The notes under the pieces were generated by a model that saw nothing but the letters and a program-made list of their open reading frames with translations, had not been told where the DNA came from and did not search any database. Of a stretch of DNA of 64,000 nucleotides, positions 1-64,000 are shown piece by piece. Each line of letters begins with the position of its first letter. Position 1 is the stretch's first letter. Source of the stretch: Streptomyces sp. DG2A-72 (GTDB lineage Bacteria; Actinomycetota; Actinomycetes; Streptomycetales; Streptomycetaceae); the NCBI RefSeq assembly GCF_030499575.1, contig NZ_JASTLC010000001.1, positions 6,534,001 through 6,598,000 of the forward strand, in the 5' to 3' direction. A program made the position numbers and the translations under genes.

Positions 1-36
1 CCAGACGCCGCCGACAATTGGCCAACGCGGTCCTTC

Positions 37-76
37 GCGCCCCGACAGGGGCGCGGGGAACTGCGCGACCAGCCAC
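37..76 (-). repeat. Dispersed Streptomyces intergenic repeat, copy A
   Basis: The stretch starts with a hairpin (GCGCCCC, GACA, GGGGCGC) and continues GGGGAACTGCGCGACCAGCC. The reverse complement of this core recurs at 8625, 18736 and 56539. This copy is inverted relative to the other three and lies upstream of the cystathionine gamma-synthase gene. Its function is unknown; it may be a palindromic intergenic element or part of a terminator. Confidence 0.8.
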
Positions 77-131
77 ATCCGGCCCGCAGATTTCATACGG
101 CCTTCCAGCGGAGCGCTTAGGCTCGGTTCCC

Positions 132-1289
132 ATGAGCGACAGGCACATCAGTCAGCACTTCGAGACCCTCGCGATCCACGCGGGCAACACCGCCGATCCC
201 CTCACCGGCGCGGTCGTCCCGCCGATCTACCAGGTCTCGACCTACAAGCAGGACGGCGTGGGCGGCCTGCGCGGTGGCTACGAGTACAGCCGCAGCGCAA
301 ACCCGACCAGGACCGCCCTGGAGGAGAACCTCGCCGCCCTGGAGGGCGGACGCCGAGGCCTCGCGTTCGCGTCCGGACTGGCGGCCGAGGACTGCCTGTT
401 GCGTACGCTGCTCAGCCCCGGCGATCACGTGGTCATCCCCAACGACGCGTACGGCGGCACGTTCCGCCTCTTCGCCAAGGTCGTCTCCCGATGGGGCGTG
501 GAGTGGTCGGTCGCCGACACCAGCGACCCGGCCGCCGTACGAGCCGCGATCACCCCGAAGACCAAGGCCGTGTGGGTGGAGACCCCCTCCAACCCGCTGC
601 TCGGCATCACCGACATCGCCGCCGTCGCCCAGATCGCCCATGACGCGGGCGCTCGGCTCGTCGTGGACAACACCTTCGCCACGCCCTATCTGCAGCAGCC
701 GCTGTCGCTCGGCGCCGACGTCGTCGTGCACTCGCTGACCAAGTACATGGGCGGTCACTCGGACGTCGTCGGGGGTGCGCTGATCGTCGGCGACACCGAC
801 CTGGGCGACGAGCTGGCGTTCCACCAGAACGCGATGGGCGCGGTCGCCGGGCCCTTCGACTCGTGGCTGGTGCTGCGCGGCGCGAAGACGCTGCCGGTGC
901 GCATGGACCGGCACAGCGAGAACGCCACCAAGGTCGCCGAGATGCTGACCCGGCACGCGCGCGTGACGCGCGTCCTCTACCCGGGCCTGGAGGACCACCC
1001 CGGTCACGAGGTCGCCGCCAAGCAGATGCGGGCGTTCGGCGGCATGGTCTCCTTCCAGGTCGAGGGCGGCGAGGAGGCGGCCGTAGAGGTCTGCAACCGC
1101 GCGAAGGTGTTCACGCTTGGCGAGTCGCTGGGCGGCGTCGAGTCGCTGATCGAGCACCCGGGCCGGATGACGCACGCGTCCGCCGCCGGCTCGGCCCTGG
1201 AGGTGCCCGCCGATCTCGTACGCCTCTCCGTGGGCATCGAGAACGTCGACGACCTCCTGGAGGACCTCCAGCAGGCGCTGGGCCGATAG
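132..1289 (+). CDS. metB: Cystathionine gamma-synthase / gamma-lyase
   Basis: A 385-residue PLP-dependent enzyme of the Cys/Met metabolism family, in the cytoplasmic transsulfuration pathway. It either joins an activated homoserine to cysteine or cleaves cystathionine; sequence by eye does not separate the two. The PLP lysine is K204 in the block HSLTKYMGGHSD, and the active-site blocks SGLAAEDCLLRTLL and ETPSNPLLGITD are present. An in-frame start exists at 18, but that extension runs through the intergenic repeat and has no family-like content. The ATG at 132, giving MSDRHISQHFETLAIHAG, matches the usual N-terminus of the family. Length is normal. Confidence 0.93.
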   Translation: MSDRHISQHFETLAIHAGNTADPLTGAVVPPIYQVSTYKQDGVGGLRGGYEYSRSANPTRTALEENLAALEGGRRGLAFASGLAAEDCLLRTLLSPGDHVVIPNDAYGGTFRLFAKVVSRWGVEWSVADTSDPAAVRAAITPKTKAVWVETPSNPLLGITDIAAVAQIAHDAGARLVVDNTFATPYLQQPLSLGADVVVHSLTKYMGGHSDVVGGALIVGDTDLGDELAFHQNAMGAVAGPFDSWLVLRGAKTLPVRMDRHSENATKVAEMLTRHARVTRVLYPGLEDHPGHEVAAKQMRAFGGMVSFQVEGGEEAAVEVCNRAKVFTLGESLGGVESLIEHPGRMTHASAAGSALEVPADLVRLSVGIENVDDLLEDLQQALGR

Positions 1290-1295
1290 GTCAGG

Positions 1296-1544
1296 TCACC
1301 AGCCCGTGAGCGGTGGAGTCGTCTCCGACGGCGGCTCCACCCACGGGCGGGCGGTCAGGGCCCACACCAGGAAGGCCACCGACGCCGCGAACAGCAGCAG
1401 CCACAGCATCCGGCGGGCCGCTGTCCTGCGGCGCAGCATGCGGCCGCCGCGGCGCACCGCGTCCGCATGGAGGTCGGGCGGCACGGGTGGCGGGGTCTGC
1501 TCCAGGAGCTGCCGTACGAGGGCTTCACGATCGGGCCGGTTCAT
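1296..1544 (-). CDS. Small single-pass membrane protein paired with a sigma factor
   Basis: An 82-residue protein with a charged N-terminal half and one membrane segment at about residues 47-64 (MLWLLLFAASVAFLVWAL), followed by a short proline-rich tail. Its ATG overlaps the stop of the upstream sigma-like gene (ATGA), so the two are probably translationally coupled. The position suggests a membrane partner of that sigma factor, but no zinc-binding anti-sigma motif (HxxxCxxC) is present, so an anti-sigma role is only inferred. Its stop lies 6 bases from the convergent metB gene. Confidence 0.75.
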   Translation of the reverse strand: MNRPDREALVRQLLEQTPPPVPPDLHADAVRRGGRMLRRRTAARRMLWLLLFAASVAFLVWALTARPWVEPPSETTPPLTGW

Positions 1545-2044
1545 GACGGAGCCACCCCCGCTTCCACCACGGCCGGTGCCGGTCCCCGCGGCGGGTGCAG
1601 CAGCGTCGTCGTCGCGCGGTTGCAGATCGCGCGGACCCGCTCGACGGACAGGCCGAGCAGGGCCGCCGTCTGCTCCTCGGCGACCCCCTCGTACAGCCTC
1701 AGCACCAGGATCAACCGCTCCTGCGGCGAGAGCCGGGCCAGCGGGCTGCCGGGGTGCGGGCGGGCGCGGCCGAGTCCGCCGTACTGGTGCCAGGCCGCGC
1801 GGGCGAAACGGGTGGCGAGGTACTGGCGGGTGCGGTCGTACGGGTCCTCGCCGCGCAGCCGGTCCCAGGAGGCGTAGGTGTGGGCGAGGGCCAGGGTGAG
1901 CAGGCGTCGCGCGCGTGGGTTGTCGCCCGGGGTCTCCGCCGTGAGGAGTGTGGCGGCATGCAGCAGCCGCCCTGCCGCGCCCGCCACGAACGCCTCGAAC
2001 TCCCGGGCCCGGCGGGCGCCCTGGAACGCCTGCCGACTGCGCAC
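1541..2044 (-). CDS. ECF (SigE-type) RNA polymerase sigma-like factor
   Basis: A protein of about 167 residues. The N-terminal half resembles sigma region 2 (AREFEAFVAGAAGRLLHAAT through RTRQYLATRFARAAWHQY). The C-terminal half resembles region 4 with a helix-turn-helix (LSPQERLILVLRLYEGV, TAALLGLSVERVRAICNRA). Region 2 is poor in the aromatic residues usual for promoter melting, so it is a divergent member. I chose the GTG at 2044 because GGGAGG precedes it; an in-frame ATG at 2128 has no convincing ribosome-binding site. The downstream membrane protein overlaps it by four bases. Confidence 0.72.
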   Translation of the reverse strand: MRSRQAFQGARRAREFEAFVAGAAGRLLHAATLLTAETPGDNPRARRLLTLALAHTYASWDRLRGEDPYDRTRQYLATRFARAAWHQYGGLGRARPHPGSPLARLSPQERLILVLRLYEGVAEEQTAALLGLSVERVRAICNRATTTLLHPPRGPAPAVVEAGVAPS

Positions 2045-2208
2045 CACGCCTCCCGCCCCTGAGGAATGACGGGGTCCGGGCCGCGTACGGCGGACGAAGC
2101 CGGGTACGACGACTGGCCCCGGTCTCATATGAGGCCAGGGGTGGCCCCACGGTCAAGACTCAGGCGGCACGCGCGTGGACGTGGTGCGGCGGGAGCCGCG
2201 TACGCGGC

Positions 2209-2733
2209 TCAGGATTCCGTCGGGGGCTCCGCGCCCGGCAGGCCGTGGGCGGCCATCCGCTCGGAGAGCGCGGTGTTGAAGCGGGTGAGGAGCGTGCAGA
2301 ACGCCTCCCGCTCCTCCGGCGCCCAGTCGTGTGTCAGTTCGGCCATCAACTGACGCCGTGACGAGCGCACTTCCTCCAGCCGCGACAGCCCGCGCGGGGA
2401 GAGCTGGAGCACCACGGCTCGCCCGTCCTCGGGATGCGAGGTGCGCTTGACCAGCCCGGTGTCGACGAGCGGGGCCACCTGCCGGGTGACCGTGGACGAG
2501 TCGATCCCCATGCTCGCGGCGAGTGCCTTGACGCCCATCGGGCCTTCCTTGTCGAGGCGGTTGAGCAGCAGGTATGCGGCGCGGTCCATCGAGTTGCGCA
2601 CCTGCCCGACGCCGCCGAGCCGGGTCTGTTCGGCACGGCGGGCGAACACCGCCACCTCGTGCTGCAGCGCGTCCAGGAGACCGCGGTCACCGACGGTCGT
2701 CATGTCCATCGACATTTCAGGTGTTGTGGGCAT
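2209..2733 (-). CDS. MarR-family transcriptional regulator
   Basis: A 174-residue winged-helix regulator. The recognition region reads MGVKALAASMGIDSSTVTRQ at about residues 66-85. It is followed by the wing (GLVKRTSHPEDGRAVVLQLS) and a C-terminal dimerisation helix, which is the usual MarR order and length. The gene is divergent from the threonine ammonia-lyase gene, with about 145 bases between them. The ligand cannot be inferred, and control of the neighbour is possible but unproven. Start choice is uncertain because three more ATGs follow within 11 codons and none has a strong ribosome-binding site. Confidence 0.9.
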   Translation of the reverse strand: MPTTPEMSMDMTTVGDRGLLDALQHEVAVFARRAEQTRLGGVGQVRNSMDRAAYLLLNRLDKEGPMGVKALAASMGIDSSTVTRQVAPLVDTGLVKRTSHPEDGRAVVLQLSPRGLSRLEEVRSSRRQLMAELTHDWAPEEREAFCTLLTRFNTALSERMAAHGLPGAEPPTES

Positions 2734-2878
2734 GGCCGGGGGCTCACTTCATGAAGGGGGTGCTGGGTTGGGGGACAGGGTACGCGGCCCAGAGGCAGGT
2801 CGTACCGGCGCTGCGCAAACCGGTCTCGGAGGTTGGTCACAGCGGTGTCCGACGGCTGTGAACTGCGATGCTGGAGTC

Positions 2879-4108
2879 ATGAGCTACAGCACGGCTGACT
2901 CCTTGCGGCCCGTCACCCTCGACGACGTACGCGGCGCCCAGAAGATGCTCACGGGTGTGGCGCGGGTGACCGCGATGGAGGGCAGCAGGCATCTGACCCA
3001 GCTGGTCGGCGCTCCGGTGCACTTCAAGTGCGAGAACCTCCAGCGCACCGGGTCGTTCAAGCTGCGCGGCGCGTACGTCCGTATCGCCGGGCTGCTGCCG
3101 GAGGAGCGCGCCGCAGGGGTCGTCGCCGCGAGCGCGGGCAATCACGCACAGGGGGTCGCGCTGGCGTCCTCGCTGCTCGGGGTGAGATCGACGGTGTTCA
3201 TGCCGAAGGGCGCCCCGCTGCCGAAGATCAGCGCCACCCGGGAGTACGGCGCCGAGGTGCGGCTGCACGGTGAGGTGGTCGACGAGACGCTGGCCGCCGC
3301 GCAGCGGCACGCGGCCGAGACGGGCGCGGTGTTCATCCACCCCTTCGACCACCCGGACATCATCGCGGGCCAGGGCACGGTCGGGCTGGAGATCCTGGAG
3401 CAGTGCCCCGAGGTGCGCACGATCGTCGTCGGTATCGGCGGCGGCGGGCTCGCGGCCGGTATCGCGGTCGCGGTGAAGGCGCTGCGTCCCGACGTGCGGA
3501 TCGTGGGCGTGCAGGCGGCGGGCGCGGCGGCGTACCCGCCCTCGCTGGCGGCGGGGCGGCCGGTGGCGTTGGAGAACCCGGCGACGATGGCCGACGGCAT
3601 CAAGGTCGGGCGGCCCGGCGACGTGCCGTTCGGGATCATCGGAAATCTGGTGGACGAAGTCCGCACGGTCACCGAGGATGAACTCGCCACCGCGCTGCTG
3701 CTGTGCCTGGAGCGGGCCAAGCTGGTCGTCGAGCCGGCCGGGGCCAGCCCGGTCGCGGCGCTGCTGAGCGATCCCGGGACCTTCGAGGGCCCGGTCGTGG
3801 CGGTGCTGTCCGGGGGCAATGTGGACCCGCTGCTGCTGCAGCGCGTGCTGCGGCACGGCATGGCGGCGCAGGGCCGCTACCTGGCCGTACGGCTGCGGTT
3901 GACGGACCGGCCTGGGGCGCTGGCAACGCTTCTGGGGGTGTTGTCAGTGGTGGACGCTAACGTCCTCGATGTGAGCCACGCACGGACCGATCCACGGCTC
4001 GGGCTCACGGAGGCGGAGGTCGAACTGCATCTGGAGACGAAGGGCACGGCGCACTGCGCCGAGGTCGGCCAGGCCCTCCGCGAGGCGGGCTACACGGTCA
4101 TCGACTGA
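2879..4108 (+). CDS. ilvA: Threonine ammonia-lyase (threonine dehydratase)
   Basis: A 409-residue fold-type II PLP enzyme converting L-threonine to 2-oxobutyrate and ammonia, feeding isoleucine synthesis or threonine breakdown. The PLP lysine is K61 in GSFKLRGAY, and the glycine-rich phosphate loop reads VGIGGGGLAAG. The C-terminus (from about residue 330: VRLRLTDRPGALATLLGVL) looks like a single ACT-type regulatory domain, which suggests the short catabolic/tdcB-like form. The ATG at 2879 gives the family-like start MSYSTADSLRPVTLDDVRGA; the long upstream extension in this frame overlaps the MarR gene and is not coding. Confidence 0.93.
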   Translation: MSYSTADSLRPVTLDDVRGAQKMLTGVARVTAMEGSRHLTQLVGAPVHFKCENLQRTGSFKLRGAYVRIAGLLPEERAAGVVAASAGNHAQGVALASSLLGVRSTVFMPKGAPLPKISATREYGAEVRLHGEVVDETLAAAQRHAAETGAVFIHPFDHPDIIAGQGTVGLEILEQCPEVRTIVVGIGGGGLAAGIAVAVKALRPDVRIVGVQAAGAAAYPPSLAAGRPVALENPATMADGIKVGRPGDVPFGIIGNLVDEVRTVTEDELATALLLCLERAKLVVEPAGASPVAALLSDPGTFEGPVVAVLSGGNVDPLLLQRVLRHGMAAQGRYLAVRLRLTDRPGALATLLGVLSVVDANVLDVSHARTDPRLGLTEAEVELHLETKGTAHCAEVGQALREAGYTVID

Positions 4109-4152
4109 GGTCGGAGCGTTCGCTCACTCGTCCGAGCCAATCCTCTTGAGAG

Positions 4153-4168
4153 ACGCGATACATCGCGT
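4153..4168. promoter_or_regulatory. Palindrome upstream of ABC exporter operon
   Basis: A perfect inverted repeat, ACGCGAT-AC-ATCGCGT, lies about 135 bases upstream of the ABC ATPase gene, in the 195-base gap after ilvA. Such sites in front of DrrAB-type exporters are often bound by PadR- or TetR-type repressors. No such regulator gene is adjacent here, so the assignment is inference. Confidence 0.4.
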
Positions 4169-4303
4169 TATGGTGTGTCTCGGGTCACTCGCCGGGCGTC
4201 TGTCAGTCATCCAACAGGCGCAACAGAAGGCGCAGACCCCGTCCTCCCGAAGAACGTGAACTGACGATTTCCTGACCTGTCCCCAACGACGTGGAGAACT
4301 CAC

Positions 4304-5314
4304 ATGCCAGGCGCCATCTATGCCGAAGGCCTGGTGAAGACCTTCGGTGATGTAAGGGCACTGGACGGCGTCGACCTCGATGTCCCCGAGGGCACGGTGC
4401 TGGGCCTGCTCGGGCCGAACGGCGCGGGCAAGACGACGACCGTCCGCTGTCTGACGACCCTGCTGCGCCCCGACAGCGGTTCGGCGGTCGTCGCGGGCAT
4501 CGACGTGCTCAAGCACCCCGACGCCGTGCGCCGCTCGATCGGCCTGTCCGGCCAGTTCGCGGCGGTCGACGAATACCTGACCGGCCGCGAGAACCTGCAG
4601 ATGGTCGGCCAGCTCTACCAGATGAAGGCCAAGGCCGCGAAGGTCCGGGCCGCCGAGCTGCTCGAGCAGTTCAATCTCGCGGACGCCGCCGACCGGACCG
4701 CGAAGACCTACTCCGGAGGCATGCGCCGCCGGCTCGACCTCGCGGCCGCCCTGGTCGTCTCGCCGCCCGTGATGTTCATGGACGAGCCGACGACCGGCCT
4801 CGACCCGCGCAACCGCCAGCAGCTGTGGGAGGTCATCAAACAGCTCGTCTCCGGCGGTACGACGCTGCTGCTGACCACCCAGTATCTGGAGGAGGCCGAC
4901 CACCTCGCGCACGAGATCGCGGTGGTCGACCACGGCCATGTCATCGCCCGCGGCACCTCCGACCAGCTCAAGGCCCGCACCGGCGGCGAGCGCGTCGAGG
5001 TCGTGGTGCACGAGCGCGACGACATCGCGACCGCCGTCGAGGTGCTCACCGGCTTCGGCAAGGGCGAGACCACCGTCGAGGAGCACACCCGCCAGCTCAC
5101 CGTGCCCGTCACCGGCGGCGCCAAGCTCCTTGCCGAGATCATCCGCGAACTGGACGTCCGCGGTATCGAGATCGACGACATCGGCCTGCGCCGGCCCACC
5201 CTCGACGACGTGTTCCTGTCCCTCACCGGCCATGTGGCAGAGGTCAAGGACGAAGAAGACGGCACGGCGGCCGACCCCAAGGACCGCCGGCACAAGAAGG
5301 AGACAGCCAAGTGA
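4304..5314 (+). CDS. ABC transporter ATP-binding protein, DrrA (drug/daunorubicin) type
   Basis: A 336-residue cytoplasmic ATPase that powers the permease encoded next. Walker A is at 37-45 (GPNGAGKTT), the signature at 137-141 (SGGMR) and Walker B at 156-161 (VMFMDE) followed by PTTGLD. The C-terminal region of about 110 residues with the block RRPTLDDVFLSLTG is typical of the DrrA subfamily of export ATPases. A purine-rich GGAGAACTCAC precedes the ATG. It overlaps the permease gene by four bases (GTGA). The substrate is unknown; antibiotic or lipid export is typical. Confidence 0.93.
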   Translation: MPGAIYAEGLVKTFGDVRALDGVDLDVPEGTVLGLLGPNGAGKTTTVRCLTTLLRPDSGSAVVAGIDVLKHPDAVRRSIGLSGQFAAVDEYLTGRENLQMVGQLYQMKAKAAKVRAAELLEQFNLADAADRTAKTYSGGMRRRLDLAAALVVSPPVMFMDEPTTGLDPRNRQQLWEVIKQLVSGGTTLLLTTQYLEEADHLAHEIAVVDHGHVIARGTSDQLKARTGGERVEVVVHERDDIATAVEVLTGFGKGETTVEEHTRQLTVPVTGGAKLLAEIIRELDVRGIEIDDIGLRRPTLDDVFLSLTGHVAEVKDEEDGTAADPKDRRHKKETAK

Positions 5315-6156
5315 GCGCCGTCACCGACGCCGCGCCCGTCGCGGCGCCCATCCACCCCATCGGCCAGTCCATCCGGGACTCGCTGGTCGTCGGCAAACGC
5401 AATCTGATCCGGATGTCCCGGATCCCCGAGATGGTGATCTTCGGGCTCATCCAGCCGATCATGTTCGTGGTCATGTTCAGCTATGTGTTCGGCGGCTCCA
5501 TGAACATCGGCGGCACCACGGACCCCGGTGTCTACCGCGAGTTCCTGATGGCCGGCATCTTCGCCCAGACCGTCACGTTCGCCACCGCGGGCGCGGGGGC
5601 GGGCATCGCCGACGACATGCACAAGGGGCTCATCGACCGCTTCCGCTCCCTGCCCATGGCGCGGGGCGCGGTGCTGACCGGGCGGACCTTCGCCGACCTG
5701 GTGCAGACGGCGCTCACGCTGCTCGTGCTCGCGATCGTCGCCCTGCTGGTCGGCTGGCGCACGCACACCAACATCGGCGAGGTGCTCGGGGCCTTCGGGC
5801 TGCTGCTCCTGCTCGGCTACGCGTTCACCTGGATCGGCGCCCTGATCGGCCTCTCCGTGAGCACGCCCGAGGCGGCCACCTCCGGCGGACTGATCTGGCT
5901 CTTCCCGGTCACGTTCATCTCGAACGCGTTCGTGGACTCCAGCAGGCTGACGCCCTGGCTGCAGCACGTGGCCGACTGGAACCCCTTCAGCGCCACGGTC
6001 CAGGCCTGCCGAGAACTCTTCGGCAACCCCGGGGTCTCCACCTCGGACGCCTGGCCCATGCAGCACCCGGTGTGGGCGTCGCTGATCTACTCGGTCCTGA
6101 TCATCGTCGTCTTCCGGACGCTGGCGGTGCGCAAGTACCGCTCGGCCACGGCCTGA
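5311..6156 (+). CDS. ABC-2 type permease, DrrB-like
   Basis: A 281-residue integral membrane protein of the ABC-2 export family with about six membrane segments, for example MVIFGLIQPIMFVVMFSYVF, FGLLLLLGYAFTWIGALIG and VWASLIYSVLIIVVF. The central block SLPMARGAVLTGRTFADL matches the family's conserved cytoplasmic loop. It starts with GTG inside the stop of the ATPase gene, so the two are coupled. A terminator-like hairpin follows at 6164. Confidence 0.92.
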   Translation: MSAVTDAAPVAAPIHPIGQSIRDSLVVGKRNLIRMSRIPEMVIFGLIQPIMFVVMFSYVFGGSMNIGGTTDPGVYREFLMAGIFAQTVTFATAGAGAGIADDMHKGLIDRFRSLPMARGAVLTGRTFADLVQTALTLLVLAIVALLVGWRTHTNIGEVLGAFGLLLLLGYAFTWIGALIGLSVSTPEAATSGGLIWLFPVTFISNAFVDSSRLTPWLQHVADWNPFSATVQACRELFGNPGVSTSDAWPMQHPVWASLIYSVLIIVVFRTLAVRKYRSATA

Positions 6157-6163
6157 CGACAAG

Positions 6164-6192
6164 GCCCCCGGCGCCGCAGGGCAGCCGGGGGC
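6164..6192. terminator. Hairpin terminator between convergent genes
   Basis: A GCCCCCGGC / GCCGGGGGC stem with an 11-base loop sits in the 76-base gap between the ABC permease stop and the stop of greA on the other strand. It could serve both convergent genes. There is no clear T-run, as is usual in Streptomyces. Confidence 0.6.
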
Positions 6193-6232
6193 TCGTCGAA
6201 AATCCGGTCCTGAAGGGGGCGATCCGGCCGGG

Positions 6233-6733
6233 TCAGCCGCTGTACGGCTCGGCCTTGAGGATCGTCACGGAGGCCTTCTTGCCGTTCGGCAGCTCGTACT
6301 CCGCATCTTCGCCGACCTTGTGGCCGATCACGCCGGAACCCAGCGGGGACTGCGGGGAGTACGTCTCGATGTCGGAACTGGCGTACTCGCGCGAGGCAAG
6401 CAGGAAGGTCGTCGTGTCGTCTTCGTCGCCGTCGAAGGCGATCGTGACGACCATGCCGGGCGCCACCGCACCGTCCGCCGAGGTCGGTGCCTCGCCGACC
6501 TTGGCGTTCTCCAGGAGCTGGGTCAGCTGGCGCACACGGAGCTCCTGCTTGCCCTGCTCCTCCTTGGCCGCGTGGTACCCGCCGTTCTCACGCAGGTCGC
6601 CCTCCTCGCGCGCGGCGGCGATCTTGGCGGCGATCTCCGTGCGCGCAGGACCAGACAGGTACTCCAGCTCTGCCTTGAGCTGGTTGTACGCCTCCTGGGT
6701 CAGCCAGGTGACGTTCTCGCTGGTCTGGGTCAC
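6233..6733 (-). CDS. greA: Transcription elongation factor GreA
   Basis: A 166-residue cleavage factor that rescues backtracked RNA polymerase. The N-terminal coiled coil starts with LTQEAYNQLKAELEYL, and the acidic tip lies in REEGDLRENGGYHAAKEEQG, the hallmark that reaches the polymerase active site. The C-terminal FKBP-like domain includes SPLGSGVIGHKVGED. The GTG at 6733 (VTQTSENVTWLT) follows GAGGAGCACCT, so the longer reading back to 6811 is rejected. Confidence 0.95.
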   Translation of the reverse strand: MTQTSENVTWLTQEAYNQLKAELEYLSGPARTEIAAKIAAAREEGDLRENGGYHAAKEEQGKQELRVRQLTQLLENAKVGEAPTSADGAVAPGMVVTIAFDGDEDDTTTFLLASREYASSDIETYSPQSPLGSGVIGHKVGEDAEYELPNGKKASVTILKAEPYSG

Positions 6734-6871
6734 AGGTGCTCCTCGTCGGTACTGGGATACAAAGCATCGCCCTACCCAGAAGAATGTTCCTTCACGGATG
6801 GGCGAAACCACGAGCCTAACAATTCAGCGGCGGAAGGGGGAGGACATAAGCCATCAGAATCACGTCAACGC

Positions 6872-6901
6872 AGGTCAGCCGCTACGTATTCCGGCTGACC
6901 T
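6872..6901 (-). terminator. Hairpin at the stop of the DUF4307 gene
   Basis: An inverted repeat (AGGTCAGCC / GGCTGACCT, 12-base loop) begins at the stop codon of the DUF4307 gene on the minus strand and extends downstream. It is a likely terminator before greA. Confidence 0.5.
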
Positions 6902-7299
6902 CAGTCGGCGTGGCAGCCCAGCAGCTCAGCCGTGGTGCCCGGCGAGGTGGTACGGAGCGTGACGACCTTGTCGATGCGTGTGGCGTCCCCGTCGAAGTGG
7001 AAGTCCGCCCGGCCGACCTCGGCGCCGTTCTCCGCCTGGGAGCGCACCGTGCAGTAGCCGTTGGCATCGGCGTCCTTACGGACCTCCAGATGAACCTGCA
7101 CCGAGTTCTTCGACTGCTCGAACTCGATCACTTCAGCACTGATCTTGTTCTGGCCGATGTAGTAATAGGCGAAATACCCGATCAGGGCGACCAGCACCAC
7201 CCCGAGCACGATGGCGGCGACCCTGAGCCTGCCGTCGGCACGCTCGTCCGAGGAGCGGCCGTAACGGCCCTCGGGCAGCCGCGTGCTCGCCGTACTCAT
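6901..7299 (-). CDS. DUF4307 single-pass membrane protein
   Basis: A 132-residue protein with a short charged N-terminus, one membrane segment at about residues 26-48 (RVAAIVLGVVLVALIGYFAY) and an extracytoplasmic beta-rich domain with two cysteines (NGYCTVRS and LLGCHAD) that could form a disulfide. This architecture and its position between greA and mca match the actinobacterial DUF4307 family, whose function is unknown. The ATG at 7299 follows GAGAGGACGATC and is preferred over the longer reading to 7389. Confidence 0.85.
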   Translation of the reverse strand: MSTASTRLPEGRYGRSSDERADGRLRVAAIVLGVVLVALIGYFAYYYIGQNKISAEVIEFEQSKNSVQVHLEVRKDADANGYCTVRSQAENGAEVGRADFHFDGDATRIDKVVTLRTTSPGTTAELLGCHAD

Positions 7300-7448
7300 G
7301 ATCGTCCTCTCGGCAGGGGACGGGACAAAAGTCCCGCGAGGGGCTCCGGGACCGGAGCGCCGGAATTTTTCGCCCCCCGCGTCGGTCACTATAGAAGCCG
7401 CCGATCGCGCCCTCCCACACCGGGCGCCGACTTGACGAGGATTGAGTC

Positions 7449-8330
7449 TTGACTGACCAGCTGCGACTGATGGCCGTCCACGCCCACCCCGACGACGAGT
7501 CGAGCAAGGGTGCGGCCACGATGGCGAAGTACGTGTCCGAGGGGGTGGACGTGCTGGTGGTGACCTGCACGGGCGGGGAGCGCGGCTCCATCCTCAATCC
7601 GAAGCTCCAGGGGGACAAGTACATCGAGGAGCACATCCACGAGGTACGCAAGAAGGAGATGGACGAGGCCCGGGAGATCCTCGGCGTGAAGCAGGAATGG
7701 CTCGGCTTCGTCGACTCCGGCCTGCCCGAGGGCGACCCGCTGCCGCCCCTTCCCGAGGGCTGTTTCGCCCTGGAGGACGTCGACAAGGCAGCCGGTGAGC
7801 TGGTGAAGCAGATCCGCTCGTTCCGTCCGCAGGTCATCACGACGTACGACGAGAACGGCGGCTATCCGCACCCCGACCACATCATGACCCACAAGATCTC
7901 GATGGTGGCGTTCGAGGGCGCGGGGGACGCCGAGAAGTACCCGGAGCAGGAGTTCGGCCCGGCGTACCAGCCGCAGAAGCTCTACTACAACCAGGGCTTC
8001 AACCGCCCCCGCACCGAGGCGCTGCACCAGGCCATGCTCGACCGCGGCATGGAGTCGCCCTACGGCGACTGGCTCAAGCGCTGGGACGAGTTCGGCATGA
8101 AGCAGCGCACGCTCACCACGCATGTCCCGTGCGGTGACTTCTACGAGATCCGCGACAAGGCCCTGATCGCCCACGCCACGCAGATCGACCCCGACGGCGG
8201 CTGGTTCAAGGTGCCGCTGGAGCTCCAGAAGGAGGTCTGGCCGACGGAGGAGTACGAGCTCGCGAAGTCCCTCGTCGATACCTCCCTCCCCGAGGACGAC
8301 CTCTTCGCGGGCATCCGCGACAATGCCTGA
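7449..8330 (+). CDS. mca: Mycothiol S-conjugate amidase
   Basis: A 293-residue zinc amidase of the LmbE/PIG-L family that splits mycothiol conjugates of toxins or electrophiles, releasing a mercapturic acid for export and GlcN-inositol for reuse. The zinc motif AHPDDE lies near residues 11-16 and a second histidine block HPDH near 140. The block CTGGERGSILNPKLQG distinguishes Mca from the related deacetylase MshB. The start is TTG at 7449, preceded by GACGAGGA; no ATG or GTG fits. Detoxification with actinobacterial thiols supports the taxonomic placement. Confidence 0.93.
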   Translation: MTDQLRLMAVHAHPDDESSKGAATMAKYVSEGVDVLVVTCTGGERGSILNPKLQGDKYIEEHIHEVRKKEMDEAREILGVKQEWLGFVDSGLPEGDPLPPLPEGCFALEDVDKAAGELVKQIRSFRPQVITTYDENGGYPHPDHIMTHKISMVAFEGAGDAEKYPEQEFGPAYQPQKLYYNQGFNRPRTEALHQAMLDRGMESPYGDWLKRWDEFGMKQRTLTTHVPCGDFYEIRDKALIAHATQIDPDGGWFKVPLELQKEVWPTEEYELAKSLVDTSLPEDDLFAGIRDNA

Positions 8331-8571
8331 CATGAGCGCAAGCGCAAGCCTGGCAATGACACAGCTCGCCACCCTCGCGAAGGAGGTGGACGAGGACAAG
8401 GTGACCCCCGGCGTCCTCGGGTTCATCGTCTTCGCGGTGATGGCTCTGGCCGTGTGGGGTCTGATGAAGTCGATGAACCGCCACATGGGCAGGGTCGACT
8501 TCAAGGAGTCCGAGGAGGCGGGGACGCCGGAGACCTCCTCGGCCGACCCCAAGGCCAGGCAGCAAGGCTGA
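8323..8571 (+). CDS. Small conserved membrane protein downstream of mca
   Basis: An 82-residue protein with one membrane segment (GVLGFIVFAVMALAVWGLM) and a polar C-terminal tail. It overlaps the end of mca by eight bases if the ATG at 8323 is used; the ATG at 8332 (MSASASLAMTQLATL) would start one base after the mca stop and is equally possible. Tight linkage suggests co-transcription with mca. The function is unknown. Confidence 0.8.
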   Translation: MPDMSASASLAMTQLATLAKEVDEDKVTPGVLGFIVFAVMALAVWGLMKSMNRHMGRVDFKESEEAGTPETSSADPKARQQG

Positions 8572-8624
8572 CGTGGCGCTCCGCGGAGTGCCGAGATGGG
8601 CCGTCGATCGTCTGCCGGTCCGTC

Positions 8625-8664
8625 GTGGCTGGTCGCGCAGTTCCCCGCGCCCCTTTGGGGCGCG
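8625..8664 (+). repeat. Dispersed intergenic repeat, copy B
   Basis: This copy contains the shared core GGTCGCGCAGTTCCCC and then a GCGCCCC/GGGGCGC hairpin with a TTT loop. It lies between the convergent small membrane gene and the STAND regulator gene. It has the same orientation as copies at 18736 and 56539 and is inverted relative to the one at 37. Confidence 0.85.
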
Positions 8665-8673
8665 GAGAGCTCC

Positions 8674-11600
8674 TCACCCCCGTCCCGCCGCTGCCACAGC
8701 CACCCCCATCACCTCCCGCGCATGCCTCCCCGGCACCATCCCCAGCCGCCAGGCCTGCCACCCGGCTTCGAGGTTCACGCCCCGCTCCAGCAACAGCCCG
8801 TACGCCTCCACATAGTCGTCCAGTTTCTCGTCCCGGGCCGGGTGGCCCGAGTGGGACAGTTGTGCCAGCTCCTGCTGAGCCACAGCCGTCCCGACCTCCA
8901 CCCCGCCCGGGGCGGCGTACGGCAGGAGCGTGCAGCGCAGGAAGCGGGCCCAGTCCTCGCCGCGGCGGTCGCCGTACGACGTGAACAGCCCGACCGCCTC
9001 GTCGCACAACGCCAGCGCCTGCTGGGCACGGGTGTTGCCCGCGTCCACCACCGCCAGCTCCAGGCAGGTCCACGCCTCCCCGTGTGCCACCCCGATGCGC
9101 TGGAAGTCGGCGCGGGCGTCCACCAGCAGCTGACGGGCGAACCCCGAGTTCCTGAGCGACCCCGTCTGCGCGGCCCGCTGATCCCGGGTGGCCCGCGCCG
9201 AGTGGTGCCGGGCGCAGGCGAGCCCGTACACGTCCCGCATCCGGGAGAACATCGTCCGGGAGCGCTCCAGTTCGCGGACCGCGATGTCCAGGTTGCCGGT
9301 CTCCTCCAGGGCCTGGCCGAGGTAGTACACCGACCAGGCCTCGCCCCGGGCGTCCTCGTTGTCGCGGTGCCGGGCCGCCGCCTGGCGGAGCCGGTCCACC
9401 GCCTGCGACGGGTCGCCGGCGACGAGACGGGCGCGGGCCAGCTGGGTCAGGGCCCAGGCCTCGCCGCGGGCGTCGCGGGTGCGGCCGTAGAGATCGAGGG
9501 CCGTGGAGAGTTCCGACTCCGCGCGCGGTACGTCGCCCATGCGCAGCGCCAGCTGGCCGAGCTGGAAGTGGGCCCACGCCTCGCCGTGCACGGACTCGCC
9601 CGCGCGGTGCAGGACGAGGGACTCGTTCAGCAGCTCCAGGGCCTGGGACAGATGTGCCCGGTCCCGTTCCACCGCCGCCAGCGCGTGCATCGTCCAGGCC
9701 CGGTCCGTCGCCAGCTCGACAGACGCCTGGAGATCCAGGGCCTCCTGGAGTTTCGCCGCGGCCTCGATCAGGTTGCCCTGATGGTGGAGCGTGATGCCGA
9801 GCGAGCAGAGCGCGCGGGCCGCGCCCGCGTCGTGATGCGCCTCCATGTACAGGTCGACCACCGAGGCGAGGGTGGTGCGCGCCTTGTCCAGCTCGCCCAG
9901 CTGACGGGCCGCGATGCCCGTACGCCACTGCACCGAGCGGACCAGCAGGCCCTGGTCGACGGCCTGCGCCAGCTCGCTGATCTCGCCCAGGCGGTAGAGG
10001 TCACCGCGCAGCAGGCAGTAGTCGCACAGCGCGCCCAGCAGATTGAGCACCGCCGCCTGGTTGACGCCTTCCGCGTGCCGCAGCGCCGCCGTGATGAAGC
10101 TCGACTCGTCGTCCAGCCAGCGCAGCGCGTCGTCGAGGGAGGTGAAACCGTGCGGGCTGAAGCGGTCCGAGCGGGTCGACATGTTGCCGTCGACCAGGCG
10201 CAGTACCGAGTCGGCGAGGTCGGCGTAGTTGACGATCAGCCGTTCCTGCGCCGCCGTACGCTCGGCGGGTTCCTCCTCGTCGAGGAGCCGGGCCTGGGCG
10301 AAGGCGCGGACCAGGTCGTGCAGGCGGTAGCGGTTGCCGCGTACATGGTCGATGAGGCCCGCGTCGGAGAGGGTGACCAGGTGCCGGGTCGCCTCCGCCT
10401 CGTCCGTGGCCAGCAGTGCCGCTGCCGCCGCCGCGCCCAGCGAGGCACGGCCCGCCAGCGCCAGCCGGCGCAGAAGCCTGCGCGCCATCTCGGGCTGGTC
10501 GGTGTAGCGCAGCCACAGCACGCGCTCGACCGGTTCCACCGGGCCGTACGCCCCCAGGTCCGCCGCCAGCCGGCGCGGTGAGCGCGGGCCGAGCGAGGAG
10601 CCCGCGATCCGCAGCGCGAGCGGCAGCCCGCCGCACAACTCCCGGACCTGGTCGGCGGATTCGGCGTCGTACGGACCCGAGGCGTCCTGCGCCGTCGCGC
10701 CCAGCAACTCCTCCGCGCCCGCCGCGTCCAGCGCCTGGACCGGCAGCTGATGCACCCAGGCCGGCAGGTCCGCGGGCAGGTCGAGGGACGTGCGGGCGGT
10801 GACCAGGACCAGGCTGTCGGAGCGCTCCGGGACCAGCGTGCGGACCTGCTCGGGGTCGGAGGCGTCATCGAGTACGACGGTGACGGGCAGGCCCGTCAGA
10901 TGCTGGTGGTACAGCTCGGTCAGCCGCTTCAGGTGCTGGTCGGGGGAGGAGCGCTCGCGGAACAGCAGCTGCTCGCGCGGCGCGCCGAGACGATTCAGCA
11001 GATGCAGCAGGGCGTCCCGCGTGGACAGCGGCGACTCCTCCGGGCTGTCGCCCCGCAGATCCACCACGCACGCCCCGCGGAACTGGTCCTTCAGGTCGTG
11101 CGCCGCACGGATCGCGAGTGCGCTACGGCCGCTGCCGGGCGCCCCGTGCAGCACGACCACCGTCGGCCGGGTCTGGGTACTCGCGCGGGCCGCCTGCACC
11201 CACTGCCGGATCCGCGCCATCTCCGCCCGCCGGCCCGCGAACGGACCGTCCGGCTCCGGCAGTTGCCCGAAGGACTGCTCCAGCACACTGCGCCCGCGTG
11301 CCGCCGCGCTCTTGTCCGTGCCGCGCAGCTGCGGCCCCTTCTTCTTCGGTCCCGTGGACGCGGTGATCACCCGCTGCTGATCGAGCCACGGACGGATACC
11401 GCGCACCTCCAGCGCCGTCAGCCACTGCAGCCGCAGCTGCTCGGGCCCGCCCGGCTGGCCGACCTCACCCGCGCGACGATGCGCGGCAGGCAGATGCGAC
11501 CCGGCGACCTTCACGACGGTGGCCGCCGCGCCGACGACACCCACGGCCACACCCGCGCCCACCGCCGTCCCCGCGTCCGTGCCGAGCGCCAGGTCGGCCA

Positions 11601-11880
11601 CCGCGGCGGCGACCGCGGCGACCCCGGCCACCATCAGCGGCGTACCGCCGCCCTCACGCGCATACCGCTTCCCGAACCCGATCTGCCCGGCCTCGGCCTC
11701 GTCCAGCGCACGCGTGTAGGCCTCGTACTCCTCCGCGGCCTTCTGCGCCATGGCGTCCAGTTCCGCGCGCGCCCGCGACAACAGCACCTGACCGTCGGTA
11801 CGGCCGCCCGAACGCCGTACCTCTTCCTCCACGGCCCGGGCCAACAGCCGCTCGGCATCCGCCCGGTGGCTGTCCCGCAT
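8674..11880 (-). CDS. STAND/NB-ARC ATPase with TPR repeats and N-terminal membrane hairpin
   Basis: A 1068-residue protein. Residues 1-75 are a charged, probably coiled-coil region. Residues 82-125 form two alanine/valine-rich hydrophobic stretches that may be membrane segments. The NB-ARC domain runs from about 213 ([16 protein letters not shown]) with a P-loop at 246-253 (GAPGSGRS), Walker B at 333-340 (VTVVLDDA) and GLPLAL near 427. A winged-helix region and about ten TPR-like repeats fill the second half (repeated blocks such as [14 protein letters not shown]). Walker A has Arg where Lys is usual. It looks like an AfsR-type STAND regulator without the N-terminal DNA-binding domain, so it may signal rather than bind DNA. 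Confidence 0.85.
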
Positions 11881-12016
11881 GTCATGTCCCCCTCCGGCGG
11901 CAATGGTTCTTGGTCAAGTGTGCTGCGGACCGGGCTCCAAGGGGAGGGGGCCGGGAGATCAAGCTCAGGTTGTGTGCTGTCCGGCGTTCCCCGGGTACTG
12001 CGGCAGGATGGACCAC

Positions 12017-14047
<2,031 letters not shown>

Positions 14048-14089
14048 AACGGGAGCAGAGGAGCATATTTCCTGTTTCTTGCGAGGACG

Positions 14090-14109
14090 CCCCGGCGTTC
14101 ACGCCGGGG
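14090..14109. terminator. Strong hairpin between convergent genes, resembling an IS200/IS605-type end
   Basis: A perfect eight-base stem (CCCCGGCG / CGCCGGGG, TTCA loop) is preceded by GAGGACG and followed by AGGAATGGCA. It can terminate the convergent DUF255 and Mut7-C genes. The arrangement of GC hairpin plus GGAGGA-like flank also recalls right ends of IS200/IS605 elements, but no transposase or TnpB remnant was found beside it. Confidence 0.5.
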
Positions 14110-14206
14110 AGGAATGGCATCCGGGTGTTGCGATGCGGAGTGCGGGCGGCGGAGCGTTCCGGGCGTCCGTGTGGTCGTGGGCACGCACGAGAAGAAGAAG
14201 CCGACG

Positions 14207-14938
14207 TCAGGAAGCGCTGGGGAACTCCGCGAGGGCGCGCTCCACGATGGCTTCCAGCTGTTCGTGGTGCGCGCCCTTCCAGTAGGCACGCCCGCACTCC
14301 TCGCACTGGGCGAAGACGTCGTACGTCCGGTGCGTCCCGTGCTGCAGCTGGTCCGCGACCTCGGCCTTGGTGGCCTCCTTCAGCAGGCCGTTGCAGGCGG
14401 TGCAGCGGGTCCAGGGGCGCAGCTCGGGGCGGAACCGGTCGAGGACGTCGTGGAGTTGTTCGTCGGGGCGGGTGCTGTAGACGTAGCCGCCGGCCCAGAG
14501 TTCGCGGCGCCGCAGCAGACCCCGGTCACGGCTCAGCATGACCCGCTTCTCGGCGGCCGAGCGCGCCGCCAGCGCCGCGTCGCCGATGTCCGTCGACTCG
14601 TACGCCGTGTCCACGCCGAGCAGGCGGAGCCGGCGGGCGAGGGTGCCGAGATGGACGTCGAGGAGGAAGCGCAGGGGAGCGCCGGGAACCTGCTGGGGGC
14701 GCTCGACGGGCAGGACCCGCACCGAGTCGCCGGCCTTCGGGACGTACGACACCGGGACCTCGCGGCCGTCCACGACGAGTGCGCCGACCTCGGTCAGCGG
14801 GACGCCGAGGGACTCGACGACATGGCCGAGGGTGGAGACGCTGTCGGTGGCCACCGGGGTGGCGCCGCGGCGTCGGGCCTGCGGGACGAACAGGGCCAGT
14901 CCGGGGGTGAATTCGACGTGGATCTCGGGACCGTTCAC
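14207..14938 (-). CDS. Mut7-C RNase-domain protein with N-terminal ubiquitin-like fold
   Basis: A 243-residue protein. Residues 1-80 look like a ThiS/ubiquitin-like domain (VVESLGVPLTEVGALVVDG). The remainder is a Mut7-C, PIN-like domain with acidic residues in FLLDVHLGTLARRLRLLGVD and SRDRGLL, and two CxxC knuckles (RCTACN and AQCEECG) forming a zinc ribbon. Family knowledge predicts an RNase; the substrate is unknown. It starts with GTG without a strong ribosome-binding site, so the start is less certain. It is transcribed toward the DUF255 gene. Confidence 0.88.
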   Translation of the reverse strand: MNGPEIHVEFTPGLALFVPQARRRGATPVATDSVSTLGHVVESLGVPLTEVGALVVDGREVPVSYVPKAGDSVRVLPVERPQQVPGAPLRFLLDVHLGTLARRLRLLGVDTAYESTDIGDAALAARSAAEKRVMLSRDRGLLRRRELWAGGYVYSTRPDEQLHDVLDRFRPELRPWTRCTACNGLLKEATKAEVADQLQHGTHRTYDVFAQCEECGRAYWKGAHHEQLEAIVERALAEFPSAS

Positions 14939-14971
14939 CTGGCCAGGATGGCACGCGGGAGGCGGGTGGCC

Positions 14972-15610
14972 TCAGGCGTTTTTCGGGGGGAGGCCGTGCT
15001 CGATGACGTCCATCGCGCGGTCGACCAGGTTTTCGAGTTCGTCCTCGAAGTCGTTCTCCGCCCAGTACAGCGAGACCTCCGTCAGCCCGCCGATCAGGGA
15101 CATCGCGTAGACGCGCACCTCCAGATCGTCGGCGGCGCGGCCGGTGCGCTCCGCGATGACCCGGCGCAGCAGCTCGGCGGTGATGGACGTGCTCTCGATC
15201 ATCCGGGAGCGCACGGCCGGCACCTGGACCATCAGATGCGACCGCAGCCGGGTCACCTCGGGCTCCTCGGCCATGGCGAGGACGATGCCCGTCTTCAGCG
15301 CATACCGCAGCGAGTCCGGCCAGGGCTCGTCCGCGGGCCGCCGCCGCAGCTCCTCCTCGATCAGTGGGTCGTACTCGTCCGTGAGGACGATGTCCTCCTT
15401 GGTCGGGAAGTAGCGGAAGACGGTCGACGGCGAGACCTCGGCTCGGTCGGCGATCTGCTCGATCGTGGTGGCGTCGTACCCCTGCTCCTTGATCAGCTCG
15501 TACGTCGCCGTGCGGATCGCCATCCGGGTCTTGGTCTTCTTCCGCTCGCGGAGCCCCGGCTGGGGGCGGTCGGCGGAGGTGGAGGTACGTGCGGCCGTCA
15601 TGGAGGTCAT
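14972..15610 (-). CDS. TetR-family transcriptional regulator
   Basis: A 212-residue repressor-type protein. The helix-turn-helix lies at about residues 25-70 (MAIRTATYELIKEQGYDATT, IADRAEVSPSTVFRYFPTKE), followed by an all-helical ligand domain. A second ATG three codons in (MTAARTSTSA) could also be the start. An imperfect palindrome at 15709-15725, about 100 bases upstream, is a candidate operator. No transporter or enzyme is divergent from it now; only a ribosome-binding site and a 24-codon reading frame remain on the other strand. Confidence 0.92.
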   Translation of the reverse strand: MTSMTAARTSTSADRPQPGLRERKKTKTRMAIRTATYELIKEQGYDATTIEQIADRAEVSPSTVFRYFPTKEDIVLTDEYDPLIEEELRRRPADEPWPDSLRYALKTGIVLAMAEEPEVTRLRSHLMVQVPAVRSRMIESTSITAELLRRVIAERTGRAADDLEVRVYAMSLIGGLTEVSLYWAENDFEDELENLVDRAMDVIEHGLPPKNA

Positions 15611-15708
15611 TGTCGGCCATTTTCCCGGGGAACGGCCATGGGCGGGGTGGCTCCCGTAGCCGGAGTCCAGCGACGCGGGCCTGGAACCGGGGTGACAGTA
15701 GCCATGAA

Positions 15709-15725
15709 TTGAGAGTAACCCTCAA
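15709..15725. promoter_or_regulatory. Candidate TetR operator (imperfect palindrome)
   Basis: TTGAGAG-TAA-CCCTCAA is a nearly perfect inverted repeat (one mismatch pair) upstream of the TetR gene. A strong ribosome-binding site (AAAAGGAGATAG) on the plus strand follows at about 15724. The layout is that of a repressor operator between two divergent genes. Binding by the neighbouring TetR is inference. Confidence 0.5.
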
Positions 15726-15782
15726 AAGGAGATAGCTGTCAATGTGTCGCTTTCCATGTACCCGATGTGTGGGCATGAAAAA

Positions 15783-15807
15783 TGGCCGCGGCTTGAAGCC
15801 GCGGCCA
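15783..15807 (-). terminator. Rho-independent terminator of the haemolysin III-like gene
   Basis: A twelve-base perfect stem (TGGCCGCGGCTT / AAGCCGCGGCCA) is followed on the minus strand by a run of five T. It lies 23 bases beyond the stop of the haemolysin III-like gene. This is one of the few textbook intrinsic terminators in the window. Confidence 0.8.
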
Positions 15808-15829
15808 CTGCGATGAGCTCCCCGAAGGG

Positions 15830-16543
15830 CTACGCGTGCTGGTACGCCACCATCGAGATCCCCACGTAGTGCACGACGAACGCCGCCAGCGTGAAGGAGT
15901 GGAAGACCTCGTGGAAGCCGAACCACCGCGGTGACGGGTTGGGGCGCTTGATGCCGTAGATCACGCCGCCCGCGCTGTAGAGGAGGCCGCCCACGATCAC
16001 CAGGACCAGTACGGCGATACCGCCGGCGCGCATGAAGTCCGGGAGGAAGAAGACGGCCGCCCAGCCCATCGCGATGTAACAGGGCGTGTAGAGCCAGCGC
16101 GGGGCGCCGACCCAGAACACCCGGAAGAGGATGCCCGCGAGTGCGGCTCCCCAGATGCCCCACAGCAGCACCTGCCCCTTGGCTCCGGGCAGCAGGAGCA
16201 TCGTCAGCGGCGTGTAGGTGCCGGCGATGATCAGGAAGATGTTGGCGTGATCCAGCCGTCGCAGGATGCCGTCCATTCGGGGGCTCCAGTTGCCCCGGTG
16301 GTACAGCGCGCTGACTCCGAACAGCAGGCAGGCCGTCAGGACGTAGATGCCGCAGGCGATGCGGCCTCTCGGTGAGTCGGCGAGGGCGGTGAGCACCAGG
16401 CCCGCGATGAGTACGGCCGGAAACATGCCGAGATGCAACCAGCCACGTAGCTTGGGCTTAATTGGATGCGGCAGTGCGAGCGCGTGAGGACGGCGGCCGT
16501 CGGCCGGCGTGTCCAGGGGCGCGTCGGAGGCGGACGCAGTCAT
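15830..16543 (-). CDS. Haemolysin III / PAQR-family seven-helix membrane protein
   Basis: A 237-residue integral membrane protein with seven predicted helices, such as FPAVLIAGLVLTAL, IFLIIAGTYTPLTMLLL and GIAVLVLVIVGGLLYSAGG. The family's metal-binding residues are present: SALYHRG after helix 2 and the HEVFHSF...H pattern near the C-terminus. PAQR-type proteins are linked to lipid hydrolysis; the bacterial function is not settled and true haemolysis is doubtful. A perfect palindrome lies 15 bases upstream of the ATG and an intrinsic terminator follows. Confidence 0.9.
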   Translation of the reverse strand: MTASASDAPLDTPADGRRPHALALPHPIKPKLRGWLHLGMFPAVLIAGLVLTALADSPRGRIACGIYVLTACLLFGVSALYHRGNWSPRMDGILRRLDHANIFLIIAGTYTPLTMLLLPGAKGQVLLWGIWGAALAGILFRVFWVGAPRWLYTPCYIAMGWAAVFFLPDFMRAGGIAVLVLVIVGGLLYSAGGVIYGIKRPNPSPRWFGFHEVFHSFTLAAFVVHYVGISMVAYQHA

Positions 16544-16557
16544 GCAGGCATCGTACC

Positions 16558-16578
16558 TACGTAACCGTAAGTTACGTA
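16558..16578. promoter_or_regulatory. Perfect palindrome at the promoter of the haemolysin III-like gene
   Basis: TACGTAAC-CGTAA-GTTACGTA lies 15 to 35 bases upstream of the start codon on the minus strand. Its AT-rich symmetric arms are typical of TetR-family operators. It overlaps where a promoter or leader should be, so bound protein would block expression. The binding protein is unknown. Confidence 0.55.
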
Positions 16579-16649
16579 TCAGTCTGCCTGGACGACCGGC
16601 ACAGAGTGGCCATCGTCTCAGGGGAGTTGGCGCCTCCCGTGTGCATGGT

Positions 16650-16698
16650 CACGCAAAGAGACGGTTTGTTGAACCCAACGTGCACGCAAAGCGACGGG
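16650..16698. promoter_or_regulatory. Direct repeats upstream of the PEP carboxykinase gene
   Basis: CACGCAAAG[A/C]GACGG occurs at 16650-16664 and 16683-16697, 33 bases apart, about 180-230 bases upstream of the pckG start. Spacing near three helical turns fits a regulator binding one face of the DNA. The rest of the 336-base gap 16544-16879 shows the palindrome at 16558 and nothing else recognisable. Confidence 0.4.
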
Positions 16699-16879
16699 TT
16701 CAAGCGTGGCGATGCTCACTCCGCTCACCTGTGACGCCCTCTGGACAGATGGGCGCTCCCGTCGGATGATCAAATGAGTGCGGTCGGCACCGGATGAGCG
16801 CCAGCCAATCCGCTGGGATGCATCCGGGTCGCAGCCCCCACGGGGCCTCCAACCAAAAATCCCTCATCTAGGAGCAATC

Positions 16880-18703
16880 GTGGCGCGCGACATCGCGGCT
16901 CCCCCCGTCGTTCCCACCCACCACAAAGAACTGGTCTCGTGGGTGAACGAGATCGCTGAACTGACGCAGCCGGACAGCGTGGTCTGGTGTGACGGATCCG
17001 AAGCCGAGTACGAGCGACTGTGCGAGGAGCTCGTGGCCAAGGGCACCTTCAAGAGGCTCGACCCGATCAAGCGCCCCAACTCGTACTACGCGGCCTCCGA
17101 CCCGACCGATGTCGCCCGGGTCGAGGACCGCACCTTCATCTGCTCCGAGAAGGAAGAGGACGCGGGCCCGACCAACCACTGGAAGGCCCCCGCCGAGATG
17201 CGGGACATCTTCGCCGGCGCGAAGGGCCTGTTCCGCGGCTCCATGCGCGGCCGGACCATGTACGTCGTGCCCTTCTGCATGGGCCCGCTGGGCTCGCCGC
17301 TGTCCGCGATCGGCGTCGAGATCACCGATTCGGCGTACGTCGCCGTCTCCATGCGCACGATGACCCGGATGGGGCAGCCGGTCCTCGACGAGCTGGGCTC
17401 CGAGGGCTTCTTCGTGAAGGCAGTCCACTCGCTGGGCGCCCCGCTGGCCGAGGGGGAGGCGGACGTGGCCTGGCCGTGCAACCAGACCAAGTACATCTCC
17501 CACTTCCCGGAGTCCCGCGAGATCTGGTCCTACGGCTCCGGCTACGGCGGCAACGCCCTGCTCGGCAAGAAGTGCTACGCCCTGCGCATCGCCTCCGTCA
17601 TGGCCCGCGACGAGGGCTGGCTCGCCGAGCACATGCTGATCCTCAAGCTCACGCCGCCGCAGGGTGAGTCCAAGTACGTCGCGGCGGCCTTCCCGAGCGC
17701 CTGTGGCAAGACCAACCTCGCCATGCTGGAGCCGACGATCTCCGGCTGGACGGTCGAGACGATCGGCGACGACATCGCGTGGATGCGGTTCGGCGAGGAC
17801 GGACGGCTGTACGCCATCAACCCCGAGGCCGGTTTCTTCGGCGTCGCGCCCGGCACCGGTGAGCACACCAACGCCAACGCGATGAAGACGCTGTGGGGCA
17901 ACTCCGTCTTCACCAACGTCGCCCTGACCGACGACAACGACATCTGGTGGGAGGGCATGACGGAGGAGACCCCGGCCCACCTCACGGACTGGAAGGGCCG
18001 GGACTGGACGCCGGAGTCCTCGGAGCCCGCCGCTCACCCCAACGCCCGCTTCACCGTCCCCGCCTCGCAGTGCCCGATCATCGCGCCCGAGTGGGAGGAC
18101 CCCAAGGGCGTGCCGATCTCCGCGATCCTCTTCGGCGGGCGGCGCGCCACGGCCGTACCGCTGGTGACGGAGTCCTTCGACTGGAACCACGGAGTCTTCC
18201 TCGGCGCGAATGTCGCCAGCGAGAAGACCGCCGCCGCCGAGGGCAAGGTCGGTGAGCTGCGGCGGGATCCCTTCGCCATGCTGCCGTTCTGCGGCTACAA
18301 CATGGGCGACTACATGGGGCACTGGGTCGAGGTCGCCAAGGACAAGGACCCGGCCAAGCTGCCGAAGATCTACTACGTCAACTGGTTCCGCAAGAACGAC
18401 GAGGGCAAGTTCGTCTGGCCCGGCTTCGGTGAGAACAGCCGCGTGCTGAAGTGGATCGTGGAGCGGCTGGAGGGCAAGGCGGAGGGTGTGGAGACGCCGA
18501 TCGGTGTGCTTCCGACGTCTGCGGCGCTCGACACGGATGGGCTGGAACTGGGCGACGACGAGCTGGAGTTCCTGCTCACCGTGGACAAGGAGGTCTGGCG
18601 TGAGGAGGCTGCGCTGGTCCCGGAGCACCTGAATACCTTCGGTGAGCACACGCCGAAGGAGCTGTGGGACGAGTACCGGGCGTTGGTGGAGCGGCTGGGC
18701 TGA
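16880..18703 (+). CDS. pckG: Phosphoenolpyruvate carboxykinase (GTP)
   Basis: A 607-residue cytoplasmic enzyme converting oxaloacetate and GTP to PEP, CO2 and GDP at the start of gluconeogenesis. The P-loop SACGKTN (residues 273-279) contains the cysteine (C275) typical of the GTP-dependent form. Substrate and metal blocks such as [18 protein letters not shown] and FGGRRA are intact. The GTG at 16880 follows TAGGAGCAATC with good spacing; upstream in-frame codons lack family similarity. Length is normal. The long upstream region with direct repeats suggests carbon-source control. Confidence 0.96.
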
Positions 18704-18735
18704 GGCTCCCCTTCGCCGTTGGCGGGTGCGGGTGC

Positions 18736-18775
18736 GTGGGGGCTGGTCGCGCAGTTCCCCGCGCCCCTAAGGGGG
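18736..18775 (+). repeat. Dispersed intergenic repeat, copy C
   Basis: Begins GTGGGGGCT and carries the core GGTCGCGCAGTTCCCC followed by GCGCCCCTAAGGGGG. It starts 33 bases after the pckG stop and runs into the C-terminal codons of the next minus-strand gene. Confidence 0.85.
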
Positions 18776-19378
18776 TTGTTCTGAACGACCCTCCAAGTAG
18801 CGGGTGTGGGTTTCCTGGCGCCTTGCCTCCGCTTCTCGCAACGTTGCCGCCAAGCCCTGGGCCTCCTTCTTCAGGAAGCCCAGTTGGCGTTCCAGGTGGA
18901 GTTCGGGGGATTCGGTGCCGGGGGACATCCGGGTCCACCAGCGGGTTCGGGCGAAGGTGTCCGCGGCCTCGGGGAGGTCGCGGCGGACTATCCGGGAGAG
19001 GGCGTGGACGGCCTCCGGGTCGTGGGCGAGCAGCTCCTTGCTCCAGCCGTGGTCCAGCAGGGCGGTGAGCAGCTCGGTCAGTTCGCGGAGGCGGGCCGCG
19101 GCTGTGACCGACAGGTCGATGTCCGTGAGGTAGCCGCGGAGTTTGTCGAAGTCCTGGCGTAGTTCGTCCAGCTGGGCCGACGGGTCCGGGAAGTCCGGCA
19201 GGGGCGGACGCTCCGGTGGGGCGATCAGCGCGCCCGCGCCGTACAGGCCGGCGACGACCACCGGCCAGTACGGGCCTGCCACCCCGGTGAAGGTCAGCAC
19301 CACGCCGACCAGTCCGCATGCGCTGCCCGCGATGTTCTTGCGGGACTCCAGGTATCCGAGGAATCTACTGGTAGCCAC
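18767..19378 (-). CDS. Membrane protein with cytoplasmic coiled-coil domain, VWA/TelA operon
   Basis: A 203-residue protein with two hydrophobic stretches at the N-terminus (IAGSACGLVGVVLTFTGVAG and YWPVVVAGLYGAGALIA), then a long charged helical domain rich in Leu, Glu and Arg, likely coiled coil. It begins with GTG after GAGGAGATCC and overlaps the preceding substrate-binding/VWA gene by 14 bases, so it is the last gene of the four-gene operon. I do not recognise a family. Its position suggests a membrane-anchored partner of the VWA and TelA proteins. Its last codons lie inside the dispersed repeat. Confidence 0.8.
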   Translation of the reverse strand: MATSRFLGYLESRKNIAGSACGLVGVVLTFTGVAGPYWPVVVAGLYGAGALIAPPERPPLPDFPDPSAQLDELRQDFDKLRGYLTDIDLSVTAAARLRELTELLTALLDHGWSKELLAHDPEAVHALSRIVRRDLPEAADTFARTRWWTRMSPGTESPELHLERQLGFLKKEAQGLAATLREAEARRQETHTRYLEGRSEQPP

Positions 19379-20906
19379 GGATCTCCTCGAAGGCGCCGTC
19401 CAGTGAGCCCTGCTGGGCGTCGAAGAGGCGGCCGCCGGTCAGTTCGGCGATGTGTTCCAGTTCTGAGCGGTCGGAGTCGCCGAAGAGGATGGGGAAGACG
19501 GGGATCTCCTTGCTGTCCCGGTCGAGCCCGGCGTAGAAGGCGTCGAACTCGGAGGCTTTCGCGCCGGTCGTGTTCTCGCCGTCCGTCATCAGCACGATCG
19601 ACGTGAACGTGTCGCGGTCGGTGCCGAGGTGGTCGTATGCCTTCTCCAGCGAGGTGAAGATCGCGGTGTCGCCCTCGGCGGTGAGTGCCGCGGTGTCCTG
19701 GCGGATCCCGTCGAGGCCGGTCTGCGGGTCGGCCGGGTCGACGACGTGGGTGCGCACGCTCTTCACGGCGGAGCCGAAGGGCATGAGGGTGACTTCTTCG
19801 CGGTCCCGGAAGTTGCCGGTGAGGGCTGTGAGGGCCTGATTGAGGTCGGCGAGCCGGTCGCCCTCCATGGAGCCGGAGGTGTCGAGGACGTAGACGGTCC
19901 GGGACGGGCGGCGCAGTTCGTTCTCGTACGAGTCGAGGAGGCCGTCGGCGACGGACTGGCTGCCGGGGAAGGGCAGTTCGCGGCGCCGGTCGGTGTCGAG
20001 TCCGGCCGCGGGCCGCACGTCGGCGACGACGGGACGGCGGTGGGTGCGCTCGGTGATCGCGCGCTGGGTCTCCGGCGTGCGCAGGGCCTCGGTGAGGCGG
20101 CGGACGTCGTCGCGGGTCTCGGCGTTCGTGGCGGCGAGGGAGGAGAGGGGGTAGTCGGCCGTGACCACGCCGTCGCGCGGGCGGATCACGGTCAGGCCCG
20201 GGATGCCCTTGAGGACGGACTCGTAGTTCAGGAGCGCGTCGACGTTCCCGCGCCGTTCGTAGGCCGCCGCCAGCCAGCCCGACGAACCCAATGTCAGCTT
20301 CTGCCCCTTGAAGAACTCCTTCAGCCGCGGGGTCGCCTTGGTGACATCCGCGTCGGTGAGGGCGGACTGGGCGCCGGAGAGCGCGGAGGCGACGGAGACG
20401 AGCGTCGAGAAGCCGGAGTTGGAGCGGGCCGGGTCGGTCATGCCGTACGTCAGTTTCCCGTCCTGCACGGCCTGCTCGACCTGGGACCAGGTGACGTCCT
20501 CGGGCTTCCAGCCGAGCTCCTTGACGGTCGCGGGCTGCACGCCGATGGCCACCGGGCTGGACATGACCGGCGTCTCCAACACGACCTTCTTCGCCGCGTC
20601 GGGCCGTAGCCGCAGATAGTCGTTGGAGGACAGCCACAGCGCGTCGTACGCCTTGTCGGCCTTGCCCTTCGCCACCAGGTCCACCGCGTCCAGGGTGCCC
20701 ATGTACGTCGGCCGGACCTTGATGCCGGTGTCTTTCTCGACCTGTTCGAGGACCGGTGTCATGTCACTCAGCTCGCTGGAGGCGAGGACGCGGAGGGTGC
20801 CGGGCTGGGGGGCGTCGCTCTGCTCCGGCGGGGTGTCCTGCTGCGGGGTGCACGCGGCCAGCAGGGCGGCCGCGACGGCGAGTACGGCTGCTGTGCGGCG
20901 TCTCAT
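19365..20906 (-). CDS. Lipoprotein with substrate-binding and von Willebrand factor A domains
   Basis: A 513-residue secreted lipoprotein. Residues 1-19 form a lipoprotein signal ending in the lipobox LLAAC (C19). Residues 38-320 resemble a periplasmic substrate-binding protein (GTLRVLASSELSDM, GIKVRPTYMGT, GFSTLVSVASALSG). From about 335 a VWA domain follows with a complete MIDAS start DTSGSM and later TDGENTTG. The substrate-binding part may recognise an extracellular ligand and the VWA part a partner protein. GAAGGAGGGCTCAC precedes the ATG, which overlaps the stop of the TelA gene. The reading upstream of 20906 is a frame shadow. Confidence 0.88.
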   Translation of the reverse strand: MRRRTAAVLAVAAALLAACTPQQDTPPEQSDAPQPGTLRVLASSELSDMTPVLEQVEKDTGIKVRPTYMGTLDAVDLVAKGKADKAYDALWLSSNDYLRLRPDAAKKVVLETPVMSSPVAIGVQPATVKELGWKPEDVTWSQVEQAVQDGKLTYGMTDPARSNSGFSTLVSVASALSGAQSALTDADVTKATPRLKEFFKGQKLTLGSSGWLAAAYERRGNVDALLNYESVLKGIPGLTVIRPRDGVVTADYPLSSLAATNAETRDDVRRLTEALRTPETQRAITERTHRRPVVADVRPAAGLDTDRRRELPFPGSQSVADGLLDSYENELRRPSRTVYVLDTSGSMEGDRLADLNQALTALTGNFRDREEVTLMPFGSAVKSVRTHVVDPADPQTGLDGIRQDTAALTAEGDTAIFTSLEKAYDHLGTDRDTFTSIVLMTDGENTTGAKASEFDAFYAGLDRDSKEIPVFPILFGDSDRSELEHIAELTGGRLFDAQQGSLDGAFEEIRGYQ

Positions 20907-22078
20907 GTGAGCCCTCCTTCGAGCGCGCCCTGTGCGCGGCTGCGCTCCAAGTAGGCGCTGGCGTGCTGCAGTTCGGAGGTCAGGGACTCCACGGTCGACG
21001 CCATCGCCTCGGTGGCCTGCACCTTGTAGCTGTCGATGGCGTCCAGGGTGCGGTAGATCTGCTGGAAGGCGCTGCGCAGCGTCTCGGCGCCGACGGCCGG
21101 GTCGGCGGCGATGCGCTGGATCTCGCCGCTCTGTGTGGCGAGCATCTCCGCGTTGCCCCGGATGAGGTCCTCGGTGGTGCCGCGCAACGCGTTGACCTGG
21201 TCGACGACCTTCTTCTGGTTGTCGAGCGCGGAAGCGAGCATCACCGAGATGCGCAGGGCCGAGACGGTGGTCGTGGCGGCCCGGTCGACGCCCTTGATCA
21301 GCTCCTCGTTGTTGCGCCGTACGACATCCATGGCGAGGTAGCCCTGCGCGCACACCGCGAGCTGGGTGAGCAGGTCCTGGTGCTTCTGCCGGACGGGGAA
21401 GAGCACATCGGCACGGAGGCTGTCGGCCTGCTGCGGATCGGTGGCTTCCACCCCGCCGATGTGCTGCTCGACGGCCGTGTCCAGCGCCTCGGTGAGGACG
21501 ACGTACTCCTGGAGCTTGCCCATCGTCTCCCACAGCCGGACCCGCTCGGTCTGCAGCGCGGCGTTGTCGCGGCGCAGTTCGTCCTGGCCGCCGCGCAGCG
21601 AGCCCACGATCTTGTTGAGCGTGTTCTGCGAGGAGGCGTACTTGGCGACGTGGTCGCGCAGCTTGTTGCCGCCCGGCAGCTTGGACAGGAACTTGCGGCC
21701 CTTGCTCGCGGGCAGGTCACGCGGGTCCAGGTCCTCCACCACCCGCCGCAGCTCGACGAGCGAGCCCGCCACCTTCGACTGGGCGTCACCGCCCTTGTCG
21801 GGAAGGCTGCGCACCGTGCGCTCCAGCATCCGGTTGGACTGGGCGGCGGCGCTGCGCATCTCGCCCGCGCCGAGGCTGGTGATCTCCCCGACCTTGCCGG
21901 CGAACTCGGGCGAGCGCGCGTCGAGGGAGGCGAGCCCTTCGATGTAGGCGGACGCCTTGTTCGCCATGTCGCTGCGGACGCTGTCGTCGACGGGTACGAG
22001 CCCGCCGGCCTTCTCCCGCGGCACGGCGGCGACGGGCTCGGGCGGAGTGAGGACGAACGTTTCGTCGTTGCTGGTCAT
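20903..22078 (-). CDS. TelA / toxic anion resistance family protein
   Basis: A 391-residue cytoplasmic helical protein. The family blocks are recognisable: LDPRDLPASKGRKFLSKLPG, KLRDHVAKYASSQNTLNKI and ALRISVMLASALDNQKKVVD. TelA proteins were named from tellurite resistance, but their real role appears to lie in stress and cell-envelope systems with VWA and Ter proteins. The gene overlaps the lipoprotein gene by four bases and follows the second substrate-binding gene by 15 bases, so all are one operon. Confidence 0.9.
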   Translation of the reverse strand: MTSNDETFVLTPPEPVAAVPREKAGGLVPVDDSVRSDMANKASAYIEGLASLDARSPEFAGKVGEITSLGAGEMRSAAAQSNRMLERTVRSLPDKGGDAQSKVAGSLVELRRVVEDLDPRDLPASKGRKFLSKLPGGNKLRDHVAKYASSQNTLNKIVGSLRGGQDELRRDNAALQTERVRLWETMGKLQEYVVLTEALDTAVEQHIGGVEATDPQQADSLRADVLFPVRQKHQDLLTQLAVCAQGYLAMDVVRRNNEELIKGVDRAATTTVSALRISVMLASALDNQKKVVDQVNALRGTTEDLIRGNAEMLATQSGEIQRIAADPAVGAETLRSAFQQIYRTLDAIDSYKVQATEAMASTVESLTSELQHASAYLERSRAQGALEGGLT

Positions 22079-22093
22079 GTACTGCTTCCCCCC

Positions 22094-23158
22094 TTATCCG
22101 CGCGCCCGTCGCGCCAGCTCGTGCAGCACCTTGGAGGTGGGCACGGGCGCTTGGCGGACGCCGGTCAGTTCCTGCTTGAGGTAGGTGGTGTCCGCGGCGA
22201 ACTCGGTGGCCTCGCCCTGCGGACGGAACCCGTGCCGGACCTCCAGCTTGCGCAACTGCGGGTCCGTGGACAGGAGTTGGGCGAGGACCTTGCCGTCGTC
22301 GGTGAGCGGTACGACGGTGTGGTCGCTGTTGACCGTGGTGTCCGGGTAGAGGACGACCAGGTCGTCGGGGTGCTGTCCCTCCGTCAGCAGGGACGCGACC
22401 TGGGACTCGTAGACCACGACGAGCGGGTTGCCGGCGCCGCTGACGAAGTCCCGGAAGACGGCGTCACTGCTGGACTGCTGGGCGCCCTGCACACTGACCA
22501 GCTTGTGCAGCAGCGGGGCGGTGCGGTCGATCTCGGTGCCGGTGGCGACGACCTTTCCGCCGTTCTCGACGTAGGAGGCGGCGGCGAGGTAGAGGGCGCC
22601 GGAGTTGGAGGTCTCGGGGTCGGTGCTGGACAGATACAGCGTGCCCGTCAGCTCTCCGTACTTGTCGGCGCCCTTGAGCTGCTGCCAGGTGCGGTCCGCG
22701 CGGGCGGCGTCCAGGTAGGCGCTCATCTTCAGCGTGCCTCGGTGCGACTCGTCCAGCGTGGCGAGCCCGTTCGCCTTGAGCACCTCGGCGGCGTTCTTGT
22801 GCGCCACGACGACGAGGGGGGAGTAGAAGGGGCGCGGAAGGGTTCCCGGCACCTTGTACTTCGCGGCCAGTTCGACGGCCGGTGCCTGGCTCGACGGCAG
22901 CGCGAGGTCGTACCCCTTGAGGTTGAGCCCTTCCATGGCCCAGGACCCGGAGGTCTCGGCCTGCACGGTGTAGCCCTTGGCGGCAAGGGCGTCCACCACC
23001 TCGGGATCGGCGAAGAACTCTGCTTTCTCCGACCCGATCACCGCGCGCACGGTCTTCGTTGCCGTGCCCTTGTCCTCGCCTTGTCGGCCTGCCACGACGG
23101 CTGCCACCACTCCGCCGATCAGCAGGACCGCGAGGAAGATCCCTGCGATACGTCTCAC
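22094..23158 (-). CDS. Membrane-anchored extracellular substrate-binding protein
   Basis: A 354-residue protein with an N-terminal signal anchor (GIFLAVLLIGGVVAAVVAG) but no lipobox cysteine. The remainder resembles a type II periplasmic binding protein (RAVIGSEKAEFFADPEVVDA, LALPSSQAPAVELAAKYK, TSNSGALYLAAASYVENGG). It parallels the binding domain of the VWA lipoprotein, notably in SNSG followed by a helix, so the two may be distant paralogues. No ABC permease or ATPase is nearby, which argues for sensing rather than uptake. The start is GTG at 23158 with a weak ribosome-binding site; it is the first gene of the operon. Confidence 0.85.
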   Translation of the reverse strand: MRRIAGIFLAVLLIGGVVAAVVAGRQGEDKGTATKTVRAVIGSEKAEFFADPEVVDALAAKGYTVQAETSGSWAMEGLNLKGYDLALPSSQAPAVELAAKYKVPGTLPRPFYSPLVVVAHKNAAEVLKANGLATLDESHRGTLKMSAYLDAARADRTWQQLKGADKYGELTGTLYLSSTDPETSNSGALYLAAASYVENGGKVVATGTEIDRTAPLLHKLVSVQGAQQSSSDAVFRDFVSGAGNPLVVVYESQVASLLTEGQHPDDLVVLYPDTTVNSDHTVVPLTDDGKVLAQLLSTDPQLRKLEVRHGFRPQGEATEFAADTTYLKQELTGVRQAPVPTSKVLHELARRARG

Positions 23159-23254
23159 GCCCGGAGCGTGCTCGCGGAATCCAACGTTCCCCGTCGGGGA
23201 GGGTGAACGGGGGGTGTCGTGCCGGTCCCGGTACGGAACGGGAGGGGCTTGCCG

Positions 23255-23839
23255 TCAGCCCGTACCGTTCCCGGCCTTGCCGTAGCGGCGGAAGGCCGAA
23301 GTCTCCACCGTCCAGGGACCGAACGGCACCGAGTCTCCGTAGATGTACGGCTCCTTGCGGCTGTAGCGGTCCTTGCAAGGGTCCGAGTGCACCTCGATGG
23401 TGCCGGTGCGCGGGTCGACGATCATGTAGTGGGCGATGCCCATGGCGGAGTACTCGGTGAGCTTCTCGACGTAGTCGTTGTCCGGGTTGGACGGCGAGAC
23501 GATCTCGATGGCCGCCAGTACGTGAGTGGCGTCGACTGCGAGGCCCTCCTCGTCGAGGACGTCCTCGGGGATGACGACGGCGTCGGGGCGGCGCAAGCGA
23601 GCGAGCGCGGGGTGCTCGATCTCGGGGCCGGGCACGCAGCCGTAACCAGGGTGCGTGGTGAGAAGCTGTGCGTCCAACTGCTTGCAGATGCGGCGAATGG
23701 TGCCCTCGTGGCGCTTCGACGGGCACATCATGGCCAGTATCGGGCCGGACGGGCCGATCTCGACGGACCAGGCCCCTTCGAGCTGCTCGGCGTAGGCTCC
23801 GAGTTCTTCGGCGATCGCGCGCATCTTCGCGTACTCCAT
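23255..23839 (-). CDS. Uma2-family putative endonuclease (DUF820)
   Basis: A 194-residue protein with a PD-(D/E)XK nuclease-like core: RRPDAVVI supplies the Asp and LAAIEIVSPSN the Glu, followed by KLTEYSAMGIAHYMIVDP with its Lys and Tyr. These are the conserved blocks of the Uma2 family, very common in Streptomyces and cyanobacteria. The function is unproven; a nuclease is inferred from the fold. The ATG at 23839 is preferred because MEYAKMRAIAEEL matches the family; no strong ribosome-binding site is visible. Confidence 0.88.
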   Translation of the reverse strand: MEYAKMRAIAEELGAYAEQLEGAWSVEIGPSGPILAMMCPSKRHEGTIRRICKQLDAQLLTTHPGYGCVPGPEIEHPALARLRRPDAVVIPEDVLDEEGLAVDATHVLAAIEIVSPSNPDNDYVEKLTEYSAMGIAHYMIVDPRTGTIEVHSDPCKDRYSRKEPYIYGDSVPFGPWTVETSAFRRYGKAGNGTG

Positions 23840-23917
23840 ACCAGCAGAGTACTGAAAATGTGGCACCCGGTCCGCGCGTCGCTGCGGGTGCACGCGGACC
23901 GGGGCCGTCCGGGGGGA

Positions 23918-24340
23918 TCAGCCGACGCCGGTCAGTTCCTGCGGCTCGGCCTGCGCGGCAGCGTGCGCGTCCATACGCTCGGCGGCCAGAATCGCCGCCG
24001 CCGTGTCGGCACGGGACGCCGCGACGACCAGCGCCCGCCCGGCAAGGGCATGCGCCCTGCTGTGCAGCGCCGCAAGCTTCGGCTCGCCGCGGGAGGCCAC
24101 CGCGCGGGCCGGCGTACGTCCGCCCCGCAGCCGGGTCACCTGCGCGGCGAGCCGTTCGGCAGCCGTGTCCAGATCGCCGGACGGCGCTTGCGTGCGCAGC
24201 TCGTCCGTGATCGCGAGGAGCGCGGCGAGATGGCCCGCGAGCTGGATGTCCAGCTCCTCCTCACGGGACCGGTGGGGGAAGTCCGAGGACGTGCCGGCCA
24301 TCGAGCTGTGGACCGACTTGGTGCGGATCGGTTCGTACAT
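23918..24340 (-). CDS. Small alanine-rich helical protein with Fur-like promoter box
   Basis: A 140-residue cytoplasmic protein without a signal or membrane segment. Alanine/arginine-rich helices make up most of it (for example RAHALAGRALVVAASRADTA). I do not recognise its family. GGAGGCCATCC precedes the ATG, a strong ribosome-binding site. A Fur/PerR-like palindrome lies about 40 bases upstream, so expression may respond to metal or redox state. Downstream lies the Uma2 gene on the same strand, with about 80 bases between them. Confidence 0.8.
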   Translation of the reverse strand: MYEPIRTKSVHSSMAGTSSDFPHRSREEELDIQLAGHLAALLAITDELRTQAPSGDLDTAAERLAAQVTRLRGGRTPARAVASRGEPKLAALHSRAHALAGRALVVAASRADTAAAILAAERMDAHAAAQAEPQELTGVG

Positions 24341-24376
24341 GGATGGCCTCCTGTGCTCTGACAGAAGTCATCCTAG

Positions 24377-24394
24377 CTTAGATTTCGTCTAAAG
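24377..24394. promoter_or_regulatory. Fur/PerR-like palindrome
   Basis: CTTAGA-TTTCG-TCTAAAG contains the symmetric arms TTAGA and TCTAA separated by five bases. This is the typical shape of Fur-family boxes and stands out as AT-rich in this GC-rich genome. It is centred about 45 bases upstream of the 140-residue protein and about 55 bases beyond the aminotransferase stop. Confidence 0.5.
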
Positions 24395-24440
24395 TTGAGC
24401 GCTTCACAAAACCGGATCACGCATCCACACAGCGTGAGCG

Positions 24441-25652
24441 TCAGGTCTGGCTGTAGCCGTCCAGGAAGTTCCCGATCCGCCCCATCGCATCCCGCAGATC
24501 CCCGACCGTCGGCAGCGTCACCACCCGGAAGTGGTCCTGCTCGGGCCAGTTGAAGCCGGTGCCCTGAACAACCATGATCTTCTCGCGCCGGAGCAGGTCC
24601 AGGACCATCCGCCGGTCGTCCCTGATCTTGAACACCTTGGGGTCGAGCCGCGGGAACAGATACAGCGCCCCCTTCGGCTTCACGCACGTCACGCCCGGAA
24701 TCTGCGTCAGCAGCTCATACGCCACGTCCCGCTGCTCGCGCAGTCGCCCGCCCGGCAGCACCAGGTCGTTGATGGTCTGGCGTCCGCTCAGTGCGGCGAC
24801 CACACCGTGCTGCCCCGGCATGTTCGCGCACAGCCGCATGTTCGCCAGGATAGTCAGACCCTCGATATAGGAGTCGGCGTGCGCGCGCGGACCCGAGATC
24901 GACATCCAGCCGACCCGGTAGCCGGCCACCCGGTACGCCTTCGACATGCCGTTGAAGGTGAGCGTCAGCAGATCCGGGGCCACGGCCGCGGTCGGCGTGT
25001 GCGTGGCACCGTCGTAGAGGATCTTGTCGTAGATCTCGTCGGAGCAGACCAGCAGATTGTGGCGGCGGGCGATGTCGGTCAGGCCCTTGAGCACGGCCTC
25101 GTCGTAGACCGCGCCGGTCGGGTTGTTCGGGTTGATGATCACGATCGCCTTGGTGCGGTCGGTGACCTTCCGTTCGATGTCCGCGAGGTCGGGCATCCAG
25201 TCGGACTGCTCGTCGCAGCGGTAGTGGACGGCCGTACCGCCGGAGAGTGAGACGGCCGCCGTCCACAGCGGGTAGTCAGGAGCCGGGACCAGCACCTCGT
25301 CCCCGTCGTCCAGCAGCCCCTGCATCGCCATCACGATCAGCTCGGAGACGCCGTTGCCGATGAAGACGTGCTCGACGTCCGTCTCGATGCCGAGGGTCTG
25401 GTTGTGCATGACGACGGCCCGGCGTGCGGCCAGCAGGCCCTTCGCGTCGCCGTAGCCATGGGCCGACGACACGTTGCGGAGGATGTCCTCGAGGATCTCG
25501 GGCGGGCACTCGAAGCCGAACGCCGCCGGGTTGCCCGTGTTCAGCTTGAGGATCCGATGCCCGGCCGCCTCAAGCCGCATCGCCTCCTCGAGCACCGGGC
25601 CCCGGATCTCGTAACAGACGTTGGCGAGCTTGGTCGACTGGATCACCTGCAT
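24441..25652 (-). CDS. Alanine/aspartate-type aminotransferase (class I/II)
   Basis: A 403-residue fold-type I PLP aminotransferase close in pattern to AlaA, which moves amino groups between glutamate and pyruvate. The PLP lysine is K238 in FNGMSKAYRVAGYRVGW; NPNNPTG lies at 174-180 and the aspartate that contacts the pyridine nitrogen is in SDEIYDKI. The ATG at 25652 gives the family start MQVIQSTKLANVCYEIRGP; no ribosome-binding site is visible there or at the GTG at 25703, so leaderless translation is possible. The next gene is divergent. Confidence 0.92.
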   Translation of the reverse strand: MQVIQSTKLANVCYEIRGPVLEEAMRLEAAGHRILKLNTGNPAAFGFECPPEILEDILRNVSSAHGYGDAKGLLAARRAVVMHNQTLGIETDVEHVFIGNGVSELIVMAMQGLLDDGDEVLVPAPDYPLWTAAVSLSGGTAVHYRCDEQSDWMPDLADIERKVTDRTKAIVIINPNNPTGAVYDEAVLKGLTDIARRHNLLVCSDEIYDKILYDGATHTPTAAVAPDLLTLTFNGMSKAYRVAGYRVGWMSISGPRAHADSYIEGLTILANMRLCANMPGQHGVVAALSGRQTINDLVLPGGRLREQRDVAYELLTQIPGVTCVKPKGALYLFPRLDPKVFKIRDDRRMVLDLLRREKIMVVQGTGFNWPEQDHFRVVTLPTVGDLRDAMGRIGNFLDGYSQT

Positions 25653-25778
25653 GTCAGGGAGCTTACGGCCCGGTAACGCGGTCGCGGCCGTGTTTTCCGC
25701 CACGTGAGACGAGCGGGTTTGGACTGTTATCGCCGGTAGCTGTCCCAGGAGTCACATGCGTCCCTAGAATCCACGGTC

Positions 25779-26429
25779 ATGTCCAGGCCATCGGAACAGG
25801 GAAGCGCGCACCCGGAGGGCGGCGACGGCGACCCTCGAAGACCGCCGAACGTGTACCTCCCGCAGGCTCCGCAGTCCCTGGTCTACGACGCATACGCCGA
25901 CCCGGCCGCCGCGCACGGCTGGCAGGACACCGCCTACGACGACACAGCCCAGTTGCCTCCGGTGGCGGCCGATGTGCCCGCACAGCGGTCGGGTCACCGC
26001 GGCCGCCACCGGCCGCTCGGCCTCCGCTCGCGCCGCGTGATGGTCGCTGCCGGTGCGGTGGGTGCGGTGTCGGTGGCCGCCGTGATCGCCGCTTTCTTCT
26101 TCTCCGGGGCGCCCTCGGGCGGGGCGCGGGGCGGGCCGGAGCGGGCCGGCGCCACGGCCGGTGACTCCGAGTCGCCAACGGGTGCGGAGTCCTCCCCGGG
26201 GACGCTCGCCGACCGGCCGGGGTCCTCCGGTGCGGCCTCCCCGCGTAAGAGCGCTTCGCCGAGCGCCACTTCGACCGCGGACGTCACCGGCAGCACGCGG
26301 GAGCCCTCGACCGCCACCACGAGTACGGCCCCACCGAGTTCCACCGCCACGAGCGCCTCGGCTGCCGCCCCCAGTTACTCCCGAGACCACCCGGGAAAGG
26401 GGCAGGGGAACACCAAGAAGCCAGATTGA
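25779..26429 (+). CDS. Single-pass membrane protein with Ser/Thr/Ala-rich exterior
   Basis: A 216-residue protein. Residues 1-85 are a polar cytoplasmic region, residues 88-108 a membrane segment (MVAAGAVGAVSVAAVIAAFFF), and the rest a low-complexity tail rich in Ser, Thr, Ala and Pro that may lie in or on the cell wall. No enzymatic motif is seen. It is divergent from the aminotransferase gene. The function is unknown. Confidence 0.8.
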   Translation: MSRPSEQGSAHPEGGDGDPRRPPNVYLPQAPQSLVYDAYADPAAAHGWQDTAYDDTAQLPPVAADVPAQRSGHRGRHRPLGLRSRRVMVAAGAVGAVSVAAVIAAFFFSGAPSGGARGGPERAGATAGDSESPTGAESSPGTLADRPGSSGAASPRKSASPSATSTADVTGSTREPSTATTSTAPPSSTATSASAAAPSYSRDHPGKGQGNTKKPD

Positions 26430-26521
26430 GGGCACGGTGCATCAAGGGCCTGGATGGGAGTTCTCTCCTCCCCCGCCATTTGTTCATCGAGTCGCCATTT
26501 TGCAACCTACAACCGTGTCCT

Positions 26522-26546
26522 AGGTCACATCCGCCGTGTGTGACCT
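26522..26546. promoter_or_regulatory. Inverted repeat upstream of the LamG/RHS locus
   Basis: AGGTCACA-N9-TGTGACCT has perfect eight-base arms and lies about 110 bases upstream of the LamG protein gene and 93 bases beyond the preceding stop. It could be an operator or a weak terminator hairpin. The surrounding gap 26430-26652 is less GC-rich than the flanking genes. Confidence 0.4.
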
Positions 26547-26658
26547 GTCCCGGATGCCCCATAACCCCTGCTGGATCTCCACATACTTCTCACTTAGCGT
26601 CCGATGTCGACCTCCCTGATTAAGGGATTTCTCATTCGGTCGTTGCTGTGGGGTGGGC

Positions 26659-29600
26659 ATGCGGGGGCGTACGCGAACGCGTAGACGTGGTACAGCGCTG
26701 GCCTGGATGGTGGCGGTAGCGACCGTCGTGGGAGCGATCCCAGCGACAGCAGCCGCGGCTGCTCCGCCTCGGTCGATGCCGACGGGTGTCGAGGCGGGGG
26801 AGGAAACCGATCCCGCATTGGCGACGACAGAGGATGCTCTGGCCGAGGCGAAACGCTTGGGCAAGAGTGTCGAGGTCGGGTCGCTACGCGGAGAGAGCCG
26901 TGACGTCTATGCCACGCCCGACGGGAATCTGGAGGCGCGTGAGTACCTGCGTCCGGTGCGTGCGCGGGTCGAGGGCAAGTGGCAGCCGGTCGACACCGAG
27001 TTGGTGAAGACCTCGGAGGGGAGCGTGGCCCCGAAAGTGGCCACCGTCGGGCTGGAGTTCTCCGCGGGCGGGGACGCGCGTTTGGTGCGGATGACGAAGG
27101 CGGGGCGCGAACTGGCGCTGTCCTGGCCGGGCAAGCTGCCTGTCCCGGAACTGGACGGCTCGACGGCGACCTACCGGAACGTGCTCCCGGACGTCGACTT
27201 GCGCATGGGCGCGCAGGAGGACGGGTTCACCCAGCTTCTGGTGGTCAAGTCGGCCGAGGCGGCGGCCAGTGAGGAACTGGCCGAGCTGCGGTTGAAGCTG
27301 GGCACGGACGGCATGGAGGTTCGCGAGACGTTCGAAGGCGGGTTGGAAGCGATCGATCAGGGGGCCAAGGGTGCGGTGTTCGAGGCGCCCGAGCCGCTGA
27401 TGTGGGACTCCAGCACGAGGGCCGAGCCGACGGCGGGCACCGCGGCGGCGAAGTCGCTCTCGGCCACCGCGGCGGATGCCGATGGCGAACCGGCGGCCGG
27501 CGAGTCGGGAAAGCTGGCGCCGGTCGGCGTGGACGTCGCGTCCAGCGGCGAGCTGGTCCTGACTCCGGATGCGGATGTGTTGCTGGGCGAGGACACCACG
27601 TATCCGGTGTTCATCGACCCGCAGTGGCACGCGCCGCGGGCGTCGGCGTGGACGATGGCGTCGAAGTACTGGGCGTCGTCGCCGCAGTGGAAGTTCAACG
27701 GTGAGTCCAACGCCGGTATGGGGTACTGCGGCTGGGCGTACTGCCAGCCGCACGACACCAAGCGGCTGTTCTACCGCATTCCGGTCTCGACGTTCGCGGG
27801 CAAGTCCATCCTGTCGGCCGAGTTCGTGGTGCGGAACGTGTGGTCCGCGTCCTGTAACGCGCGCGGGGTGCAGCTGTGGCGGACCAAGGACATCTCCACG
27901 TCGACGACATGGAACAGCCAGGACAACTCCGACTTCTGGATCGATCACCTGAAGACCCAGTCGTTCGCCTACGGCTATGACGGTTGCGCGGCCAAGGACG
28001 CCGAGTTCGACGTCAAAGCGGCGGTGCAGCAGGCGGCGAACGGCAAGTGGTCGACGATGACGTTCGGGATGCGGGCCGGCGACGAGGGTGACGCGTACGG
28101 ATGGAAGCGCTTCTCGGACAAGGCGTTTCTGCGGGTGAAGTACAACCGCCCGCCGTCGCAGATCAGGACCTCACAGCTGGTGATGGACCCGGGCGGCACA
28201 TGTGTGAAGGCCGACAAGATGCGGCGCGTTCGCACGCTGCCGACGCTGCGGGCACTCGGTGTGACCGATCCGGACGGTGATGACGTCTCGGTGCAGTTCA
28301 GGGCCTCGTGGGACGCGGGCGACGGCCGGAAGCCGCACTGGACACCAGGAAAGTCGACGTTCAAGAAGTCCGGCTCCGACTTCTCGCTCAAGCCGTCGAG
28401 GCTGCCGGCGAACAAGACCATCGTGTGGGAGGCGCGGTCCTACGACGGAGCGCAGTGGTCGCCGTGGAGTTCAGTGAACGCAAACGGTTGTTACGTCATG
28501 TATGACACGGGTGTGCCGGCAGGACCGTCGATCACCTCCACGCACTACCCGGCTTCCGATCCGGAAGACCCGGACGACCCCTGGTGGGATGGAGTCGGGC
28601 GCTACGGCGTGTTCACCATTGACTCCGCGTCCTCCGACGTCACCAAGTACTGGTTCGGTGTCAACGGGGACCCCACGAGCAAGCACACGCTGACGACATC
28701 GGGGGGCGGCGCCAAGACGATGAAGTTCATGCCCACCAAACCGGGGCCCAACTTCATCACCGCCCAAGCCTTCGACTCCGCAGGCAATGGCTCGGAGGTG
28801 CGCACCTATTACTTCCGGGTCCGTGCCGGGCAGCCTGACCGGCTCACGTGGGGCCTGGACGAGAGCCCTGGCGCGGACTCGTTCAGCGGCTCGGGCGGTG
28901 CCTGGCCCGCCGATTTGCACGGGGGAGCGACACCAGGAGGTGACGGAGTCACCGGCAACGGGCTGCACTTCGACGGCCTGGACGACCGGGCCGCCACCGT
29001 CTCCCCGGTGCTGAACACCCGCAAGAGCTTCTCGGTGTCCCTGCGGGCCAAGCTCGGCGAGCTCGACCCGTCGCACGGCGCGGTCGCCGTCGCACAGGCC
29101 GGCAGTACGAGGAGCGCGTTCGAGCTGTACTTCTCCCCGTCACGCAACGGATGGGTCTTCGCGCGGCACTCCGCCGATGCCGAGAACGCCACTGCGTCAC
29201 GGGCGATGCAACCGGCCTGCGCCAGCGGTGACACGTCCTGCACGAGCAGCAGGCTGGGGAGGTGGACCCATGTCGTCGGAGTCTTCGACAACCCCAACAG
29301 CCAGGTGAAGCTGTACGTGGACGGCAAACTGGTCGGCACGGCGGCGTACAGCACGCTGTGGGACGCACGCGGCGGCACACTCCTCGGTGCCACCGAGACC
29401 GCCCGCACGCCGAACGGGTTCTTCTCCGGCGATCTGGACGAGGTGCAGATCTTCGACTACCAGCTCACCGGCGCCGATGTCACTCGGCTGCACAGCAAGC
29501 AGCCGGTGGACTCGGGCACCCGCCCGGCCAAGGTGGTCTGGCTGATGGAGGACGATCCGAACGCCACGGCGGTGACGGGCCGCGCCCAGAAGGTGACCGC

Positions 29601-30960
29601 CACTGTGCACGGCCGCCCGGCGTTCGGCGGCGCGGGCGTTGCCGGGACGTCCCTGCACCTGGACGGCTCGGACGACTACGCGACCACCGCGCAGCCGGTG
29701 CTGGATACCTACCAGAGCTTTTCGGTGTCCCTGTGGGCCAGGCTGCCCGCGGACAAGGAGAACCGGGCGATGACCGCCGTCAGCCAGGCCGGTTCCATCA
29801 ACGCGGGATTCGATCTGTACCACTCGTCGGCCCTGGGCGGCTGGGTGTTCGCACGGGAAGAGTCCAACGAGAGCACATCCGCTGTGGTGCGCGCCGAGCA
29901 GAACGCCTGCCCCTCCAGCACCCCCAACTGCGCGGCGGCCCGGCTGGGTCAGTGGTCGCACGTGGTGGGTGTCTACGACTACGACGCCGGGCAGATCCGC
30001 CTCTACGTGGACGGCGTGCTGAAGAGTACGGAGGCGTTCACCACCCCCTGGCTGGCCACCGGCCCGGTCACCCTCGGTCACACTCTCACCCCCGGCGGGC
30101 CAGGGAGTCTCTTCAAGGGTGACCTGGACAAGGTACGCATGTACGACCGGACGATCTCCGATGACGAGGTGCGCCAGCTGTTCAGGCAGAACCCCGTGGT
30201 CAAGGGACGATGGAAGTTCGAGGACGCCTCTGACTCGACACCGCCGACCACGCCCGACGACTCCGCCGAGAAGAGAGCACTGACCCTGGGCGGCGGGGCG
30301 AAGACCGGACTCGGTTGGGTCGACGACGGTGCCCTGGAACTGGACGGCATCAACGACCATGCCGTGACTGCCACGTCCCCCATCGATACGGGTGCCAGCT
30401 TCACGGTCATGGGCTGGGCGCAGTCCGCCGGCGTACCGACCGACAGCGCAGCCGTTCTGAGTGCGCTGGGCGTCTCCAACAGTGCCTTCGCGATTCGGCA
30501 CGTACCGGCGGCGGCAGGCGGGGCGGGTGCCGGGCACTGGCAGGTCTCGATGCCGAACTCTGATGCGGCGGACGCCACGGTAGTGCGCACTGAGAACCAG
30601 CAGTTCTACGACGCTCGAGATTGGAACCATCTGGCGCTCGTGTACGACGGCTTCGCCAGGGAGGCCCGGCTATATGTGAACGGGCAGGAGGAGATCGCCT
30701 GCGCGGACGCGGATGGTGACGGCGAGTCCGACGACGCCACCTGCGCCGATCGGTTCTCGTGGTCCGAGAACGTGCTGTCGTACAAGGCCACGGGCGGACT
30801 GCAGATCGGCCGGGCCAAGACGGCCGGAGCGTGGGGCGAGTACTGGCCCGGCGCCGTCGACGACGTATGGGTTTTCCAGGGGGCGCTCAGCGAATCGCAG
30901 GTCGCCCATCTGTCGCTGGGCATGCCGGGAGTCGCCACCGAAGTACCTGGCACGGACTGA
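26659..30960 (+). CDS. Large secreted LamG-domain protein of the RHS locus
   Basis: A protein of about 1433 residues. It has a twin-arginine-like basic start and signal peptide (ALAWMVAVATVVGAIPATAA). An N-terminal region of about 700 residues is shared with actinobacterial wall-associated RHS partners. Then come three LamG/concanavalin jelly-roll domains at about 725-945, 957-1175 and 1182-1420, each with LYVDGKL-like and WTHVVGV-like blocks. It probably binds sugars or surfaces outside the cell. The start is ATG at 26659 or GTG at 26653. It lies 158 bases before the RHS toxin gene, and such pairs often occur together. Confidence 0.87.
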   Translation: MRGRTRTRRRGTALAWMVAVATVVGAIPATAAAAAPPRSMPTGVEAGEETDPALATTEDALAEAKRLGKSVEVGSLRGESRDVYATPDGNLEAREYLRPVRARVEGKWQPVDTELVKTSEGSVAPKVATVGLEFSAGGDARLVRMTKAGRELALSWPGKLPVPELDGSTATYRNVLPDVDLRMGAQEDGFTQLLVVKSAEAAASEELAELRLKLGTDGMEVRETFEGGLEAIDQGAKGAVFEAPEPLMWDSSTRAEPTAGTAAAKSLSATAADADGEPAAGESGKLAPVGVDVASSGELVLTPDADVLLGEDTTYPVFIDPQWHAPRASAWTMASKYWASSPQWKFNGESNAGMGYCGWAYCQPHDTKRLFYRIPVSTFAGKSILSAEFVVRNVWSASCNARGVQLWRTKDISTSTTWNSQDNSDFWIDHLKTQSFAYGYDGCAAKDAEFDVKAAVQQAANGKWSTMTFGMRAGDEGDAYGWKRFSDKAFLRVKYNRPPSQIRTSQLVMDPGGTCVKADKMRRVRTLPTLRALGVTDPDGDDVSVQFRASWDAGDGRKPHWTPGKSTFKKSGSDFSLKPSRLPANKTIVWEARSYDGAQWSPWSSVNANGCYVMYDTGVPAGPSITSTHYPASDPEDPDDPWWDGVGRYGVFTIDSASSDVTKYWFGVNGDPTSKHTLTTSGGGAKTMKFMPTKPGPNFITAQAFDSAGNGSEVRTYYFRVRAGQPDRLTWGLDESPGADSFSGSGGAWPADLHGGATPGGDGVTGNGLHFDGLDDRAATVSPVLNTRKSFSVSLRAKLGELDPSHGAVAVAQAGSTRSAFELYFSPSRNGWVFARHSADAENATASRAMQPACASGDTSCTSSRLGRWTHVVGVFDNPNSQVKLYVDGKLVGTAAYSTLWDARGGTLLGATETARTPNGFFSGDLDEVQIFDYQLTGADVTRLHSKQPVDSGTRPAKVVWLMEDDPNATAVTGRAQKVTATVHGRPAFGGAGVAGTSLHLDGSDDYATTAQPVLDTYQSFSVSLWARLPADKENRAMTAVSQAGSINAGFDLYHSSALGGWVFAREESNESTSAVVRAEQNACPSSTPNCAAARLGQWSHVVGVYDYDAGQIRLYVDGVLKSTEAFTTPWLATGPVTLGHTLTPGGPGSLFKGDLDKVRMYDRTISDDEVRQLFRQNPVVKGRWKFEDASDSTPPTTPDDSAEKRALTLGGGAKTGLGWVDDGALELDGINDHAVTATSPIDTGASFTVMGWAQSAGVPTDSAAVLSALGVSNSAFAIRHVPAAAGGAGAGHWQVSMPNSDAADATVVRTENQQFYDARDWNHLALVYDGFAREARLYVNGQEEIACADADGDGESDDATCADRFSWSENVLSYKATGGLQIGRAKTAGAWGEYWPGAVDDVWVFQGALSESQVAHLSLGMPGVATEVPGTD

Positions 30961-31118
30961 CCGGGAGCGGTGCTGCCCCGTTGCCATCGGCGCATGGGTC
31001 GGTATCGCTTTGCGGCCCGGCTCCGGCACGGGCCGCCCCGACTTCACGACGCTTGCACGCCCCCAGAGCCGCCCGGGCCGATCCCGCGTTGCGGTCGAGA
31101 GTGAATCCGAGGGGAACC

Positions 31119-34100
31119 ATGAGGGATACGGCACACACCGCCCGAGCAGCCCGGTGGAGACGGAAGACCGCACTCGCTTCCGGAATCGTCATGATCGCCA
31201 CGGTGCTCCAGGGAGTCACTGCCCCTGAGAATGCGGGAGCCGTGGCGGACGACGGGCGGGGCCGGCCTGCTCTGCCGAAAGCAGAGCAGGCTGTGGCAGG
31301 TTCCGCTGTGACGAAGCTGCAGCCCCGCACGGTGGAGGGCGGACCGCGCACCCCGCGCATCGCTCCCAAGGCCGAGTGGCCGGTGGCGGGTTCGGGCCGG
31401 GTGACGCTCACTGGAGCACCAGCGGGCGCGAAGGGGGCGAAGACCGCGACACCGGCCAAGGCCGGCGGACTGCCGGTCTCCGTCGGACAGCCCGCGGCCC
31501 TCTCCGCCCGCACGGCCAAGGGGCGCGAGGCCGCGGCCGGTCCCGTGACGGTCCAGCTGGCTGGACGCAAGCAGACACAACAGGCCGCGATCGACGGGCT
31601 GCTCGTGACACTCGTCCCCGAGCGGACGAACTTCACCGACGGCGCCGCCCAGGTGCGTGTCGACTACCGCGACGTCGCGCAGGCGTACGGCGGAGGTTAC
31701 GGCGCCCGCCTCACTCTCTTGCAACTCCCCGCGTGCGTCCTGAAGACACCGGAGCAGGCCAAGTGCCGTACCCGGACGCCGGTCGAGACCGTGAACGACA
31801 CGGAAGGCAGCACGCTCACCGCCCCGTTCGTGCGGCTCAGCGCCGCCCAGCCGACCGTGCTCGCCGCGGTGGCCGACGACAGCGCGGCCACCGGCGACTA
31901 CAAGGCGACGACGCTCGCCCCGTCCTCTACCTGGCAGACCAACCTCAACACCGGTGACTTCGCCTGGTCCTACGGCATGGGCGTCCCCGAGGTGCCCGGC
32001 GGACTGAAGCCGAGCATCGGCCTCGGCTATTCCTCCGGATCGGTCGACGGTCGCACCAGCGAGACCAACAACCAGTCCTCTTGGATCGGCGGCGGCTTCG
32101 ACCTGTGGCCGGGCTACATCGAGCGCCGCTACAAGCCCTGCGCGGACGACGGGGTCGAGAACAGCAACGGCATCAAGCCCGGCGACTTGTGCTGGGGCTA
32201 CGACAACGCCTTCATCAGCTTCAATGGCAAGGGCGGCGAGCTCGTTCCCACCGGCACGGCCGGCGAGTTCAAGCTCCGTCAGGACGACGGCACTCGCATC
32301 GCGCGACTGACCTCCACCGGCCGAGGCAACAACGACGACAACGGCGAGTACTGGCGCCTTACCGACCCCGACGGCGTGCGCTACTACTTCGGCTACAACC
32401 GGCTGCCCGGCTGGGCCGACGGCAAGAAGACCACGGACTCGGCATGGACCACCCCTGTGTTCGGCGACGACACCGACGAGCCGTGCCACGCGACCGCCTT
32501 CGCTGACTCCTGGTGCCAGCAGGCGTGGCGCTGGAACCTCGACTACGTCGTCGACCCGCGCGGCAACGCGATCGCGTACTACTACACCCAGGAGAAGAAC
32601 TCCTACGGCCGCAACCTGAAGGCCGCCGACGACACCCGCTACACCCGAGGTGGCCATCTCGACGAGATCCAGTACGGCCTCAAGTCGTCGTCGATGTACG
32701 GCACGAAGGCGCTCGCGAAGGTCACCTTCACGAACGATGAGCGCTGCCTGCCGAACAACCAGACCACCTGCTCGTCCATCACCTCGGACTCCGCGTACTG
32801 GTACGACACGCCCTGGGACCTCAACTGCGACGACGGCAAGGACTGCGACGAGGGCCGCCTCTCCCCCTCGTTCTGGACCCGCAAGCTCCTCACCGGTGTG
32901 ACCACGCAGGTCCTCGGCGCCAGCGACACCTACCAGAAGGTCGACTCCTGGAAGCTGACCCACCGCTGGGGCATGGCCGATATCGACTACCAGTTGCTTC
33001 TCGACTCGATCCAGCACACGGGCCATACCGCCACGCCCGCGGTCACACTTCCGAAGACCACCTTCGCCTACGACGAGCTCGAGAACCGGCTCGACAAGAC
33101 CGAAGACGGGTTCGCGCCGTTCATCAAGTCCCGGCTGTCGACGATCGCCGACGAGTACGGCGGCCAGATCGACGTCGACTACTCTGCGCCCGCCTGCGAC
33201 TGGGCCGCGCTGCCCACGCCGCAGACCAACACCACCCGCTGCTTTCCGCAGTACATCGGCGGCAGCTCCACGGACGACCCTGAGCGTCAGTGGTTCAACA
33301 AGTACGTCGTCACGTCCGTCACCGCGACCGACCGCACAGGCGGTGCGCCCGACCAGGTCACCGCGTACGAGTACATGGGCCCGGCCGCCTGGCACTACGA
33401 CGATGACGACGGTCTGACCAAGGAGAAGTTCAAGACCTGGTCCCAGTGGCGCGGTTACGGGCACGTGCGCGTCAAGACCGGCGGCCAGGGCGGCGACGTG
33501 GCCCTGAAGTCGCAGGCCAACACGTACTTCCTGCGCGGCATGGACGGCGACCGCGAATCCCCGACCGGCGGCAGCAAGAATGTCAGCGTCACCCTCGGCG
33601 AAGGCGAGGGCGACCCGATCACCGACCACGAGGCGTTCGCCGGCACCGTCTACAAGACCGTCACCTATTCCGGCAATGGCGGCAAGATCCTTGCTAAAAC
33701 CGTGAACCGGCCCTGGCGCCACCAAACCGCGAAGAAGACCCGCGACTGGGGCACAGTCACCGCCAACTTCACCGGCATCGGCCGCGCCAAGTCGTGGACG
33801 TCCCTGGACGACGGGGCGGGAGTGTCCTGGCGGACCGCGTCCACGGCCACCACGCACGACACGGTGGCGGGCCGAGTCATCCAGGTCGACGACTTCGGAG
33901 ACAACTCCACCGCGGCGGACAACCGCTGCACCCGCACCACCTACGCCACCAACAGCACCGGCAACATCCTCAATCTGCCCGCGCGGGTCGAGACGGTCGC
34001 GAAGACCTGCGACGACCCCGTCGACCGTTCCAAGGACGTCATCTCCGACGTCCGCTCGGCCTACGACGGCGGCGCCTACGGAGCGGCTCCGACCAAGGGC

Positions 34101-37100
34101 GACGTCACGGCCACAGCCCTGCTGAAGAAGCACGACGGCACCACGGCCACCTATGTGGAGTCCGGTGCCACGTTCGACGGCTACGGCAGGGTGCACACCA
34201 GCACCGACCTGACGGCGAACGTCACGGTGAAAGGCACGGCCGCGCCAGTGCGCACTGAGCGCAAAGACGGACGGACCACCGTAACGGACCGCACCCCGAC
34301 CACCGGTTTCGTCACGAAGACGACGACGACCACACCGCCGGCCACGGAGGGTGACGCCAGCACCGGGCTGGTCAGCTTCGCCACTCACGATCCGCTGCGG
34401 GGAGTGCCACTGTCCTCGACCGATCCCAACGGCAATGTCACGACCTTCACCTATGACGCGCTCGGCCGGTCCTCGAAGGTCTGGCTTCCGAATCGGCGGA
34501 CCACACTGTCGCCCAGTTACGAGTTCGACTATCTGGTCACGGACGGGCAGCCGGTCTCTGTCGCCACGAAGGCACTCGGCACCAACGGCAGCCAGGTCAC
34601 CGCGTACAGCCTGTACGACGGGTTTCTGCGGCAGCGTCAGACGCAGAAGCCGGGCCCTGACGGCGGACGGCTGCTCTCGGACGTCTTCTACGACGAACGC
34701 GGTCTGACCGCCAAGACCTTCGAGACCTACTACGCCACTGGCGCGCCATCAAGGACGTTGTTCAAGCCTGAGGGCGCGCTCGCGGTCGAGACCCAGACCC
34801 GCGTCACGTATGACGGCATGGGCCGCCCGACCGTGAGCCAGCAGATCGCGGGCAACGGCGACGGCGGCCGGGTGCTCGGCACCACCCGCACCATCTACGG
34901 CGGAGATCGCACCACGGTCATCCCCCCGGAGGGCGGCACAGCAACCACCACAGTCACCGACGCCCGTGGCCGGACGACTGAACTGCGCCAGCACCACGCA
35001 CGTGCCGCGGAAGCCGCATACGACACCACCCGCTACGCCTACACCCCACGCGGCGAACTGGAGAAGCTCACCGACCCGGTCGGCAACATCTGGCGCTACA
35101 CCTACGACCTGCTCGGCAACCTCAAGACGGCCGTCGACCCGGACAAGGGAAACAACTCCACCACCTACGACGACCGTGGCCAGGTGTTGTCCGTCTCTGA
35201 CGACGGGGACACCGACCTGTACTACGCCTACGACGGACTCGGTCGGCAGACCGAACTGCGTGAGAACAGCGCCACCGGCACCCTGCGCGCCAAGTGGGTC
35301 TACGACACCATCAGCGGTGCGAAGGGCCACCTGGCCGAAGCTGTCCGCTATGTCGGCGGCAACGCGTACACCAGCAAGGTCGTCGCTTACGACCGGCTGT
35401 ACCGCGTGCAGCGCTCGACCATGACGATCCCCGCGAGCGAAGGCGCGCTGGCCGGAACGTATCTGTCGGCCACCGCCTACAACGAGGACGGCACGGTGCG
35501 CACGACAGGATTCCCGGCGGCCGGCGCGCTGCCCGCCACCACGGTGGCGTTCACGTACGAGGATCAAACGCTCCGGCCGATCGCGCTCAGCGGCAGCCAG
35601 GGCCTGGACGTCACCACAAGCTACAGCCTGACCGGGAAGCCGCTGCAGTACGAAATCTCCAACGACGGCGGCAAGAAGGCCTGGGCAACCAACAGATACG
35701 AATGGGGCACGCAGCGCTTGGCCACCTCGCGAGTGGACCGCGAGGACGTGCCAGGCGTCGACCGTCAGAACACTTACCGCTACGACCAGGCGGGCAACGT
35801 CCTCTCTGTCTCGGACGTATCCCGCTCCGGCACAGATACGCAGTGCTTCGATTACGACTATCTGCGCCGGATGACCGCGGCCTGGACCCAGTCCACCAGC
35901 ACCTGTGCCGAGGCCCCCAACGGTCAGACGGTCGGTGGCCCCGCGCCGTACTGGCACTCCTACACCTACGACAAGGTCGGCAACCGGCGTACCGAGACCC
36001 TGCACGACATCACGGGTGACACGGCGAAGAACACCGTACGCACCTACGACTACCCCGATCCCGGTAATCCGCGTCCGCACGCGGTTGACACCGTGACCCA
36101 GACCGGGCCGGGCGGAACCGCGCAGGACTCCTACGGCTACGACGTGGTCGGCAACACCGAGACCCGCACCCTCGCGGGTACAACCCAGAAGCTCGACTGG
36201 GATGCCGAAGGACATCTGGCCAAGGTGACCAAGCCGGTCGAGGGAAAGCCGGACGAGGTCACCGAGTACATCTACGACACCGAAGGAAACCGCCTCATCG
36301 CCCGGACGCCAACGGAGTCCACGCTGTACCTGGGCGCCACGGAGATCACCGTGGCCAAGGGCAGCACCACTCAGAAGGCCACCCGCACCCTCGGCGCCGG
36401 CGACGGCCACCAGGCGGTCATCGACAACGACGGCTCGGTCACGTTCACCCTCGCCGACCACCAGGGCTCAGGGCAACTGGCGATCCAAGCCGCGGACCAG
36501 CAGTTGACCCAGCGCCGCACGCTGCCGTTCGGTGATATTCGTGGCACTCGGCCGAGCAGTTGGCCTGGAACCGCCGGATTCCTCGGCGGGACGGACGACT
36601 CCGAGTCGACCGGACTGCAACACCTCGGCGCACGTGAATACGACCCGGCGACCGGCCGGTTCATCTCCGTCGACCCGCTCCTCACCCCAAGCGACCCACA
36701 GGCGCTCAACGGCTACGCCTACAGCAACAACAACCCCCTCACCTTCAGCGACCCCGACGGCCTGCGCTGCATTCACGGCGCGCCCGGCGGCGGAGCGGAC
36801 GGCATCTGCGCCGGCGTCCCGGGCGACACCGACGGCGTCATCAACGCCGACTCGAACAACTGCTCCCGGACGTCGTCCTGTTACGACACAGCCGTCGACA
36901 TGATCAGGGCGTCCAAGCGGGACAGCACCTACGGCAAGAAGCCGATCGTCATCCAGCCCAAGGGCGACTCGGTCACCATCCAGGGCGTCTACATCCCGAC
37001 GCAGGCCGAACTCGTCGAGATCTTCCCCTACTACCACGAGCGCCTGGACTACCAGCACAACCTGGAGAACTGGGCGAGAGCCCGGTGCACGATGACGAAC

Positions 37101-38105
37101 GCCGCCGGCTCGGACTTCTGCACCGCGGTGGGCAAGCTTGGCTGGTTCGGCGACCAGAACGGTCCAGGGATCCTGGAGGTCCTGGGCATCGACGACTACG
37201 TCGGCTGCGCCCAGGGATCCGGCAGCGCCTGCAAGGCGGCCGCAGTGGACGCGGGCATAGCGGTGGGCACAGGGCTGCTCGGCAAGGGCGCCAAGGTCGT
37301 CTTCAAGGGGTTCAAGGCTGCCTTCAAGAAGGCAGACTCCGTACCCATCCAGTGCCTTGTCGGGGGTGGCCGGCACAGCTTCACTCCGGGAACGCTCGTC
37401 CTGATGTCCGACGGGTCCACCAAGCCCATCGAGGACGTCCGGATCGGCGACGAGATCGTGGTCACTGACCCGGAGAGCGGCCGGACCACGACGCGGACCG
37501 TCGTCGCCACCATCGTCACAGAGGACGACAAGCACTTCGTCGACCTCACGGTCTCCCGGAAGGGAGCCAGTGGCACCGATTCGCTGACCTCCACGACGAC
37601 GCACCCCTTCTGGTCGCCGTCTGAGGGCGCCTGGGTGGATGCCGGTGATCTCAAGCCGGGCATGACACTGCGCGCCGTCGACGGCAGTACGGTCGAGGCC
37701 GAGAAGACCAGAGAGTTCCGCAAGCTGCAACGCACGCACGACCTCACCATCAACGACATCCACACGTACTATGTGCTGGCGGGTGAGACACCGGTACTCG
37801 TTCATAACAGCAACTGTAATGTTGCTGGTCGAGGGCTTTGGCAGCTAACCAAGGAAGGCTCGACGAAACTCCTAAAGGGAGGTCCGTTCAAGACCACCTT
37901 TTATAAGAGTGCCTCGGACGGTACCTGGTGGACTCCGGACGTGACCGGCCATGGTGAATCGGCGTTCAAGGTCTATCGGGAGACCAGTAAGGGCCTCGAA
38001 TGGATCTCGGATGCCGATAAATACGGCGACTACATGCCGGACAAGTGGAAGGGCGATACGGGGAAATTTATACCGAACAGCAATTTGCGGGGCGTCAAGA
38101 GATGA
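31119..38105 (+). CDS. RHS/YD-repeat polymorphic toxin with Hint domain and C-terminal toxin
   Basis: A 2328-residue secreted protein. An N-terminal signal (ALASGIVMIATVLQGVTAPE) is followed by the actinobacterial RHS N-domain, then many YD repeats (YDALGR, YDDRGQ, YDYLRRM) that should form the shell. The hyperconserved core end YDPATGRFISVDPLL ... NPLTFSDPDG closes near residue 1880. A Hint (intein-like) domain runs from about 2086 (FTPGTLVLMSDGS) through HPFWSPSEG to HTYYVLAGETPVLVHN at about 2230 and should release the tip. The last 96 residues are the toxin (GGPFKTTF, WWTPDVTGHGESAFKVY, DADKYGDYMP). Its biochemical class is not certain. GAGGGGAACC precedes the ATG. The toxin codons are richer in A and T than the core. 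Confidence 0.93.
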   Translation: MRDTAHTARAARWRRKTALASGIVMIATVLQGVTAPENAGAVADDGRGRPALPKAEQAVAGSAVTKLQPRTVEGGPRTPRIAPKAEWPVAGSGRVTLTGAPAGAKGAKTATPAKAGGLPVSVGQPAALSARTAKGREAAAGPVTVQLAGRKQTQQAAIDGLLVTLVPERTNFTDGAAQVRVDYRDVAQAYGGGYGARLTLLQLPACVLKTPEQAKCRTRTPVETVNDTEGSTLTAPFVRLSAAQPTVLAAVADDSAATGDYKATTLAPSSTWQTNLNTGDFAWSYGMGVPEVPGGLKPSIGLGYSSGSVDGRTSETNNQSSWIGGGFDLWPGYIERRYKPCADDGVENSNGIKPGDLCWGYDNAFISFNGKGGELVPTGTAGEFKLRQDDGTRIARLTSTGRGNNDDNGEYWRLTDPDGVRYYFGYNRLPGWADGKKTTDSAWTTPVFGDDTDEPCHATAFADSWCQQAWRWNLDYVVDPRGNAIAYYYTQEKNSYGRNLKAADDTRYTRGGHLDEIQYGLKSSSMYGTKALAKVTFTNDERCLPNNQTTCSSITSDSAYWYDTPWDLNCDDGKDCDEGRLSPSFWTRKLLTGVTTQVLGASDTYQKVDSWKLTHRWGMADIDYQLLLDSIQHTGHTATPAVTLPKTTFAYDELENRLDKTEDGFAPFIKSRLSTIADEYGGQIDVDYSAPACDWAALPTPQTNTTRCFPQYIGGSSTDDPERQWFNKYVVTSVTATDRTGGAPDQVTAYEYMGPAAWHYDDDDGLTKEKFKTWSQWRGYGHVRVKTGGQGGDVALKSQANTYFLRGMDGDRESPTGGSKNVSVTLGEGEGDPITDHEAFAGTVYKTVTYSGNGGKILAKTVNRPWRHQTAKKTRDWGTVTANFTGIGRAKSWTSLDDGAGVSWRTASTATTHDTVAGRVIQVDDFGDNSTAADNRCTRTTYATNSTGNILNLPARVETVAKTCDDPVDRSKDVISDVRSAYDGGAYGAAPTKGDVTATALLKKHDGTTATYVESGATFDGYGRVHTSTDLTANVTVKGTAAPVRTERKDGRTTVTDRTPTTGFVTKTTTTTPPATEGDASTGLVSFATHDPLRGVPLSSTDPNGNVTTFTYDALGRSSKVWLPNRRTTLSPSYEFDYLVTDGQPVSVATKALGTNGSQVTAYSLYDGFLRQRQTQKPGPDGGRLLSDVFYDERGLTAKTFETYYATGAPSRTLFKPEGALAVETQTRVTYDGMGRPTVSQQIAGNGDGGRVLGTTRTIYGGDRTTVIPPEGGTATTTVTDARGRTTELRQHHARAAEAAYDTTRYAYTPRGELEKLTDPVGNIWRYTYDLLGNLKTAVDPDKGNNSTTYDDRGQVLSVSDDGDTDLYYAYDGLGRQTELRENSATGTLRAKWVYDTISGAKGHLAEAVRYVGGNAYTSKVVAYDRLYRVQRSTMTIPASEGALAGTYLSATAYNEDGTVRTTGFPAAGALPATTVAFTYEDQTLRPIALSGSQGLDVTTSYSLTGKPLQYEISNDGGKKAWATNRYEWGTQRLATSRVDREDVPGVDRQNTYRYDQAGNVLSVSDVSRSGTDTQCFDYDYLRRMTAAWTQSTSTCAEAPNGQTVGGPAPYWHSYTYDKVGNRRTETLHDITGDTAKNTVRTYDYPDPGNPRPHAVDTVTQTGPGGTAQDSYGYDVVGNTETRTLAGTTQKLDWDAEGHLAKVTKPVEGKPDEVTEYIYDTEGNRLIARTPTESTLYLGATEITVAKGSTTQKATRTLGAGDGHQAVIDNDGSVTFTLADHQGSGQLAIQAADQQLTQRRTLPFGDIRGTRPSSWPGTAGFLGGTDDSESTGLQHLGAREYDPATGRFISVDPLLTPSDPQALNGYAYSNNNPLTFSDPDGLRCIHGAPGGGADGICAGVPGDTDGVINADSNNCSRTSSCYDTAVDMIRASKRDSTYGKKPIVIQPKGDSVTIQGVYIPTQAELVEIFPYYHERLDYQHNLENWARARCTMTNAAGSDFCTAVGKLGWFGDQNGPGILEVLGIDDYVGCAQGSGSACKAAAVDAGIAVGTGLLGKGAKVVFKGFKAAFKKADSVPIQCLVGGGRHSFTPGTLVLMSDGSTKPIEDVRIGDEIVVTDPESGRTTTRTVVATIVTEDDKHFVDLTVSRKGASGTDSLTSTTTHPFWSPSEGAWVDAGDLKPGMTLRAVDGSTVEAEKTREFRKLQRTHDLTINDIHTYYVLAGETPVLVHNSNCNVAGRGLWQLTKEGSTKLLKGGPFKTTFYKSASDGTWWTPDVTGHGESAFKVYRETSKGLEWISDADKYGDYMPDKWKGDTGKFIPNSNLRGVKR

Positions 38106-38515
38106 TCGAGACTGCCGACGAGTTCGTACGGCTGCGCAACAGCTCAGATCCACAGGAATGCCGCAGGGCGGCAGCTGAGGAGGCGCCCGCGCAGGTATGG
38201 ATGGAGGTCGTCGATCGATATCCGGAAGAACGGGTGGCAGTTGTCCAGAACAAGACGGTGCCGTTGGCTGTTCTGGAAAGACTGATCGACGACCCTGATG
38301 CTCGCGTCCGTTTCATGGTGGCCATGAAGCGGAAACTTTCACCGGACCTTCTCGAGCGCCTCGCTCACGATGTGGACGAATCGATCAGAATGAGGGTCGC
38401 GCAGCACAGGAATACGTCGAGGAAGACATTGGAATCCCTTCGGCACGACCCCTGGAGTGAAGTTCGCGCGGCTGTGGACGACCGACTAGGCGGCACCGGC
38501 AGCGATCTCCTTTGA
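38102..38515 (+). CDS. HEAT/ARM-like immunity protein for the RHS toxin
   Basis: A 137-residue cytoplasmic protein that overlaps the toxin gene stop by four bases (ATGA), the classic toxin-immunity arrangement. It is all helical with repeated units such as PLAVLERLIDDPDARVRFMV and PDLLERLAHDVDESIRMRVA, like HEAT or leucine-rich-variant repeats used by several immunity families. Neutralisation of the adjacent toxin is inferred from position and fold. It is followed by a hairpin terminator. Third-position GC is lower than in core genes. Confidence 0.8.
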   Translation: MIETADEFVRLRNSSDPQECRRAAAEEAPAQVWMEVVDRYPEERVAVVQNKTVPLAVLERLIDDPDARVRFMVAMKRKLSPDLLERLAHDVDESIRMRVAQHRNTSRKTLESLRHDPWSEVRAAVDDRLGGTGSDLL

Positions 38516-38532
38516 GGTGAGTCGATCGGCCT

Positions 38533-38570
38533 GAAGAGCCCCACCGAGTTGTGTTTCGGTGGGGCTCTTC
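38533..38570 (+). terminator. Hairpin after the RHS immunity gene
   Basis: A fifteen-base perfect stem (GAAGAGCCCCACCGA / TCGGTGGGGCTCTTC) with an 8-base loop lies 17 bases beyond the immunity gene stop. It also lies just beyond the stop of the integrase fragment on the minus strand and may have been its original terminator. Confidence 0.75.
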
Positions 38571-38600
38571 AACGGTTTGACGGCAACGCTGACGGCAACG

Positions 38601-38750
38601 TCAGCGGACGACGGCTGTGGTGGATGGGTCGTCGGGGAGGTTGGCGACCCCGCCGAGTGCGACGTTGAGGGTGTCGATGGCCTGGCGTTGGAGACGGAGT
38701 CGGACGTGGGCGTAGACGCCGGCGGTGACGCCGATGTGGGCGTGGCCGAC
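38601..38750 (-). pseudogene. C-terminal fragment of a tyrosine recombinase (integrase)
   Basis: On the minus strand this stretch encodes GHAHIGVTAGVYAHVRLRLQ and then RQAIDTLNVALGG to a TGA at 38601. That is the end of a phage-type integrase: the last active-site His box (GHAxIxxTxxxYAH) with the catalytic tyrosine. Everything upstream of this is missing, because the sequence becomes the Hint domain of the second toxin cassette on the other strand at about 38748. It cannot be active. It marks past integration or recombination at this RHS locus. Confidence 0.72.
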
Positions 38751-39348
38751 GGCACCACCAAGGACATCGAGGACATCAAGGCCGGCGACACAGTCCAGGC
38801 CACCGACCCCGAAACCGGCGAGACCAGCCCCCGGGAAGTCACCCGTCTGATCATCACCGAGGACGACAAGCACTTCAACAAGCTCTCCATCGCCACCGAC
38901 GACGGCATCGAGACGCTCACCGCAACCTACGAACACCCCTTCTGGTCACCCTCCGAAGGCGACTGGGTCGAAGCCGGCGACCTCAAGCCGGACATGACCC
39001 TCCTCACCGACGACGGCGACACGGTCATCGTCACTGCCAATCGCCCCTACACACCCAGCACGCCACCACCTACAACCTCACCGTCGGCGACCTCCACACG
39101 TACTATGTGCTGGCGAATCTCGCGGATTCAAAGCCGAAAAGCCCACGATCGGGCGGTTCGGGGCAATCAAAGGTAAGCCAATTGGCATGCAAACAGTTGA
39201 TGGCAAGACTGGCTTCAGGATCGAGTGCGATCAGCGAAGTGGTGCTCATATCAATGTGTGGTCCGGGAAAGAGAAGGGTCCGCACTTCAAGTTCAATGCC
39301 TCGGAGGCGACGGTAACGGAACTTCAAGGTCTGCACGGGTGCTCTTGA
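38748..39348 (+). pseudogene. Decayed second RHS C-terminal cassette: Hint domain plus toxin, two frame shifts
   Basis: The first frame (to about 39045) reads DGTTKDIEDIKAGDTVQATD, then EDDKHFNKLS, HPFWSPSEGDWVEAGDLKPD, a clear paralogue of the Hint domain at 37.4-37.8 kb. The frame then changes near 39050 to give ATTYNLTVGDLHTYYVLA, and changes again near 39114 to give GESRGFKAEKPTIGRFGAIK and the toxin blocks GKTGFRIECDQRSGAHINVW and SGKEKGPHFKFNASE, ending at a TGA at 39346-39348. Each change is a net minus one. There is no RHS core in front, so this is an orphan cassette, unable to make an intact protein unless recombined. Toxin family not named with confidence. Confidence 0.75.
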
Positions 39349-39360
39349 TGGAGGATGGCT

Positions 39361-39783
39361 ATGGCAGGTGATTATTGGGAAGAGGTGGTATATTCCGTGC
39401 CGCCGCTAAGCACTCTAGAGCGAACAAGTATGTCAGCCGCCTTCGATTGGATTGACCTCCATTTTCCGTTCGATGGGGGGAAGATTGATTGGCGCCTGGT
39501 GGGAGGGGGGCACGCCCACTGGAAGATCGATGATGGAGACATGCTGGCAGCGAGTGCATCCAGGGAGATTTGTGAACGAGTTGGGCCCGACTCTGCAGTC
39601 GAGCATGTAGGAGACGGGCTCTCGCCCTATGGCGTGCGCTTTACTGGGAATGATGCCGTATCGGTTACGGCTGCGCTCCTTGAGATACCAGAGCATCACT
39701 ACTTCCTAGCAGAGGATCGGGCGTGGATCGTGGTGGTCTCCACTGAGGGCGACTTGGATGTTGTGGATCTACTCAACTCTTAG
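39361..39783 (+). CDS. Probable immunity protein of the orphan toxin cassette
   Basis: A 140-residue protein starting 12 bases after the orphan toxin stop, with GGAGG placed six bases before the ATG. It is acidic and mixed alpha/beta in appearance (FDWIDLHFPFDGGKIDWRLV, HHYFLAEDRAWIVVVSTEGD), with no signal or membrane segment. I do not recognise its family. Position directly behind a toxin module suggests immunity. Unlike the toxin its frame is intact, as expected if it still protects against sibling strains. Its codon use is visibly less GC-biased than core genes. Confidence 0.7.
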   Translation: MAGDYWEEVVYSVPPLSTLERTSMSAAFDWIDLHFPFDGGKIDWRLVGGGHAHWKIDDGDMLAASASREICERVGPDSAVEHVGDGLSPYGVRFTGNDAVSVTAALLEIPEHHYFLAEDRAWIVVVSTEGDLDVVDLLNS

Positions 39784-40122
39784 AGGGAGTCGCAACTCAA
39801 TCGGGTGGCAGGATCGTCGGCAGAGAGGGTCGGCTGCTTCCAGCTGTAGTAAGAATTCAGGAATACCCAGCTTCCCTCGGGTAGTGCTGCCTCACCGGGG
39901 TAAACCTGCTCGGGCGATCTTGCCGAAGAGGAGGGGGCTGAGCGCAATCAGGACCTGGCGTTCGAAGACTCCGTACCCCGCTGCGAGACTGCCACTCGAG
40001 CGTCGTCTGTCCCTCAGTTTGCGATCTGCCCCAAAAGTGTTGCCGCGTCGCAGCAATACTCTAGGTTCACGCAACCCGCCCCCAGCGTCGATCTCCGAGA
40101 ACCCGCCAACCTGAGGAGAACA
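39784..40122. other. Gap without a recognisable gene at the right edge of the RHS island
   Basis: This 339-base stretch is less GC-rich on its left side. A 60-codon minus-strand frame (39892-40074, ending SPLLFGKIARAGLPR) is present, but I recognise no family and no ribosome-binding site. The last 30 bases hold the ribosome-binding region of the sialidase gene. It may be decayed accessory DNA. Confidence 0.5.
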
Positions 40123-41367
40123 ATGAGCCGCCCTTTCCCGAGTCGCCGTTTATCCGTGCTCGGCGCTGTCGCGATCGCCGTCGCCGCGCTGGTGGTCGTC
40201 GCCCGGCCCAGGGCGGATCAGGCCGACAGTGCAGATGCAGAGACGGAGCGAAGATGCGCGTCCTCGGTGCCGTACACCTCGGGCACGGGAGGCTACGCCA
40301 GCTACCGCATACCCGCGGTCGTCCGAACCCGGGCCGGGACCTTGCTCGCCTTCGCTGAAGGGCGATTAGGTGGCAGGGAGGACCACGGCGACATCGATAT
40401 CGTGCTCAGGCGGTCGAGCGACGGCGGGTGCACGTGGGGGCAACTGCAGATCGTCGCGACGGGCGACGGGGACACCCGGGGCAACCCGGCGCCGGTTGTC
40501 GATCCCCGGACCGGGAACATCGTGCTCGTCACCTCGTACCACAGCGGTGACGTCACCGAAGCGCAGATTCTGCGCGATGAGGCCACGGACGAGCAGGGCC
40601 GCCGGGTCTTCGTGCAGACGAGCAAGGACGACGGGCGGTCCTTCTCCGCGCCACGGGAGATCACGTCGGCGGTGAAGCGGCCCAGCTGGCGCTGGTACGC
40701 CACAGGGCCGGGCCACGCCGTCGCGCTGACACGGGGGGACCACGCGGGGCGCCTGATCGTGCCCGCCAACCACTCCTCCGCGCCGCCCGCGGGGTCCAGA
40801 GACACCGGGCAGGAGCCCAAGTACTACGGGGCACACACGATCTACAGCGATGACGGAGGGCAGTCCTGGCACCTCGGCTTCGTCGAGGACGCCTACGAGG
40901 GCGTGCACAACGCCAACGAGTCGACGGCGGCTCAGTTGCCGGACGGGCGGCTGTACTTCAATGCCCGGAACCAGAAGGGGACGAGCCCGGGGAACCGCCT
41001 GGACGCCTACTCCAGTGATGGGGGTGCGAGCCTTGACCGAGGGTATACGGAGCAGAGTTCGTTGAACGACGTGCCCTTGGTGGAGGGCAGCGTGCTGCAA
41101 CTGGCCGGGGAAAGGGGGAACCTGCTGTTCTCGGGGCCCTCTGTGCCGACCGACCGTGCGGCGATGGCGCTGTGGAGCAGCACGGACGGGGGACGGTCCT
41201 TCGGCAAGGTGCTGACACTGTCCTCGCGGAAGGCCGCGTACTCGGACCTCGTGCAGGCCGATGCCGAGACCGTGGGGATCCTGTACGAAACGGGCATCGA
41301 GACGGCGTACGAAGTGATCGAGTTCCGGCGGGTCCCGTTGCGGGAGTTGCCGACGGACGGCGGGTAG
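40123..41367 (+). CDS. Secreted exo-alpha-sialidase (BNR-repeat glycoside hydrolase)
   Basis: A 414-residue protein with an N-terminal signal anchor (VLGAVAIAVAALVVVARP). The sialidase YRIP motif follows (ASYRIPAVV), then the aspartate of the active site in EGRLGGREDHGDIDIV. Four Asp boxes are visible (SSDGGCTWG, SKDDGRSFS, SDDGGQSWH, STDGGRSFG), and YSDLVQ near the C-terminus carries the nucleophilic tyrosine. Together these fit a GH33-type sialidase that removes terminal sialic acid or a related sugar outside the cell. No other sialic-acid gene is nearby. Confidence 0.9.
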   Translation: MSRPFPSRRLSVLGAVAIAVAALVVVARPRADQADSADAETERRCASSVPYTSGTGGYASYRIPAVVRTRAGTLLAFAEGRLGGREDHGDIDIVLRRSSDGGCTWGQLQIVATGDGDTRGNPAPVVDPRTGNIVLVTSYHSGDVTEAQILRDEATDEQGRRVFVQTSKDDGRSFSAPREITSAVKRPSWRWYATGPGHAVALTRGDHAGRLIVPANHSSAPPAGSRDTGQEPKYYGAHTIYSDDGGQSWHLGFVEDAYEGVHNANESTAAQLPDGRLYFNARNQKGTSPGNRLDAYSSDGGASLDRGYTEQSSLNDVPLVEGSVLQLAGERGNLLFSGPSVPTDRAAMALWSSTDGGRSFGKVLTLSSRKAAYSDLVQADAETVGILYETGIETAYEVIEFRRVPLRELPTDGG

Positions 41368-41435
41368 AAGCGGGGTCTGACCCTGACACGGGTGCCTGTC
41401 CGCCATGACGGGGGTGCCTGTCGGCGGGACGTTCC

Positions 41436-41681
41436 CTAGGGTGTCTGTGTTCCTGTGGTCGAATGGGGTCCGCTCAGTCGTTCGGGCTGTTTTATCGTCG
41501 GTCCACGCCAGTGGCGCAGGGCTGATATCAGGTCGGCGAGTTGGCGTGGACCGGTGGTGAGGATGGTTTCCGGTTCGTCGCTTTCGTGGAGGAGGATCGT
41601 TCCGGTGGGGGTGGCGGCGAGGTGGACGCAGGCGGAGGCCTCCTGGCTGTACGTGGACTTCTGCCAGTGCAGTTCGCGCAT
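41436..41681 (-). CDS. DUF397 protein
   Basis: An 81-residue protein with the family opening LHWQKSTYSQEASACVHLA. DUF397 proteins occur behind XRE/DUF5753 regulators in Streptomyces and modulate them, as in the whiJ-type developmental modules. It starts 11 bases after its XRE partner and has GAGGAGCCTCCC before the ATG. Confidence 0.9.
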   Translation of the reverse strand: MRELHWQKSTYSQEASACVHLAATPTGTILLHESDEPETILTTGPRQLADLISALRHWRGPTIKQPERLSGPHSTTGTQTP

Positions 41682-41691
41682 GGGAGGCTCC

Positions 41692-42546
41692 TCAGCGGTC
41701 GTGGGCGAGTTGGGTGATGAAGTCGCGGGACTTGGTCGGGGGCAGCGCGGCGTCCAGTAGGCGGTTCACGATCAGCCGGTATCGCTCCAACTGTGCGGGT
41801 GATTCGATGAGTTCGGCGCCGTGATCTGTGTCGAGCTGGACGGTGTCCAGCTGGTGGACCGGTCCGTGGAAGTAGTCGATGCCCTGACCCGAGGTGGGGA
41901 ACGGACCGTTGTCGAAGGGGATCACGGCGATGGTGACGTGATCCAGCTCGCTCATCTTGTTGATGTGGTGGAGCTGGGCTCGAACAGTGGCACGGTCGCC
42001 GAAGCGCATGCGGAGAGCGGCCTCGTGGATGATCGCCGTGTACGGCGGGGGCTGCTCGCGGTGGAGGATCTCCTGGCGTTTGATGCGGTGAGAGACGCGG
42101 TGCTCGATCTCGTGAGGTTTCAGTGGCGGCACCGCTTGGTGGAACAGCGCGCGGGCGTGGTCGGCGGTCTGCAGTAGGCCGGGGATGTTGATGATGTGAG
42201 CCACGCGCAGTGCGATGGCGTGGTGCTCCACCTCGGTGAGGTCAAGCATGCGGGGCGAGAGAATCTCGCGGTACTCCTCCCACCAGCCGTGTCGGCGCTC
42301 CCCTGGCATCGCCGCGAGGGCGTTGATCAACGGCTCGTCGGTGCAGTCGTAGTGGCGGGCGATGGTGCGTACACGGTCGGCGCTCACGCCGTAGCGCCCG
42401 GCCTCGATGTTGCTCACGCGTGACTGCGTGGCGCCGATGAGTGCGGCGGCCTGCGTGGCGGACAGGTCCGCGCGCTCGCGCAGCCTGCGCAGCTCGGCAC
42501 CGAGGCGCCGGCGCCGGGCGGTGGGGAGGGGGTTTGGCTGCGGCAT
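41692..42546 (-). CDS. XRE helix-turn-helix regulator with DUF5753 domain
   Basis: A 284-residue regulator. Residues 10-70 form the helix-turn-helix (ELRRLREREADL-like start; SATQAAALIGATQSRVSNIE, YGVSADRVRTIARHY). The rest is DUF5753, with LTEVEHHAIALRVAHIINIP, GLLQTADHARALF and QLDTVQLDTDHG. These proteins form modules with DUF397 and ATP-binding partners that affect development and antibiotic production. A palindrome in the divergent promoter at 42606 is a candidate binding site. Confidence 0.92.
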   Translation of the reverse strand: MPQPNPLPTARRRRLGAELRRLRERADLSATQAAALIGATQSRVSNIEAGRYGVSADRVRTIARHYDCTDEPLINALAAMPGERRHGWWEEYREILSPRMLDLTEVEHHAIALRVAHIINIPGLLQTADHARALFHQAVPPLKPHEIEHRVSHRIKRQEILHREQPPPYTAIIHEAALRMRFGDRATVRAQLHHINKMSELDHVTIAVIPFDNGPFPTSGQGIDYFHGPVHQLDTVQLDTDHGAELIESPAQLERYRLIVNRLLDAALPPTKSRDFITQLAHDR

Positions 42547-42605
42547 TGGATGCGTTTCCCGTTCGTACGTATGGCGTGCGGGTCACCCACACGAAGGTAA
42601 TGGGG

Positions 42606-42636
42606 ACTGTATTCCATCGCATTCATGGAATGTAGT
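42606..42636. promoter_or_regulatory. Extended palindrome in the XRE/ATP-binding divergent promoter
   Basis: ACT-N2-ATTCCA-N9-TGGAAT-N2-AGT is an inverted repeat with perfect six-base inner arms (42611-42616 and 42626-42631). It lies 60 bases upstream of the XRE start and about 160 bases before the ATP-binding gene. It is the best candidate operator of this module. Confidence 0.5.
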
Positions 42637-42794
42637 CCATGAGGCGCTCTACGGTGAGACCCGAGCCGCTCAATCGGCCCCGTCGATAAGCCGGAAGCGC
42701 ACCGCGCGCTGCGTCCTGTGCCATGCGTGCGGCACTGCCACCGCCCGACCGAGCCGTCGAGCGAATCCAAGTTCCCCCACCGCAGGAGGCGTTC

Positions 42795-43289
42795 ATGGTC
42801 ACCGTATCCCCGCCGTCCCCGTCGGAGTGTGAAGCGGAGTCAACTTGGGCGTACGCCCTCCAATTGCCCCACGATCCCCGTGCCGCCCGCATCGCTCGCG
42901 TCACCCTACGGGCCGTACTCGCCGGGCACGGCATGTCTCAACTCGCCGATGCGGCGGAACTGTTGGGATCCGAGCTCGTGACCAACGCCTATCGCCATTC
43001 CACTGGCCCCGTCGGCCTCCGTCTCCGCGGCCTCGGTGGCGGTCGGCTGCGGGTGAGCGTCTGGGATGCCAACCCGCACATCCCGCCCCCGTTCGACAGG
43101 TCGCCAGGGCGTCTGCGTCCCGTGCCGGCCGAAGCCGACGGTGGACGCGGTCTGTTCCTCGTCTGTCATTACGCGGATGCGTGGGGCGGATATCCGCTCG
43201 GAGATGATCTCTTCGGCCGGGGCGGGAAGCTGCTGTGGTGCGAGCTGGGGGCCTCGGCGGCCGATCATGCGACGAGGGTTGTCGCGTGA
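42795..43289 (+). CDS. Histidine-kinase-like ATP-binding regulatory protein
   Basis: A 164-residue GHKL ATPase domain of the anti-sigma (RsbW/SpoIIAB) type. The N-box reads LLGSELVTNAYRHS, the G1 box VWDANPHIPPP and the G2 box DGGRGLFLVCHYADAWG. It has no sensor or transmitter domain. GCAGGAGGCGTTC precedes the ATG at 42795, so the earlier in-frame start is rejected. It is divergent from the XRE and DUF397 genes, completing the common Streptomyces triad. Confidence 0.9.
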   Translation: MVTVSPPSPSECEAESTWAYALQLPHDPRAARIARVTLRAVLAGHGMSQLADAAELLGSELVTNAYRHSTGPVGLRLRGLGGGRLRVSVWDANPHIPPPFDRSPGRLRPVPAEADGGRGLFLVCHYADAWGGYPLGDDLFGRGGKLLWCELGASAADHATRVVA

Positions 43290-43361
43290 TCGGGCTTCAC
43301 ACCCCTGCCTCCGTGCAATCGCGGCATGCTGCTGTCGTGGCGGAGTGCGCCGAGCATGCGC

Positions 43362-43560
43362 ATGGAAGCACTCGAACTCCTTCAGACTCGTGTATGGCGC
43401 CGAGCGCCTGCCCGCCACCCTCGATGAGCTGGACGGGTCGGACGGCGGGCGCGTCGAGGTGTCGCTGCATCTGGCGTGGTCGGGGTTGCGCGTGTTCGAC
43501 CTCGGTGACGAGAGGGACTTCGCCACCCGGCATCCCGCCTCGATGACGGATATCCGTCGC
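43362..43560 (+). pseudogene. Frame-shifted remnant of a small hypothetical gene
   Basis: MEALELLQTRV is read from 43362, then the frame must change (near 43393) to continue VYGAERLPATLDELDGSDGG and RVEVSLHLAWSGLRVFDLGD. The two pieces form a smooth protein only if two bases are added, suggesting a lost GT dinucleotide in CGTGTATGGC. After about 43545 the sequence loses coding character. I believe it resembles a recurrent short Streptomyces hypothetical family, but cannot name it. The rest of the 522-base gap 43290-43811 holds nothing recognisable. Confidence 0.5.
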
Positions 43561-43811
43561 GGACGAGGGGGCTTCCCAGGACGCGTGAGCCCTGGGTGCG
43601 CCGGATGTGGTGACCTGATCGCCCTCCCGTGAACGTCCTGCGCTGCTCGCCCAACGCCCCCGCCCCGCCGTGATAGGGAAACCCCTACGGACTGAACTCG
43701 CCAGTAAGCAAGTTCTTGTCCGCACCCCCCTCGTGCGTGAGTATGTGCATGACAATAACGTGGGTGGCCGGAGATTCTTCGGTCACCTTCTCCGTATGAG
43801 GGGACCCCCAC

Positions 43812-44738
43812 ATGAGAAAACCTCTGGTCGTCGGGCTCTGCGCCCTGGCCCTCGCCGGGCTGGGCGCGACTCCCGCGGTCGCGGTCGAGCCCACCCCCAC
43901 GGGCTCGGTCACGGGCGGGGAACCGGGCACGCTCTCGGGCGCGGTCCACGACGTGGTCACGTCCGCCACGGCGAGTGTTTCCCGGCTCACGGCGCCGAAG
44001 GCGCAGGCCGTCTCCTTCGCCGGTACCGTCGCGCTGAGCAACTGCTCCGGCTCGGTCGTCCGCTTCCCGGACTCGGAGGACAACGACCCGGCGCTCGTGA
44101 TGTCCAACGGCCACTGCCTGGAGTCCGGCTTCCCCGAGCCCGGCAAGGTCATCGTGGACCAGGCCTCCAGCCGCACCTTCAGCCTGCTGAACTCCGCCGG
44201 TTCCCGCGTCGCGACTCTGCGGGCCAGCAAGATCGCGTACGCGACGATGACCGACACGGACGTCTCGATGTACCAGCTCACCACCACCTACGGTGCGATC
44301 AAGAGCTCGTACGGCATAGACCCGCTGACAATCAGCGAAGCGCGCCCCGCCGCCGGCACCGCCATCACCGTCGTCTCCGGCTACTGGAAGCGGACGTACG
44401 CCTGCGACATCGACGGCTTCGCCCACCGCCTCAAGGAGGGCGGCTGGACCTGGAAGGACTCGGTCCGTTACACCGACTCCTGCGACATCATCGGGGGCAC
44501 CTCGGGCTCGCCGGTGGTCGACAACGCGACCGGTCAGGTCGTCGCCGTCAACAACACCCTCAACGAGGACGGCGCGCGCTGCACCGTGAACAACCCCTGC
44601 GAGGTCGCCGAGAACGGCACGGTGACCGTCCACACGGGCATCGGCTACGGCCAGCAGACCTACCAGATGGCGCCCTGCTTCGGCGTCGACAACAAGCTCG
44701 ACCTGAGCGCGAGCGGCTGCACCCTGCCCAAGCCGTAG
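43812..44738 (+). CDS. Secreted trypsin-like (chymotrypsin-fold) serine protease
   Basis: A 308-residue protein with a Sec signal peptide (VVGLCALALAGLGATPAVAV). The likely catalytic triad is H101 in SNGHCLE, D148 or D150 in MTDTDVSMY, and S231 in GGTSGSPVV, as in V8/glutamyl-endopeptidase-like S1 proteases. Six cysteines after the pro-region may form disulfides. Nearest partners are transcribed differently, so it is a single-gene unit. The substrate cannot be inferred. Confidence 0.9.
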   Translation: MRKPLVVGLCALALAGLGATPAVAVEPTPTGSVTGGEPGTLSGAVHDVVTSATASVSRLTAPKAQAVSFAGTVALSNCSGSVVRFPDSEDNDPALVMSNGHCLESGFPEPGKVIVDQASSRTFSLLNSAGSRVATLRASKIAYATMTDTDVSMYQLTTTYGAIKSSYGIDPLTISEARPAAGTAITVVSGYWKRTYACDIDGFAHRLKEGGWTWKDSVRYTDSCDIIGGTSGSPVVDNATGQVVAVNNTLNEDGARCTVNNPCEVAENGTVTVHTGIGYGQQTYQMAPCFGVDNKLDLSASGCTLPKP

Positions 44739-44767
44739 GTCGAGCGAAGTAACTCAAGCGACGTGAC

Positions 44768-46387
44768 TCAAGCGAGGGCGGGCGGAGTTCCGCGGACCGC
44801 CCGCCCCGCGAGTACGTCCGTCCGCCGCCCGTCCTCGATCACGAACCGCCCGTCGATCAGGACGTGCGGAATGCCCGTCGGCAGCGCCCGCGGTCGCTCG
44901 AAGGTCGAACCCGCCGCCACCGTCGCCGGGTCGAACAGCACCAGGTCCGCCCGGTAGCCCTCGCGGACCAGGCCCCGGTCCGGAAGCCGCAGCCGCGCGG
45001 CCGGGCGCGAGGTGAGATGGGCGACGCATTCTTCCAGGGACAGCACGCCCAACTTCCGTACGTACCGGCCGAGATACTGCGGGAACGTCCCGTACGCGCG
45101 CGGATGCGGCTTCGTCCCCTGGAGGATGCCGTCCGAGCCGCCCGTGTGGACCGGGTGCCGCATGATCGCGCGGACGTTCTCCTCGTGGCCCACGTGCTGG
45201 AGGATCGTCGAACCGAGCCGGTCCTCCAGGAGCAGACGCCGGGCGGTCACCCAGGGAGCCTCTCCGCGCAGGTCCGCCGACTCCTGAACCGTACGGCCCA
45301 CATAGTCGTCGAGGCCGGTCCCGCTCACGCCCGAGATCTCGATCGTGTCCCACTCGATGGGCACGCCATGGCATCCGTCGGCGCCCACGACCTCCATGTG
45401 ATGGCGGATCCGCTCGGCCGTCTCCTCGTCCGCGAGCCGCTTGAGGATCGCCTCCGGACCGCCCTCGCTCGCCCAGCTCGGCAGCATGGCGACCAGCGTG
45501 GTGCAGCCGGGTGTGTAGGGGTACGTGTCGAGGCTGATGTCGGCTCCGGCGGCCAGCGCGTCGTCGAGCAGCGTCAGCAGCTCGGGCGCCCGCCCCTTGT
45601 TCACGCCGAAGTTCATGGTGGCGTGGGCGAGATGGAGCGCGCAGCCCGCCTCCCGGGTCAGGGCGACCATCTCCTCGTACGCCTGAAGCGCGCCCGCGCC
45701 GTACGAGCGGTGGTGCGGGCAGTAGTAGCCGCCGTACTCCGCCACCACCCGGCACAGCTCGGTGAGCTCGGCGTCCTTGGCGTACATGCCGGGGGCGTAG
45801 GTGAGCCCCGACGACATGCCGACCGCGCCCTGCCGCATCCCCTCCGCGACCAACTGCCGCATACGGTCCAGCTCTTCGGGCGTCGCCTCCCGGTCCTCCC
45901 AGCCGACGGCGAGCATACGGACCGTGCCCTGGGGGATGAGATACGCGGCGTTCACCGCGATCCCGCGATCCAGCCGGTCCAGATACTCGCCCACCGACCG
46001 CCAGTCGAAGTCGATGTCGTCACCGTTGCCGTTCCAGCCGGTGATCGCACGGCGCACCTCCGCGAGCGTGCGGTCGTCGACCGGCGCGTACGACAGCCCG
46101 TCCTGGCCGATGACTTCGAGGGTGACCCCCTGTGCGGCCTTGGCGCTGTGGTCGGGGTCGCGGAGCAGGGCGAGGTCGCTGTGGGCGTGCATGTCGATGA
46201 AGCCGGGGGAGAGGACGAGCCCTTCGGCATCCAGCTCTCTGGTCGCCTTGGGCCGTTGACAGCCCGCCGCCGCGGCCTCCTTCACGATCGACACGATCCT
46301 GCCGTCACCGACGACCACATCGGCGCGGTACGCGGGCGCACCCGAGCCGTCGACCACGTCCGCGTCACGGACGACGAGATCTGCCAT
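44768..46387 (-). CDS. N-acyl-D-amino-acid deacylase (amidohydrolase)
   Basis: A 539-residue metal-dependent amidohydrolase. The metal motif H67-A-H69 with D71 lies in GFIDMHAHSDLAL, and further ligands in YCPHHRSYG and HTGGSDGILQG. Length and pattern fit D-aminoacylases, which remove the acyl group of N-acyl-D-amino acids. CTAGGAGGCCCGGTC precedes the ATG. It follows the PLP enzyme gene by 11 bases on the same strand. In the context of a 2-keto-3-deoxygluconate kinase-like gene it may instead deacetylate N-acetyl-D-glucosaminate (inference). Confidence 0.9.
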   Translation of the reverse strand: MADLVVRDADVVDGSGAPAYRADVVVGDGRIVSIVKEAAAAGCQRPKATRELDAEGLVLSPGFIDMHAHSDLALLRDPDHSAKAAQGVTLEVIGQDGLSYAPVDDRTLAEVRRAITGWNGNGDDIDFDWRSVGEYLDRLDRGIAVNAAYLIPQGTVRMLAVGWEDREATPEELDRMRQLVAEGMRQGAVGMSSGLTYAPGMYAKDAELTELCRVVAEYGGYYCPHHRSYGAGALQAYEEMVALTREAGCALHLAHATMNFGVNKGRAPELLTLLDDALAAGADISLDTYPYTPGCTTLVAMLPSWASEGGPEAILKRLADEETAERIRHHMEVVGADGCHGVPIEWDTIEISGVSGTGLDDYVGRTVQESADLRGEAPWVTARRLLLEDRLGSTILQHVGHEENVRAIMRHPVHTGGSDGILQGTKPHPRAYGTFPQYLGRYVRKLGVLSLEECVAHLTSRPAARLRLPDRGLVREGYRADLVLFDPATVAAGSTFERPRALPTGIPHVLIDGRFVIEDGRRTDVLAGRAVRGTPPALA

Positions 46388-46398
46388 GACCGGGCCTC

Positions 46399-47664
46399 CT
46401 AGAAGAACGTACGGATGTAGTCGACGACCGTCCCGTCCGCCTCCGCGACCGGGATCAGCTGCCACTTGTCGAAGGACGTGCACGGGTGCGACAGTCCCAT
46501 GCCCAGCCAGTCGCCCACTTCGAGGTCGGCCTCCGGGGCCGTGCGGAGCCACGCGTGCTGGTCGGAGAGGCTTGTGACCTCGATGCCGGTCGCCGGGTGC
46601 TCGGTGCCGTCCCGCCGTACGACCTGTGCGAAGGGCAGATCCAGGTCGTACGCCGCGTCCCGCTTGCCCGCGTTGGCGAAGGCCTGCTCGGGCGAGGGGC
46701 GGGAGACGACCTGCGCCCACAGGCGGAACGCGGGCTCCAGCGCGCCCTCCTCGGGGACACGGGTGAAGGGCGTCAGCTTGCGGTAGTGGCCGTCGTCGTG
46801 CGAGACGTAGGCGCCCGAACGCAGCAACTTCAGTACGGGGCCGCCGAGTTCCGGGATCTCCGCGAAGACGTCGGCCACCGCGTCGAACCAGGCGCTGCCG
46901 CCGGCGCTGACGACGATCTCGTCCGGGCCCGTGAACCGCCCCGCCTTGTCGAAGTCGACGGCCAGCGCGACGAGCCGCCGCAGCCACGCGCGCACCCGCT
47001 CCGGATCGGCCCGCGGGACCTCGCCCTCGTACCCCGCGACACCGACGAGACGCAGGGTCCGCGTGGCCGCCACGGCGTCCGCGACCGCCGCGCACTCCGC
47101 GTCCGTGCGGGCTCCGGTACGGGTGCCCTCACCGGCGGCGAGCTCGACGACGACATCCAGCGGGCGTTCCGCACCCCGCAGCACGGCGTCCATCTGCTCG
47201 ACGCCGCGCACGGAGTCGACGTAGCAGCTGAACCGGAAGTCCGGGTCCGAGGCCAGCTCGGCGGCGATCCACCGCAGAGCCGCCGGATCCACTACCTCAT
47301 TGGCCAGGAAGATCCGCTGAATGCCGAAGGCCCGCGCCACCCGCACCTGGTGCGGCACGGCGAGGGTGATGCCCCAGGCGCCGTGCTCGATCTGGCGGTG
47401 GAAGAGCTGCGGGGCCATGGAGGTCTTGCCGTGCGGGGCGAAGGCGAGACCGTGGCGGATCGTGTACGACTCCATGAGCGCGAGATTGTGTTCCAGCCGC
47501 TCGGCGGAGAGGGCGAGCACCGGCGTGGCGAAACCGCCGGTGAAGAGATTGCGGCGCTGGGCCGTCAGCTCGGCGACGGTCAGGCCGTCGGCGTCCGGCG
47601 GGAGGCCCTTGAAGCGGTGGTCGACACGTTCCTCGGCCAGGCGGGCGAGCGCTTCAACGGCCAT
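46399..47664 (-). CDS. D-serine dehydratase-like / D-threonine aldolase-like PLP enzyme (amino acid deaminase)
   Basis: A 421-residue fold-type III PLP enzyme. The PLP lysine is K80 in FAPHGKTSMAPQ. The C-terminal metal site shows the His-x-Cys pair in LSHPCTSFDKW, as in the zinc-dependent D-serine dehydratase family. Members remove ammonia from hydroxy-D-amino acids, including D-glucosaminate in some bacteria. It is the first gene of the minus-strand pair and faces the kinase operon across a 136-base promoter region with palindromes. Confidence 0.88.
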   Translation of the reverse strand: MAVEALARLAEERVDHRFKGLPPDADGLTVAELTAQRRNLFTGGFATPVLALSAERLEHNLALMESYTIRHGLAFAPHGKTSMAPQLFHRQIEHGAWGITLAVPHQVRVARAFGIQRIFLANEVVDPAALRWIAAELASDPDFRFSCYVDSVRGVEQMDAVLRGAERPLDVVVELAAGEGTRTGARTDAECAAVADAVAATRTLRLVGVAGYEGEVPRADPERVRAWLRRLVALAVDFDKAGRFTGPDEIVVSAGGSAWFDAVADVFAEIPELGGPVLKLLRSGAYVSHDDGHYRKLTPFTRVPEEGALEPAFRLWAQVVSRPSPEQAFANAGKRDAAYDLDLPFAQVVRRDGTEHPATGIEVTSLSDQHAWLRTAPEADLEVGDWLGMGLSHPCTSFDKWQLIPVAEADGTVVDYIRTFF

Positions 47665-47686
47665 CGGACCTCCCGGATCAGGGGCG

Positions 47687-47711
47687 TTGCATTTACTGCA
47701 ATGTTCATTGC
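47687..47711. promoter_or_regulatory. Overlapping palindromes, candidate IclR operator
   Basis: TTGCA-N5-TGCAA (47687-47701) overlaps GCAATG-N2-CATTGC (47698-47711), giving three phased half-sites. They lie in the shared promoter between the deacylase/PLP-enzyme operon and the kinase-IclR-RidA operon. One IclR dimer or a pair of dimers could control both directions. The neighbouring IclR gene is the obvious candidate binder. Confidence 0.6.
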
Positions 47712-47800
47712 GTATGTCGCTGACCGCTGTCTAACATCTCGGCCAACGCGGGGTCAACGGAGCAGCCGACAACCGCACCACCCGAGGAGCTACGACCATC

Positions 47801-48943
47801 GTGACCGTCACCGGACCCTGCAATGCCCCCGACGTCGTGGACGTCGTCGCGCTCGGCGAGTCCATGGTCACGTTCCTGCCCACCCGCCCGGGCCGCCTCG
47901 CCGACGTCCCGTCCTTCGACCGCGGAATCGGCGGCGCGGAATCCAACGTGGCGTGCGTGCTGGCCGCCGCCGGGCATTCGGCCCGGTGGGTGAGCCGGGT
48001 CGGCACGGACGGCTTCGGCGACCACCTGACCGAGGCGATCGGGGGGTACGGCGTCGACGTGTCGGCGGTGCGGAGGGATTCGGAGCGCCCGACGGGGGTG
48101 TACTTCCGCACGGCGGGGGACCGGGCGACCGATGCGCACGAGGTGGCGTACTACCGGGCGGGGTCGGCTGCGTCGGCCATGGCGGTGGAGAACGTGGACA
48201 TGGGGGCGGTGCGGGCGGGGAGGGTGCTGCACCTGTCCGGGATCACGGCGGCGCTGTCCGAGGGGTGCTTGCAGTTGGTGCGGGAACTGACGTCCCTGTG
48301 TCGAGGGCGGCAGCTTGTCTCGTTCGACGTGAACTATCGGCCGGGGCTGTGGAGGGATGCCGACAGTGCGGGCGTGCTGCTGGAGTTGGCGCGTGACGCG
48401 GACATCGTGTTCGTAGGAGAAGACGAGGCGGAGGAGGCCTGGGGGGTCACAGGCGGGCCGGCGGCAATCAGGGAGCTACTGCCGGAGCCGGGGACAGTGG
48501 TGGTGAAGCAGGGGGCGCGCGGGGCGACGGCGTCCGTCAGGCTGCGGGCAGTCGTGCCGCCTGGGGCGGCACGGGTGGGCGCAGGCGGCACCCCGTCAGC
48601 GCCGGGCCGCGCGACCCACCCCCGGCCCACCGCAACGCCGGTCACCTTCGTCCCCGCCCTCAATGTCACCCCCGTAGCCGCGGTCGGCGCAGGCGACGCC
48701 TTCGCCGCCGGCTTCCTCTCCGGCGCCCTCCGCGAACTCCCCGTCCGCGACCGCCTCCGCCACGGCCACCTCATGGCCGCCGCCACCCTCACCGCCCCCG
48801 GCGACCTCGCACCCCCACCCCACCGCGCCCACGCCGACCGCCTCGCCGCCCTCGACGACAAGACGTGGGGGACACTTCGACTCGGCCCAGGCTGGACGAG
48901 CCAGACCGAACACCGGGCCGAGGAGGAGGTACGCACCCCATGA
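47801..48943 (+). CDS. PfkB-family sugar kinase, 2-keto-3-deoxygluconate kinase-like
   Basis: A 380-residue kinase with the PfkB substrate motif GGAESNVACVLAAAG near residue 45 and the catalytic motif VGAGDAFAAGFLSG with its base aspartate. The opening VVDVVALGESMVTFLPTRPG resembles KDG kinases. It would phosphorylate a keto-deoxy sugar acid on the way to pyruvate and glyceraldehyde 3-phosphate. It starts with GTG after GAGGAGC, and its stop overlaps the IclR start (ATGA). A proline/alanine-rich insertion at about 245-275 is unusual. Confidence 0.87.
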   Translation: MTVTGPCNAPDVVDVVALGESMVTFLPTRPGRLADVPSFDRGIGGAESNVACVLAAAGHSARWVSRVGTDGFGDHLTEAIGGYGVDVSAVRRDSERPTGVYFRTAGDRATDAHEVAYYRAGSAASAMAVENVDMGAVRAGRVLHLSGITAALSEGCLQLVRELTSLCRGRQLVSFDVNYRPGLWRDADSAGVLLELARDADIVFVGEDEAEEAWGVTGGPAAIRELLPEPGTVVVKQGARGATASVRLRAVVPPGAARVGAGGTPSAPGRATHPRPTATPVTFVPALNVTPVAAVGAGDAFAAGFLSGALRELPVRDRLRHGHLMAAATLTAPGDLAPPPHRAHADRLAALDDKTWGTLRLGPGWTSQTEHRAEEEVRTP

Positions 48944-49701
48944 GCCAGACCGTCGACCGCGCACTGAGCATCCTGCCGCTGCTCGCCGAGGGCCCCGCCG
49001 ACCTCGGTCAGGTCGCCGACCGCCTGGGCGTCCACAAGTCCACGGCGCTGCGCCTCCTCCGCACGCTCCACGAGCACGGCATGGTCTACCGCCAGTCCGA
49101 CCAGCGCTACCGCCTCGGCGCCCGCCTCATCGCCCTCGCCCAGGAGGCGATGGAGAACCTCGACATCCGCGAGATCGCCCACCCCCACCTCGTACGCCTC
49201 AACGAGCAGTGCGGACACACCGTCCACCTCGCCGTGTACGAGGAGGACGAGGTCCTCTACATCGACAAGGTGGAGAGCCGCTACCCGGTGCGGATGTACT
49301 CGCGGATCGGGAAACCGGTGGCCATCACCGTCGCCGCCGTCGCCAAGCTGCTGCTCGCCGACCTCCCCGAGCACGAGCGCCGTGCCCTCGCGGAGAAGCT
49401 CGACTACCCCATGTACACGGCCCGTTCGACGCCCCATCCGGACGCCTTCCTCAGGGAACTGGCCAAAGTGCGCGAACAGGGCTGGGCCACCGATCTCGGC
49501 GGCCACGAGGAGTCCGTCAACTGCGTCGCCGCGCCCATCCGCGGCGCCGACGGCCGGGTCGCCGCCGCGATGTCGGTGTCCGCGCCCAACGTCGTCGTCA
49601 CCGCCGACGAACTCCTCACCCTGCTCCCGCTGGTCCGCCGCACCGCGGACGCGATCAGCGGCGAGTACTCCGGCAGGACCTCGACGAAGGATGACGTATG
49701 A
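48940..49701 (+). CDS. IclR-family transcriptional regulator
   Basis: A 253-residue regulator. The winged helix spans about residues 5-65 (LGQVADRLGVHKSTALRLLR), and the C-terminal effector-binding domain has VHLAVYEEDEVLYIDKVES and CVAAPIRGADGRVAAAMSVS. IclR members control sugar-acid and aromatic catabolism, often with keto-deoxy sugar effectors (KdgR type). GAGGAGGTACGC precedes the ATG at 48940. It is sandwiched by four-base overlaps with the kinase and RidA genes, so all three are co-translated. Confidence 0.93.
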   Translation: MSQTVDRALSILPLLAEGPADLGQVADRLGVHKSTALRLLRTLHEHGMVYRQSDQRYRLGARLIALAQEAMENLDIREIAHPHLVRLNEQCGHTVHLAVYEEDEVLYIDKVESRYPVRMYSRIGKPVAITVAAVAKLLLADLPEHERRALAEKLDYPMYTARSTPHPDAFLRELAKVREQGWATDLGGHEESVNCVAAPIRGADGRVAAAMSVSAPNVVVTADELLTLLPLVRRTADAISGEYSGRTSTKDDV

Positions 49702-50108
49702 CCGACAAGATCGCCCTCACCCCCAAGACCCACACCACGCCGCCCGCGAAGTTCTCGCACGGAGTGAAGAAGGGCAACATCCTCCAGGTTGCCGGCCAGG
49801 TCGGCTTCCTGCCCGCGGTCGAGGGACAGCCCCCGACGCCGGCCGGCCCGACCCTGCGGGAGCAGACCCTCCAGACCCTCGCCAACGTCAAGGCGATCCT
49901 GGAGGAGGGCGGGGCCTCCTGGGACGACGTGATGATGATCCGCGTCTATCTGACGGACGTCGCCCACTTCGCCGAGATGAACGAGATCTACGACCGGTAT
50001 TTCGAGGAGCAGAGCCTTACCCAGGCAGCGGCTGCTCGGACCACGGTGTATGTGGGGCTGCCCAGGGGGCTGCTGGTTGAGATTGACGCCTTGGCTGTAC
50101 TCGGCTGA
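49698..50108 (+). CDS. RidA-family enamine/imine deaminase
   Basis: A 136-residue protein with the family blocks HGVKKGNILQVAGQVGFLPA, QTLQTLANVKAILEEGGASW, and RTTVYVGLPRGLLVEIDALA including the conserved arginine and glutamate. RidA hydrolyses reactive enamine/imine intermediates released by PLP dehydratases. Co-transcription with a kinase and regulator, across from a PLP deaminase, fits a helper role for that enzyme. It overlaps the IclR gene by four bases. Confidence 0.93.
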   Translation: MTDKIALTPKTHTTPPAKFSHGVKKGNILQVAGQVGFLPAVEGQPPTPAGPTLREQTLQTLANVKAILEEGGASWDDVMMIRVYLTDVAHFAEMNEIYDRYFEEQSLTQAAAARTTVYVGLPRGLLVEIDALAVLG

Positions 50109-50182
50109 TTGGTCGAAGCTCCCACAAGAACTCCGACTCGACCAGCAGGCCCATGCCGCGAGGGCGTTGTGAAACCTGTTGC

Positions 50183-50284
50183 ATGAGCTCTTCGCCGTCT
50201 CCGGGGCGCGCCTGGACCGTGCTGGAGACGCTGCTGTCGGTCGTGGGCTTCGTCGTGGCGGCCGTACTCAGTCTGTTCATGTAG
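50183..50284 (+). CDS. Possible 33-residue membrane peptide
   Basis: The frame reads MSSSPSPGRAWTVLETLLSV followed by VGFVVAAVLSLFM and TAG. A short basic start and one hydrophobic helix suggest a tiny membrane peptide. Codon use is GC-rich at third positions as in real genes, but no ribosome-binding site is visible. The rest of the gap 50109-50350 shows nothing else. Confidence 0.4.
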   Translation: MSSSPSPGRAWTVLETLLSVVGFVVAAVLSLFM

Positions 50285-50350
50285 TCGTCTGATAACGAAG
50301 TCGGGGGCGGGCTGTGTACGACACAGGATCGTCGACCATACTGCTGCGCT

Positions 50351-50866
50351 GTGGAGCAGCGCATAGGTTCGAGCAGCCAGCCCCTGGACGGCGCCGGGGT
50401 CGACCCGGCCTTCATCCCCGGGATCACCCCACCCGTGTCCGAAGAGCCGGAGGACGTGAAGCCTCAGGACACGGAGGCGGACGAGCCGGTCGAGGAGGAG
50501 ACTCCCGAGGAGCCCGCCGCCTCCGAAGAGGAGGAGCGGGAGCCCGAAGAGGAGGCGGAGGAGGCCCCCGACGGGCCCGTCTTCGCGGCCTCCGACCGCC
50601 GCGCCAAGATAGTCGCCGACCACCGTGGCGTACGACTGTCCCTGGACGACCAGGAATGCGAGTTCCGCTGGGACGAGATCGGTGCGGTCGAGACGGAGTC
50701 CCCCCGCTTCGGCAAGCGTTTCACCATCACGGTGCACACCCCTGACCGCCGCTGGTACCCGATCGAGATCGAGGCGACGGCCAGGAGCAGCTTCAGTGAG
50801 TGGGAGTCACAGCTGGACGCGGTGCTGGACGCCTACTTCGAGGAGTCCGAAGAGGAGTCCGACTAA
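50351..50866 (+). CDS. Acidic cytoplasmic protein with PH-like domain
   Basis: A 171-residue protein. Residues 1-75 are strongly acidic and probably unstructured ([18 protein letters not shown]). The C-terminal half ([60 protein letters not shown]) looks like a small beta-barrel of the PH type. The start is GTG at 50351. Its stop overlaps the convergent carboxypeptidase stop by four bases. The function is unknown. Confidence 0.78.
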
Positions 50867-52218
50867 CTGCAGTACTGGGCTTCCTTCCCGATCGACCGGT
50901 ACATACAGTCCGCGTTCTCCAGCAACTGCAGTACCGCATCCCGGTTCCGGGACGTCTCCCGCTCGATCACCTCGTCGGGCGGGTAGAAGCCACCCCCGGA
51001 GCTCGACCGCGGATACATCTCGAAGGTGTACCCGAAGATCTTCTGGTTCCCCCACAGCCAGTCGTCGATCGACCCGTCGGTGATGTACAGGTCACTGGAC
51101 TGCTCGGGCGTATAGCCGTTGCTGGCGGCCATCTTCCCGCCCACCGTGGCGAAGGCGTTGCGGTCGTCGGCCGTCATGCCGGTCGTCGTGTCGGCGGTGG
51201 TGTACCCGAAGGGCCACAGCACCAGCTCGCTGTACGTGTGGAAGTCGATCCCCGCCTTGATCTGCTGCACACCGCCGACGACCCGGCTGCGCACGAAGTT
51301 CGCGACCACCTTCACCTCGGTCGCGGATTCGGCGGCACTGCCCCGGTACGTGTCCGAGGACGTCGACCCCGACGACCCGCCGCAGCAGCCCCACCGGTAG
51401 TTCCAGTTCCGGTTGAGGTCGGTGCCGACGTACGACGAACCGGAGTTGGGCTGCCGGTTCTTCCGCCAGGAGCGGTAGGAGCCGCTCGCGATGTCGTACT
51501 CGCCACCGTCGGGGTTGAGGTCGGGGACGATCCAGATCTCGCGGTTGTTCACCATGCTGGTGACACGGGAGTCGGTGCCGTAGTCGGACGTCAACTCCCG
51601 CAGCAGATACAGCGCCATCTCGACGGTGAGGTGCTCACGCGCGTGCTGGTGGTGCGTGAACAGCACCTCCGGCTCGGACTCGTCGGTGCCGACGTTGTCG
51701 CTGATCTTGATGGCGACGATGTTCCGGCCCTGGTACGACGTGCCGATGGTCCGCTGGCTGGCGATGCTCGGGTTGGCCGAGACGAGGGAGTTGATCTCGC
51801 TCGTCATCTCGGCGTAGTTGTGGTACCTGGAGTCGGCCGACGGGAAGTCGAGCAGCCGTACGTCGTCCTCGCCCGCCGAGCGGTCCGGGACCGCGCCCAA
51901 CGGCGTCACCTCGTAGCCGAGTTGACGCAGCTTCTTGATCTGGCCGGCGCGGCCCGAGACGACCAGGCCGTGGTCGTCGGCCTCGTCGACCGTCACGCCG
52001 GCCTGCTGGATCGCCGTACGGTCCTTGACCGTCGAGTGCATATGGACCTCGTACTGGCGGACGTCGTCCGCCGAGGCCGTGGGGCGGGCGCCGCCGTCCG
52101 CGGTGGCGGTCGGGGCCGTCGCGGCGAGGGGTGCCGCGAGCGCGAAGGCGGCGAGGGCGGCCAGCGCGGCGGTTCGTCTGCCGCCTCGCGCGCCTGAGCC
52201 GCGTATGCGAAGTCGCAT
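50863..52218 (-). CDS. Secreted M14 zinc carboxypeptidase
   Basis: A 451-residue protein with a twin-basic start and signal peptide ([20 protein letters not shown]), a pro-region of about 90 residues and the metallocarboxypeptidase domain. Zinc ligands are in HHQHAREH (HxxE) and the later [12 protein letters not shown]; the catalytic glutamate is in GYTFEMYP. Substrate-binding [16 protein letters not shown] is conserved. Cysteine pairs (RWGCCGG, ADCMYR, QYCS) suggest disulfides. CAAGGAGATTTC precedes the ATG. It would trim C-terminal residues from extracellular peptides. Confidence 0.93.
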
Positions 52219-52622
52219 GAAATCTCCTTGTTTCTCCAGTAGTTCCGGGGTCTCCGGAGTGGGGAGTGGAGCTGGGGGGTGTCTCTCTGCGACGTGCCTG
52301 GTGCGGGTGTGGCGCTCATGGTGGAGGTATGGCATGGCCCGGTCAAGAGTTGGCCAGGAGTCAGTGGCCGAAAATCGACCGCGCAGTGTACGCGCGCCCG
52401 TCCCGGCAGACCCGGACCCTGACGAAGTGCACCCGACGGTGTGACCGCGGCGTGCAAATATGCAATCCGCCGGGGGAGAGTGGGGAGTGCGCGTAAGGGG
52501 AGTCACACCCTCCGGCTCGGCGCAGGCCGCATGGAACCCACCCACGGATCCAAGCACGCCACCCCCCCCGGATCACACCCCCGGCTTTCCTCGGACCCCC
52601 ACACCCCAAGGACTGGCTGATC
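52219..52622. other. 404-base divergent intergenic region
   Basis: This region separates the carboxypeptidase gene from the LuxR-type regulator gene. It contains TGCAAATATGCA at 52453-52464, a small AT-rich palindrome, and a C-rich stretch just before the regulator gene. No reading frame with coding character was found. Confidence 0.5.
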
Positions 52623-55028
52623 ATGGGCGGATCAGCGCCACGACGGGACCGTCACCTGCCGGCCGAGACGACCAGCTTCGTCGACCGCCGGGACGAACTG
52701 GCCGAAGGCCGCGAGCTGTTGGCCCGCGCCCGGCTGGTCACGCTCACCGGTCCCGGCGGCGTCGGCAAGACCCGGCTCGCCGCGCGCCTCGCGGCCCGGG
52801 TCGCCCGCGCCTTCCCGGACGGCGTCCGCTTCGTGCACCTGGCGGGCCTCCACGACCCGGCGCTCGTCCCGCTCGCCGCCGCCGACGCCCTCGGCCTGCA
52901 CGACCACTCCACGCAGCCCCCGCTGGACGCGCTCGTGGAACAGGTACGGGACCGGCGGCTGCTCCTCGTCGTCGACAACTGCGAGCATCTGCTGACCACC
53001 TGCGCCGAACTCGCCGCCGCCCTGCTGCGCGGCACCACCGGCGTCCGCGTCCTCGCCACCAGCCGCCACCGCCTGGGCCTCACCGAGGAACACCTCCTGG
53101 ACGTACGGCCGTTGCCGGTCCCCGACCCGGACGGCGACCTCTCCGCCGCCGACGGCTACCCCGCCCTCGCCCTCTTCGCCGACCGCGCCGCCGCCGTCGT
53201 CCCCGGCTTCCGCCTCACCGCCGCCAACCGGGCCGCCGTCGCCCGGCTGTGCCGACGGCTCGACGGCCTCCCGCTCGCCATCGAACTCGCCGCCGTCCGG
53301 ATGCGCGTCCTCGGCGTCGAGCAGCTCCTCGACCGCCTCGACGACCGCTACCGCCTGCTGAACGCCGGCAGCCCGGCCGCCCTGCCCCGGCACCGGACCC
53401 TGTGCGCCGCCATCGACTGGAGCCACGAACTGTGCACCGAACGCGAACAGCTGGTGTGGGCGCGCGCCTGCGTGCTGGCCGGCAGCTTCGACCTGGACAC
53501 GGCGGAGGCCGTGTGCGCGGACGGCGAGCGCAGCGAGATGGGGGTACCCCCGGCCGAAGGCTGGGGGAGAAGCGAGATGGGGGTCCCCCCGGCCGGAGGC
53601 TGGGGGAAGGTCGGCGCGCACGACGTCCTCGAAGCCGTCGCCGGACTTGTCGACAAGTCGGTGCTGTGCCGGGAGTCGGGCCCTGACGGGGTGCGCTACC
53701 GGCTGCTGTTCACCCTTCGCCACTACGGCCTGGAGCGGCTGCGCCGGCTGCCCGGCGAGGAGACCGCCGCCCGGCGCCGCCAGCGCGATTGGATGCTGGC
53801 GTGCGCAGCCGCCCGCGAACGCACCTGGTTCGGACCCGGACAGCGGGAGACCGTCACCCGGCTCCGAGCCGACCAGGACAACCTGCGCGCTGCCCTCGAC
53901 TTCTGCCTCACCGCCCCGGGCGAACGCCTCGCCGGACTGCGGCTCGCGGGCACCCTCTGGTTCTACTGGCATGCCTGCGGCGCACCCCGCGAAGGCCGCT
54001 ACTGGCTCGACCGCGCCCTTGACGCCAACCCCGAGCCGACCCCCGAACGCGCCCGTGGCCTGTGGGTCGCCGGCCTCCTCGCCGCCGCCACCCAGGACCT
54101 CACCCGAGGCCTGGGCCTCGCCAAGGACGCCCGCCGCCTCGCCCGTCACCTCGGCGACCCGGCCGAGACCGCCCACGCCGAGTACGTCATCGGCGTCCTC
54201 CAACTCTTCGGCAACGATCTCCAGATCGCCCTCGCCCACTTCGAGACCGCCGTCGCCCGCGGTCGCGCCCCCGGCCAGCACCTCAGCATGCACGGCCTCG
54301 ACAAGGTCGAACTCGCCTGCGCCCTCGCCCTGCTGGGCCAGGCCGACCGTGCCGTCGCCGTCTGCGAGGCCGCGCTGCCCGAATGCGCCGAGCACGACGA
54401 GGACTGGGTGCGCTCCTACCTGCTGCGGATCCTCGCCCTCGCCCACACCGTCCGCCAGGACTGGCCACGCGCCGAACGGCACGCCCTCGACGCGCTGCGC
54501 CGCAAACTCGACGTCAACGACGCCATCGGCATCGGACTCACCCTCGACCTGCTCGCCGTGATCTCCGCCGAACGCGGCAGCCCGGAACGCGCCGCCGTCC
54601 TGCTCGGCGCCGCCGACCGCGTATGGGCGGACATCGACAAAGGCCGCTGGGGCTCGGACGCCCTCAACTCCGCACGGAGACAGTGCGAGAAACGGGCGCG
54701 CGAGACGCTGGACGGGCCCGCCTTCCAGCGGTCGTACGACCGCGGTGGTGCGTACGGCCTGACCGAGGCCGTCGCCTACGCGCTCAGCGACGAGCAGCCG
54801 CCCGAGGAGAACGACGAGAGCACCGAGCGGCCCTCCAACGGCGTCCGCCTCACCCGCCGTGAGACGGAGGTCGCCGCGCTCGTCGCCGAAGGGCTCGCCA
54901 ACCAGCAGATCGCCGACCGACTGGTGATCGCCCGCCGAACCGCCGAAGGCCATGTGGAACGCATCCTCAGCAAGCTCGGCTTCAGCAACCGCAGCCAGAT
55001 CGCCGCCTGGGTGGCGGCCCAGCGCTGA
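52623..55028 (+). CDS. LuxR-family STAND regulator (ATPase plus C-terminal helix-turn-helix)
   Basis: An 801-residue regulator. The P-loop is at 43-50 (GPGGVGKT) and Walker B in LLLVVDNCEHLL. A GLPLAIELAA block and winged helix follow, then a helical TPR-like region. The LuxR/GerE helix-turn-helix closes the protein (LTRRETEVAALVAEGLANQQ, VIARRTAEGHVERIL). Residues 304-329 are two tandem copies of a 39-base repeat, an in-frame insertion in the region after the ATPase. It lies directly before the MEDS and ATP-binding genes, and it may control its neighbours. Confidence 0.92.
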   Translation: MGGSAPRRDRHLPAETTSFVDRRDELAEGRELLARARLVTLTGPGGVGKTRLAARLAARVARAFPDGVRFVHLAGLHDPALVPLAAADALGLHDHSTQPPLDALVEQVRDRRLLLVVDNCEHLLTTCAELAAALLRGTTGVRVLATSRHRLGLTEEHLLDVRPLPVPDPDGDLSAADGYPALALFADRAAAVVPGFRLTAANRAAVARLCRRLDGLPLAIELAAVRMRVLGVEQLLDRLDDRYRLLNAGSPAALPRHRTLCAAIDWSHELCTEREQLVWARACVLAGSFDLDTAEAVCADGERSEMGVPPAEGWGRSEMGVPPAGGWGKVGAHDVLEAVAGLVDKSVLCRESGPDGVRYRLLFTLRHYGLERLRRLPGEETAARRRQRDWMLACAAARERTWFGPGQRETVTRLRADQDNLRAALDFCLTAPGERLAGLRLAGTLWFYWHACGAPREGRYWLDRALDANPEPTPERARGLWVAGLLAAATQDLTRGLGLAKDARRLARHLGDPAETAHAEYVIGVLQLFGNDLQIALAHFETAVARGRAPGQHLSMHGLDKVELACALALLGQADRAVAVCEAALPECAEHDEDWVRSYLLRILALAHTVRQDWPRAERHALDALRRKLDVNDAIGIGLTLDLLAVISAERGSPERAAVLLGAADRVWADIDKGRWGSDALNSARRQCEKRARETLDGPAFQRSYDRGGAYGLTEAVAYALSDEQPPEENDESTERPSNGVRLTRRETEVAALVAEGLANQQIADRLVIARRTAEGHVERILSKLGFSNRSQIAAWVAAQR
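53532..53609 (+). repeat. Two tandem copies of a 39-base repeat inside the LuxR-family gene
   Basis: Copies at 53532-53570 and 53571-53609 share AGCGAGATGGGGGT, CCCCCGGCC and GGCTGGGGGA with five or so differences. Each copy contains a hairpin of GGGGGT / ACCCCC type. They encode RSEMGVPPAEGWG twice, low-complexity compared with the rest of the protein. Such elements are typical of Streptomyces intergenic regions, so their in-frame presence is unusual. Confidence 0.85.
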
Positions 55029-55068
55029 ACCCGTCAGGCACCTCCCTCCCAGACCTCGAAGGGAACCC

Positions 55069-55977
55069 GTGACCATCCATCCCGCCCTCGCCCACGGGGC
55101 GTTCGACCACCGTATGGCCGTCTTCGGCACGGACGACGCATTCGTCGCCGCCGCCCTGCCGTTCCTCACCGAAGGCCTCGGCGCCCCCGGCGAACCCCCG
55201 CCCGTCGCCATCGCCGCCCCCGGCAAGCTGGACCTGCTGCGGGACGCCCTCGGCGGTGACGCCAAGAGCGTCGGCCTGATCCCGCAGACCGACTGGTACA
55301 CCGGCAATGCCGCCAACGCCGTCGCCCAGGGCGCCGGTTACCTCGCCGCGCACGCCGGACCCGGCGGCCGTATCCACCTCCTCATGGAACCCGTCTGGGA
55401 CGGCCGCGCCGGACGCTCACCCCGCGAGACCGCCGAGTGGATCCGCTACGAGGCCCTCGCCAACCTCCTCTTCGCGCCGCTCGCGACCACCGCGATGTGC
55501 GCGTACGACACCCGCACCGCCGGAGCCGCCATCGTCGCCGCCGCCCGCCGCGCCCACCCCGGCACGGGGGCCTACGTGGACCCGGTCACGCTCGCCGCCG
55601 AGCTGGACGCCGTACCGCTGCCGGAGCCTCCGGCGGACGCGCAGCTCCTCCACCACCCGGACCCGGACGCGCTGTGCGCCGGGGCGGTCGCCCGTGGACT
55701 GTCCGCCGCGGACGCCGAGTTGTTCGCCGGCTCCGTCCTCGCGGCGGCGGCCTCCCTCGGACCGGTCACCGGTGCGCTGCTGTGGGGCGCCGCGCCCGCC
55801 TGCGTCTGCGAGCTGCGCACCACGCGCCGCGTCGCCGACCCGCTCGCCGGGTTCGTCCCGCCGCCCGACGCCGAACTCGAGCCGGAGCAGGGGCTGTGGT
55901 TCGCCCGGCAGGTGTGCGCGTACGTCGATGTGCGCGACGACGCGGAGGGGGCGACCGTACGCCTGCAGTACGCGTAG
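55069..55977 (+). CDS. MEDS-domain signalling protein
   Basis: A protein of about 302 residues. The first 180 residues match the MEDS (DcmR-type sensory) fold: HRMAVFGTDDAFVAAALPFL, LLMEPVWDGR, and YEALANLLFAPLATTAMCAY. The C-terminal half is of unknown fold. Such proteins pair with ATP-binding anti-sigma-like kinases in Streptomyces, and one follows 76 bases later. The start is GTG at 55069 after GAAGGGAACCC. It lies 40 bases after the LuxR-type gene. Confidence 0.85.
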   Translation: MTIHPALAHGAFDHRMAVFGTDDAFVAAALPFLTEGLGAPGEPPPVAIAAPGKLDLLRDALGGDAKSVGLIPQTDWYTGNAANAVAQGAGYLAAHAGPGGRIHLLMEPVWDGRAGRSPRETAEWIRYEALANLLFAPLATTAMCAYDTRTAGAAIVAAARRAHPGTGAYVDPVTLAAELDAVPLPEPPADAQLLHHPDPDALCAGAVARGLSAADAELFAGSVLAAAASLGPVTGALLWGAAPACVCELRTTRRVADPLAGFVPPPDAELEPEQGLWFARQVCAYVDVRDDAEGATVRLQYA

Positions 55978-56053
55978 CCGTACGTCGACGCAGGTACGGA
56001 AACAGGTAGTCCTCCCCGTGTGCGGTACCCGCGGGGAGGACACCGTAGGAACC

Positions 56054-56539
56054 ATGCTGCAACTCTCCGGGGGACGCCTCCCGGAACCCGGTCCCAGGTA
56101 CGGCGCCTACCCCCAACCGCCCTTGGGGGCGGGCCACTCGAGCGTCGAATACGAGCCGCGTGCGACTGCCGTCGGCGAGGCGCGCAGGGAGGTTCGCCGG
56201 CAGCTGGAGATATGGGGACTGGCCGAGCGGGACGACGTGGCCGACACGGCCGAGCTGCTCGTCAGCGAGCTGGCGACCAACGCGCTGCTGCACTCCGAGA
56301 GCAGGTTCACGCTCACCATGACCGCCGCGCACGGTGTTCTGCGGTGTGAGGTCGCTGACGCGGGTGACGGACAGCCGCGAGTTCTGGACGCGGGGACGTC
56401 GGAGAGCGGTCGGGGGATGTTTCTGGTCGACGCGCTGGCGCTCCGCTGGGGGTGGCAGGACGACGGGGCGGGGACGACTGTTTGGTTCGAACTCGGCACG
56501 TGTGGGTGTGCGTTGGGTGGTTCTTCGGGCTGCGGGTAG
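56054..56539 (+). CDS. Histidine-kinase-like ATP-binding protein (anti-sigma type)
   Basis: A 161-residue GHKL ATPase domain with N-box LLVSELATNALLHS, G1 EVADAGDGQP and G2 SESGRGMFLVDALALRWGW. A glycine-rich N-terminal extension of about 30 residues precedes it. The C-terminal residues after ELGTCG run into the dispersed repeat at the stop codon. GTAGGAACC precedes the ATG. It likely works with the MEDS protein. Confidence 0.88.
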   Translation: MLQLSGGRLPEPGPRYGAYPQPPLGAGHSSVEYEPRATAVGEARREVRRQLEIWGLAERDDVADTAELLVSELATNALLHSESRFTLTMTAAHGVLRCEVADAGDGQPRVLDAGTSESGRGMFLVDALALRWGWQDDGAGTTVWFELGTCGCALGGSSGCG

Positions 56540-56577
56540 TGGGGGCTGGTCGCGCAGTTCCCCGCGCCCCTTTTGGG
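56539..56577 (+). repeat. Dispersed intergenic repeat, copy D
   Basis: GTGGGGGCT followed by the core GGTCGCGCAGTTCCCC and GCGCCCCTTTTGGG begins at the last base of the ATP-binding gene's stop codon. It lies between that gene and the Nramp-related gene in the same orientation as copies B and C. Confidence 0.85.
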
Positions 56578-56632
56578 TTGGTCGGCGCGCGACCTCTTGT
56601 ATGCGCAGCTCTTTTGCGCTTTCTTGATCGGC

Positions 56633-57943
56633 ATGGCGGAGACGACGGGAAACCAGGCGACGGGGCAGGCCACCACCGCACCTCGCAAGTCCAGTTGGAA
56701 GTACATCGGGCCCGGCATCGTCGTCGCGGCGACCGGCGTGGGTGCCGGGGACCTGGTGGCGACGCTGATCGCGGGCAGCAACTTCGGGTACACGCTGCTG
56801 TGGGCCGCCGTCATCGGATGTGTGGTGAAGATCTCGTTGGCCGAGGCGGCGGGGCGCTGGCATCTGTCGACGGGGCGGACCCTGTTCGACGGGTGGGCGA
56901 GTCTGGGGCGTTGGACGACGTGGTTCTTCGTCGTCTACGTCGTGATCTGGGGCTTTGTCTATGGCGCGGCGGCGATGTCGTCCAGCGCGCTCCCGCTCCA
57001 GGCCCTGTTCCCGGACGTGATGGACCTCAAGTGGTGGGGCATCGCCTGCGGCCTGGTCGGCCTGGTCTTCGTCTGGTTCAACAAGTACGCGGTGTTCGAG
57101 AAGGTCATGACGGTGCTGGTCGGCGTCATGTTCGTGGTGACCGTCTATCTGGCGATCCGGGTCACGCCGAACCTCGGGGACGCCTTCGCCGGTCTGCTGC
57201 CGGTGCTGCCCGACGAGAAGGACTCGATCCTCAACACACTGGGCCTGATCGGTGGCGTCGGCGGCACCATCACGCTGGCCGCGTACGGGTACTGGGTCAA
57301 CGCCAAGGGGTGGACGAACACCGGGTGGATGAAGGTGATGCGCCTGGACAACCGGGTCGCCTACGCCACGACCGGCGTCTTCGTCGTCGCCATGCTCTTC
57401 GTCGGCGCGGAGATGCTGCACTCCGCGAACATCGCCATCGCCAGCGGCGACAAGGGCCTCATCCAGCTGGGCGACATCCTGGAGGACGAGTACGGCTCGG
57501 TGACGGCCAAGTTCTTCCTGATCGGCTTCTTCGCCACCTCCTTCACCTCCCTCATCGGCGTCTGGCACGGCGTGAGCCTGATGTTCGCGGACTTCGTGGC
57601 CCGGCAGCAGAAGCGCGAGAAGGCGACGGGCGAGGAGGTGGCGTCCGGCGAGCGCGAGCGGTCCTGGCCGTTCCGCGCCTACCTGCTGTGGCTCACCTTC
57701 CCGCCCATGGTCCTGCTCTTCGAGGGCCAGCCCTTCCGCCTGGTCATCATCTACGGCGTCCTGGGCGCGGCCTTCCTCCCCTTCCTCGCCGGCACCCTGA
57801 TCTGGCTCCTCAACACCTCACGCACCCCGCGCGAATGGCGCAGCGGTCCGCTGAGCAACGCGATGCTCGCGATCGCCGGGCTGCTGTTCCTGGTGCTGTG
57901 CGTGAAGCAGATCTGGGACCAGCCGTGGTCTGAGTTCTTCTAG
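56633..57943 (+). CDS. Nramp-related membrane transporter
   Basis: A 436-residue integral membrane protein with about eleven helices in the LeuT/Nramp arrangement. Helix 1 carries GVGAGDLVAT (GAGD at 37-40) where true Nramp proteins have DPGN, and helix 6 (GGVGGTITLAAYGYW) lacks the usual MPH metal-binding motif. It is therefore an Nramp relative whose substrate is open; Mn2+/Fe2+ transport cannot be assumed. The ATG at 56633 gives a short polar N-terminus before helix 1; the longer reading runs through the repeat and is rejected. Confidence 0.88.
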   Translation: MAETTGNQATGQATTAPRKSSWKYIGPGIVVAATGVGAGDLVATLIAGSNFGYTLLWAAVIGCVVKISLAEAAGRWHLSTGRTLFDGWASLGRWTTWFFVVYVVIWGFVYGAAAMSSSALPLQALFPDVMDLKWWGIACGLVGLVFVWFNKYAVFEKVMTVLVGVMFVVTVYLAIRVTPNLGDAFAGLLPVLPDEKDSILNTLGLIGGVGGTITLAAYGYWVNAKGWTNTGWMKVMRLDNRVAYATTGVFVVAMLFVGAEMLHSANIAIASGDKGLIQLGDILEDEYGSVTAKFFLIGFFATSFTSLIGVWHGVSLMFADFVARQQKREKATGEEVASGERERSWPFRAYLLWLTFPPMVLLFEGQPFRLVIIYGVLGAAFLPFLAGTLIWLLNTSRTPREWRSGPLSNAMLAIAGLLFLVLCVKQIWDQPWSEFF

Positions 57944-57970
57944 CTCCTCGGGCCGCGTTACCGTGCGCTC

Positions 57971-58420
57971 ATGCAGCAGCCCGATCCCGGCCCACCGCCG
58001 TCAACACCGCCCGGCTTCGGCCCGCCCCCGCAGCCGTACGTCCCCGCGCCCCCCGGCCCACCGCCGTATGCCCCGCCCCAGGCTCCGCCTGCCCAGCAGC
58101 CGTACGCACCCCACCCCGCGCCGATACCGCCCCACCCGGTCCCCGCGGGCCCGGAGTTCCTGGCCGTGGACCGGCGCAACGCCGTCGTCGTGGACGCCTC
58201 CGGGGTCTCCTTCGAGAACCACGGCATGAACCTCGACCTGACCTGGCCCGAGATCCGCAGCGTCCACTACAAGGCGAACGGCAACGTCCTCGTCGTCGGG
58301 GTCGTCCACGTCGACGGGCGGTTCTACGAGTGCGCGGTCGACGCCAGGCGCGGCGATCGGCTGCGGGAGTGGTTCGGTCAGCTGGCGGGCGTACTGGGGC
58401 ACTACCGGCCCATGGGCTGA
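57971..58420 (+). CDS. Proline-rich protein with C-terminal PH-like domain
   Basis: A 149-residue protein. Residues 1-65 are proline-rich (PPPYAPPQAPPAQQPYAP) and likely disordered. The remainder (FLAVDRRNAVVVDASGVSFE, LDLTWPEIRSVHYKA, GRFYECAVDARRGDRLREWF) resembles the small domain of the acidic protein at 50351. The last 19 bases overlap the convergent gene at 58402. The function is unknown. Confidence 0.8.
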   Translation: MQQPDPGPPPSTPPGFGPPPQPYVPAPPGPPPYAPPQAPPAQQPYAPHPAPIPPHPVPAGPEFLAVDRRNAVVVDASGVSFENHGMNLDLTWPEIRSVHYKANGNVLVVGVVHVDGRFYECAVDARRGDRLREWFGQLAGVLGHYRPMG

Positions 58421-59640
58421 ACCCACTTCGGGCTGAGGGCGATCTCCCGCAGCTCCTTCAAGGTCAGGGCCGGGGTCTCGCGGCTGGGGGCGCTGTGCTG
58501 GTCGGCGGCGTTGAAGGCGCTGACGACGACTCGCAGGCCGTCGGTCCGGAGGGTGTCGGCGGTCCACATGACGGTCCCGGAGACGCCCTTGTCGCCCGAG
58601 CTCTCACGGGTGACGACCTTCGTGCCGTCGTCCAGGGTCTCGGCGTCCGAGCCGAACAGCTCGTCTTCGACGTCCTTCATGCCGGGCTGCACATCGACCT
58701 GGACGTAGCTCTTGCCCTTGCCGTCGTCGATGACGAGGTACGTGTAGTCCGTGCCCCTGGTGACCACCTCGACGTCCTTCGGAAGAAGCCCGATGAGTGT
58801 CGTCAGGGTCGTGGTGATGTCGGGACCGTCGGGCGGCGTGCCCTTGAGTTCCTGAGGGATGACGGCGATGACCGGCCTCCACTGCGACGCGGTGACGAAC
58901 GCCTTCAGCTCTGCCGTCGACAGCGGCGGTTCCGGCCGGCTGACCGGCTCGCCCTTCTGGGCGGGGGCGTTCCACTCGCTCAGGCCGATGTGCTGCCCGT
59001 GGGAGGTGACGAGCTCCGCGCGCCACAGCTTCGTCTCCTCGCGGCGGTCCGGATACTCGTACCCCTGGAAGAGCATCAGCGTCGAGCCGCCGACCAGCCT
59101 GGTCGTGGTGCAACTGTCGTACGGAGTCAGCGCCTTGTCCGGACAGGTGGTGAGGTCGCGGGCCTCCGCGCTCCCCGGCTCGACCCGGTTCAGGCTGAGT
59201 CCCATCGCCGCCGGACCCTGGCCGTCGTCGTAGACGAGGCTGGTGTACGACGGGTAGCTGTCGGTGCTGCTGGCCACCTCCTGGGAGAACTCCCCCTCGG
59301 GGAGCAGCGACTTGAACATCTTGAGCACCTCCTCGGCCGTGATGGCGTTGGGCTCGGGCGTGGCCGAAGAGGCGGGCGCGGTCGTCGTACGCCCGGATCC
59401 GACGGACTGCTGTCCGCCGCCGTCGCTCCAGGGCACGGCCAGCGCGCCGCCCAGGCCCACGAGGGCGATGGCCGCCGCGCTGCCGACGACCGCGGCCCGG
59501 CGGCGCAGCCGCAGCCGGTGGCCGCGGGCCTGACCGGCGGCGGCGAGGGCTGACCGGTCGGTGTCGAAGGTGTCGCCGGTGTCGCGCAGGGCGTTGCCGA
59601 GCTGGTGCTCGAAGAGGTCTTCCTGGTGTTCGGAGGGCAT
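58402..59640 (-). CDS. Membrane-anchored protein downstream of a SigE-type sigma factor
   Basis: A 412-residue protein with a cytoplasmic stretch of about 45 residues (MPSEHQEDLFEHQLGNALRD), a membrane segment at 48-69 (AAVVGSAAAIALVGLGGALA) and a long exterior domain. This is a common layout for proteins encoded next to SigE-family sigma factors in Streptomyces, possibly a sensor or anti-sigma-like partner. It follows the sigma gene by 47 bases on the same strand. No enzymatic motif is seen. The ATG at 59640 has only a weak ribosome-binding site. Confidence 0.82.
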   Translation of the reverse strand: MPSEHQEDLFEHQLGNALRDTGDTFDTDRSALAAAGQARGHRLRLRRRAAVVGSAAAIALVGLGGALAVPWSDGGGQQSVGSGRTTTAPASSATPEPNAITAEEVLKMFKSLLPEGEFSQEVASSTDSYPSYTSLVYDDGQGPAAMGLSLNRVEPGSAEARDLTTCPDKALTPYDSCTTTRLVGGSTLMLFQGYEYPDRREETKLWRAELVTSHGQHIGLSEWNAPAQKGEPVSRPEPPLSTAELKAFVTASQWRPVIAVIPQELKGTPPDGPDITTTLTTLIGLLPKDVEVVTRGTDYTYLVIDDGKGKSYVQVDVQPGMKDVEDELFGSDAETLDDGTKVVTRESSGDKGVSGTVMWTADTLRTDGLRVVVSAFNAADQHSAPSRETPALTLKELREIALSPKWVQPMGR

Positions 59641-59687
59641 GACAAACCACCGTTTCTGCAGAGGTGTCGGTCTGGGCTCGATGGCGA

Positions 59688-60206
59688 TCAGGAGGCGGCG
59701 TACTCGCCCATGTCCTCGCCGAGGAGTGCGCGCAGCCTGGCCAGCGCACGGGTGCACCGGGTGCGTACCGCGGCCGAGCTGGTGTTCATCGCGTCGGCGG
59801 TCTCCTCGATGGAGCGGTCCTCCCAGTAGCGCAGGACGACCACCGCCCGGTCCTTGGCGGGCAGCCGGGCGAGCGCCTCCAGCAGCGTCAGCCGCAGGGA
59901 GGTGTCGCCGCCGGCGGCGTACGGCAGCTCCGGCAGGACGTCCATGGCGCGCTCGGTGCTGCTGCGGCGCCGCTGATGGGCGAGGAAGGTGCGGGTGAGA
60001 ACGGTCTGCGCGTACCCCGCCGGGTTGCCGACCCGGGAGACGCGTCCCCATCTGACGTACAGCCGCCCGAGGGTCTCCTGCACCAGATCCTCGGCCAGAT
60101 GCGTGTCCCCCGCGGTCAGCAGGCAAGCGGACCGGTAGAGATGCCCGGCCCGTGCCGCCGCGAACGCGGCGTACTCTTCGTACCCGCCCGCGCGGACCTG
60201 TCTCAT
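59688..60206 (-). CDS. SigE-family ECF RNA polymerase sigma factor
   Basis: A 172-residue sigma factor. Region 2 is at about residues 10-75 (YEEYAAFAAARAGHLYRSAC, EDLVQETLGRLYVRWGRV), and region 4 with its helix-turn-helix at about 110-165 (LPAKDRAVVVLRYWEDRSIE, TADAMNTSSAAVRTRCTRA). AGGGGCGTAC precedes the ATG. It is encoded just upstream of the membrane-anchored partner. Confidence 0.92.
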   Translation of the reverse strand: MRQVRAGGYEEYAAFAAARAGHLYRSACLLTAGDTHLAEDLVQETLGRLYVRWGRVSRVGNPAGYAQTVLTRTFLAHQRRRSSTERAMDVLPELPYAAGGDTSLRLTLLEALARLPAKDRAVVVLRYWEDRSIEETADAMNTSSAAVRTRCTRALARLRALLGEDMGEYAAS

Positions 60207-60288
60207 GTACGCCCCTATCGTCGGCCTTCACCTCATTGATGCGGTGGGCCCGGGGAAATGTTTCACACGAATCGACGGAGGGGGCAGG

Positions 60289-60426
60289 TCATCGCGCCCC
60301 GAAACCGGCGTTCTTGGCGTTGTTGACGTCGGCGGCGGACGCCTGGCTCGCACCGGTGAGGGAGAGGGCCAGAGCGGCGGTGACGGCGCCCGCCCAGAGT
60401 CGTATCGATCTCTTCTGTGGGGACAT
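60289..60426 (-). pseudogene. Truncated secreted protein (chitinase-like N-terminus, 45 codons)
   Basis: MSPQKRSIRLWAGAVTAALA then LSLTGASQASAADVNNAKNA and GFGAR before TGA. This is a complete signal peptide with cleavage after ASA and the start of a mature protein resembling the N-termini of Streptomyces chitinases (DxNxAKNxGFExG). The rest of the enzyme is missing, so it is probably a remnant, though it could be a small secreted peptide. A DasR-type box lies immediately upstream. Confidence 0.6.
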
Positions 60427-60436
60427 GACCAACACG

Positions 60437-60450
60437 TTGGTCCAGACCAA
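60437..60450. promoter_or_regulatory. DasR-responsive element (dre)
   Basis: TTGGTCCAGACCAA is a perfect palindrome matching the DasR consensus (TGGTCTAGACCA core, one base different). It lies 11 to 24 bases upstream of the truncated secreted ORF on the minus strand. DasR represses chitin and GlcNAc genes and is released by glucosamine 6-phosphate. The rest of the gap 60451-60660 holds nothing recognisable. Confidence 0.75.
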
Positions 60451-60660
60451 TTCTGTTGTCAAGGGATGCTGCCGAGATGCTCAACCTGCCCCGTTTTGGC
60501 AGGCCTTGTGCAACACCGGATGCTTCGCAGCTACAGAAACGCTGTTCTCCGGTCATAGAGGCGTGGATACAGTGCTTTGGAAGTCACGCTGTGAAGTCGA
60601 CTCGGTGCGTCGGGGTATCGCCGGCGGGCCGACAGGGGCGGGTGAACCGGGGAGCTGCAC

Positions 60661-61563
60661 GTGCCAACTGCCATTGCCGTGACCAGTGCCGACCTGGCGC
60701 TGCCGCCGCACGACGAGCGCACCGTGCCCGCGGTGGTGCTCCAGGACCTGGACCGGCAGCCGCTCGACCAGTCGCTGGCTGCCGTGCAGGCGCTGATCGA
60801 CCAGCACGGACATGTCATCGTCGTGTGCTCACAGGCGGTTCCCGCGGCCGTGACGCAGCGGCTGCACACCGTACGGTCCCTGCTGGAGAGCGACCGGATC
60901 GCCCTGTTCCGTCCTCCTCTGCCCCCGCTCGGACTCGCCGTCCTGGCCCGCCAGTTGAGACAGCTCGCCTCCTGCGACCTCAGCCCCGGCGTGCTGGCCT
61001 CCGCCGGCCGGCTGCTCACGCACTACATCCACGCCGGCGCGCTGCTCGGCTCGGTCGCCCGCCTCGACCGCGTCCCCGTCGGCCTGAGGTCGCACGCCAA
61101 GTCCTGGGTGCCCGGCACTCACTTCGGGGTCGTCGCACATCCCGAGCCGCAGCTGGTGAAGCTCCAGCCCGAAGCCTCGCTGACCGGCCCGGAGTTCGCG
61201 ACCTGGATGCTGTTCGCCAAGGGCCAGCTGCAGTCGGACTGGGTCACGGAGTCCCTGGCCAAGTCCTGGCGGGTGCAGGGGCTGCGGGAGGCCGTACTGC
61301 CCGCCGAGTCCCCGCACTGGTGGGGGACCGGCAAGCTGATCGAGTTCTGTTCCTACCTGCCCGACCTGTCGGTCCTCTACCAGCTGGTCACCTCGGTGCG
61401 GCAGAACGTCTGCCACTGGTGCGGCATCGACGTCATCGGCGACCGCTGCGTCTTCTGCTCCGCCACCCCGCCCGTCCTCGAGGAACAGCACAAGAGCCTG
61501 CAAAAGCCTTGGCAGCAGAGGCAGATTCAGTACCAGAACCGGAAACAGATAACAGCCGGATGA
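60661..61563 (+). CDS. Protein of unknown function at the head of a tad (Flp pilus) locus
   Basis: A 300-residue protein with no signal peptide. The first 110 residues look like an alpha/beta fold (VIVVCSQAVPAAVTQRLHTV). The C-terminus carries four cysteines, CHWCG and CVFC, a probable zinc ribbon, then a polar tail. The start is GTG at 60661. It lies 54 bases before the CpaB-like gene, so it may be part of the pilus operon. I do not recognise its family. Confidence 0.78.
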   Translation: MPTAIAVTSADLALPPHDERTVPAVVLQDLDRQPLDQSLAAVQALIDQHGHVIVVCSQAVPAAVTQRLHTVRSLLESDRIALFRPPLPPLGLAVLARQLRQLASCDLSPGVLASAGRLLTHYIHAGALLGSVARLDRVPVGLRSHAKSWVPGTHFGVVAHPEPQLVKLQPEASLTGPEFATWMLFAKGQLQSDWVTESLAKSWRVQGLREAVLPAESPHWWGTGKLIEFCSYLPDLSVLYQLVTSVRQNVCHWCGIDVIGDRCVFCSATPPVLEEQHKSLQKPWQQRQIQYQNRKQITAG

Positions 61564-61617
61564 GCCCGCACCACCCGACACCGCTCGACCCCCACCCCCA
61601 ATGAGGTTCTACGGTTC

Positions 61618-62325
61618 ATGAACTCCCGTCAGCGCCGCGGCGTGATACTCCTGCTCCTGTCGGTCCTGTGCGCCCTGGGCGCGTTCGCCGGCGTCCTCTC
61701 CGTCGTCAACGACGTGGAGTCCAAGGTCGGTCCCGAGGTGACCGCCTACCGGGTCAAGTCGAACGTGGAGCCCTACGAGACCCTCGGCGCGGGCCAGTTC
61801 GAGAAGGTCGAGATGCCGGAGCGCTGGCTGTCCGACACCGCCGTCACGGATCTGCGGCAGATCGAGGGCAAGATCGCCGTGACGAAACTGAAGAAGGGCT
61901 CCCTGCTGCAGAGCGACATGATCGTCGACCAGCCCGCCCTGCAGGCCGGGCAGCAAGAGGTCGCCATCATGATCGATGCGGCGACCGGTGTCGCCGGCAA
62001 GATCACGCCGGGTTCAAAGGTCAACGTGTACGCCACCTTCGAAGGGCAGCGGGAGGGTGATCCCGATCAGTCCAAGATCATCGTGACGAACGCCGTCGTT
62101 CTCGACATCGGCGACTTCACACCGCTCGAACCCGATGCCGACGACCGCAGCCGGGAGGCCACCAAGGCCGTCCCCATCACCTTCGCGCTGTCCGCGCTCG
62201 ACGCCCAGCGCATCACGTACGCCGAGTCCTTCGCCCAGCGGGTCCGGCTCGCGCTGGTCGCGCCGGGGGAGACCGGCACCATTCCCGAGCAGGACCGGAC
62301 GTACGAACTCGCCAAGGACAAGTGA
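61618..62325 (+). CDS. CpaB/RcpC-like SAF-domain protein
   Basis: A 235-residue protein with one N-terminal membrane segment (GVILLLLSVLCALGAFAGVL) and a SAF domain (VEPYETLGAGQFEKVEMPER, GKIAVTKLKKGSLLQSDMIV), followed by TGVAGKITPGSKVNVYATFE. This is the CpaB family, an outer component of Flp pilus assembly; in this Gram-positive it would act at the wall. It is followed nine bases later by the CpaE-like ATPase gene. Confidence 0.88.
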   Translation: MNSRQRRGVILLLLSVLCALGAFAGVLSVVNDVESKVGPEVTAYRVKSNVEPYETLGAGQFEKVEMPERWLSDTAVTDLRQIEGKIAVTKLKKGSLLQSDMIVDQPALQAGQQEVAIMIDAATGVAGKITPGSKVNVYATFEGQREGDPDQSKIIVTNAVVLDIGDFTPLEPDADDRSREATKAVPITFALSALDAQRITYAESFAQRVRLALVAPGETGTIPEQDRTYELAKDK

Positions 62326-62334
62326 GAGGCCCGC

Positions 62335-63588
62335 ATGCCCACGAGGATCCTCCCGGCGGTCGGCGATCCGGACGCGGTCCGGTCCCTCACCACCCTGCTG
62401 AGCCAGCTCCCGGACGCCGAGCCGGTCGCCCCGGTGGTCGACTCCACCCAGCTCGTCGACACCCTCGCCCGGCTCGCCGCCGAGTCGGTCGACGAGCTGC
62501 CCGAGGTCGTCGTGGTCCACGAACGCATCGGCCCGGTCCCCGCCCTGGAGCTGATCCGCGACGTCGCCCTGCGCTTCCCGGCCGTCGGCGTCATCCTGGT
62601 CACCTCCGACGCCAGTCCCGGCCTCTTCCAGGCCGCCATGGACTACGGCGCCCGGGGCCTGGTGGCGCTGCCGGTGAACTACGAGGAACTGGCCAGCCGC
62701 GTCCAGGCGGTCGCCCAGTGGTCGACGGGCGTACGGCGTCATCTGGGCGGCGTGGTCGACGTGTTCACCGGCGTGGGCGGCACGGTGGTCACGGTGAGCG
62801 GCGCGAAGGGCGGGGTGGGCGTGACCCTGACGGCGATCCAACTCGCCCTCGCCGCCCAGGCGTCGGGCCGGTCGGCCGCCCTGGTGGACATGGACCTCCA
62901 GGCCGGGGACATCGCCTCTTACCTGGACATCCAGTTCCGCCGCTCGGTCGTCGACCTCGCCACCATCACCGACATATCCCCGCGCGTCCTGGCCAACGCG
63001 GTCTTCCGCCACGACAGCGGCGTCGCGCTGCTGCTCGCCCCCGGCGAGGGCGAACGCGGCGAGGAGGTCACCGACCGTGCGGCCCGGCAGATCGTCGGCG
63101 CCCTGCGCTCCCGCTACGAGGTCGTCGTCATCGACTGCGGCGCCCAGATGAGCGGCGCGAGCGCGGCGGCGGTCGAGATGGCGGACAGGGCCCTGCTGGT
63201 CACTACCCCGGACGTGGTCTCCGTCCGCGGCGCCAAGCGCACCGTCCGCATGTGGGACCGGCTCCAGATCCGCAAGGCCGAGGAGACCACGGTCGTCGTC
63301 AACCGTCACACCCGCGGCACGGAGATCCAGCCCCCGCTGATCCAGAAGATCACCGGCACGGCGGTGGCCGCGACGGCTGTCCCCGCCAACTTCAAGGAAC
63401 TCCACGCCGCGGTCGACGCGGGCCGCGTCCACGAACTCGACGGCAGGAGCACGGTCAAGCAGGCATTGTGGGCGCTCGCGGGCGAACTCGGCCTTGTGAA
63501 CGTCCCCGAAGGCGACCGGCGGGGCGGGCGGCTGAGGGGGGACCGGGGTGCGGTGAGCTTCCGGAGGCGGAGGGACGGAGGGGGGTGA
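62335..63588 (+). CDS. CpaE/TadZ-like ParA-superfamily ATPase
   Basis: A 417-residue protein. The first 130 residues look like a receiver-type fold (VVVVHERIGPVPALELIRDV, GVILVTSDASPGLF) and the rest is a MinD/ParA ATPase. The deviant Walker A reads SGAKGGVGVT near residue 155, with Val where the second lysine is usual, as in atypical TadZ. It also has ALVDMDLQAGD and VIDCGAQMSG. TadZ helps place the pilus machine at the membrane. Its stop overlaps the next start. Confidence 0.88.
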   Translation: MPTRILPAVGDPDAVRSLTTLLSQLPDAEPVAPVVDSTQLVDTLARLAAESVDELPEVVVVHERIGPVPALELIRDVALRFPAVGVILVTSDASPGLFQAAMDYGARGLVALPVNYEELASRVQAVAQWSTGVRRHLGGVVDVFTGVGGTVVTVSGAKGGVGVTLTAIQLALAAQASGRSAALVDMDLQAGDIASYLDIQFRRSVVDLATITDISPRVLANAVFRHDSGVALLLAPGEGERGEEVTDRAARQIVGALRSRYEVVVIDCGAQMSGASAAAVEMADRALLVTTPDVVSVRGAKRTVRMWDRLQIRKAEETTVVVNRHTRGTEIQPPLIQKITGTAVAATAVPANFKELHAAVDAGRVHELDGRSTVKQALWALAGELGLVNVPEGDRRGGRLRGDRGAVSFRRRRDGGG

Positions 63589-63968
63589 GGGCGATGAGGG
63601 GCAGAGCGCGGGACGAAGGTCAGGTCACCATCGAGTTCCTCGGGATGACCCCGCTGATCATCCTCACGCTGGTGCTGGTGTGGCAGTTCGTGCTGCTGGG
63701 GTACACGTTCACGCTCGCGGGGAATGCTGCGGACGAGGCGGTGCGGGAATGGACGGCGTCGCGGGATCTGGGGGCCTGCCAGGAAGCGGGGCGCCGGAAT
63801 CTGCCGAGTGCGTGGCAGGGGGGTGCCGTAGTGGATTGCGGCGGGGGCGGCGGCTATGTCACGGCCGATGTCCGGCTGGAGGTGCCCGTCCTCTTCCCCG
63901 GCTCCATCGGCTTCCCTTTCAGGGTCACGGGCCATGCGGGGGCCGTCGAGGAGGAGAAGGCGGACTGA
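63585..63968 (+). CDS. TadE-like pseudopilin
   Basis: A 127-residue protein. DEGQVTIEFLGMTPLIILTL is the prepilin-like TadE motif with its conserved glutamate, followed by a hydrophobic helix (VLVWQFVLLGYTF) and an exterior domain. The GTG at 63585 overlaps the CpaE stop; the ATG at 63594 (MRGRARDEG) is equally likely. It probably forms a minor pilin. Confidence 0.85.
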   Translation: MRAMRGRARDEGQVTIEFLGMTPLIILTLVLVWQFVLLGYTFTLAGNAADEAVREWTASRDLGACQEAGRRNLPSAWQGGAVVDCGGGGGYVTADVRLEVPVLFPGSIGFPFRVTGHAGAVEEEKAD

Positions 63969-63969
63969 G

Positions 63970-64000
63970 ATGTCGTACTTACTCTTCTTCGGCCGTAAGC
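63970..64000 (+). CDS. Partial gene at the window end (tad locus)
   Basis: ATG at 63970 begins MSYLLFFGRK and runs off the end. It starts two bases after the TadE stop and is presumably the next gene of the tad operon, perhaps a second TadE-like protein. Too little is visible to assign a function. Confidence 0.5.
   Translation, partial: MSYLLFFGRK

Follow-up and report, generated by a model that had tools for sequence, protein, structure and literature searches.

The closest described counterpart of the gene cluster analysed here is the ong pathway of Pseudoalteromonas prydzensis, in which, according to Jiang et al. (2022, PMC9537276), N-acetyl-D-glucosaminate (GlcNAc1A) is converted to KDG-6-P via OngB, OngC and KdgK, as established by RNA-seq, knock-outs and enzyme assays. 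The same authors describe the RidA protein OngD as essential in P. prydzensis, with an unknown role, report that OngC deaminates D-Ser and D-Thr as well, and present a survey which asked for at least four genes at more than 30% identity and which returned Gammaproteobacteria only, plus one Achromobacter. The structure of OngB and its residues are treated by Wang et al. (2025, PMC12017989).

We compared this system with a five-gene cluster in the window, by which we mean the whole 64,000-nucleotide stretch of Streptomyces DNA that was analysed. Four enzyme types are common to the two (a D-aminoacylase-like deacetylase, a fold-type III PLP deaminase, a PfkB KDG kinase and RidA), and KDG-6-P is the proposed end product in both; a similar route in marine bacteria, as claimed in an earlier note on this DNA, thus does exist in the ong pathway with its four equivalent enzyme types (PMC9537276). 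The regulator, however, is of the IclR type in the window cluster and of the RpiR type in ong, the transporter is GntP (present as a remnant) rather than SSS, and unlike ong the window cluster contains neither a GH20 gene nor a TonB receptor. Queries with OngA and with the SSS transporter found no match in the window. Since the deacylase and the lyase moreover fall in clades other than those of OngB and OngC, we rejected a classification of the locus as an orthologous ong cluster. Identities to the P. shioyasakiensis proteins are low, at 28% for the deacylase (OngB), 31% for the PLP enzyme (OngC, E 3e-62), 23% for the kinase (KDG kinase) and 28% for RidA (OngD), so that a survey at 30% would probably miss them.

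Organisation of the cluster

The cluster occupies positions 44768–50108 and consists of five genes in two divergent operons, and coordinates and Pfam domains place all five where the earlier note had put them. On the minus strand lie the genes of a 539-residue amidohydrolase, the proposed N-acetyl-D-glucosaminate deacetylase (44768–46387; PF07969, 208 bits), and, across a gap of 11 bases, of a 421-residue fold-type III PLP enzyme, the proposed D-glucosaminate ammonia-lyase/dehydratase (46399–47664; PF14031, 71 bits, and PF01168, 37 bits). The plus strand carries a PfkB sugar kinase, the proposed 2-keto-3-deoxygluconate (KDG) kinase (47801–48943; PF00294, 158 bits), whose gene has a GTG start preceded by GAGGAG, followed by a KdgR-like regulator of the IclR family (48940–49701; PF09339 and PF01614) and a RidA-family protein, the proposed enamine/imine deaminase (49698–50108; PF01042, 90 bits), with overlaps of 4 bases at 48940–48943 and 49698–49701. 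The promoter region common to both operons contains a predicted IclR operator, GTTGCATTTACTGCAATGTTCATTGCG, at 47686–47712.

Beyond RidA, on the plus strand at 50207–50284, we find what is left of a gene for a GntP permease, namely its final 25 codons with the stop codon, the rest being deleted. This 3' piece aligns to residues 471–495 of the 495-residue GntP of locus L031 with 76% identity (E 7.8e-5 in a search that included the whole window). The GntP gene follows RidA in L031, and one does so in 10 of 15 congeneric loci. The remnant, combined with this position in the congeners, suggests that the cluster probably once had six genes and that its cognate permease was lost in the window strain. 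No such remnant was seen in the 35 other loci without GntP in which it was sought. Elsewhere in the strain's own genome there are two further GntP genes, one at 39% identity and one at 37% with a single in-frame stop in the matched stretch.

Conservation of the linkage across actinobacteria

Of 197 genomes in the class, 83 have a match to the PLP enzyme, and these include all 16 congeneric genomes listed, the strain's own among them. Fourteen of the 15 congeneric loci fetched have the same divergent five-gene layout; in the fifteenth, L035, a search for the kinase gave no match. Related genes, mostly in a different order, are found at loci of other families (L047, L063, L067, L068, L069, L074 and L087), L074 being located on an Arthrobacter plasmid.

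For a broader view we used an alignment of 11 deacylases as query and retained the best 80 of at least 402 relatives, with similarity of the deacylase as the sole criterion. Of these best 80 of at least 402 loci, all 80 have the lyase (plp), 76 have RidA, 67 have IclR and 63 have a PfkB resembling KDG kinase; a gluconate-type GntP permease is encoded at 50, KDPG aldolase at 20 and a GH20 hexosaminidase at 10. The full five-gene set is present in 62 of these 80, and in 77 the lyase directly adjoins the deacylase on the same strand; the kinase had no match in the stretch covered at 17, two of which end at contig ends. Split by genus, the same best 80 of at least 402 comprise 34 Streptomyces loci (pfkB in 32, GntP in 22, the aldolase in 1 and GH20 in 0) and 46 others (31, 28, 19 and 10, respectively), the latter including Kitasatospora, Kribbella, Nocardia, Tsukamurella, Amycolatopsis, Saccharopolyspora, Arthrobacter and Microbacterium. 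As a control we took 13 fetched loci that have the PLP enzyme and neither a deacylase of the window type nor a PRK09237-type deacetylase. Kinase, KDPG aldolase and GntP were unmatched in all 13, and GH20 was present in four, all from one family. Given the recurrent layout, the association of the five genes is not due to chance.

The deacylase belongs to a clade separate from OngB

Searched against solved structures, the window deacylase scores 242 bits with a D-aminoacylase and 191 bits with PpOngB, and it shares the superfamily of OngB (PDB 9kb1; PMC12017989), AfDam (1m7j) and BbDam (3gip). It retains His68, His70, Tyr194, His222, His252, Tyr285, Asp368 and Arg379 of OngB, and differs in Cys97 (Asp), a zinc-binding residue of OngB, Glu226 (Tyr), Lys254 (Thr) and Ser292 (Thr). 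In terms of the Cys/His/His plus catalytic Asp site of subtype V amidohydrolases (D-aminoacylase), both His and the Asp are thus kept and the Cys is replaced by Asp. For the specificity pair Ser292/Gln298 of OngB the comparison rests on Ser292, as column 298 is unreliably aligned, and the insertion domain gave no confident alignment to OngB, AfDam or BbDam.

The combination of Asp97 and Tyr226 is found in 116 of the 125 deacylases examined, which have Thr, His, Val or an unaligned residue at position 254; the remaining nine are five OngB-type rows, AfDam, L040, L062 and L065. In the deacylase tree the OngB rows group with AfDam and BbDam, and 46 actinobacterial rows of the Asp97 type lie across a 100/99 branch, with L040, L062 and L065 on long branches among the D-aminoacylases. 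The window deacylase is thus outside the OngB subfamily, in a separate and well-supported clade.

The homology of the deacylase to D-aminoacylase, and of the PLP enzyme to D-serine deaminase, could be read as a sign that the cluster catabolises N-acyl-D-amino acids (N-acetyl-D-serine or N-acetyl-D-threonine) beside a functionally unrelated kinase. Sco4986 of Streptomyces coelicolor, which could be the orthologue of the window deacylase, has reportedly been assayed as a D-amino-acid deacylase, which would agree with such a role, as would the activity of OngC on D-Ser and D-Thr (PMC9537276). We nevertheless regard this as improbable: among the best 80 of at least 402 neighbourhoods the kinase occurs in 63 and KDPG aldolase in 20, GH20 and a DgaE-family lyase are found as neighbours too, and Lys254, which binds the carboxylate in OngB and the D-aminoacylases, is replaced. 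A plain D-amino-acid pathway, which the earlier note had faulted for leaving the sugar kinase unexplained, was rejected on account of the linkage of kinase, KDPG aldolase and GH20.

PLP enzyme and kinase

The best solved relative of the PLP enzyme is 3gwq, a 'D-serine deaminase' (294 bits). In addition to PF14031 the window enzyme contains SHPCxxFDKW, the metal-site motif of D-serine dehydratase-like fold-type III PLP enzymes, which is present in 112 of 132 PLP proteins. As a fold-type III enzyme it is unrelated to DgaE, of the D-glucosaminate-6-P ammonia-lyase family. In the tree, four OngC rows fall outside the actinobacterial group (branch 89/100) and 3gwq lies between the two; the actinobacterial group includes many enzymes from outside such clusters.

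The kinase has the KDG kinase of T. thermophilus (1v19) as its best solved relative, at 138 bits, and the KDG/KDGal kinase model NF040938 as its best NCBIfam match, at 161 bits, below the cut-off of 400. Tyr103, Arg105, Arg167 and Asp251 of 1v19 have identical counterparts in the window kinase, and the alignment shows the YYR, NYR and GAGD motifs to be common to both; the four residues of 1v19 have a role in KDG binding. An additional stretch ahead of the GAGD motif distinguishes the window kinase from 1v19.

Neighbouring genes bearing on the substrate

KDPG aldolase is also encoded at L047, L063, L067, L068, L074, L087 and L088. The two copies scanned with Pfam match PF01081, and TIGR01182 is the best or second-best model in seven of seven, exceeding its cut-off in three. 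Such a neighbour suggests that the product is a 2-keto-3-deoxy-6-phosphosugar acid or a close relative of one; the aldolase family takes in KHG aldolases too. The co-occurrence with KDPG aldolase for which the earlier note had proposed to look is found in 20 of the best 80 of at least 402 neighbourhoods, holding for 19 of the 46 outside Streptomyces and for only 1 of the 34 within it; the strain's own genome has a single KDPG aldolase gene, outside the cluster, and also contains GH20 genes. All three GntP copies scanned lie above the cut-off for gluconate:H+ symporters, in a family which also contains the D-serine transporter DsdX.

At the 10 loci with GH20 among the best 80 of at least 402, the gene is at most about 1.5 kb from the deacylase or the aldolase in five and about 6 kb away in five. 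In L082 a GH20 catalytic domain is encoded next to deacylase and lyase. The same holds for L017, where the GH20 gene is truncated, and in L039, L041, L046 and L064 the domain adjoins the lyase alone. Cluster L077 has a lyase of the DgaE family in the lyase role; the same genome has a separate fold-type III enzyme adjoining GH20, at L064. Clusters L061 and L088 combine a deacetylase of the PRK09237 type (361.7 bits, against a cut-off of 371) with an SSS symporter, and that of L061 is 44–54% identical to stretches of three marine ong loci.

One could also speculate that the deacylase acts on an unrelated N-acyl substrate to which the Asp-for-Cys metal site is an adaptation, the resulting keto acid still being handled by a 2-keto-3-deoxy acid kinase and then an Eda-type aldolase. 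The Asp97/Tyr226 signature in 116 of 125 deacylases and the KHG members of the aldolase family would be compatible with such an arrangement, but kinase, aldolase, GntP, GH20 and a glucosaminate-lyase-type neighbour jointly fit glucosaminate without extra assumptions, and we consider it highly improbable.

The regulator and its predicted operator

The best NCBIfam model for the IclR protein is KdgR, at 157 bits and below the cut-off of 275. The pattern of GTTGCATTTACTGCAATGTTCATTGCG occurs only once in the window and in none of 100 shuffles, and its core, TTGC-N7-GCAA, is kept in the 14 congeneric promoters aligned as well as in L063 and L074. Of 78 loci from the best 80 of at least 402, 71 have TTGC-N6-8-GCAA upstream of plp, compared with an expectation of 0.008 for a stretch of the same length elsewhere in these loci; only 2 of the 13 control loci have one such site anywhere. 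The palindromic site accompanies the regulator, occurring in 67 of 67 loci with IclR and in 4 of 11 without it (best 80 of at least 402 relatives; p = 1.2e-7, a value that is inexact because the loci are related). Judging from this pattern of sites, IclR most likely controls both operons from the predicted operator at 47686–47712. A search for a DasR site with a consensus sequence found none, and scans for sigma-70-like promoters and terminators gave no matches.

Association with chitin-active LPMOs

Streptomyces secrete chitin-active lytic polysaccharide monooxygenases (LPMOs), and the genome of the window strain has five full-length AA10 LPMO matches (PF03067) and two fragments. Outside the genus, in a sample of the class, an LPMO is present in 7 of 12 genomes with the deacylase and in 27 of 169 others (p 0.0018), at a deacylase cut of at least 48% identity that we chose ourselves and with the 16 congeneric genomes listed taken as all. 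Five of those 12 genomes come from one family, and all five have an LPMO. Within a single genus, probably Microbacterium by locus similarity, the counts are 5 of 50 with the deacylase and 3 of 148 without (p 0.026). One LPMO query gave no match in the 80 neighbourhoods (best 80 of at least 402 relatives). The co-occurrence of cluster and LPMO that the earlier note had suggested checking thus holds in part: an LPMO is present in 24 of the 42 cluster-bearing genomes outside Streptomyces and absent from 18 (a set drawn from the best 80 of at least 402 relatives), and it is missing in 45 of the 50 of that one genus. Relatedness accounts for part of this positive association, which is far from universal, and the tie to a cell's own LPMOs is moderate. 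With LPMOs absent from many cluster genomes, the substrate may often come from the LPMO action of other organisms or arise otherwise.

These absences would also suit a different amino-sugar acid processed by the same chemistry, be it N-acetyl-D-galactosaminate or some other epimer, an acid with a different acyl group, or D-glucosaminate derived from oxidised glucosamine or cell-wall sugars rather than from LPMO-cut chitin. GH20 enzymes are able to act on GalNAc also, the kinase model that comes closest is a bifunctional one covering KDG and KDGal, and the specificity residues of the deacylase are unlike those of OngB. Set against this, the LPMO association, though confounded, is positive in both samples (7/12 vs 27/169; 5/50 vs 3/148), and the DgaE-family lyase in one cluster suggests the gluco form; we therefore hold another substrate or source to be unlikely, while giving it some weight.

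Proposed pathway and its implications

We propose, with a probability of roughly 0.68, that the cluster serves the cytoplasmic breakdown of GlcNAc1A, which forms the C1-oxidised ends of chitin fragments, where the exact substrate is what we infer from the gene content. Uptake would proceed through a GntP-type permease, of which the copy by RidA is deleted here and two distant genes remain. The deacylase, probably a metal-dependent amidohydrolase with Asp at the position of the Cys ligand, would by homology free acetate to give D-glucosaminate, from which the PLP enzyme would remove ammonia via an enamine, RidA helping in its clearance, to yield KDG. Phosphorylation by the PfkB kinase, whose motifs are retained, would give KDPG, and KDPG aldolase, whose gene lies outside the cluster here and within it in other genera, would split it into pyruvate and glyceraldehyde-3-phosphate. 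IclR, which may sense a keto-deoxy acid as the earlier note supposed, would govern both operons through the one operator. The sequence of reactions from N-acetyl-D-glucosaminate through D-glucosaminate and KDG to KDPG had been put forward in the earlier note, and KDPG aldolase, GntP, GH20 and a DgaE-family lyase as neighbours lend it support at the level of chemistry. The reading is favoured because the linkage recurs across genera and gene orders, because the four enzyme types are those proven for GlcNAc1A in Pseudoalteromonas (PMC9537276), and because the strain's own genome encodes LPMOs, KDPG aldolase and GH20. Counting against it are a deacylase from another clade that lacks Cys97, Glu226, Lys254 and Ser292 of OngB, the 17 of 80 loci (best 80 of at least 402) without a kinase match, the cluster genomes lacking an LPMO, the D-serine transporter in the GntP family, the rarity of the aldolase and absence of GH20 in the Streptomyces clusters, and relatives of the PLP enzyme outside such clusters.

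At odds that we put slightly above even, the cluster may represent a widespread actinobacterial way of using oxidised chitin ends, one that the literature searched does not report and that came together separately from the ong system of proteobacteria. It would comprise an independently recruited GlcNAc1A deacetylase of the Asp-site type, an IclR operator common to genera from Streptomyces to Arthrobacter, and modules that can be exchanged (a PRK09237-type deacetylase, a DgaE-type lyase, and GntP or SSS uptake). The literature searched, which covers few subscription journals, contained no description of the route in Streptomyces or other actinobacteria, and no account of the fate of oxidised chitin ends in Streptomyces.

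For that fate the cluster offers a defined and testable answer, consisting of five genes, one operator and one named substrate. Confirmation of the activity would mean that GlcNAc1A deacetylation arose at least twice, the second origin involving an altered metal site. The oxidative chitin pathway would then reach beyond mainly marine Gammaproteobacteria and take in important actinobacteria of the soil, and genes presently named after D-amino-acid enzymes would gain a function.

Gene content and surroundings of the cluster

Downstream of the RidA gene, we find the 3' remnant of a gene for a GntP (gluconate-type) permease, amounting to its last 25 codons (50207-50284); a full-length GntP gene follows RidA in 10 of the 15 congeneric loci. 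The PfkB kinase of the window carries an additional stretch (48500-48680) ahead of the GAGD motif, which it shares with the Thermus thermophilus KDG kinase 1v19, and the length of the kinase match differs among the congeneric loci. By eye, from the window sequence, the cluster is flanked on one side by a gene whose product looks like a secreted serine protease (43812-44738) and on the other by one whose product looks like an M14-type carboxypeptidase (50863-52557). Elsewhere in the strain's own genome, two adjacent AA10 LPMO fragments on opposite strands (locus L174, G000:C1:1977042-1977306) look like a broken LPMO gene.

Related loci and deacetylases

A protein of about 400 amino acids is found repeatedly near RidA, the lyase or the deacylase in other actinobacteria (loci L067, L040, L044, L048, L084 and L085). 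Its copies at L067:3514-4716 and L040:12159-13391 had no family match in Pfam, nor did the L067 copy in NCBIfam. Two further loci, L061 and L088, hold another version of the cluster, combining a PRK09237-type deacetylase with an SSS symporter similar to that of the marine ong clusters. The PDB entry 9g5m (L075:7992-9431) is titled only "Amidohydrolase family protein". Since the alignment shows all residues of the OngB set in this protein, and the tree places it at zero branch length from a Klebsiella plasmid deacylase, 9g5m may be an unlabelled OngB, the GlcNAc1A deacetylase of the marine oxidative chitin pathway.
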